Source of the DNA: a virus
DNA: 25,423 nucleotides
Virus record (IMG/VR): IMGVR_UViG_3300034112_001885
Span: 1-25,423 of that record
Reading direction: 5' to 3' (one strand)
Shown here: in pieces, positions 1 through 25,423 of the stretch
Layout of the letters: each line of letters opens with the position of its first letter
How positions within the stretch are numbered: the first letter of the stretch is position 1
Notes under the pieces: model-generated
Database searches by the model: none
What the model was told of the DNA's origin: nothing
What the model saw: only the letters and a program-made list of their open reading frames with translations
Position numbers and translations under genes: made by a program

Positions 1-6
1 TTTTCC

Positions 7-43
7 AAAAAAAACGCCCGCACAGCAAGAAGCAGTGCGGGCG
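7..43 (-). terminator. Intrinsic terminator after the major capsid gene
   Basis: A perfect 9-bp stem (15-23 with 35-43, arm CGCCCGCAC) with an 11-nt loop is followed on the minus strand by a run of eight T (positions 14 to 7). It lies about 20 bp beyond the capsid stop codon and would end the late head transcript or reduce read-through to genes left of the window. Confidence 0.9.
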
Positions 44-61
44 TGGTTGGGTTGCTGGCGG

Positions 62-1228
62 TTAAGCCGGGGTCAGATCGCCACCGATGATCGCGGCCGG
101 GCGTTCAGTGGCCAGTGCAAGGCGACGTTCGGCGCGAATGGTGATCAGGTTCTTGGTGAAGTTGTCGGAGTCGGAATCCGACATTTCCACGATGACGCCC
201 TCACGCTCGTACACGGTGCAGGCCTGGGCGAAGTTACCAACCGCGAAGGTGTCGGCGGTGACGCCGACGGTGCTGATGATCGGCACTCCAAACAGCGTGC
301 GCTGGCCCATTTCATTGACGCCAACGCGGACTTGGCCGGCGGCAGTGGTGAACAGGTCGATTTCGATCGTTGCCCAGTCGGCTGGGTTCAACAGGATCGC
401 ATCCGGCATGTCGCCCTGTGCTTCCAGCGTGCCCATGATCTGGCGGATCAGCACCAGTTTCTTTAGCGTTGAACCCAACGCGGCGTTGGCAATGCCGTGC
501 GCTACATAGTTGCCAGCGTCGAAAATGCCACTGATGTTGGGTGCGGTGCCATCACCCGATGCAAGCTGGGTTTCCACTTTCCGGTTGACGCCATAACGCA
601 TTCTGGTATCGACATAGGCCGCCAAAGCGACGTTATCGGCGGCGAGCTGGCGGCTGATCTTGATCCAGTGGGCTACGGTAGAAATTGGCATATTCACCAG
701 CGTCCAGGTCAAAGCACTTTCAGCCTTGGCTGCCCCTTCCGCCGCTTCCGCTGCGGAATTGGTGAAAGCGTTTTCTTTGGTAAACTCGATTGCGTTGGAA
801 GCAGTCGGCAGCTTGGTCAAAAAGTCTTGTAGGGTCAGCGGTGAGATGGCGCCGCGCACGATTCCGGGCTTGCGATCCGGGGCAACGTTGGTATCAGAAC
901 CAACCAAGGTGTTTTTGACTTCAAAGCCGATGCTGCCGAATTGGCGATTGCCGGCCACCAGGTTGAGCTTGCCCTTGTATTCATCGGACTTGATGAACTG
1001 GGCGCCCCAGGAGGTCATGCCGGGTTTGTCTTCCGGCAGGGATGCGCCGCGCTGCTTGAGCTGGACGATTTCGTCGGCCAGTTCGCGCTGCTTGATGCCG
1101 AGGTTGTCAATGGCGGTCTTGGTATCGGTGGAAACCGTTCCCATACGCGATTCAACATCCTGCTTGGTGGCAAACTTTTCGAGCGCGGACTCGATCTTGT
1201 CGAGGGATTGCATGATTGCTTCGGGCAT
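62..1228 (-). CDS. Major capsid protein, HK97 family
   Basis: This 388-residue protein is the building block of the icosahedral head. The first ~80 residues are charged and helical, like the delta scaffolding domain that HK97-type capsid proteins carry before maturation. The rest reads as an HK97 fold, with a typical C-terminal part containing an FGVPI segment and an RAERRLALA stretch near the end. A good ribosome site (AAAGGA) sits just before the ATG at 1228. The gene follows terminase, portal and protease in the canonical order and ends before a strong terminator. The assignment rests on sequence style and gene order; no alignment was run. The delta domain is probably removed by the protease encoded next to it. 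Confidence 0.92.
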   Translation of the reverse strand: MPEAIMQSLDKIESALEKFATKQDVESRMGTVSTDTKTAIDNLGIKQRELADEIVQLKQRGASLPEDKPGMTSWGAQFIKSDEYKGKLNLVAGNRQFGSIGFEVKNTLVGSDTNVAPDRKPGIVRGAISPLTLQDFLTKLPTASNAIEFTKENAFTNSAAEAAEGAAKAESALTWTLVNMPISTVAHWIKISRQLAADNVALAAYVDTRMRYGVNRKVETQLASGDGTAPNISGIFDAGNYVAHGIANAALGSTLKKLVLIRQIMGTLEAQGDMPDAILLNPADWATIEIDLFTTAAGQVRVGVNEMGQRTLFGVPIISTVGVTADTFAVGNFAQACTVYEREGVIVEMSDSDSDNFTKNLITIRAERRLALATERPAAIIGGDLTPA

Positions 1229-1239
1229 GGTTTTTCCTT

Positions 1240-1932
1240 TCAGGAAGATAGTTTGATTGCGAGGGCAAGCGCCTTCGCGTTGGCTGCTGCATTCATATCG
1301 CCGGCATCCGCTTCATCGCGCTTTGCCAACAACATTCGGGCTTTGGCAATAAGGTGCTTTGCCGAGTCCCTGTTAAACGGCCCTACCTCGCGCAGCAGCC
1401 GTTCAAAATCTTTGATTGATTCAAGCGATTCAATGCTTTCACGCATTTCATCGATGCCTTTTATGTCAGTAATTCTGGCCTGATCGTTGGCGGGGTCTGT
1501 GACGATGGAAATCTCTTTCAGCGCCTTGATGCGGTGGATGATGCGCACACCATCGGAACGGCGTTCCGTGCTTTTCGGGTCCGGGATGATGGCGACAGAC
1601 AAGCCACTGACCAGCCCTGACTTCATCGCCCAATAGGCATCTGAAGCACCACGCATCTGCATGACAAGATTGGCTTCGCCAATCAGGCCGCGCGCGTCTT
1701 CTTTCAGGCCAGACCAGCGACCGACCGGAAGCTGCGCATCGAGCCAGTTATGGTTGACATAGACATCAACCGGCGACGAGTCCCCTGCCAGTACATCCGC
1801 ATAAGCGCCTGGCATAATGATGTCGTTCTTGGCATCGACCACGCCGAACACGCTGCCGTAGCCGCTGAACGCGCCTTCAGACTGCGCATATTTGATGTCG
1901 CAATCACTGAGCGATAGGGTCTTGAGTTCCAT
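1240..1932 (-). CDS. Prohead maturation protease, HK97 U35/S78 family
   Basis: This 230-residue serine protease should cleave the capsid delta domain during head maturation. The expected catalytic pair is visible: a His in the VNHNW segment (about residue 61) and a Ser in the GLSVA segment (about residue 112). EISIVTDPAN, typical of the family, follows further along. The reading frame is open further upstream to 2031, but the ATG at 1932 has a strong AGGAG site and matches the family length. Its start overlaps the portal stop by 29 bp, and it lies directly before the capsid gene, which fits co-translation of the head operon. Confidence 0.9.
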   Translation of the reverse strand: MELKTLSLSDCDIKYAQSEGAFSGYGSVFGVVDAKNDIIMPGAYADVLAGDSSPVDVYVNHNWLDAQLPVGRWSGLKEDARGLIGEANLVMQMRGASDAYWAMKSGLVSGLSVAIIPDPKSTERRSDGVRIIHRIKALKEISIVTDPANDQARITDIKGIDEMRESIESLESIKDFERLLREVGPFNRDSAKHLIAKARMLLAKRDEADAGDMNAAANAKALALAIKLSS

Positions 1933-3148
1933 TGCTGGCTCCTGGTGTGACTTGCCCGAGCTTGTCGAGCGGTACAAGGTTGGTTTGTGCGGTAAGCGCG
2001 TCCCCGCCAGGAATGGGCGGGTCGTTTTCAAGCTGGCGGCATTCGTTGCGGGTCTTCAGACCGTTCTGCACGGCCTTTCCGTAGACATCGAAACGGTCTT
2101 TGATGTTGGCTCGCAGCAGGGCATCAATGCTGAATTCGACGCTGTACAGCGCGCGCTGGTTGGCGGTGAGTACGCGCTTGCGCAGGGCTTGCTCAAAGTT
2201 GACAATGGCCGGGCGGATGGTGAGTTTGAAGAAGCCATCCAGGATCTGTTCGACGCCGCTGCCCCAGGTGGTGACGTTGGCATGACCGACCATCACCGGC
2301 GGGACGCCAAACCAGCGGCAGATTTCTTCGACCGTGAACTGGCGGGTTTCCAGCAGTTGCATATCCTCCGGCAGCAGGCTGACCTGCTGATATTTCATGT
2401 TGGCTTCCAGCACAAACAGACGGCTGGTGGTAGCGGTAGCGAGTTCTTCGAAGTTGAGCCGGATACGGTCGCGCTGATCTTTGTTCAGCACCTGGTCCAC
2501 CATCAGCACGCCGGTCGGCTTGCCGCCGGCGGCAAATAGCCGATTAGCCGTGGTCTGCGCGTTGGCGGCTTCGTCGGTGGTGGCGCGCATGTAGTCAAGG
2601 CGGCTCAAGCCGATGGTGCCGTTGCCCATGCCCTTGAAATGCACCACGCTGGATTCCGCCAGTACGGCAACATCCGATCCGATGCTGTAGAGATAAACGA
2701 CCGTGCCATCCGACAGGATGCGCATTTCTACCTGATCGGCAGACATCGGCGTCAGTGCGTAGGCTTCGCCTTTGGCGTCGCGGTCGATGCGGGCGTAGGC
2801 GTTGCCGCGCAGCAGCAGGTTGAGGATGATGGCGGTCCAGAACTCGATCGGCGTCATCAGCCGGTTTGGCGATTCGTGCAGCAGGGTCCACAGCGAGCTA
2901 TCACGCGCCAGGTCGCGCAGGCCTTTGCCTTTCTCCAGGTAGACGAACAGCGGCAGGCTGGCGATGGTGGCGGCAATGACCTGGACGCAGGCCCACACGG
3001 CGCTGATCTGCAACGCGCCATCCGCGCCGCTGCTGCGCGTGTCTGACACCAGCGCTGACGATGGCGCGGAAAGTTGCGTGCCGCTGCGGTCGCCCAGGGC
3101 GAGGCCGCCGAAACGGAACCAGCCGGCAATGTGGGTTAGGAGGCTCAT
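1904..3148 (-). CDS. Phage portal protein, HK97 family
   Basis: This 414-residue protein forms the dodecameric ring at the head vertex through which DNA is packaged and ejected. Family landmarks are visible: VWACVQVIA around residues 51-59, LLLRGNAYA around 111-119, and the conserved FGVPPVMVG (about 280-288) followed by TTWGSGVEQ (about 293-301). Its ATG overlaps the stop of the large terminase gene in an ATGA arrangement, so translation is probably coupled. The C-terminus overlaps the protease gene by 29 bp. Length is normal for the family and no defect is seen. Confidence 0.93.
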   Translation of the reverse strand: MSLLTHIAGWFRFGGLALGDRSGTQLSAPSSALVSDTRSSGADGALQISAVWACVQVIAATIASLPLFVYLEKGKGLRDLARDSSLWTLLHESPNRLMTPIEFWTAIILNLLLRGNAYARIDRDAKGEAYALTPMSADQVEMRILSDGTVVYLYSIGSDVAVLAESSVVHFKGMGNGTIGLSRLDYMRATTDEAANAQTTANRLFAAGGKPTGVLMVDQVLNKDQRDRIRLNFEELATATTSRLFVLEANMKYQQVSLLPEDMQLLETRQFTVEEICRWFGVPPVMVGHANVTTWGSGVEQILDGFFKLTIRPAIVNFEQALRKRVLTANQRALYSVEFSIDALLRANIKDRFDVYGKAVQNGLKTRNECRQLENDPPIPGGDALTAQTNLVPLDKLGQVTPGASNGTQDPIAQ

Positions 3149-4884
3149 GCGAAGATGGGGTTATCCAAGAAGTCGTTGATGTCGGATTCGGCGATGCTGA
3201 CCATGGCGCGGTTCATTGCCACCACAGTGGCGACGGCGGCGTCGATCTTGTTTTCCGGGCGTAACTTGCGCGGGAAGATGTTTTCGTTGCGGTCTTCCTT
3301 GACTTCGACGTTGCTGAACATCCAGACGAAGGCGGGGTTGCCGTCGTGGTGGAAGCGGCCGGCGTCGACCAGCGCCTGTATCTCTTTCATCGGCTCGCTG
3401 AGGTAGCGCACTTGCTGTGGGATGTCGACCACTTGAAAGCCTTCGGCGGCGAGGTTGGCGCCGAGCTGCTGGCCGCCCCAGGGGTCTTTGGCGACTTCGG
3501 AAACGACGACGGTTTCCGAGCTGGCGAGGATTTCTTCTTCTATCTGGGTCAGGTCGATCATGTTGCCGGGCGTGGCCACCAGGTAACCGGCATTGACCCA
3601 GGCTTGGTAGTGGGCGTTTTCTGGTTTTTCTACAGCATCGCCTGGCACGAAGTTGCGGCTGATGGCGTAGTAATGCGGCTTGCCGACCTCAGTGCCAGGG
3701 CGCTTGAACAGCCAGACGGCGCTGGCAATATCCTGTTTGCTGGCGAGGTCGAGGCCGATGACGCAGGATTCGCCGTTGAAGTCTTCTAGCTTCAGGCTGG
3801 GGTCGCCGGCCTGCTGGAAGGCGTGCAGGTTGATCCAGGGCGAGGCGGCGGCAACCCAGATGTCGAGGTGCTTGGTTTTGAAGACGTTCTGCTTGCGCGG
3901 GTCGGCGATGGCGTCGCGCTGCTGAGTGCGCAGGAATTCGGCATCGACCGAAACGCCGAAGTTGGGGTTGGCTTTGCGCAACGCTTCTTCGCTGGTCCAG
4001 TCGTCCTTTTCGTCGACGGTGAAGATGATGCCGAAGCGCTGGTCGTTTTCGATGACACCTTCTAGGATTTTCTGCAGCTCCACCTGGTGCTGATAGCACG
4101 GGCCGGAAATGTCGCTGCCGGATGTGGTGATGACCAGCATCATCGGCTGCGAGCGCGCGCCCATGCCGGTCTGCATGGTGTCATACAGTTCGGCGGTTTT
4201 GTGTTCGTGGTATTCGTCGACGATGGCGCAGCTCGGTGACGCGCCGTCGCCCGGCTTGCCGATCACCGGTTCGAATTTGCTGTTGGTCTCGACCACACTG
4301 AGGTTGCTGGCGTTGGGCGTGACGCCGAACGTGGCGCGGAAGCCCGGCGTGGCGCGTGCCATCAGCAAGGCGGGGCGGAAGACTTCCAGCGCCTGGTCTT
4401 GCGAGGTGGCGCCGGAGTACACCTCAGCGCCGAATTCGTCGTCGACGGCGAGCATGTACAAGCCGATGACGCTGGCCAGAGTCGACTTGGCGTTTTTACG
4501 TGGGACGAACAGGTCGACCACGCGGAAGCGGCGCTTGCCGGTGATGCGGTCCACCCAGCCAAAAGCGCTGGCGAGGATGAATATCTGCCACGGTTCGAGG
4601 GTGATTGACTGGCTGCGTGCGGCCCAGTCGCCCTTGATGTGCGGCATCAGCTCGGCAAACTTGCAAATCCGTTCCGCCGGGCGGTAGGCTTTTCCCTTGC
4701 TGTCGACCAATTCCGGGTTGAAGGTGTAGCGGAAGTCGGTGCGGGCGAGGTCGTCCAGGTGACGCTGGCAGGCGAGGCGGTGCCACTTGCAGGCGGGGAT
4801 TTTCCCGGCAACGACATCGGCCGCATAAGCGGTTGCGATGTCGGTGAAGTGGGTGGCGCTGGGGTCGATCACAGCGCGCCCCAT
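3145..4884 (-). CDS. Phage terminase large subunit
   Basis: This 579-residue ATPase/nuclease is the packaging motor. An N-terminal ATPase domain carries a Walker A-like loop, PRKNAKST (about residues 128-135), and a Walker B/catalytic segment, CAIVDEYHEH (about 219-228). The C-terminal RNase H-like nuclease shows the acidic strand IGLDLASKQD (about 376-385). The P-loop lacks a classical GKT and has AKST, which is usual in this terminase family. The frame is open upstream to 5289, but that part is antisense-like and overlaps the small subunit. The ATG at 4884 with an AGGA just upstream gives a 16-bp overlap with the small subunit gene and is preferred. Confidence 0.93.
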   Translation of the reverse strand: MGRAVIDPSATHFTDIATAYAADVVAGKIPACKWHRLACQRHLDDLARTDFRYTFNPELVDSKGKAYRPAERICKFAELMPHIKGDWAARSQSITLEPWQIFILASAFGWVDRITGKRRFRVVDLFVPRKNAKSTLASVIGLYMLAVDDEFGAEVYSGATSQDQALEVFRPALLMARATPGFRATFGVTPNASNLSVVETNSKFEPVIGKPGDGASPSCAIVDEYHEHKTAELYDTMQTGMGARSQPMMLVITTSGSDISGPCYQHQVELQKILEGVIENDQRFGIIFTVDEKDDWTSEEALRKANPNFGVSVDAEFLRTQQRDAIADPRKQNVFKTKHLDIWVAAASPWINLHAFQQAGDPSLKLEDFNGESCVIGLDLASKQDIASAVWLFKRPGTEVGKPHYYAISRNFVPGDAVEKPENAHYQAWVNAGYLVATPGNMIDLTQIEEEILASSETVVVSEVAKDPWGGQQLGANLAAEGFQVVDIPQQVRYLSEPMKEIQALVDAGRFHHDGNPAFVWMFSNVEVKEDRNENIFPRKLRPENKIDAAVATVVAMNRAMVSIAESDINDFLDNPIFA

Positions 4885-5417
4885 TTGTCCTGCCCGGCAT
4901 CCTGAAACAGGCTGGCCTGGCGGTTGTCGCTGGTGGTGACCCGAGCGCGGCTGGCCGGAGAGAGGCCGAACAGCGCCAGGTAGCGGTTCACATCCTCGGC
5001 AGCGCGGCGTCCAACCACCCAATGGTGCGAGTAGGTGAAGTTGCCGTTGGCGGTGCGGATCATGATGCCGTCGCCGCCGGTGTATTCCTCGCCCGCCGCT
5101 TCGGCGGCGGCGCGCTTTTCCTCGGCAGCGGCCATGGCTTTGCTCAGCATGTTCTCGGCCCAGACCATCTTTGCCCAGGCCTGTACGTACAGCACCAGGG
5201 CAGCGCGGTCGAGTTTCGACACCAGGCCGTAGCGCAGTAGCTCGGCGGTCAGGCGCTTCCACTCTTTCTTTGCCTCGGGCCAGATCCACGACGGCGAGCT
5301 GGGGATTTCGACTTCAGGCTTGAACTCATCGAACAAAGTCGCAGACGGCAACTTGCTCGGGTTCCCGCGCAGGATATGCACGTTCGCCGGTAGCGGTTGC
5401 GGTCCACGAGTGCCCAT
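4869..5417 (-). CDS. Phage terminase small subunit, P27 family
   Basis: This 182-residue protein recognises phage DNA and loads the large subunit. The start MGTRGPQPLP and the following helical segment (PEAKKEWKRLTAELLRYG, about residues 47-64) are typical of the P27-type small subunit. The middle holds an alanine-rich helix (about 86-108). A GGGGA stretch lies upstream of the ATG at 5417. It is the first gene of the late head operon and is preceded by a minus-strand terminator (5430-5458), so it needs its own promoter or antiterminated transcription from further right. Confidence 0.88.
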   Translation of the reverse strand: MGTRGPQPLPANVHILRGNPSKLPSATLFDEFKPEVEIPSSPSWIWPEAKKEWKRLTAELLRYGLVSKLDRAALVLYVQAWAKMVWAENMLSKAMAAAEEKRAAAEAAGEEYTGGDGIMIRTANGNFTYSHHWVVGRRAAEDVNRYLALFGLSPASRARVTTSDNRQASLFQDAGQDKWGAL

Positions 5418-5429
5418 TCAGCATTCCCC

Positions 5430-5458
5430 AAAGAAAACGGCCACCCGAAAGTGGCCGT
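5430..5458 (-). terminator. Intrinsic terminator between the HNH and terminase genes
   Basis: A perfect 8-bp stem (5437-5444 with 5451-5458, arm ACGGCCAC) with a 6-nt loop is followed on the minus strand by TTTTCTTT. It stands directly before the small terminase gene. The late head operon would therefore be expressed only with antitermination or from a promoter very close to the terminase start. Confidence 0.75.
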
Positions 5459-5561
5459 GATGATCAAGCGGCGGCGCAGATGAGTACCCCCCACCCTGAT
5501 AACCCCCGCACGTAAAAATGTGTCTACCAGTCCGGTCCTGGCGGGTGGGGCTGTGAAGATT

Positions 5562-5933
5562 TCACCCCCCCCTGCCTGCTGCCGCCTCGCTGGCGGTCTT
5601 GGCCTGGTGGCACTCGACGCAGATCGACTGCAAATTGTCTTCCGCATCCGTGCCGCCCTGCGACTTCTGCCTGATGTGGTCGACCTGCTTTGCTGGTCTG
5701 TACTTGCCAGCGGCCAGGCAGACCTGGCACAAGCCTTTGTCGCGCCTCAGGATGGCATTGCGCAACTTGTCCCACTCCGTGCCGTAGCCGCGTTCGTGGC
5801 GGCTGCCTCTACGGTCATCGGCAAACTTGTTGATCTTCCGGTCTGCCTGATGCGCCTCGCAGTAGCCCGACCCATCCCGCACCAGGGCGGGACAGCCTTG
5901 GTGCCTGCATGGTCTAGCGGGTGCGGTTGGCAT
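5562..5933 (-). CDS. HNH endonuclease
   Basis: This small nuclease (123 residues from the ATG at 5933) carries the HNH fold: a zinc knuckle formed by C69-x2-C72 and C105-x2-C108, the VDHI segment with D85/H86, N100 in the EDNLQ segment and H109 right after the second CxxC. An extra N-terminal cluster (CRHQGC, YCEAH) may bind another zinc. HNH proteins next to the small terminase are common in HK97-type phages, where they help terminase cut at cos or pac sites. No clear ribosome site precedes the ATG; a TTG at 5966 in frame is an alternative start but lies in a terminator hairpin. The gene ends in a run of eight G on its own strand. Confidence 0.9.
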   Translation of the reverse strand: MPTAPARPCRHQGCPALVRDGSGYCEAHQADRKINKFADDRRGSRHERGYGTEWDKLRNAILRRDKGLCQVCLAAGKYRPAKQVDHIRQKSQGGTDAEDNLQSICVECHQAKTASEAAAGRGG

Positions 5934-5944
5934 GGGCGGAATGC

Positions 5945-5976
5945 AAAAAGCCCGCAGGCTAGGCAAGGCGGGCTTT
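5945..5976 (-). terminator. Intrinsic terminator downstream of the antiterminator gene
   Basis: A perfect 9-bp stem (5947-5955 with 5968-5976, arm AAAGCCCGC) with a 12-nt loop continues on the minus strand into five T. It falls between the Q-like antiterminator gene and the HNH gene. That is where an antiterminator would need to act to let late transcription proceed. Confidence 0.8.
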
Positions 5977-6027
5977 GGACGTACTGATTGCAGTTTGGTT
6001 GCTTTTTAGACATTTCGTCGGAGCGTG

Positions 6028-6426
6028 TCAAGCTGCTGCACGAAATTTCTTTTGCATGCGTTCCCGCTCCCACTGCTCTACATCACGGTCTTGCAGCCAT
6101 CCCATGATCCAGATGTGCGCCTGGTGCAGCCGGGTGTACATCGTGTCTCGGCACACGCCAAGCACACGCGCCTTGAACTCTGCGCTGCCGGTCTTGCGGT
6201 AGAACTCCATCACCACGGCAGCCAGTTCGGGGCGTGCTTTGCGCAGGGCCAGCACGCCGGTTTCGATCTCCATCGCCGCCTCGTTGATTTCCTCGATATT
6301 GCCCCGGCCGTGGCTCAACATCGCCTTGGTGTAGTGGCTTTGACGCGGGAAGCCCAACCCGCCATCGTCCCGCCGCGTCGCCCACTCCGCCCAGCACACC
6401 AATCGGTGGTTCATGTAGTCGATCAT
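6028..6426 (-). CDS. Q-like late antiterminator protein (putative)
   Basis: This 132-residue protein resembles the short phage antitermination protein Q family (YdfT-like). It starts MIDYMNHRL, is rich in charged residues, and has a helical C-terminal part (about residues 85-115) that could be a DNA-binding helix-turn-helix. A strong GGAGG site precedes the ATG at 6426; the open frame further upstream overlaps the neighbouring gene and lacks such a site. It is the last gene before a strong terminator and two genes away from the terminase, the classic position for a late switch. Function is inferred from family resemblance and place. Confidence 0.7.
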   Translation of the reverse strand: MIDYMNHRLVCWAEWATRRDDGGLGFPRQSHYTKAMLSHGRGNIEEINEAAMEIETGVLALRKARPELAAVVMEFYRKTGSAEFKARVLGVCRDTMYTRLHQAHIWIMGWLQDRDVEQWERERMQKKFRAAA

Positions 6427-6671
6427 GCTGCCCTCCGTAAACCGTTCAAAACCAGCGAGCCGACCGTAGCCAGTGACCTTGCCGCCTCGCCGCGCAGGGC
6501 GAACCAAGCGCACCAGAAGCGCAGTTCACCCGCATCGTTTGACTTCACCACATCGGCGATTCCGGCGCCCACCTCTGCGGCCTGTGCCGGCGTCCATTCG
6601 TTGAAGCTGATCATCATCGACCGGGTATCCGCGAAATCGCGGCGCAGCGTCTCAAGTTCAGTCATATCCAT
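6423..6671 (-). CDS. Small hypothetical protein in the middle operon
   Basis: This 82-residue protein is not recognised. The first half is charged and helical (TELETLRRDFADTR), followed by a hydrophobic Trp-containing stretch (LRFWCAWFALRG). The ATG at 6671 has a GAGGAA ribosome site, and its stop overlaps the start of the Q-like gene (ATGA), so the two are translationally coupled. It probably acts in the same regulatory step, but nothing in the sequence shows how. Confidence 0.7.
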   Translation of the reverse strand: MDMTELETLRRDFADTRSMMISFNEWTPAQAAEVGAGIADVVKSNDAGELRFWCAWFALRGEAARSLATVGSLVLNGLRRAA

Positions 6672-6861
6672 CGTTCCTCAAAAAAGCGGTCGTGGCCGTC
6701 GCGCAGCCGTGTAGTCACTACCTTGGTCAACCACTGCTCAGTGGTGAGGCCCTGAGCAACGGCCAAACCATCCCCAAACCCAAAAGGGTTCGAGGTGTCT
6801 GACCGTTGCGATCAACCTGCTCGAGCGGAGCCGGCCCATCGCTTTGGCCGTGTGCATTCCA
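6672..6861. other. Non-coding-looking interval with a 16-bp palindrome
   Basis: No convincing gene fills this interval between the small unknown at 6862-7089 and the one ending at 6671. It holds a perfect inverted repeat, ACCACTG-CT-CAGTGGT (6730-6745), and a nearby CTCAG/CTGAG pair. Together with 6862-7093, several frames on both strands stay open, which suggests a constrained or structured region rather than random spacer. A regulatory RNA or leader is possible. Confidence 0.4.
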
Positions 6862-7089
6862 TCAGGCTGGACACACACAAGGGCAGACTATCGGGCCACC
6901 TGCGGCCCCCGTTTCGCGCTCTACCCGCCCCGTCAGGGACACCACCACGCCTGCCGCTGAAACCCGCGTTACGGCCCTGCCAACTTCACCCCCGCGCCGG
7001 TTAACCCTGCTCCTGGTGTTGCTGTACTGCCTGGCATCCCTGCTGGCTGGGAACTCTATGGCGCGGCAAAGCTGGGTCCGCGCCGCCAT
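6862..7089 (-). CDS. Possible small protein after the primase gene
   Basis: A 75-residue frame begins with ATG at 7089, only 4 bp after the primase stop, and reads as an arginine- and valine-rich basic protein (RSRVNRRGGEVGRAV around residues 27-41) ending in CPCVCPA. Tight spacing argues for a real operon gene. No clear Shine-Dalgarno site and strong openness of the opposite strand argue against it. The function is unknown. A structured RNA covering this interval is an equally good reading. Confidence 0.35.
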   Translation of the reverse strand: MAARTQLCRAIEFPASRDARQYSNTRSRVNRRGGEVGRAVTRVSAAGVVVSLTGRVERETGAAGGPIVCPCVCPA

Positions 7090-7093
7090 CGTG

Positions 7094-8029
7094 CTAAACA
7101 GTTGGGCGCTTCGCCTCCCGCTTGACTGCCATCGATATTTCGTGGGCAATCTTCAAATCAATTCGTTGGTAGGTAGAACGGAAGCGCGAATCCTCAATAT
7201 CGGCCAATGCAGCCGCCCTTTCCTGCCGGTAATCGTCCCAATCACTGCCTTGGCATGATGGGTATGCAATGCCGATGCCGACCTTCTGCGCGGCCTCTGT
7301 CGCCTTTTCGATGCCGGGGTTAAACCCCACCCGCTTGGCGGTTTCGTGGTCGTTGTCGGCAGCGATCACCGCCAGACCGTTGCGATCCAGGTAATCCACC
7401 GCATGCATCAGATTGCCGGCGTTAAACGCCACAATCACGCGCGCATGTGGCATCGCCTGAAACAACGTCAGGCCGGTGGCAAAGCCCTCGCAGACCACGG
7501 TGAACACATCGGAATCGCCGATCAGATAGGTTGCACCCGCCACCGGCGCACCCGGCCAGAAACGCTTATCCCCTTCTGGCGAAATGCGCTGGATGCTGCT
7601 GATCTTGCCGCCCAGCAGCATCGGGATAATCAACCAGCCTTCAGAATCCACCCGCAAGCCACCGCAACCGGCCACTTTCAAGCCCTTGGCGCGCAGATAG
7701 GGGTGTGAGCCATGCAACAACTCAGCGGCGCGGTAATGCGCCGTGGCGGCATAGGTGGCAGCCTGCGCAGCGGCGGCTTGTTCGCGCTTGCGGCGGGCGA
7801 TCTCGGCATAATCAATCTTCGGCGCATCGATCTGCGCATCCGGCCGCCAGGTGATCAACTCAGAATGCAGCGCGTAATCCATCGCCCATCCCACCAGACC
7901 ATCATCAGCCAGCTTGAACGAACCGTTCTTCTTCTTTGGGTGATTCACCGTAGGGCAGCGTTGCCACTTGCCCGGCTCAATTGAGCGCGGCTCAAGGCCA
8001 ATGCTGTGCAGGAAGGAACGAAAGTCCAT
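7094..8029 (-). CDS. Phage DNA primase-like protein with TOPRIM domain
   Basis: This 311-residue protein should make RNA primers for phage replication. An N-terminal region with CPTVNHPKKKNGSFKL (about residues 25-40) resembles the nucleic-acid-binding zinc-like part of phage primases. It is followed by a helical linker and a TOPRIM core: the acidic motif VVCEGFATGLTL (about 178-189) and the AADNDHE motif (about 223-229) that bind catalytic metal. The ATG at 8029 overlaps the helicase stop by one base (TGATG); an in-frame GTG three bases upstream is possible. Pairing with the adjacent helicase makes a compact replication module. Confidence 0.88.
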   Translation of the reverse strand: MDFRSFLHSIGLEPRSIEPGKWQRCPTVNHPKKKNGSFKLADDGLVGWAMDYALHSELITWRPDAQIDAPKIDYAEIARRKREQAAAAQAATYAATAHYRAAELLHGSHPYLRAKGLKVAGCGGLRVDSEGWLIIPMLLGGKISSIQRISPEGDKRFWPGAPVAGATYLIGDSDVFTVVCEGFATGLTLFQAMPHARVIVAFNAGNLMHAVDYLDRNGLAVIAADNDHETAKRVGFNPGIEKATEAAQKVGIGIAYPSCQGSDWDDYRQERAAALADIEDSRFRSTYQRIDLKIAHEISMAVKREAKRPTV

Positions 8030-9480
8030 CACGCCGCCTTCCGGCTCTTGGCATACGCGATATTGCGCGAGCGCACCCAGTTCAGCAGCGCAGGCGACGG
8101 CATTTCCGGCTCATCGCGCAAACCGCGCGGCCAGACGCCAAACTTTTCCTTGTACTTGTGGCCCGCCCAGCCTGGGCTGTAACCCCGCTCGGCGGCCAGC
8201 CAGAGCAATTGCGAATACAGCCGTTGCTTGTCTTCCCGCTTTGCCGCCGCCGCGCCGATTTCACTCAGTTCGCCATCGGCGTGCATGATCTGGCTTTGCT
8301 TCTTCGGGTAAACGTGACCGCATTCCGGGCAGGAAGGCGCAGCGGCATGCACGCATTTGCACTGCGGACACTTCACCGACTCGCGTTCCTTCTTCTTCGC
8401 TTTCGCTTTTTCTTTCTTCTTGCCATCATCCAGCTCGACAGCGCCGACTTCAAAGAACTCGTGCATCGCATCCCAGAATCGCACCGTGTTACCGGCATGG
8501 TCCAGAACCAGACAATCCTTCTTGCCCGGATGCGGACGCAGGCCACGGCCAAGAATCTGAATGTGTTCCGCCAGTGACGACTTCAGCGGACGCGCCATGA
8601 TGATGCACTCCACATCCGGCACGTCGAAGCCCTTGCTCAATGCCGACACACTGATCAGACCGCGAATGAACGAATCCGGTTTGCGGAATTCCTCCACCAT
8701 CGCCGTGCGCGCATCGTCATCGGTGCGATAGGTGTACAACTCTGTCTGCACGCCGGCCGCCATGAACTGGCGTTGCAGCTCCTCGCAGTGCGCCACGTTG
8801 CAGCCAAAGGCAACGAACTTCTTGTTCAGACCATGTTTCAGGTATTCCGCCACACAATCGCCGACGATCGGCAGCGCGCGTTCCGCCGCCTCGTTGTCGG
8901 TCCACTCGCCCGCCACCACCTTGGCGCCGGTCATGTCCGGCTCAGAAGCCGCAAACACGCGAAATGGAACCAGATGACCGTCATCAATCAGCTTGTTGGT
9001 CGTGGTCACCGACACAATCGCGTCGTAGTGTTTGCCCATTCCCTTGGTGAAGGGCGTCGCAGTCAGACCAATCACCACACAATCCCGCGCCTGAATGCGG
9101 TCGAGTGTCGTTTTATCCAGGCCATGCGCTTCGTCTACGATGATCAGATCCGCTTCCGGCCATTGCCGCCGCGCCAAGGTCTGCGAGCTGGCGATCTGGA
9201 TTTTCTGCCACGGCTGAAAGCGCGGATGGCTGCTTTGAATCACGCCATGCTCAATGCCGTACTTGTCCAGCATGTCAGAGGTCTGGTTGATCAACGCGAT
9301 GCGATTGGCGACGAACACCGCGCGCTTGCCCTTGGCCTTCGTCTCGCTCAACAGATACGCCGCCACCACCGTCTTACCAGCGCCAGTTGAGGCGGAAAGA
9401 ATCTGATTCTTCACACCGCGCCGGATGTTGTCGCGCAACTGCTCGACGCTGGCGGACTGGTAATCGCGCAACTGGATCAT
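8029..9480 (-). CDS. Superfamily II DEAD/DEAH-box helicase
   Basis: This 483-residue helicase probably unwinds DNA in phage replication or recombination. Motifs are in order: Walker A STGAGKT (31-37), DEAH (116-119), TATP (140-143), and arginine-finger motif VI QILGRGLRP (308-316). A lysine/glutamate-rich linker (about 352-370) leads to a C4 zinc ribbon (C371, C374, C384, C387). The layout is that of type III restriction subunit/UvrB-like helicases common in phages. Its ATG overlaps the stop of the ParB-like gene (ATGA) and its stop overlaps the primase start, so all three are coupled. Confidence 0.93.
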   Translation of the reverse strand: MIQLRDYQSASVEQLRDNIRRGVKNQILSASTGAGKTVVAAYLLSETKAKGKRAVFVANRIALINQTSDMLDKYGIEHGVIQSSHPRFQPWQKIQIASSQTLARRQWPEADLIIVDEAHGLDKTTLDRIQARDCVVIGLTATPFTKGMGKHYDAIVSVTTTNKLIDDGHLVPFRVFAASEPDMTGAKVVAGEWTDNEAAERALPIVGDCVAEYLKHGLNKKFVAFGCNVAHCEELQRQFMAAGVQTELYTYRTDDDARTAMVEEFRKPDSFIRGLISVSALSKGFDVPDVECIIMARPLKSSLAEHIQILGRGLRPHPGKKDCLVLDHAGNTVRFWDAMHEFFEVGAVELDDGKKKEKAKAKKKERESVKCPQCKCVHAAAPSCPECGHVYPKKQSQIMHADGELSEIGAAAAKREDKQRLYSQLLWLAAERGYSPGWAGHKYKEKFGVWPRGLRDEPEMPSPALLNWVRSRNIAYAKSRKAA

Positions 9481-10331
9481 GCCGCCTCCGCACCAGACAC
9501 TTCGGCCAACAACGCTTCCGCCGCCAGAGCGCGTTTTTCCGCCCGGTCATGCCGCTTTTGCCAATACTGCGCCTGTTTGAAATACTCGTTTTTGGCGTTG
9601 CTTTCCTGCCGCAACCGGCCCTCAAGCCCGGCGATACGTTCATGCAGATCGATAATCGTCTTCGCTGAATCGGTCGCTTCCAGACTGGCGACGATCTCGG
9701 ACAGACGCTTGATCTCGCCTTCCGCGTGCATCAGATCAGGGAGCAAATCGACGTGGTTGTCGTCGGCTGGCAGCGCGGCTTCGACTTCCGCCGGCTTGGC
9801 CTTTGCACCTGGGCGCTTGCCGGTGATTTGCTCAACGGCATCGGGCAGGCTGATTTCGCCATGGGCAACTTTGCGCGCCAGTTCAGGCGATGCCTTTGCT
9901 ACTTTGTCAGCGTCTCGCTGAGTCTTGTCGCTTGCGCCAGACTGCGCTTGCCTGTTAGCCACCGTTTCTAATCCGGTAAGATTACCGGATTTGGGTTTGC
10001 CGACTGTTTGTGCCAAACCCCAATCCTGAGCACTCGCTACAATTGCCGCCTGCTGGCCGGGCGACAAATGCCGCCGATGCAGATTGTTGGACAGTACAAA
10101 CGCCACTGGTGAAGAGCCAACGAACTCGACAATGCGCGGCGGAACACCGGCATCCAAGCAAGCGCGATAGCGATTACCGCCATCCAGCACCATGCCATCA
10201 AACAGCGTGATCGGCTGGCGCAGACCATGCGCCGCAATATCCGCCACCAGTGCGGCATATTCATCGCCGACCATACGCGGAAACAAAGTGCAAAGCGGAT
10301 GCAATTCAAGCATTTCAGCGTTTTCCATCAT
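9477..10331 (-). CDS. ParB-like nuclease-domain protein
   Basis: This 284-residue protein has an N-terminal ParB/sulfiredoxin-like domain (about residues 8-115) with FDGMVLDGGNRYRA (44-57), the phage variant of the ParB nucleotide-binding motif, and a helical HLSPGQQAAIVA stretch. The middle (about 130-180) reads like a helix-turn-helix (SPELARKVAHGEISLPDAV), and the C-terminus (about 200-275) is a long predicted coiled coil. Such phage proteins bind DNA and may help replication or partition. Without a ParA in view, partition is unlikely to be the main role. Two ATG codons (10331, 10328) are adjacent, and its start overlaps the zinc-finger gene. Confidence 0.82.
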   Translation of the reverse strand: MMENAEMLELHPLCTLFPRMVGDEYAALVADIAAHGLRQPITLFDGMVLDGGNRYRACLDAGVPPRIVEFVGSSPVAFVLSNNLHRRHLSPGQQAAIVASAQDWGLAQTVGKPKSGNLTGLETVANRQAQSGASDKTQRDADKVAKASPELARKVAHGEISLPDAVEQITGKRPGAKAKPAEVEAALPADDNHVDLLPDLMHAEGEIKRLSEIVASLEATDSAKTIIDLHERIAGLEGRLRQESNAKNEYFKQAQYWQKRHDRAEKRALAAEALLAEVSGAEAA

Positions 10332-10528
10332 GGCAGCTTGTAAAAGTCACGGCATGGCGCACAGGCGCAGCCGACCAGGCGCACGCTGTACTTGCCGCAG
10401 TGAATGCAGTAACCGGGTTCACCAGCTGGGATGCGGCCGGCCTGGTAGCGGATTTCTGCTTCAGCGGCATCGACGCCGGCTTGTGCCTTGTCGTTGGCAC
10501 GGTCGATCAGATCGCCACGATCACTCAT
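10328..10528 (-). CDS. TraR/DksA-like zinc-finger protein
   Basis: This is a 66-residue protein with an N-terminal helix (RANDKAQAGVDAAEAEIR) and a C-terminal zinc finger made of C41-x2-C44 and a cysteine cluster C54, C56, C59. Size and layout match phage TraR/DksA-like proteins, which bind in the RNA polymerase secondary channel and change promoter use. The ATG at 10528 is chosen because GGGAG lies at the right distance; the upstream extension to 10576 runs into the RHH gene. The unusual CAC spacing in the second half makes the family call moderate. Confidence 0.7.
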   Translation of the reverse strand: MSDRGDLIDRANDKAQAGVDAAEAEIRYQAGRIPAGEPGYCIHCGKYSVRLVGCACAPCRDFYKLP

Positions 10529-10751
10529 CACCACTCCCGGCGATACCCGATAACTCATTGCCAAGCGACCCCGCATCGCCGAAAACAGAACTCATCAGCG
10601 CGTGTTTTCTGCGCCTTTTCTGGATATCGACAATGATCAGATCGCGGATGTACTCAGAGCGGGAAACGCCTTCCGCTTCCGCGACGGCAGTGGCCGCACG
10701 GAGTAGCTCGGTATCGAGCTTGATAGTGGTTTCGGATAACAACTTTGACAT
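10521..10751 (-). CDS. Ribbon-helix-helix (CopG/Arc-type) DNA-binding protein
   Basis: This is a 76-residue protein. The N-terminal strand (ETTIKLDTELLRAA, residues 7-20) followed by two helices (VAEAEGVSRSEYIRDLIIV) is the ribbon-helix-helix fold; such proteins dimerise and insert a beta-ribbon into DNA. A basic patch (QKRRRKHA, about 44-51) follows, then a glycine-rich tail. It is the first gene of the replication operon, so it may autoregulate it. The stop overlaps the next start by a few bases. Confidence 0.8.
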   Translation of the reverse strand: MSKLLSETTIKLDTELLRAATAVAEAEGVSRSEYIRDLIIVDIQKRRRKHALMSSVFGDAGSLGNELSGIAGSGDE

Positions 10752-10772
10752 GCCTTTCGCTCAGGAAAGAAG

Positions 10773-10792
10773 CCCCGGCACGGAGGCCGGGG
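10773..10792 (-). terminator. Second tandem minus-strand terminator before the replication operon
   Basis: CCCCGGC (10773-10779) pairs with GCCGGGG (10786-10792) around a 6-nt loop, and the minus strand continues CTTCTTTCC. The U-tract is imperfect, so it is a weaker terminator or an attenuator in the leader of the RHH gene. Confidence 0.55.
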
Positions 10793-10861
10793 AGCCGATG
10801 CGGCTTGATAGAGGGAGCTTAGGAGTAGCGGGCTTGTCCTGGCCTGCCAGCAGGGATGAAG

Positions 10862-10893
10862 AAAAAAGACCCGGCGCAGGACTGCGCCAGGTC
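10862..10893 (-). terminator. Intrinsic terminator upstream of the replication operon
   Basis: An 11-bp stem with one mismatch (10868-10878 with 10883-10893) and a 4-nt loop is followed on the minus strand by six T (10867 to 10862). It would stop leftward transcripts from the cro promoter before they reach the replication genes. Together with the hairpin at 10773-10792 it makes a double block, which suggests antitermination control or a promoter between 10751 and 10862. Confidence 0.85.
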
Positions 10894-10996
10894 AAAGCCG
10901 CGTGCGTGGCAGCGCGCGGCAAGGGAGACGGGCGGGGGTGCTTACCCGTGACAGAATGGTGGTTCCACCCAACCAGACTATTCACCGGAGACCCCC

Positions 10997-11260
10997 ATGA
11001 ACACCTTCAAATCGGAAATCGACGCCATTGCATTGGAGGCACTGCGCGCGCCGACCCGGAAAGAATCCATACGCATTGCCATAGAACGCACCGCCATACC
11101 GGTTGGCGTACTTGCGGGAAAGTTGCTTGGCATGATCAAGAGCTTGCCTCCGGACCTGGCGAACCAGCGGCTGGACGGTCTTTATGCACTGATCGAAGAC
11201 CCGAACCAACTCGACCCGATTGCGCGCGCCTTACTGTCTCAATACCTGACGGGTCGGTAG
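10997..11260 (+). CDS. Small hypothetical protein on the opposing strand
   Basis: This 87-residue, mostly helical protein has no recognised motif. The start has an excellent GGAG site, and 15 bp covering the ribosome site and start (10987-11001) are repeated exactly before the next gene. The N-terminus is acidic/amphipathic, and a hydrophobic segment (AIPVGVLAGKLLGMI, about residues 33-47) may be a buried helix. It is read against the surrounding early genes, like a self-contained accessory (moron-type) cassette. Confidence 0.7.
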   Translation: MNTFKSEIDAIALEALRAPTRKESIRIAIERTAIPVGVLAGKLLGMIKSLPPDLANQRLDGLYALIEDPNQLDPIARALLSQYLTGR

Positions 11261-11353
11261 CCTCAGAAGCCGCCACGGCGGCCGCAAAAACGCGCAAAAG
11301 TGCAGATTCAATTACGCGTGCCATCGACTCGTGTTCTGTCACAGGAGACCCCC

Positions 11354-11836
11354 ATGAAGCTGGACCGCACCATGCAGCTTGAAATTCTTGAACAGTTGGC
11401 CGCCGCCTGCCCGCAACAGATCAACCTGACTGGTGAGCGTGTTGCAGGCGATCCGCTCACGCTTAACGCCTGGTATCTGCATCAACACGGCCTGATTGAA
11501 GCACTGATTGCCGAAAACATTGGCGCGCCGCCGGTCGTCATTGGTGGCCGCATCACTGCCCAGGGCATGGACTTCCTGGCTGACGACGGCGGCCTGTCCG
11601 CGATCTTGGGCGTAGTCACAATCAAGATTCATGAAGACACCCTGAAGGCGCTGCTGGCGGACAAGATTGAGCAATCAGACTTGCCGCCTGCTGATAAAGG
11701 GCTATGGCTTCAGGCACTGCAGGCACTCCCTGCCGAGTCCACAAAACACCTGGTAACAAAACTACTGGACTGGGGGTTGGCAAATGCCCCGGGCGCACTT
11801 CAACAGGTAGGAAGACACCTTGGGCTCCCGCTATGA
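11354..11836 (+). CDS. Conserved-looking hypothetical protein of the opposing cassette
   Basis: This 160-residue protein resembles a phage/mobile-element hypothetical family with an N-terminal winged-helix-like part (LEILEQLAAACPQQI, then WYLHQHGLIEA, about residues 9-58), ITAQGMDFLADDGGLSAILGVVTIK (positions 77-101), and a helical C-terminal part (KALLADKIEQSDLPPADK onward). A DNA-binding or regulatory role would fit the first part. The start follows GGAGACCCCC, the same leader as the preceding gene. Its last 215 bp overlap a minus-strand frame (11622-11966). Function is not known. Confidence 0.75.
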   Translation: MKLDRTMQLEILEQLAAACPQQINLTGERVAGDPLTLNAWYLHQHGLIEALIAENIGAPPVVIGGRITAQGMDFLADDGGLSAILGVVTIKIHEDTLKALLADKIEQSDLPPADKGLWLQALQALPAESTKHLVTKLLDWGLANAPGALQQVGRHLGLPL

Positions 11837-11966
11837 GCTCGAACCGCACCCACCCCGCCCGGGGTGACAGCGCCAGCCAGAAGGTGGTGATGTTTGAATT
11901 CGCCTCCACCAGCACGCCATCCTGGTGGAAAACCAGGGTTTTGGGGTACAGGACAGGCTCGCTCAT
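11622..11966 (-). CDS. Hypothetical protein, third gene of the cro operon
   Basis: This 114-residue frame starts in an ATGA overlap with the stop of the preceding gene, which supports translation. The first half (TLVFHQDGVLVEANSNIT onward) looks protein-like, while the proline-rich second half overlaps the C-terminal part of the plus-strand gene 11354-11836. One of the two frames may be spurious over the shared part, or the genes really converge and overlap. No domain is recognised. Confidence 0.45.
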   Translation of the reverse strand: MSEPVLYPKTLVFHQDGVLVEANSNITTFWLALSPRAGWVRFELIAGAQGVFLPVEVRPGHLPTPSPVVLLPGVLWTRQGVPAVPEAIALYQQAASLIAQSCPPAAPSGCLHES

Positions 11967-12286
11967 GCCGCTTCCTTTTGTTGATCGTTACGCTGGGTGC
12001 CGCGCAGCACCTGGTCATGCTCACCTGGCATATCCAGATGTTTGATAAGGACATTCGACAATGACGCCTGAAACGCTGTTCGAAATTGCGCAACTGCTGC
12101 ATCAAGCGCGGAAGCTGCTGCCTGAACCGCCTCCGCTGGAAGACATGCCGCTGAGAAAACTTCATCAGCGGCTGTTAAGTCTGGAAACAGAATTTCACAA
12201 CCTCGCGGCAAAGCGGCAACGCGAAGCTCGAACGTCAGGCCCTCGTAAATGAGGCCGACCTTCACCTTTTCGGGCAGATTGATCAT
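11963..12286 (-). CDS. Hypothetical protein, second gene of the cro operon
   Basis: This 107-residue protein starts in an ATGA overlap with the Cro-like gene and ends in an ATGA overlap with the next frame. The N-terminal part is beta-rich (YEGLTFELRVAALPRG) and the middle is an alanine-rich helix (about residues 46-73). The gene sits where phages of this type keep early leftward regulators. No known domain is recognised. A shorter plus-strand frame (12061-12252) overlaps it, but the coupled start and stop favour this one. Confidence 0.6.
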   Translation of the reverse strand: MINLPEKVKVGLIYEGLTFELRVAALPRGCEILFPDLTAADEVFSAACLPAEAVQAAASALDAAVAQFRTAFQASLSNVLIKHLDMPGEHDQVLRGTQRNDQQKEAA

Positions 12287-12522
12287 GCGGCCGCCTTTTG
12301 TTGCGCAGCCACGTCGGGCGGCAGGCCGTCGGTGGGGTTGGGGTAGATGTCTGGGCGGAGCTGATGCGGCGTCACCTGCCAGGCAGTCGCGCGCGACACG
12401 GACAGCACGCGGTCGGCGGGGAGGTCGTCATCCCACTGGGACACCGCCTGGCGGGATACACCTGCTATCCGTGCCAAATTCGCTGCGCTGCCGAATTTTG
12501 ATATGAGGGCATTAACTTTCAT
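12283..12522 (-). CDS. Cro-like / YdaS-type repressor
   Basis: This 79-residue protein has a clear helix-turn-helix: LISKFGSAANLARIAGVSRQ then AVSQWDDDLPADR (about residues 6-38), the pattern of YdaS/Cro-type phage regulators. It is divergent from the CI-like gene and separated from it by 70 bp. The ATG at 12522 lies 7 bp from a -10 box, so the mRNA probably starts at or next to the start codon, without a ribosome site. It should repress the CI promoter and favour lytic growth. Confidence 0.85.
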   Translation of the reverse strand: MKVNALISKFGSAANLARIAGVSRQAVSQWDDDLPADRVLSVSRATAWQVTPHQLRPDIYPNPTDGLPPDVAAQQKAAA

Positions 12523-12528
12523 GCCGAT

Positions 12529-12557
12529 AGTAAAGCCTGCTTTAACTAAAGAGTCAA
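12529..12557 (-). promoter_or_regulatory. Leftward early promoter of the cro-like gene with embedded operator
   Basis: On the minus strand TTGACT (12557-12552) and TTTACT (12534-12529) are spaced by exactly 17 bp. Transcription would begin about at the A of the ATG (12522), giving a leaderless mRNA. A near-palindrome, AGTAAAGC-CT-GCTTTAACT (12529-12547), spans the -10 box and spacer and is the likely repressor operator. Confidence 0.75.
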
Positions 12558-12566
12558 CACGACTTC

Positions 12567-12592
12567 TCTTTACGGCAAGTAATCTTTACGCG
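12567..12592 (+). promoter_or_regulatory. Repressor-side regulatory repeats and candidate -10 box
   Basis: TCTTTACG occurs twice as a direct repeat (12567-12574 and 12583-12590), matching half of the operator on the other side. A TAATCT -10-like box (12580-12585) places the start site at the repressor ATG (12593). No good -35 box and no ribosome site are seen, which resembles an activated maintenance promoter with leaderless mRNA. Confidence 0.5.
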
Positions 12593-12994
12593 ATGGAAAC
12601 TATCGCAGATCGGCTGCGGGCACTACGTGCCCACTTTGGCGTTTCACAATCCCAGATTGGTGTATGGGCTGGCGGGCTGTCTAAGTCGGCCGTATCTCAA
12701 TGGGAGCGGGGACTATCCACCCCAGAACGCGATGCCTTGAATGCACTCAGAAAATCACGCGACGTAAATCAAGACTGGGTAATGAACGGCGATGGGGAAA
12801 TGTTCATTGCAAAAATTACCCAGCCCAACCCGCCCGCCAACGTCGCCACCCTAACACCGCCGCCGGACCCGCTCACGGCCGAACTGCTCGCCCTCGTGCA
12901 GCGCATGGACCGCACCGGCCTCGCCCGCCTGGTGGGCGTGGCCAGCCAGTTGGTTGAGCAATATCCCCGCGCCAACGCAAACCATGCCCGGTAA
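12593..12994 (+). CDS. CI-like XRE-family repressor, short form
   Basis: This 133-residue protein has an XRE helix-turn-helix (RLRALRAHFGVSQSQIGVW through AVSQWERG, about residues 7-42) and the DWVMNGDGEMF segment (about 64-74) usual in phage repressors. A proline-rich linker leads to a helical C-terminus, perhaps for dimerisation. It is too short to contain the S24 self-cleavage domain, so induction probably does not rely on RecA-stimulated autocleavage. The ATG at 12593 is chosen over the upstream open frame because the latter covers the operator region. It is divergent from the Cro-like gene and would maintain lysogeny. Confidence 0.82.
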   Translation: METIADRLRALRAHFGVSQSQIGVWAGGLSKSAVSQWERGLSTPERDALNALRKSRDVNQDWVMNGDGEMFIAKITQPNPPANVATLTPPPDPLTAELLALVQRMDRTGLARLVGVASQLVEQYPRANANHAR

Positions 12995-13090
12995 TTTCAC
13001 TCGCGGACTGGCGCACGCGGGCAGGCTATCGCCTCAACCCGCCGGGGTAAATATGGCGAAAGTTATACGCGCCGCATGATGGAAGGCGCG

Positions 13091-13411
13091 ATGGTGGCCA
13101 TCGTCACCGGGATCATCAGCGCCATGCTGTATGACGCGATAAAGCTTTTTTCGAAAATCATCATGTCCAGAGCAATCCAGATGGCAGCGACAATGCAACC
13201 CTCAAAAAAGAGTCTGATTCTGAAGCTGATGCGTGAAGTGACTGTGCTGCTGTTGTTGGCATGGCTGCTGTGGGTTTTGCCGTCAGGGCTGGATAAATCA
13301 GGCGTCATCCTTGTTTCCTTCCTGGTGGTCATGATGATGATTCAAGTGCTTTCCGTTGCTTGGTATAGCACGCGACTGGTGCTTTTATACAGGGCTGCAA
13401 AGCCGGACTGA
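13091..13411 (+). CDS. Small membrane protein next to the repressor
   Basis: This is a 106-residue protein with three hydrophobic segments: VAIVTGIISAMLYDAI (about residues 2-17), VTVLLLLAWLLWVLP (about 50-64) and VILVSFLVVMMMIQVLSVAW (about 72-91). The basic, serine-rich loop SKKSLILKLMRE lies between the first two. A GGAAGG site precedes the ATG at 13091; ATGs at 13076 and 13079 are in frame but lack one. It follows the repressor gene in the same direction, the position of lambda rexB, so it may be expressed in lysogens and affect superinfection or other membrane events. That role is inferred from place only. Confidence 0.65.
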   Translation: MVAIVTGIISAMLYDAIKLFSKIIMSRAIQMAATMQPSKKSLILKLMREVTVLLLLAWLLWVLPSGLDKSGVILVSFLVVMMMIQVLSVAWYSTRLVLLYRAAKPD

Positions 13412-13436
13412 TCGCCATTCCAACGGCCTGACCTGC

Positions 13437-13841
13437 TCAGGCAAACACTTCCAGCCCCACGCCAAAGCGCGCCGCCAGCGCTTTGGCCTGGCGCAGGTTG
13501 ATCTGCCGCTTGCCGCGCAGAATCTCCGACACCACAGACTGGCCGCCCAGCTCGGGCAGGTCGGACTGCTTCAGGCCGTGCACATCCATCAGAAACGCCA
13601 GCGCCATTTCCGGCGTGGCGGCATCCGGCATGGGGTAATGCGCGGTCTCATAGCCGGAGACCAAATCCCCCACCATCACCGCCAACCCGGCCAGCGGATG
13701 CGCTTCATCTGCGCCGCCTGCGTCCAGAATGGCGTCCAGCGATTCCACCAGTGCGGTGTATTCCGCATCATTGCGCGGCGGGGTCAGCAACGGCGCCACA
13801 TACCCCCAATGCAGCAGCGCATCATTCAACCGAGCGGTCAT
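13437..13841 (-). CDS. higA: HigA-type antitoxin
   Basis: This 134-residue protein has a C-terminal helix-turn-helix (EMALAFLMDVHGLKQSDLPE through SEILRGKRQINL, about residues 78-116) and an N-terminal acidic, helical part that binds the toxin in HigA-family antitoxins. It lies directly after the higB toxin gene with an ATGA overlap; toxin-first order is the rule for higBA. It should neutralise HigB and repress the pair through the repeats at 14131-14168. The pair may stabilise the prophage or act as a defence trigger. Confidence 0.88.
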   Translation of the reverse strand: MTARLNDALLHWGYVAPLLTPPRNDAEYTALVESLDAILDAGGADEAHPLAGLAVMVGDLVSGYETAHYPMPDAATPEMALAFLMDVHGLKQSDLPELGGQSVVSEILRGKRQINLRQAKALAARFGVGLEVFA

Positions 13842-14122
13842 TTCCAGGCTCCTTTGTCGTAATCCTTGTGCGTGAGCACGGCGCGAATGAACACCTTGCC
13901 CGCGTTGAAGTGAATGGCGGCGATCAGCCGCAGCTTGTTGCCCCCCACATCGAACACGTACTTGTCGCCCACCTTGTCCACCGCCGGGAACATCGCCTTG
14001 ACTTCAGCGAAGTTGCGCCAGGCGGCCCGCTTGGTCTGCCTGTACCACTGCTCCAGCGCTGTTGTGCTATCCGGGTGCGCCGCCTGCGCCTGGAGGATGC
14101 GGCTGTGGGTGATGATGTGCAT
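13838..14122 (-). CDS. higB: HigB-type mRNA interferase toxin
   Basis: This 94-residue protein of the HigB (RelE-like) family shows the characteristic MHIITHSRIL start, the WYRQTKRAAWRNFAEVK segment (about residues 26-42), DKYVFDVGGNKLRLIAAI (about 53-70) and the FIRAVLTHKDYDKG ending. Such toxins cleave mRNA on the ribosome. A GAGGG site precedes the ATG at 14122. The gene has no visible damage, so the system is probably functional. Confidence 0.9.
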   Translation of the reverse strand: MHIITHSRILQAQAAHPDSTTALEQWYRQTKRAAWRNFAEVKAMFPAVDKVGDKYVFDVGGNKLRLIAAIHFNAGKVFIRAVLTHKDYDKGAWK

Positions 14123-14128
14123 ACCCTC

Positions 14129-14168
14129 AATTTATCGCAAACCGCGATAAATAGCAAACTGCGATAAA
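14129..14168 (-). promoter_or_regulatory. higBA promoter with three operator half-sites
   Basis: TTTATCGC (14131-14138) pairs with GCGATAAA (14144-14151), and a further GCGATAAA lies at 14161-14168. On the minus strand TTGCTA (14157-14152) and TAAATT (14134-14129) with 17-bp spacing form a promoter that the repeats cover, as expected for autorepression by HigA. Confidence 0.75.
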
Positions 14169-14208
14169 CCGGAAACGCCAACCGGCCACGGCGCGATTGC
14201 GCCTAAAA

Positions 14209-14249
14209 AGTAAAGCTTTGTTGACGTTTATTGTGAAGCGTGCTTTAAT
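14209..14249 (+). promoter_or_regulatory. Strong rightward promoter of the accessory operon
   Basis: TTGACG (14221-14226), a 17-bp spacer and TTTAAT (14244-14249) form a near-consensus sigma-70 promoter. AGTAAAGC (14209-14216) and GCTTTAAT (14242-14249) repeat the two halves of the immunity-region operator, so the phage repressor or Cro protein probably controls it. An untranslated leader of about 180 nt follows (14250-14432), in which no convincing gene is seen. Confidence 0.8.
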
Positions 14250-14432
14250 GCAATCACTCCCCGCCCCCAGCGGACACCCTCAGCGACCGGCAGCACCCAC
14301 ACCCGCTGACAGGCCCGCAGGACGGCCGGGAGCAGGCCAAAGGCTGGCCACCCCGAGCGGGCGCACTTCACAAACAGCCGAGTAACCGACAGGCAGGCGC
14401 GGCATGGTGCCGCGCGGAGAGGGGAGTCGAAC

Positions 14433-14588
14433 ATGACCAACACGCAAAAAATCAGCGCCGTACTGCTCAAAGGCTTGCTGCACCACTACGGCAAAAAGCA
14501 CCCCGCCCCGTGGCACAACACCGCCGTGGTTTCCAGCCGCTTCGGCGGTGACTACCGGCTTAAATCATCGATCAGGAGTCCGGCATGA
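14433..14588 (+). CDS. Small hypothetical protein, first gene of the accessory operon
   Basis: This is a 51-residue basic protein (MTNTQKISAVLLKGLL start). A strong GGGGAG site lies 8 bp before the ATG. It has an N-terminal amphipathic helix and a middle part rich in His, Lys and Trp. It is not recognised. It is the first coding frame after the strong promoter at 14221. Confidence 0.6.
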   Translation: MTNTQKISAVLLKGLLHHYGKKHPAPWHNTAVVSSRFGGDYRLKSSIRSPA

Positions 14589-14617
14589 CCATTCACATCC
14601 TGCAGGAGGCCGCATGA
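14585..14617 (+). other. Ten-codon mini-frame echoing a later gene start
   Basis: An ATG overlapping the previous stop opens a 10-codon frame reading MTIHILQEAA. Its first five residues and nearly all underlying bases match the start of the gene at 15055 (MTIHIP). It may be a remnant of a duplicated gene start or a translational coupler for the frame at 14614. Confidence 0.35.
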
Positions 14618-14625
14618 AACCGGGG

Positions 14626-14853
14626 TTACTCGTCCGGCAGCGCGGCAATGATGCGGCCAACCGCTTGCTCGATGGTGATGGCCAAGTGTTCCACCGCGCC
14701 TGGCGTGTGTTTATCGCCCGTGCCCAGGTACTGCAGATGGGTGCCGATCCGGTTGAGCGCATCAGCAATATTGCCCAGATGCGTTGTTTGTAGTTCGGCC
14801 AGATTGTTGACGGCCGCAATCAGTTCATCAATTTTATTGGAGTCATCAGTCAT
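14626..14853 (-). CDS. Small helical protein on the opposing strand
   Basis: This 75-residue frame has strongly protein-like composition: amphipathic helices (IDELIAAVNNLAELQTTHLG, about residues 8-27) and a second helix near the C-terminus. It runs against the operon, and its start codon shares the CATG at 14851-14854 with the start of the plus-strand gene. The ribosome site is poor. The opposite plus-strand frame (14614-14793, 59 residues) is the alternative; both cannot easily be real. Confidence 0.5.
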   Translation of the reverse strand: MTDDSNKIDELIAAVNNLAELQTTHLGNIADALNRIGTHLQYLGTGDKHTPGAVEHLAITIEQAVGRIIAALPDE

Positions 14854-15058
14854 GGCAAACACACTCAAAGTTGGAGACAGCGTCTTTTACCGCCAGTTTG
14901 GACAAAGCAAAAGCGCTGTTCATCGAATTCTGTATATCTGGGAAAAACAGGGCGTTGCCCTGACCAGTAACCGGGACATCATCCGCCTGAATGATGTGGA
15001 GGTGCTGCCGGCGCCGCCCGAACTTATCCAGCTTTTGAATGAGTTGGAGGCAGCATGA
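14852..15058 (+). CDS. Small hypothetical protein
   Basis: This 68-residue protein has a beta-rich N-terminal part (LKVGDSVFYRQFGQSKSAV) followed by LTSNRDIIRLNDVEVLP, reminiscent of a small SH3- or KOW-like barrel; this is a guess from the pattern only. GGAG lies 9 bp before the ATG. Its stop overlaps the next start (ATGA), so it belongs to the rightward operon. Confidence 0.6.
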   Translation: MANTLKVGDSVFYRQFGQSKSAVHRILYIWEKQGVALTSNRDIIRLNDVEVLPAPPELIQLLNELEAA

Positions 15059-15267
15059 CCATCCACATCCCAACCCAGCTATTCCGCCACGGTCAGGACG
15101 CCATTGCCCTGGCTGGACAAATCGCGCGCCAGACTGGCGGCATTCTGGTTGCAGGCAACCGCGCCTTGACCGTGCGCCCGGCCCGCAATGCCCGCGAATC
15201 CGCCACCGTGGTGCGCCTGCGCCGCGTGTTGGCAAATTCGTTGGCCAATACCCCGGAGGCGGCGTAA
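15055..15267 (+). CDS. Small hypothetical protein
   Basis: This 70-residue, basic, alanine-rich protein is not recognised. It begins MTIHIPTQLFRHGQDAIALA and ends with helix-forming residues (RESATVVRLRRVLANSLA). It starts in an ATGA overlap and its stop shares one base with the next ATG. The same start is echoed at 14585. Confidence 0.55.
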   Translation: MTIHIPTQLFRHGQDAIALAGQIARQTGGILVAGNRALTVRPARNARESATVVRLRRVLANSLANTPEAA

Positions 15268-15419
15268 TGGAACACGCCAGCCTCATCGCCATCAGTGTGG
15301 CGCTGGCTTGCCTGATTGGCCTGGTCTACATCGCCTTGTTTCTTGCCCCGCCGACCGACCGTCCACCGCGCAAACCGCACCCTAAGCAGCACTATCAGCG
15401 CTGGGAGGACACCTTATGA
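15267..15419 (+). CDS. Small single-pass membrane protein
   Basis: This 50-residue protein has one hydrophobic segment (SLIAISVALACLIGLVYIAL, about residues 5-24) and a short proline-rich basic tail. It probably sits in the inner membrane with its tail in the cytoplasm. Overlapping start and stop codons tie it to its neighbours. The function is unknown. Confidence 0.6.
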   Translation: MEHASLIAISVALACLIGLVYIALFLAPPTDRPPRKPHPKQHYQRWEDTL

Positions 15420-15541
15420 ACCGCGCAAACCTGCTGGTGTTCAAGGGGGTTTTGTACCGCGCCTGGCAGTTGAACCTGTACCGCCCGGACTTGACTGCCC
15501 CGATTCCGCGCCGCGTTTGGCGGTTGATGGGGGCCGCATGA
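15416..15541 (+). CDS. Very small basic protein
   Basis: This 41-residue frame, rich in Arg, Leu and Trp (LVFKGVLYRAWQLNLYRP), overlaps both neighbours by 4 bp (ATGA at each end). Phages often carry such host-modulating peptides in this position. No family is recognised. Confidence 0.5.
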   Translation: MNRANLLVFKGVLYRAWQLNLYRPDLTAPIPRRVWRLMGAA

Positions 15542-16008
15542 GCCTCTACCGCACCGGCACCGAAACCATCCGCTGGCATACCTCGCCGGCCTGTCTGCGC
15601 ATGCTTGAGCATCTGGCCTGCAAAGGCCCGGCCACGGCGGTGGAAATGGCGGATGCGCTGTACATCCAGCGCGGTTATGCGCATGCGCTGACCAAGCGGG
15701 TTTTACTTGCGTCTGGCGTGGTGCATATCACGGCCTGGCGGATCAATGGGCGCGGCGAGCCAAGTCCCATCTACGCCATTGGCCCAGGCAAGAACCGGCC
15801 CCGTCCGGCGGCCGAAACGCCGGCGCAACGGGCAGCACGCCGGCGCAAATCGATGCGCGAGATTTACGGCGTGGAGATCACCAGCGCGGTGCTGAATCGC
15901 GGCCGCTCGACCTGTATCTACATCGACGGCGAGCGGGTGCGACCCGGTAGCCATCAATCGCAGATCGCCGGCAAGATCGTCGGCAAACTCACCGGCGCGC
16001 GGCCATGA
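15538..16008 (+). CDS. Hypothetical protein, possible winged helix
   Basis: This 156-residue protein has an N-terminal part (about residues 15-70) with CLRMLEHLACKGPATAVEMA and YAHALTKRVLLASGVV, which reads like a winged helix-turn-helix. The rest is basic (QRAARRRKSMREIYG) and ends with a conserved-looking CIYIDGERVRPGSH segment. DNA binding is likely; the specific role is unknown. Four-base overlaps tie it to both neighbours. Confidence 0.65.
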   Translation: MSLYRTGTETIRWHTSPACLRMLEHLACKGPATAVEMADALYIQRGYAHALTKRVLLASGVVHITAWRINGRGEPSPIYAIGPGKNRPRPAAETPAQRAARRRKSMREIYGVEITSAVLNRGRSTCIYIDGERVRPGSHQSQIAGKIVGKLTGARP

Positions 16009-16466
16009 AAAAGCACACCACCCGCCGCCGCTACATCCCCGGCACGCTGCTGCTACGCCAGCAACGCGACGCCATCGTCCTGCCGGCGCACATCGCCCTC
16101 GACGCCATTGAATTGGGCGCGGGTAGCATTTACCACCGTCACACGCTGGCGGCATATCTGAACATCGTCGGTGTCTGCGCTAACCGCATGGTCGGCGCGG
16201 CGCAGGAAACACGCGACGCAATCGACGCGGCCAAATACGCCCTGGTGAGCGCAGATCGGCGTTACCTGTCTACCGACAAATGGGGCTTCAGCGGCCCGGA
16301 AATGCTCTGCATCCGCCGCGCGGTGACGCTGTCCGATGCGCTGCTGATGCGCGTGAACTCCGGCATGCTGAGTTATGCGGTGGATTTTGTCGGCCGCATC
16401 AATGACCAAACGCCGGAGAAGCTGGGCATGGCCAACGCGCCGCTGGCAGAAAGGGCGGCCGCATGA
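16005..16466 (+). CDS. Phage hypothetical protein
   Basis: This 153-residue protein starts with a very basic stretch (KKHTTRRRYIPG) and continues with helices (LPAHIALDAIELG, then RMVGAAQETRDAIDAAK). It resembles small phage proteins often found in early accessory operons, but no functional motif is visible. It overlaps both neighbours by 4 bp. Confidence 0.65.
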   Translation: MKKHTTRRRYIPGTLLLRQQRDAIVLPAHIALDAIELGAGSIYHRHTLAAYLNIVGVCANRMVGAAQETRDAIDAAKYALVSADRRYLSTDKWGFSGPEMLCIRRAVTLSDALLMRVNSGMLSYAVDFVGRINDQTPEKLGMANAPLAERAAA

Positions 16467-17533
16467 GCCGCTACAGCGACATCAACCCGTTGGCGGCTGA
16501 AGTTTATGCGCGCATCCAGCCGCACAGCAGCCTGCGCCCGATTGCCCAGTCCGCCATTCTGGGGGCGTTTAACCGCACCACGCCGCCGGATGCCGTGCAC
16601 GACGCGCTGGAACAGTTGATCGATGCGCGTCTGATCAGCCACATGCGCCACACCCGCGAAGGCGTGACGCAGAACGTCTACTGGCCAACCGGCCTGAAAC
16701 CCATCACCGCACCATCCATAGAGGAAATCAGCATGTCATCAGAACCGAAAAACAGTTTATTGAACCGCCTCATCTTGCTGCATGGCCCCATTGCCGGGGC
16801 AGCATTGGCGGAAAAAGCACGCGCCACCGGCGCCAATATTCCGGCGAAGAACGTGCCGGGGCTGCTGGAAACGCTGGTGCGCAAGGGGGATGTGATCGTC
16901 AAAAAACACGATGGCGCATCGCATTACATGACGCCGAATCAAGCGGCGGATTGGGATGAGGATGTTTCTGCTGCCGGAGGGGATCGGGATAAGCAGGTCG
17001 GCGCGCATGTGATGAGTGCGGCGGTCACGAAACAATCCCCAGCTGCACCCCAAGATGAAAAACCGGCAAATAGCGAACGGGAGGCGCGCGAAGAAGCGAT
17101 GCCTGAACCCGATGCCAAGCTGCTGGCCATGGCAAACGCAACGCTTTCCGGCCGGGTAGAGGATTTGGAAGCCTCGTTGAGCGAGGCGCTGGCATACAAC
17201 CGCATTGCCGGCGATCTGCTGGCCGATCTGGAAGAACTGCTTGATGTTGAGCATCGGGATGAACTCATCCCCTGCATCAAAGCGTATTTGGCCGATGTGC
17301 CTGCTCAATCAACAGTTTCCAACCCGGAAACAGTTCAGCCCGGCCGCCTGGCGCTGCTGCTGATCGACAGCGCCGACCTGACCGAAATCGAAGAACTCGC
17401 CGCCGGTTGCGATGTCCGCATCGCCCAGGCTGTGGCGATGGCGCGCATAGACCAGGGCCACGCCGCCCGCGCGGTGGTGGTGCGTATTTTCGGCGAAGCG
17501 GCGCGCTCGGTGGAATGGAAGCAAGCGGCATGA
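16463..17533 (+). CDS. DUF1627-like phage protein with two winged-helix-like parts
   Basis: This 356-residue protein resembles the phage DUF1627 group. Residues 1-75 and about 97-160 look like two related winged-helix units (each with a helix, a LLETL/ALEQL-type recognition helix and a hairpin). A charged, alanine-rich linker (about 190-215) and a coiled-coil region (about 220-262) follow, then a C-terminal helical part. An internal ATG at 16733 has a strong GAGGAA site, so a shorter protein lacking the first unit may also be made. It is probably a regulator, but no target can be named. Confidence 0.6.
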   Translation: MSRYSDINPLAAEVYARIQPHSSLRPIAQSAILGAFNRTTPPDAVHDALEQLIDARLISHMRHTREGVTQNVYWPTGLKPITAPSIEEISMSSEPKNSLLNRLILLHGPIAGAALAEKARATGANIPAKNVPGLLETLVRKGDVIVKKHDGASHYMTPNQAADWDEDVSAAGGDRDKQVGAHVMSAAVTKQSPAAPQDEKPANSEREAREEAMPEPDAKLLAMANATLSGRVEDLEASLSEALAYNRIAGDLLADLEELLDVEHRDELIPCIKAYLADVPAQSTVSNPETVQPGRLALLLIDSADLTEIEELAAGCDVRIAQAVAMARIDQGHAARAVVVRIFGEAARSVEWKQAA

Positions 17534-17712
17534 TTACCATCAAACCCTGCCCGTTCTGTGGCAACGAAGAAGTCGAGATCGATGAGGTCGGTATCGGTGA
17601 GTTTGCTATCGATTGCCCGGAGTGCCGTGCAATTGGCCCAATCGTTGGCACAGTGATGGAGGCGATCAGCTTTTGGAATGATCGTAGAGCAAGCGATGTC
17701 GTCACAGCTTGA
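17530..17712 (+). CDS. Lar-family restriction alleviation protein
   Basis: This 60-residue zinc-ribbon protein carries the Lar signature: KPCPFCG (C7, C10) at the start, CPEC (C29, C32) in the middle, and the EAISFWNDR ending. Rac-prophage Lar relieves type I restriction by stimulating modification, so this is a likely counter-defence gene. It starts 4 bp before the end of the preceding gene. The assignment is by motif. Confidence 0.85.
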   Translation: MITIKPCPFCGNEEVEIDEVGIGEFAIDCPECRAIGPIVGTVMEAISFWNDRRASDVVTA

Positions 17713-17950
17713 ACTGCAACTGGATCACCGGGAGTACATCCCCGGCCAACGCGCACTTCCGTTCCTGCCTGCTGACAATCAGCGGCGGTTGCGCGAACGT
17801 GGATTGGTGAAGCCAGGCATGCCGTTTTACTGCCTGATGAACAAATCCGGTCACGTCATGACCTGGACAGGCAAAGGCATGAAACCGGGCTGGGTGCGCC
17901 ACTGGTTGGAGATGGGCGGCAGCGTCGACGAGCTGCGCGCCACGCTATGA
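17696..17950 (+). CDS. Small protein with an H-NS-type DNA-binding motif
   Basis: This is an 84-residue protein. Residues 56-66 (TWTGKGMKPGW) match the TWxGxGxxPxW loop by which H-NS family proteins bind the minor groove, followed by a helix (VRHWLEMGGSVDELR). No H-NS oligomerisation coiled coil is present, so it may act as a stand-alone competitor or a modifier of H-NS silencing. The ATG at 17696 is preferred; 17678 is in frame but its ribosome site is too far away. It overlaps the lar-like gene by 17 bp. Confidence 0.6.
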   Translation: MSSQLELQLDHREYIPGQRALPFLPADNQRRLRERGLVKPGMPFYCLMNKSGHVMTWTGKGMKPGWVRHWLEMGGSVDELRATL

Positions 17951-18204
17951 AGTACCGCCCGGGTGATCTGCTCATGAATGCACTCGGCCATTGCGAAGGC
18001 CGAGGCTACGTGTGGAAGGTCGTCGACATCGGACCGATGCAACCAGGTGGAACGATATTGATAAGCGCCCGCGCGATCCGACTGCTGAGCGGAAAACCAG
18101 AACCGCATGACTCATGGCTGAACAGCACGCGGCTTGTCCCGGCAGACTGGTATCAGCCATTCAAAGGCGAAGTGCCGCCATATCAGATGGAGTTGAGCGT
18201 ATGA
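17947..18204 (+). CDS. Small hypothetical protein
   Basis: This 85-residue protein begins KYRPGDLLMNALGHCEGRGY and reads as a small beta-rich domain (VWKVVDIGPMQPGGTILIS), ending acidic. It is not recognised. ATGA-type overlaps join it to both neighbours in the accessory operon. Confidence 0.6.
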   Translation: MKYRPGDLLMNALGHCEGRGYVWKVVDIGPMQPGGTILISARAIRLLSGKPEPHDSWLNSTRLVPADWYQPFKGEVPPYQMELSV

Positions 18205-18440
18205 ATGAACGTCCCGAACGCATTTACCACGTAAGCCAGACCCAGTTGAGCATTGCGCGCCACTACGGTGGCTGCAAATTCAACGGCGCGGATTACCACT
18301 ATGACGCTGAAAGCGACACGCTGACGCGCATGGATGTCTGGAAAGCGCGCATCGCAAGTAGCAAAGAAGAGGCAGACAAATGGGCGAAGGCTGAGCGTGA
18401 GAAATGGACAAAGGCTCAAGACGGTTTTGCGGGGTTCTAA
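18201..18440 (+). CDS. Small hypothetical protein ending at the first attC-like repeat
   Basis: This 79-residue protein has a beta-like N-terminal part (RIYHVSQTQLSIARHYGGC) and a lysine/glutamate-rich helix (SSKEEADKWAKAEREKW). The stop codon TAA at 18438-18440 lies inside the inverse core of the first attC-like repeat, as is typical for integron cassette genes. The open frame extends upstream to 18114, but the ATG at 18201 overlaps the preceding stop and is preferred. Confidence 0.6.
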   Translation: MNERPERIYHVSQTQLSIARHYGGCKFNGADYHYDAESDTLTRMDVWKARIASSKEEADKWAKAEREKWTKAQDGFAGF

Positions 18441-18498
18441 CGCCTAGCTAACCGGCTGGCGGCATTATCGCCAGTCCGTGTTGAGCGACGTGTTAGCA
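18435..18498 (+). repeat. attC-like repeat A
   Basis: An imperfect inverted repeat: CTAAC (18437-18441) at the left and GTTAG (18492-18496) at the right. The inner pair is GCTAAC/GTTGAGC with one unpaired base, and the central stem is CTGGCG/CGCCAG with a 7-nt loop. This matches the R''-L''-L'-R' plan of integron attC sites, including the extrahelical base. Confidence 0.6.
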
Positions 18499-18555
18499 GT
18501 TTTTTTGAAAAGTCGGCGCTGGCGAGACGGCGGTGCAGGGCGACATGCTTTTGCC
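18499..18555. other. 57-bp interval between two attC-like repeats, no gene
   Basis: No frame is present. Positions 18509-18533 are an exact inverted copy (25 bp) of 19400-19424, inside the zinc-finger gene of the next cassette, so this looks like a rearranged gene remnant. Confidence 0.55.
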
Positions 18556-18623
18556 TGCTAACGCAAAAGTCACCGGCGCAGGCGGGTTTATCGCCTGCGT
18601 CCGCGTTGAGCGACGTGTTATGC
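18556..18623 (+). repeat. attC-like repeat B
   Basis: The left core is TGCTAAC (18556-18562) and the right core GTTATGC (18617-18623). The central stem CGCAGGCG/CGCCTGCG (perfect 8 bp) has a 7-nt loop. The left half matches repeat D (AACGCA-AAGTCACCGGCGC type), and the right half matches repeat A (GTTGAGCGACGTGTTA), so it looks like a hybrid made by recombination. Confidence 0.6.
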
Positions 18624-18645
18624 GTATTTGATGAAAGGATGAGAG

Positions 18646-19014
18646 ATGTTTGATGAACAACCTGATGGCGACCCGCACGGCGAGTGCGCGGCAGAGATTC
18701 ACCGACTGCGCGACGAAGTGGAATACCACAAGGCTGACGCGAAGAGGTGGGCGCTGCAAGCAGTGAAGTTCGACAAGTGGCAGCAAATCGACACGGCCCC
18801 TAAAGACGGCAGGTATTTGATGGTTGGCAACGAAGACGGTGTTTGGGTTGCGTGTTACACCCCGACGTTCCAAAGCGGGTTTCAGCCAGACAACCCTTGG
18901 ATTAGTTTGATGCTCAACCATCGGCATATTGAGAGGGTGAAGCGGAATTACTCTAGCGTACCGACGCATTGGATGCCGCTACCGAAAGCACCAAAACAAT
19001 GGGAGCCAATATGA
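18646..19014 (+). CDS. DUF551-containing protein
   Basis: This 122-residue protein has an N-terminal helical part (AAEIHRLRDEVEYHKADAKR). The rest is DUF551-like: KWQQIDTAPKDGRYLMVG (about residues 44-61), a WVACYTPTF strand and the terminal THWMPLPKAPK (about 107-117). DUF551 proteins are common in phages and have no known activity. An AAGGA-type site precedes the ATG. It is the first gene behind attC-like repeat B. Confidence 0.75.
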   Translation: MFDEQPDGDPHGECAAEIHRLRDEVEYHKADAKRWALQAVKFDKWQQIDTAPKDGRYLMVGNEDGVWVACYTPTFQSGFQPDNPWISLMLNHRHIERVKRNYSSVPTHWMPLPKAPKQWEPI

Positions 19015-19217
19015 CGCCGATCACATTCAAAGGTTATGGTGTTGGCAGTCGCGGAGTGACGCTAATAGCCGAGCGAATCACTCACTTCTACCCAATCGAC
19101 TACAACGGAAATCACGGGACGTGCATCGTGCTTGACACCGGCAAGGAATTAAATGTCGGTGACTGGTGTGATGACGTTGCAAAGACAATAGATTTAATTA
19201 CAGAAGGAGGCCGTTGA
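19011..19217 (+). CDS. Small hypothetical protein of the cassette region
   Basis: This 68-residue, beta-rich protein (MTPITFKGYGVGSRGVTLIA, then TCIVLDTGKELNVGDWCDD) looks like a small barrel domain, but no family is recognised. GGGAG precedes the ATG, which overlaps the DUF551 stop. Confidence 0.65.
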   Translation: MTPITFKGYGVGSRGVTLIAERITHFYPIDYNGNHGTCIVLDTGKELNVGDWCDDVAKTIDLITEGGR

Positions 19218-19218
19218 G

Positions 19219-19533
19219 ATGGGGCCAAGCGCAATAGGCGCACAGCCGCCACCGGAGGACTATGACGAAGAGTGGCTGATGATGCAGGAAGACGAAGAAG
19301 GCGACGAACCGTTTTGCAACTGCACCACGGGCCACAGCATTGAGGAAACGGACTGGAACCAGTGCGATAGCTGCGGGAAACCGATTTACGACGAAGAACC
19401 CGCCGTCTCGCCAGCGCCGACTTTCGCAGATGGGATGACGGCAGAGGACGACAGGCGGTTTCTGGAACTGACCGGCGGCCTGACGCATAACGCAGAGCTA
19501 AGGGGCCGGCCGCTTGCGGACGATCCCGCTTGA
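19219..19533 (+). CDS. Acidic zinc-finger protein of the cassette region
   Basis: This 104-residue protein is very acidic in the first third (EDYDEEWLMMQEDEEGDE) and has a zinc-binding cluster: CNC (about residues 33-35) followed by CDSCGKPIYDEE (about 49-60). The last 20 residues (THNAELRGRPLADDPA) come from the attC-like repeat C, which is translated in frame. GGAGG lies upstream of the ATG. The role is unknown. Confidence 0.65.
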   Translation: MGPSAIGAQPPPEDYDEEWLMMQEDEEGDEPFCNCTTGHSIEETDWNQCDSCGKPIYDEEPAVSPAPTFADGMTAEDDRRFLELTGGLTHNAELRGRPLADDPA

Positions 19534-19547
19534 GCGCCGGGTTAGCC
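19485..19547 (+). repeat. attC-like repeat C
   Basis: Left core GCATAAC (19485-19491), right core GTTAGCC (19541-19547). The inner pair GCTAAG/CTTGAGC has one unpaired base, exactly as in repeat A. It overlaps the end of the zinc-finger gene. Confidence 0.6.
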
Positions 19548-19569
19548 GGCGAGAACAACGGAGACAGAA

Positions 19570-19983
19570 ATGCACACGAATGCACCAGAAGGAATAAGCA
19601 GAAACCACCTGCTTGAGATTGCCAAGAAATGCGGGCTGATTGGCGGGTACCACACCTTTGAAATGCTGGATGCCATTGAAGGGTATGCGCGGGTTGTGCT
19701 GGCTGACAAGGCAGTGCAGGAGGCTTTTGTCGTGGCAAACCAGCACCTGTTAAACGTCGACGCTGGTAGGACGGCAAGCGGCGAGGGACTGCACGCATGG
19801 CTGCGCCGAGAGATGCCGGAAGGTACTGTGATTGGCGACCCTGACTGGTGGGCGACACGAATCCACCGCGTAGCACTGGCGGAATTGACGGCTAACGCAG
19901 AAGTCACCGGCGCCGAAGGCGTCCGCGTGGACTGCCGGGTTAGAGCGCTGGTAACTACGGAGAACAAGACATGGAACTATTGA
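19570..19983 (+). CDS. Hypothetical protein of the cassette region
   Basis: This 137-residue protein is helical at the start (RNHLLEIAKKCGLIGGYHTF, then EMLDAIEGYARVVLADKAVQ) with a later WLRREMPEGTVIGDPDWW segment. The terminal ~25 residues (LTANAEVTGAEGVRVD onward) are translated from attC-like repeat D, so the original gene probably ended there and now reads through. GGAGAC precedes the ATG. The function is unknown, though the style is that of small phage accessory proteins. Confidence 0.65.
   Translation: MHTNAPEGISRNHLLEIAKKCGLIGGYHTFEMLDAIEGYARVVLADKAVQEAFVVANQHLLNVDAGRTASGEGLHAWLRREMPEGTVIGDPDWWATRIHRVALAELTANAEVTGAEGVRVDCRVRALVTTENKTWNY
19890..19945 (+). repeat. attC-like repeat D
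   Basis: Left core GGCTAAC (19890-19896), right core GTTAGAG (19939-19945). The inner pair AGTCAC/GTGGACT again has one unpaired base, and the centre is GGCGCC/GGCGTCC-like. It lies within the reading frame 19570-19983. Confidence 0.6.
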
Positions 19984-20171
19984 ATTACGCACGGCGCTGC
20001 AAGAAGAAAACCGGCCACGAACGGCACGATACGCTGCACGCCGCCGACAACAACGCGACATTCTGCGGAAAGGAGCTTAACGAGATGTGGTTCCTTGAGT
20101 CGAATGCTGGCCTTGAGCCGGATGACGTGTCTTGCAAAGAGTGCAGGCGGCTCATGCGCTCTAACGCATGA
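19971..20171 (+). CDS. Small cysteine-containing protein, last of the cassette region
   Basis: This 66-residue basic protein has FCGKEL and VSCKECRRL segments (about residues 29-60) that may form a zinc site together with N-terminal His and Cys residues. GGAG precedes the ATG. Its stop lies directly behind an isolated attC-like left half-site (20159-20168). Confidence 0.6.
   Translation: MELLNYARRCKKKTGHERHDTLHAADNNATFCGKELNEMWFLESNAGLEPDDVSCKECRRLMRSNA
20159..20168 (+). repeat. Isolated attC-like left half-site (E)
   Basis: CTCTAACGCA matches the left end of repeats A-D, but no GTTAG right core follows. The array therefore seems to be cut off here, 54 bp before the excisionase gene. Confidence 0.4.
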
Positions 20172-20221
20172 GACACGTCACTTTTGACGCGTAACCGCGT
20201 ATTTACAGAGTTTTACGTCAC

Positions 20222-20452
20222 ATGGCCAAACACATCGAACTAAGCCGCTGGCTGGCCGACAACTTCGACCCGCCGCCGCACATCAGCACCGCACGGCGCT
20301 GGGTCAGCCAGGGGCGCATCTACCCGGAACCGATCCGCGCCGGCGCGAAAATCTACGTGTTGCCAACGGCGATGTATCGGAAGCAAACTGACCAACCCAA
20401 GAGCATCCTAGATCATGTCCGTGAGCAGGCCGCGCAAAACAACCAGCGATGA
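20222..20452 (+). CDS. Excisionase-like protein
   Basis: This 76-residue protein reads like the Exc/Xis winged-helix family: an N-terminal helix ELSRWLADNF, the recognition part TARRWVSQGRIYPEPIRAG (about residues 23-41) and AKIYVLP. It should bend attachment-site DNA and steer the integrase toward excision. It lies just upstream of, and overlaps, the integrase gene by 38 bp, the usual layout. Confidence 0.85.
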   Translation: MAKHIELSRWLADNFDPPPHISTARRWVSQGRIYPEPIRAGAKIYVLPTAMYRKQTDQPKSILDHVREQAAQNNQR

Positions 20453-21551
20453 TCTACCCGCAAACCTCTATGAACAGCGGCCGGGGTACTTTGTTTACGT
20501 CAACCGCCTGATTGGGAAAGCCATCGCAGTGGGCCGCGTGCCGCGCAAGGACGCGATCAAGCAGGCCATCGAGGCCAACCAATACGTTGAGGCCGAACAA
20601 GCACAGACAGACATCCTCGCAAAGATTCAAGCCAGCACCGGCGCCACGCTGGCGGACTGGCTCAGCGAATACGCCAAGATTCAATCCAGACGCAACCTGG
20701 CCGCAACAACCCAACGGCAATTAAACTGGAAGCGCAGCGCACTTGAGGCCAAATTCGGGCGGCGAACACTGGCCGAACTCGCCGCGCCGCGCATCTGGGC
20801 GGACTGGATCGACGGCATGATCGAAGCCGGCAAACACGGCGCGGCGGTGAACTGGAAAAGCTACGTCCAGGACGTGTGGCGCGAAGCCATCGCCCAGGGA
20901 TGGGCAACCACCAACCCCATCATGGTGCTACGCAGCGTCCCGGCCGGCGTCAAACGCGCCCGCCTGACGCTCGACGGATTCCGCGTCATCTATGCCGCTG
21001 CCGCCAAGCATGACCCGTGGCTGCAACGCGCCATGGAACTTGCCATCATTACCGGCCAAAGGCGCGAAGACCTGGCCGCGATGCAGTTCCGCAAGCGTGC
21101 CGACGCATCGGCATGGATCGAGTCCGGCACGCTCTACGTGCGACAAGGCAAGACAGGCGCACAACTCGCCATCCCGCTCGATCTGCGCCTTGACTCGCTC
21201 GATCTGACGCTATCCGATGTGGTGGCGAAATGCCGCGATGCCGTGGTTTCACCCTGGCTACTGCATCAGATACGGCATCAATCCAGAGTAGCACCAGGTG
21301 ATGCGCTATCGCTCAACCGGCTGACAAAGGGATTCGCCAAGGCGCGCGATTCCGTGCCGCGCTTCTGGCCTGAGGGCATCGAACCGCCGACCTTCCACGA
21401 AATGCGCTCACTCTCGATCAGGTTATGGACCGATCAGGCCGGCGCCGAATTCGCCCAGGCGCTGGCCGGTCACAAGGACGCAGCAACGACTGCCGTTTAT
21501 CGGGATGTTCGCGGGTCTGAGTGGACTAAAATCATTATGAAAACAGGCTAG
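20415..21551 (+). CDS. int: Phage integrase, tyrosine recombinase
   Basis: This is a 378-residue lambda-type integrase. The N-terminal arm-binding part (about residues 15-60) is followed by a helical core-binding domain (about 78-165) and the catalytic domain with all key residues: R216 in TGQRREDL, K246 in RQGKTG, H328-E-M-R331, H353 in AGHKD and nucleophile Y362 in VYRD. The protein appears intact. It lacks the additional helix region of integron integrases that lies between the catalytic boxes, so it should not be an IntI. It is followed by terminators and the probable attP. Confidence 0.93.
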   Translation: MSVSRPRKTTSDDLPANLYEQRPGYFVYVNRLIGKAIAVGRVPRKDAIKQAIEANQYVEAEQAQTDILAKIQASTGATLADWLSEYAKIQSRRNLAATTQRQLNWKRSALEAKFGRRTLAELAAPRIWADWIDGMIEAGKHGAAVNWKSYVQDVWREAIAQGWATTNPIMVLRSVPAGVKRARLTLDGFRVIYAAAAKHDPWLQRAMELAIITGQRREDLAAMQFRKRADASAWIESGTLYVRQGKTGAQLAIPLDLRLDSLDLTLSDVVAKCRDAVVSPWLLHQIRHQSRVAPGDALSLNRLTKGFAKARDSVPRFWPEGIEPPTFHEMRSLSIRLWTDQAGAEFAQALAGHKDAATTAVYRDVRGSEWTKIIMKTG

Positions 21552-21589
21552 CTTATAGTGTGCGAATAACGAGCAAATAATAAACACTC

Positions 21590-21617
21590 CCCGCAAAGCC
21601 AATATCCATGCGGGTTT
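21590..21617 (+). terminator. Weak terminator behind the integrase gene
   Basis: CCCGCA (21590-21595) pairs with TGCGGG (21609-21614) around a 13-nt loop, followed by TTT only. It may equally be part of the attachment site. Confidence 0.4.
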
Positions 21618-21715
21618 GACAGGAGTTAGTAAGATTAGCACTCAAATATACATAAAAACGTACACTTTAATAATCAAATCAACAGCTTAAACATACAACA
21701 CAGCACACAATAAAC

Positions 21716-21757
21716 GCGCAAAACAGGCACGCGCCCATAGCCGGCGCGGTTTTGTGC
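21716..21757. terminator. Bidirectional terminator between integrase and retroelement operons
   Basis: A long two-part hairpin: outer arms GCGCAAAAC (21716-21724) and GTTTTGTGC (21749-21757) with one mismatch, inner arms CGCGCC (21730-21735) and GGCGCG (21743-21748). T-tracts occur on both strands, as expected where two operons converge. Confidence 0.65.
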
Positions 21758-21867
21758 AAGGTCTTAACAGTTTTGCTGCGAATCAAGCCATTGGATTAAG
21801 GGTAGTAGTGCGATAAGTTCTTCTGCGGTCTGGTGTTGGTTAACGTAAAAAGTCAGCGGGTGGATCA

Positions 21868-22308
21868 TCACAACCCAAGCGAAGTGCGTTGATCCCGCCC
21901 CCATTGCCGCACGCCTTCGACAAATTCGCCGAACACGGTCATGGCCTGCACTTCATCGCTAGTGGGTTGATACACCCCCATCGCCGCGCCAACACCGATG
22001 CGGGCGAACTTAAGTTCATCCTCCAATGGATAGGCGTCGCGGATCATGGTGCGCATGCGCTCATCAATCAACCGACAATGCGGGCTGGCGGCAATGATTT
22101 GAGCGCGCAGGGTGGCATCCGGCGTCACGCTGGCGATGCTGTCTACGATTTCGGCGTGCTGCGCGACTGGCAGGGCGCCGGCTTCGGGCAGGCAAACGTA
22201 TGTGGTGCCATCCGCCAAGGTGGCGAGTTCGGTCGCGCCATCAGGCGCGGCAAGTTCACGAGTAACCTGGGCGTTGATAAACTTTCGGTAGGAGACGATA
22301 GAGGGCAT
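21868..22308 (-). CDS. Small hypothetical protein at the end of the retroelement operon
   Basis: This 146-residue protein is not recognised. The start MPSIVSYRKFINAQVTRE is followed by a beta-rich part and a helical half (RMRTMIRDAYPLEDELKFAR, then VFGEFVEGVRQWGRD). An AAAGGA site precedes the ATG, the same style as the capsid gene. Its start overlaps the end of the reverse transcriptase gene by 53 bp, so it belongs to the same late tail/retroelement operon. A tail-assembly or retroelement accessory role is possible but not shown. Confidence 0.7.
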   Translation of the reverse strand: MPSIVSYRKFINAQVTRELAAPDGATELATLADGTTYVCLPEAGALPVAQHAEIVDSIASVTPDATLRAQIIAASPHCRLIDERMRTMIRDAYPLEDELKFARIGVGAAMGVYQPTSDEVQAMTVFGEFVEGVRQWGRDQRTSLGL

Positions 22309-23257
22309 GGTGATTTCCTTTCAGGTAGCGCAGCAGGTGCTGCAAAGAGTGGGTTTTGCGTGCGTGGCCCAAAACACTGATCACGCTATCGAGCCTCCCG
22401 CGTTTGGCGGCGGCTCTTAGTGTGTAAAGGCTGTGCCGGCGGATGAAGCGCTTGCTGGCCCAGGTGCGGTAGCCGACGAAGTTGATGCCGCGTGTGACGC
22501 GGGCCAGGGTTGAGCGTGATAGCGTGAGGCGCAGGCCGGCCAAGAACACTATCACCCGCTCTCGTGCGGTCACGGCGTTCGCGCGAGTCAGGCCGAAAAG
22601 CACAAAATCATCAACATAACGGCAGTAACGCAGCGGCTTGATTTCGCGCACAATGAAGTGGTCGAGCGGGTCTAGGTAAAGCAGTGCGTAAATCTGGCTG
22701 AGTAGATTGCCGATGGGGATGCCGACTGGTTCGCCGTGGTCTGCAAAGGCCATCATCAGATCAACGAAGCGGCGATCTTTAATCTTGCGCTCAATCAATG
22801 TGCGCAGAATATCGCGGTCGATGCGATAGAAAAATTTGCGGATATCGAGCTTGAGCGTGTAGCTGTCCGGCGCACAAACCTGCATTGCCTCCTGCGCATA
22901 ATCAGCGGCCTTGTGCGTGCCTCGCCCGACTCGGCAGGCGAACGATTGGTCAATGAAGCCCCTGTTGAATATCGGGTAGATCTCGGCGTAGATGGCATGT
23001 TGCACCACTAGGTCGCGGAAAGCAGGTGCGTATATCTGCCGCGTTTTTGGTTCGTAAACGGTGAAGCTGTAGTAGGGGCCGGGGCGATATGTGCCGCCGT
23101 GCAATTCGGCGTGCAGTGCGTCCAGGTTGTGTGCCAAGTGCTTTTCGAATTGAAAGCAGGCGCGTTTACCGCGCTTGTGGCGTGCGGCGGCATGGAATGC
23201 CGCCAACAAAGACGCCGGTGTAAACGTGCGCTCGAATAAATAGCCAGCGCGTTTCAT
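22256..23257 (-). CDS. Reverse transcriptase of a diversity-generating retroelement
   Basis: This 333-residue reverse transcriptase copies the template-repeat RNA into adenine-mutated cDNA. Polymerase motifs are in order: KLDIRKFFYRID (about residues 136-147) with the first catalytic Asp, GIPIGNLLSQ (179-188), which is the DGR-type form of motif 4, RYVDDFVLF (213-221) with the YxDD active site, and INFVGYR (258-264). Length, lack of maturase or endonuclease domains, and an adjacent Avd-like gene and TR/VR pair identify it as a DGR enzyme rather than a group II intron or retron. The ATG at 23257 lies about 140 bp from the template repeat. Confidence 0.95.
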   Translation of the reverse strand: MKRAGYLFERTFTPASLLAAFHAAARHKRGKRACFQFEKHLAHNLDALHAELHGGTYRPGPYYSFTVYEPKTRQIYAPAFRDLVVQHAIYAEIYPIFNRGFIDQSFACRVGRGTHKAADYAQEAMQVCAPDSYTLKLDIRKFFYRIDRDILRTLIERKIKDRRFVDLMMAFADHGEPVGIPIGNLLSQIYALLYLDPLDHFIVREIKPLRYCRYVDDFVLFGLTRANAVTARERVIVFLAGLRLTLSRSTLARVTRGINFVGYRTWASKRFIRRHSLYTLRAAAKRGRLDSVISVLGHARKTHSLQHLLRYLKGNHHALYRLLPKVYQRPGYS

Positions 23258-23399
23258 GGGGCCAGACTTTCGAGAATGACAGAATCAAACCTACTAGAAA
23301 GGCCCATGCAAACCGATTTAGCCGAGGCAAAAGCCTCGCGCCGGAAAGCGTCTCCCTTGGTTCCACTTCGATCTTTCGATCCGTGAGGTGAAGCCGAGT
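23258..23399 (-). ncRNA. TR-to-RT spacer of the retroelement RNA
   Basis: 142 bp lie between the 3' end of the template repeat and the reverse transcriptase start. In studied DGRs a spacer of about this length downstream of TR folds and primes cDNA synthesis with the RT-Avd complex. A GATC-GAAA-GATC hairpin with a GNRA-type loop is visible (23370-23381). A frame is open through TR and spacer but is probably not translated. Confidence 0.6.
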
Positions 23400-23509
23400 C
23401 CGAGCGAAACCCAACATTGTCGTTGGAGTTGCCCTGCGCATTGTTGAGGTTCAACGCCCAAACGCCCGCACTGGACGAATTGTTCCAATTCCCGCCGGCA
23501 ATCGGGCAC
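23400..23509 (-). repeat. DGR template repeat (TR), 110 bp
   Basis: This segment aligns without gaps to 23946-24055 and differs at 13 positions. Every difference is an A in the minus-strand TR (8 A to G, 4 A to C, 1 A to T); 9 other A and all 88 non-A positions are unchanged. The A-containing codons are mainly AAC/AAT, which can change into many residues but not into stop codons. TR is the invariant donor, transcribed with the spacer as part of the retroelement RNA. Confidence 0.96.
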
Positions 23510-23512
23510 ATG

Positions 23513-23914
23513 TTAAGACGCTTCCCGTTTGTCTAGCGCACGATCAGCAACTACCCAGCCGCCGATCATGCGCCCTAACTCGTCCACCATCCGCGAGATA
23601 ACTAAGTAGCGGTGTTCGCCGTCTTTCTCGGGGTGGTGGTGTCCATCCTTGAACTCAAAATAACCGAGCGCATGCGCCAAGCGCAGCAGCATGCGCAGCT
23701 GCTCGTGGCGTACATCGAGGTTGGTTATTGCGGTTTTTTTGTGATAGCGCTTTTGCGCCTCCACGATGAAGCTGTAGGTGTCATAAGCCGCGCGCCGAAT
23801 CTCCAGCGCAAGACCGTGCTTCTCGTGTTTCGGGAAGTGATTGAGATACAAATTCATCTGACGTGCAAAGTCCGTAAATTTGCTATCCAGCCTAGCTTCG
23901 TCGTGAAGGCCCAT
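23513..23914 (-). CDS. avd: Avd-like accessory variability determinant
   Basis: This 133-residue, mostly helical protein has four helices separable by eye: ARLDSKFTDFARQMNLYLNH, GLALEIRRAAYDTYSFIVEA, LDVRHEQLRMLLRLAHALGY and YLVISRMVDELGRMIGGWVV. It is rich in basic residues, as expected of the pentameric four-helix-bundle Avd that binds the DGR RNA and reverse transcriptase. The ATG at 23914 is chosen; the frame is open upstream to 24055 but that part only re-reads the VR. It lies between VR and TR, the common DGR order. The ribosome site is weak. Confidence 0.85.
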   Translation of the reverse strand: MGLHDEARLDSKFTDFARQMNLYLNHFPKHEKHGLALEIRRAAYDTYSFIVEAQKRYHKKTAITNLDVRHEQLRMLLRLAHALGYFEFKDGHHHPEKDGEHRYLVISRMVDELGRMIGGWVVADRALDKREAS

Positions 23915-23920
23915 CGCTAT

Positions 23921-23952
23921 CGCTCGGGCCGTCAGAGGTACAAGGCCGAGCG
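23921..23952 (-). promoter_or_regulatory. Inverted repeat at the 3' end of VR
   Basis: On the minus strand CGCTCGGCC (from 23952) and GGCC-CGAGCG (to 23921) form a stem with one bulged base around a 13-nt loop that holds the target stop codon. Hairpins or cruciforms just downstream of VR promote retrohoming in studied DGRs; this one overlaps the initiation-of-mutagenic-homology end. Confidence 0.6.
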
Positions 23953-25287
23953 AAACCCAACAGTGGCGTTGGAGCCGCCCCGCGCATCGTTGAGGCCCAA
24001 CGCCCAAACGCCCGCACTGGACGAAGCGACCCAAGTCCCGCCGGCAATCGGGCACGAATCCGCCGTGCTGAAATCGTTTAGGGTGTCATTGCCGAACATG
24101 TTTGACCCGCCTGCCACTAGCGGAACGCCCGCGCCGGTCATCTGCCATGCGGTGCCGCTGGTGGCGGCGCTGAGCGCTTGGCTGGCGCTGCCCATCGTTA
24201 ATGTGCGGTCGGAAAAATTCAGCGCATAGCCGGTGAAGTTGTTCATCAGGCCGAGATCGTCATACAGCGCGGCTAGGCCGGTTGCGCCCCACAGATCAGT
24301 CGCCAGGGCGTTGCCGCCTGTCACGTTGCGCATCGCCGTGGCGGTTTTCAGCACATAAAAATTGCCGACTGCGGGATCGTTATTGTTTACCGTCAAGCCC
24401 GGGGTGATCTCCCACATGCAGCCATTAAGATCTGCCACGCCACAGTTCTGCCCGTTGTGTGTGGTGCGCGCGAACAGGTTGGCGCTACCGGTTTTGCATG
24501 AGTTGTTGGCGGCGTAGCCATCCCACACAAATGTCAGCATGGCATCCTGCGCATCGCTCAGTGCGTTGTTGTTGCAGCCCTTCGGGAAGTTGCTGGTGCT
24601 GCTGGAATACCAGGCATTAAATGTGGTGCTGGTGCTGGATTGGCCGTGTGCCAGGGAAAGCAAAGCCAGCGCTTTGAAAATGAACAGCGAGTTGCAGAAG
24701 AAGTTCGCGCCGCGCGTTTTTGCCGCTGCAATTGCGCCGGCATACGTGTTTGCGGGTGCGCCGGTGAGGCCGTTAAACGGATTATGTGCAAGGGCACTGC
24801 TGAGCGGGTTGCCGTTACGCAGGCTGCTGGCAGTGCCAGCGTTGTTGGTGGCGAGGTATTTATCGACAAACACGCCGGATTTGATTGCGCCGCCATCGTA
24901 GAACGCTCGGTGCAACGCATAGCCGGCTGAGGTGGCGGAGGCGATGCTGGCGTAGGTGGAAAACGGCTTGATGTCAACAATGTTGATCGCCAGCCCGTTT
25001 ACCCCGGTGCCGAACTTGTAAAAAAACGCCGGCATCCAGACCATGATGCTACCGTCCGAAAACTGATAATTTCCGTAATTGTCGGACGCCGGATCGCGCG
25101 TGCCGGACAGCTCCACCATGCCGGTGGGCAGGGCCTCTGGACAGATGCCAACACCGAAGCCGCGCTGGCCGGGAAGGCCGATATCATTGACGCCGCCGGA
25201 ATTGCCGGAACCGATGGCGATGCCGTTAGGAAAATAGACTGGTTGGCCGTCCTTGCCGGTGATGCTGCGTAAGATCAGGTTGCTCAT
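23932..25287 (-). CDS. DGR-diversified tail / receptor-binding protein
   Basis: This 451-residue protein is the diversification target. The N-terminal part is glycine-rich and tail-fibre-like. The middle and C-terminal parts read as a C-type-lectin/formylglycine-enzyme-like fold with DLNGCMWEITPGL and the final CPIAGGTW...VGFRSALYL. VR covers residues about 412-448 of 451. The nine residues that differ from TR-coded ones are 418, 420, 421, 431, 434, 436, 438, 441 and 442; N433 and N440 can also vary. GGAG precedes the ATG at 25287. By analogy with Bordetella phage Mtd it probably binds the host surface. Confidence 0.92.
   Translation of the reverse strand: MSNLILRSITGKDGQPVYFPNGIAIGSGNSGGVNDIGLPGQRGFGVGICPEALPTGMVELSGTRDPASDNYGNYQFSDGSIMVWMPAFFYKFGTGVNGLAINIVDIKPFSTYASIASATSAGYALHRAFYDGGAIKSGVFVDKYLATNNAGTASSLRNGNPLSSALAHNPFNGLTGAPANTYAGAIAAAKTRGANFFCNSLFIFKALALLSLAHGQSSTSTTFNAWYSSSTSNFPKGCNNNALSDAQDAMLTFVWDGYAANNSCKTGSANLFARTTHNGQNCGVADLNGCMWEITPGLTVNNNDPAVGNFYVLKTATAMRNVTGGNALATDLWGATGLAALYDDLGLMNNFTGYALNFSDRTLTMGSASQALSAATSGTAWQMTGAGVPLVAGGSNMFGNDTLNDFSTADSCPIAGGTWVASSSAGVWALGLNDARGGSNATVGFRSALYL
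23946..24055 (-). repeat. DGR variable repeat (VR), 110 bp
   Basis: This is the recipient copy at the 3' end of the target gene. The last 17 bp on the coding strand (23962-23946, TGTTGGGTTTCGCTCGG) are identical to TR and end in a GC-rich stretch, fitting the initiation of mutagenic homology (IMH). The TR copy is bordered differently beyond both ends, so the 110-bp limits are sharp. Confidence 0.96.
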
Positions 25288-25423
25288 AAAATGCTCCAGG
25301 TGGAATGGTCTTCAAGGGTAATGGTGGTGCCGGCTGCGATTTCCAGCGGGCCGGCGCTGTAGGCGTTGAAGTGGCTGGGGATGGTGGTGTTTTCACTGGC
25401 CACGCGGGGGTTCATGCGGATCA
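25284..25423 (-). CDS. Phage tail-associated protein, C-terminal part
   Basis: This frame enters from the right edge and ends with a stop overlapping the start of the variable tail gene (ATGA). The visible 45 residues (RMNPRVASENTTIPSHFNAY, then SAGPLEIAAGTTITLEDHST and WSIL) resemble the end of small conserved phage proteins found before tail-fibre genes. It shows that the retroelement operon continues upstream into the tail genes. Confidence 0.7.
   Translation of the reverse strand, partial: IRMNPRVASENTTIPSHFNAYSAGPLEIAAGTTITLEDHSTWSIL

Follow-up and report, generated by a model that had tools for sequence, protein, structure and literature searches.

The window analysed here, a viral DNA stretch of 25,423 nucleotides, comes from what is almost certainly a temperate, siphovirus-like phage with an intact and naturally active diversity-generating retroelement (DGR); the host is probably a member of the Proteobacteria. 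The DGR is complete and lies on the minus strand in the gene order target, avd, TR, spacer and RT, with all frames unbroken (Table 1). The initial annotation had described a DGR with all parts present and no visible defect, and both points are confirmed, every part being located between 22256 and 25287 and every frame being intact. No evidence was found that contradicts the DGR identity. The element is a further case of an already known class, an ordinary but well-documented phage example. The 146-aa frame that overlaps the RT end was assigned to no family in profile searches; L009, the closest relative, retains its span, with 86.6% identity at the DNA level along the aligned part.

Table 1. 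Features of the DGR and its surroundings in the window
Feature	Position	Strand	Basis or remark
Tyrosine integrase, lambda type, phage	20415..21551	+	PF00589, PF09003
146-aa ORF	21868..22308	-	Overlaps RT end; without family match
DGR-type RT, 333 aa	22256..23257	-	Motifs IGNLLSQ, YVDD; phrog_1423; RT tree
Spacer RNA	23258..23396	-	Conserved covarying structure; model spans 23402 to RT start codon
TR	23397..23509	-	TR/VR repeat search; unchanged in 7/7 contigs with same RT
avd, 133 aa	23513..23914	-	PF22296, phrog_3206, NF033474
Hairpin after VR	23908..23930	-	GATA loop, fits GRNA consensus; includes avd start codon
Target gene, 451 aa	23932..25287	-	Hypervariable C-terminus; VR at gene end; last gene of tail module
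VR	23943..24055	-	13 mutagenised adenine positions in window copy and one fixed difference
IMH-like block GTTGGGTTTCGCTCGG	23946..23961	-	Adenine-free, same in TR and VR

TR/VR pair and its 3' boundary

A repeat search made without any adenine assumption detected TR and VR as a 113-nt direct repeat with 88% identity. All 14 mismatches fall at adenines of TR, which contains 23; by a hypergeometric count the chance of this is 3e-12, and a chance repeat was therefore rejected. The mismatch nearest the 3' end (GACT in TR, GCCT in VR) looks like a fixed boundary mark, not a mutation, because it is the same in all 65 readable kin loci; 13 mutagenised positions remain, and a stop codon is impossible in any of the 13 variable VR codons. 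The putative IMH and IMH* differ accordingly at this site, a common adenine-free block being followed by A in TR and C in VR. On its 3' side, transfer is expected to end within the adenine-free block.

The loop consensus GRNA has been described for the hairpin after VR (PMC3240598). The fold of the window hairpin gave a z of -2.18, with 4 of 200 shuffles equally good, and among the six sequences folded, including the window, the fold was not significant in two of the five kin. When a scan was restricted to GRNA loops, no more than one of 100 base shuffles did as well as the locus itself for 43 of the 53 distinct loci.

Variation of VR in natural contigs

Variation in related genomes had been proposed as a check by the initial annotation. 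Seven contigs carry an RT identical to that of the window, and in their VRs 93 of 753 positions differ from it, 91 of them at TR adenines. Outside VR only one difference was detected in 32,195 other aligned positions, and none in TR; these counts cover the aligned spans only, since the match to the window ends at the cassette locus (see below) for L002, L003 and L005 and at the attachment site for L008. The two differences at other sites represent one T-to-G change common to L005 and L007, and a few further differences of this kind were found in other contig groups. For the group of L012, L014, L015, L016 and L017, all 123 VR differences were located at TR adenines in nine of the ten pairs, with constant flanks. 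That near-identical contigs differ almost solely in VR at TR adenines, while TR stays constant, indicates that the DGR is at work in nature. Adenine mutagenesis as it takes place in the wild can be read directly from such contigs.

Two other origins of this variation were considered. In a decayed DGR, the machinery would be in frame but non-working and the VR differences would be old. The identity of VR between L002 and L006, and likewise in six more near-identical pairs without flank differences, is in line with such decay. Six distinct VRs are present, however, among eight contigs otherwise identical across 3.8-5.7 kb aligned; old differences should come with changes outside VR, and decay is therefore very unlikely. 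Phage tail-tip genes often recombine, which speaks for ordinary recombination or selection between phages, without adenine mutagenesis, as the source. This origin is still less probable, because linked changes would also be expected beyond VR and at sites other than A, whereas the aligned flanks are identical and all but two of the 93 differences are at TR adenines.

The pooled TR/VR scans of kin showed 1,020 of 1,065 and 433 of 446 mismatches at A, counts that lean towards A because A mismatches were scored free and all others -4; the window pair and the seven-contig comparison are independent of these scans. The kin set consisted of the best 80 of 285 loci, of which eight with less than 700 nt upstream were left unscanned and four of the remaining 72 were without a pair (729-760 nt upstream). 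The second scan included 30 of 35 genome loci and six phage or plasmid loci; three of these 36 were too short and two were without a pair. Set A2, the window plus 38 loci, was picked from 68 loci with pairs to exclude near-copies, L009 and L054 also being excluded.

Reverse transcriptase and Avd

The RT matches phrog_1423 at 9e-96, and both GIPIGNLLSQ and YVDD are present in its translation; the IGNLLSQ motif is found in the kin as well. In a 36-row tree, the RT fell together with BIP-1 and VHML into the DGR clade (support 100/99), and the same branch sets the DGR rows apart from eight group II or other RTs and six retron-like RTs; the phylogenetic check proposed in the initial annotation thus favours a DGR. 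In this tree L207 was assigned to the DGR group by motif, and the retron rows are NF038233 matches, only L214 and L215 among the kept rows exceeding the cut-off; the tree omits L213, for which the wrong frame had been chosen, L218, which gave no frame, and the duplicates L209, L221 and L222, and L210-L212 were never entered. The avd product matches PF22296 (1.1e-16, 61.7 bits, cut-off 40) and phrog_3206 (2.6e-21); for NF033474 the E-value was 7.2e-20, yet the score of 71.2 bits is below the cut-off of 80. That the RT is of the retron or group II intron type and stands next to an unrelated repeat can be practically discounted: the best NCBIfam match is a group II profile, but the score (TIGR04416, 112 of 300 bits) is far under the cut-off, the window RT shows IGNLLSQ against QGxxxSP in five group II rows, the retron model NF038233 gave 34.5 of 235 bits, the RT stands outside both the group II and the retron clades, and Avd is present.

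Spacer RNA between TR and RT

The spacer shows a conserved covarying structure. An Rfam search of 23200-24100 gave no match for the spacer and one chance match elsewhere in the region (E 3.5); the predicted spacer RNA is a structure absent from Rfam. The spacer model R1 finds the spacer of Pseudomonas phage Bise, but none in the stretches of BIP-1, VHML, BalMu-1, a Helicobacter prophage and a Fischerella plasmid (0/5); either those five stretches differ or R1 is too narrow. Outside DGR, R1 gave two weak matches (E 0.18 and 0.81). With its precise 3' boundary, the element is a clean DGR case, and the covarying spacer RNA could be used as a model to find such elements.

Target protein and proposed mode of diversification

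The target matches phrog_5302 (tail protein) at 4.8e-08, and also three PHROGs without an assigned function. It has no Pfam family, and sequence searches found no counterpart among plasmid records at E 1e-5 or, up to E 1, among PDB chains. In its AlphaFold2 model (pLDDT 84.9), the best fold match was the DGR variable protein of Thermus aquaticus (Z 28.9), followed by BPP-1 Mtd (Z about 12), and the target is predicted to have a C-type lectin fold of the FGE subtype. The location in a tail operon, also claimed initially, is unreadable from the window, in which no more than 136 bases precede the target; it is supported by the contig IMGVR_UViG_3300035662_000164, which equals the window at every compared position outside VR and in which neck, tail tube and tape measure genes precede the target.

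By analogy with Bordetella phage BPP-1, a transcript of avd, TR, spacer and RT would fold in the spacer and be bound by RT and Avd. The RT would then copy TR into cDNA with misincorporation opposite adenines. As the products show, the mutated copy replaces VR from the adenine-free 3' IMH block to the repeat start, leaving TR unchanged, and the target gains a new C-terminal stretch with up to 13 variable codons, corresponding to about 1e13 stop-free protein sequences. The lectin-fold tip may bind a host surface structure, and the variants would therefore differ in the cells to which they attach. An effect of target variation on host range is plausible because of the BPP-1 precedent and the predicted fold of the target.

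Comparison with known DGRs

As references, three known systems were compared. The BPP-1 DGR (Mtd / Avd / bRT), compared via the BIP-1 record AY526909, has the TR/VR pair and a spacer before RT, a lectin-fold phage target and an RT of the same clade, all as in the window, and its published IMH and GRNA hairpin after VR have counterparts here. In BIP-1, 10 of 11 TR/VR mismatches are at A, against 14 of 14 in the window. In contrast to these likenesses, the window RT shares about 34% identity with the BIP-1 frame, and the BIP-1 spacer was not recovered by R1. TaqVP (5vf4), from the Thermus aquaticus prophage DGR, resembles the target in fold (rmsd 3.4 over 299 aligned residues) and in the C-terminal position of VR, but with 21% identity in the alignment and 381 residues against 451. 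The closest RT among the matches listed, in 50,697 phage records, was that of Bise (OR683401; 58%). The TR/VR pair of Bise has 9 of 9 mismatches at A, but its DGR has baseplate genes upstream, and the record is absent from the 17 records matching P0001. Roux et al. (2021, PMC8144416) report more than 30,000 metagenomic DGRs, those of phage lineages seeming to diversify attachment proteins, and recent activity in 50-75% of DGRs.

Phage integration and host

The contig L008 departs from the phage sequence after 21634 and enters an MlaE permease gene, suggesting that the attachment site is probably just 3' of the integrase gene. Kin of the window integrase was found in one of seven related contigs, at 29%. 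When 369 genomes from the class to which the Rhodocyclaceae kin genome belongs were searched with the L008 host flank (404 nt, MlaE gene), two short matches of 32-39 nt appeared (E 7e-4 and 9e-4), and P0001 was present in one of 399 genomes of the order of the kin genome, which was the kin genome itself. Because the flank and P0001 searches led nowhere, the host is placed no closer than probably Proteobacteria.

Integron-like cassette locus

A less ordinary observation than the DGR is that contigs of this phage carry differing integron-like cassettes at 19899-20162, being otherwise identical over the compared stretches. Between contigs the sequence switches at 19898|19899 and 20162|20163, and on the minus strand both switches fall within a GCG|TT core; this speaks for an integron or CALIN at 18434-20170, where cassettes should be bounded at G|TTRRRY. 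Other results point the opposite way. Of the five junction cores seen, three fit the full GTTRRRY. With a strict attC pattern script (RYYYAAC and GTTRRRY boxes), sites passed in L005 and L226 and none in the window; single-box attC patterns were not enriched in the window. The window integrase was matched by no NCBIfam model, and none of nine related records, all of them fragments, exceeded the TIGR02249 (IntI) cut-off.

As a tentative reading, given slightly less than even odds since only three of the five cores match the full consensus, the phage population may diversify itself in two separate places, each by a site-specific route unrelated to the other. The DGR would alter the tail tip by adenine mutagenesis, and the first gene cassette would be swapped at an attI-like site beside the phage's own excisionase and integrase, with integron-type sites and no integron integrase of its own. 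Either an IntI of the host or some new activity would therefore carry out the exchange. If the exchange is real integron recombination, a phage would be seen tapping the pool of integron genes inside one near-clonal population.

Organization of the retroelement

The initial annotation described a complete diversity-generating retroelement (DGR) at the right end of the window, and target gene, variable repeat (VR), avd, template repeat (TR) and reverse transcriptase (RT) were indeed all found in order on the minus strand. Both Avd and RT gave matches to DGR families. In an adenine-neutral repeat search, the 113-nt TR/VR pair far exceeded every other repeat of 20500-25423 in length, and a 58-nt TR pattern that allowed any base at the adenines and up to 3 mismatches was detected at two places in the window, TR and VR, and at none in 100 shuffles. 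TR and VR differ at 14 positions, every one of them a TR adenine that is replaced in VR by G (8 cases), C (5) or T (1); the chance of 14 mismatches all falling on 23 of 113 positions is 3e-12. In the window frame, 22 mutable adenines are spread over 13 codons, none of which can turn into a stop, and these 13 codons give a potential target diversity of about 9.8e12 protein sequences.

Features of the DGR and the cassette locus in the window
Feature	Position	Strand	Remark
Target gene, 451 aa	25287-23932	minus	first in order, at window right end
Hairpin GGCCCGAGC-GATA-GCGATGGGCC	23930-23908	minus	12 nt past VR
avd, 133 aa	23914-23513	minus	second in order
TR	23509-23397	minus	third in order
Spacer, 139 nt	between TR and RT	minus
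RT, 333 aa	23257-22256	minus	last in order
ORF, 146 aa	21868-22308		overlaps RT end
attC-like sites	about 18434-18499, 18553-18624, 19484-19549, 19886-19949	minus

The 146-aa ORF matched neither Pfam nor PHROGs families, and L009, the closest relative, retains its span.

Natural variation of the target gene

Scanning IMG/VR with the RT gave 285 loci, of which the best 80 were kept; in the top seven (L002-L008) the RT was 100% identical to that of the window, and in the next it was 91%. Compared with the window, these seven contigs show 93 changes over 753 VR positions; 91 of the changes are at TR adenines, and the TR showed none; the change at TR adenines under a constant TR anticipated in the initial annotation was thereby observed. 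Outside the VR, a single difference was detected in 32,195 aligned positions; it falls at 20162, on the border of the cassette locus. The eight contigs including the window carry six distinct VRs, because L002 and L006 have one in common and L005, which spans 75 nt of the VR, is the same as L007 over that stretch. L005 and L007 also share a T-to-G change at a TR position that is not an adenine (VR position 48, counting from 0), the one exception to adenine-only change in the seven contigs.

Other near-copy groups gave 32 pairs, those inside one group not being independent. Among L012, L014, L015, L016 and L017, all 123 VR differences in nine of ten pairs were at TR adenines with unchanged flanks, the tenth pair being identical. 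The proportion was 38/38 for the three pairs of L024-L026, 74/77 for the six pairs of L074, L075, L077 and L078, and 127/135 for eight pairs with flank differences too; five further pairs showed zero differences. As judged from these sequence comparisons, the DGR is working in nature. The kin contig L121 breaks off in the first few VR bases (target residue 413), which fits assembly breaks, as these tend to occur at hypervariable spots.

The last TR adenine (GACT) stands opposite C in the VR (GCCT) in all 65 readable kin loci, three others being without the tetramer, and also in the window and all seven identical-RT contigs. This difference therefore looks like a fixed mark past the 3' transfer limit rather than a mutation, and can be compared with the one between IMH and IMH* in BPP-1. 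Mutagenesis is accordingly taken as accounting for 13 of the 14 mismatches. The block GTTGGGTTTCGCTCGG between the fixed mark and the last mutated adenine is adenine-free. With the fixed site excluded, the TR adenines of 61 distinct pairs were kept in 722 cases and changed to G in 502, to C in 220 and to T in 151.

Placement of the reverse transcriptase

A maximum-likelihood tree of 36 rows included a DGR group of 22 (with Bordetella phage BIP-1 and Vibrio phage VHML), 8 group II or other RTs and 6 retron-like RTs. The phylogeny proposed in the initial annotation as a check set the window RT inside the DGR group with support 100/99, apart from the retron-like and group II or other RTs. The motif (I/L)GxxxSQ was present in all 14 kin rows and all 6 phage or plasmid DGR rows, and QGxxxSP in the 5 group II rows. 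The best solved chain was 8ub7, labelled 'Reverse transcriptase' (E 4.5e-47), which we take to be the BPP-1 enzyme.

Spacer RNA and the hairpin after VR

The spacers of the window and 38 loci, 39 distinct sequences, align with invariant motifs. RNAalifold yielded 32 pairs, 20 of them changed on both sides. On this structure, itself obtained from the same 39 sequences, pairing holds in 94.7% of cells, and covariation scores 0.515 versus 0.177 in shuffles (0/500 as high), falling to 0.06-0.10 with partners slid by 1-3 columns. Outside the alignment, the model matched 29 of 35 kin genome loci and phage Bise at the RT start (E <=2.3e-5), none of 7 stretches with non-DGR RTs and none of five distant DGR-clade stretches. 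No Rfam 15 family was found at the spacer. The BPP-1 spacer is described as folding, recruiting bRT-Avd and providing the priming adenine (2026 paper, PMC12875486); the role is therefore known in kind, the new element being the comparative evidence for the window's lineage.

BPP-1 requires a GC-rich hairpin 3' of VR, with loop consensus 5'-GRNA (Guo et al. 2011, PMC3240598). The stem of the window hairpin is imperfect, broken by one inner mismatch, and its fold gave z -2.18, with 4/200 shuffles as good. Of five kin hairpins folded alongside, three were clearer than that of the window and two were not significant (L018, z -1.43; L027, z 0.52). In a scan of 53 distinct loci limited to GRNA loops, the stem was equalled by at most 1/100 base shuffles in 43. 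Stem sequences vary among kin, the pairing being kept in most. The avd start codon sits in the 3' arm; hairpin folding and avd translation may hinder each other, with the start codon inside 23908-23930.

Target protein and tail genes

The AlphaFold2 model of the target (51 aligned kin as input) had a pLDDT of 84.9. Among solved structures, the predicted fold comes nearest to the DGR variable protein of a T. aquaticus prophage (Z 28.9, rmsd 3.4, 299 aligned), with Z about 12 for BPP-1 Mtd; formylglycine-generating enzymes and relatives rank below both.

The proposed setting in a tail operon lies beyond the window, which holds only 136 bases upstream of the target, and is borne out in IMGVR_UViG_3300035662_000164, a record 100% identical to the window's left 5,524 bases and, except for the VR, the same at the right end. 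Its order is TerL, portal, capsid, neck protein (phrog_5), tail terminator (phrog_347), tail tube (PF18906), a 1,551-aa tape-measure protein, a 298-aa protein, a 155-aa protein resembling a tail fibre end (phrog_5342, 4e-08), and then target, avd, TR and RT. Among ten ORFs scanned from capsid to target, four were without PHROG match and none matched a sheath, making a siphovirus-like tail likely, not proven.

Phage, host and relation to known elements

The phage looks temperate because an excisionase (PF07825) and integrase are present at 20222-21551, and because L008, one of the identical-RT contigs, departs from the phage sequence after window 21634 and enters an MlaE permease gene (L008:6622-7025). 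This switch 3' of the integrase is likely the junction of an integrated copy. Genome contigs supplied 35 RT kin; grouped by record-title names, about half were Proteobacteria, including the closest, Rhodocyclaceae (74%) and a Rhodocyclales (72%). Next came Campylobacterota and Desulfobacterota-type names, with single Omnitrophota and Cyanobium records.

More than 30,000 DGRs are known, 50-75% with recent activity (PMC8144416); the class, its layout and its natural activity are thus already known. In a search of 50,697 phage records, which may omit near-copies of the window, the closest RT had 58% identity; the closest target had 32%, across 92% of its length. The element therefore does not duplicate any in those records.

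A second variable locus

The first cassette (19899-20162), adjoining the excisionase, varies among contigs of the same phage. At the left edge, L237, L238 and L005 match the window to 19898, without a single difference over 5,198 bases in the former two and over 684 in L005, and each diverges after GGCTAACGC. As L237 and L238 show no RT, it is the 5.2 kb identity that ties them to the DGR phage. At the right edge, L224, L225 and L005 join the window sequence at 20163 and are identical to it over 3.8 kb, to the VR; ahead of AACGCATGAG they carry non-window sequence. L230 has the same cassette as the window. Each edge shows four sequences, and the total of cassettes is four to six because only L005 of the differing contigs spans both edges.

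All junctions fall in a GCG|TT core on the minus strand (full GTTRRRY fit in 3/5 cores). With its attC-like sites, the locus at 18434-20170 resembles an integron cassette array and gives this phage another variable spot besides the VR. However, a strict site script passed sites in L005 and L226 and none in the window, single-box patterns were not enriched, and those cassette ORFs that have a probable ribosome site are on the plus strand, against the attC direction. Neither the window integrase nor nine related records, which are fragments, gave an integron integrase; attC clusters without IntI have been described in phages (Qi et al. 2023, PMC9892861). Alternatively, the variation could come from ordinary recombination at short AACGC repeats. 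Among the literature matches listed, judged by titles and abstract openings, none reports cassette turnover within one phage.

In another phage (L226, L227, L228 and L231), the left-flank gene is 87% identical (seen in L239-L242, the same contigs) with a single cassette; its right junction AACGCATGAGACACGTCAC is as in the window, and the sequences diverge soon after window 20197. L243, a 61.9 kb contig of a kin phage, has at 3501-7234 a homologue of the left-flank gene, together with several small cassettes between attC-like repeats, including a 56-nt repeat present three times, one copy diverging half way.
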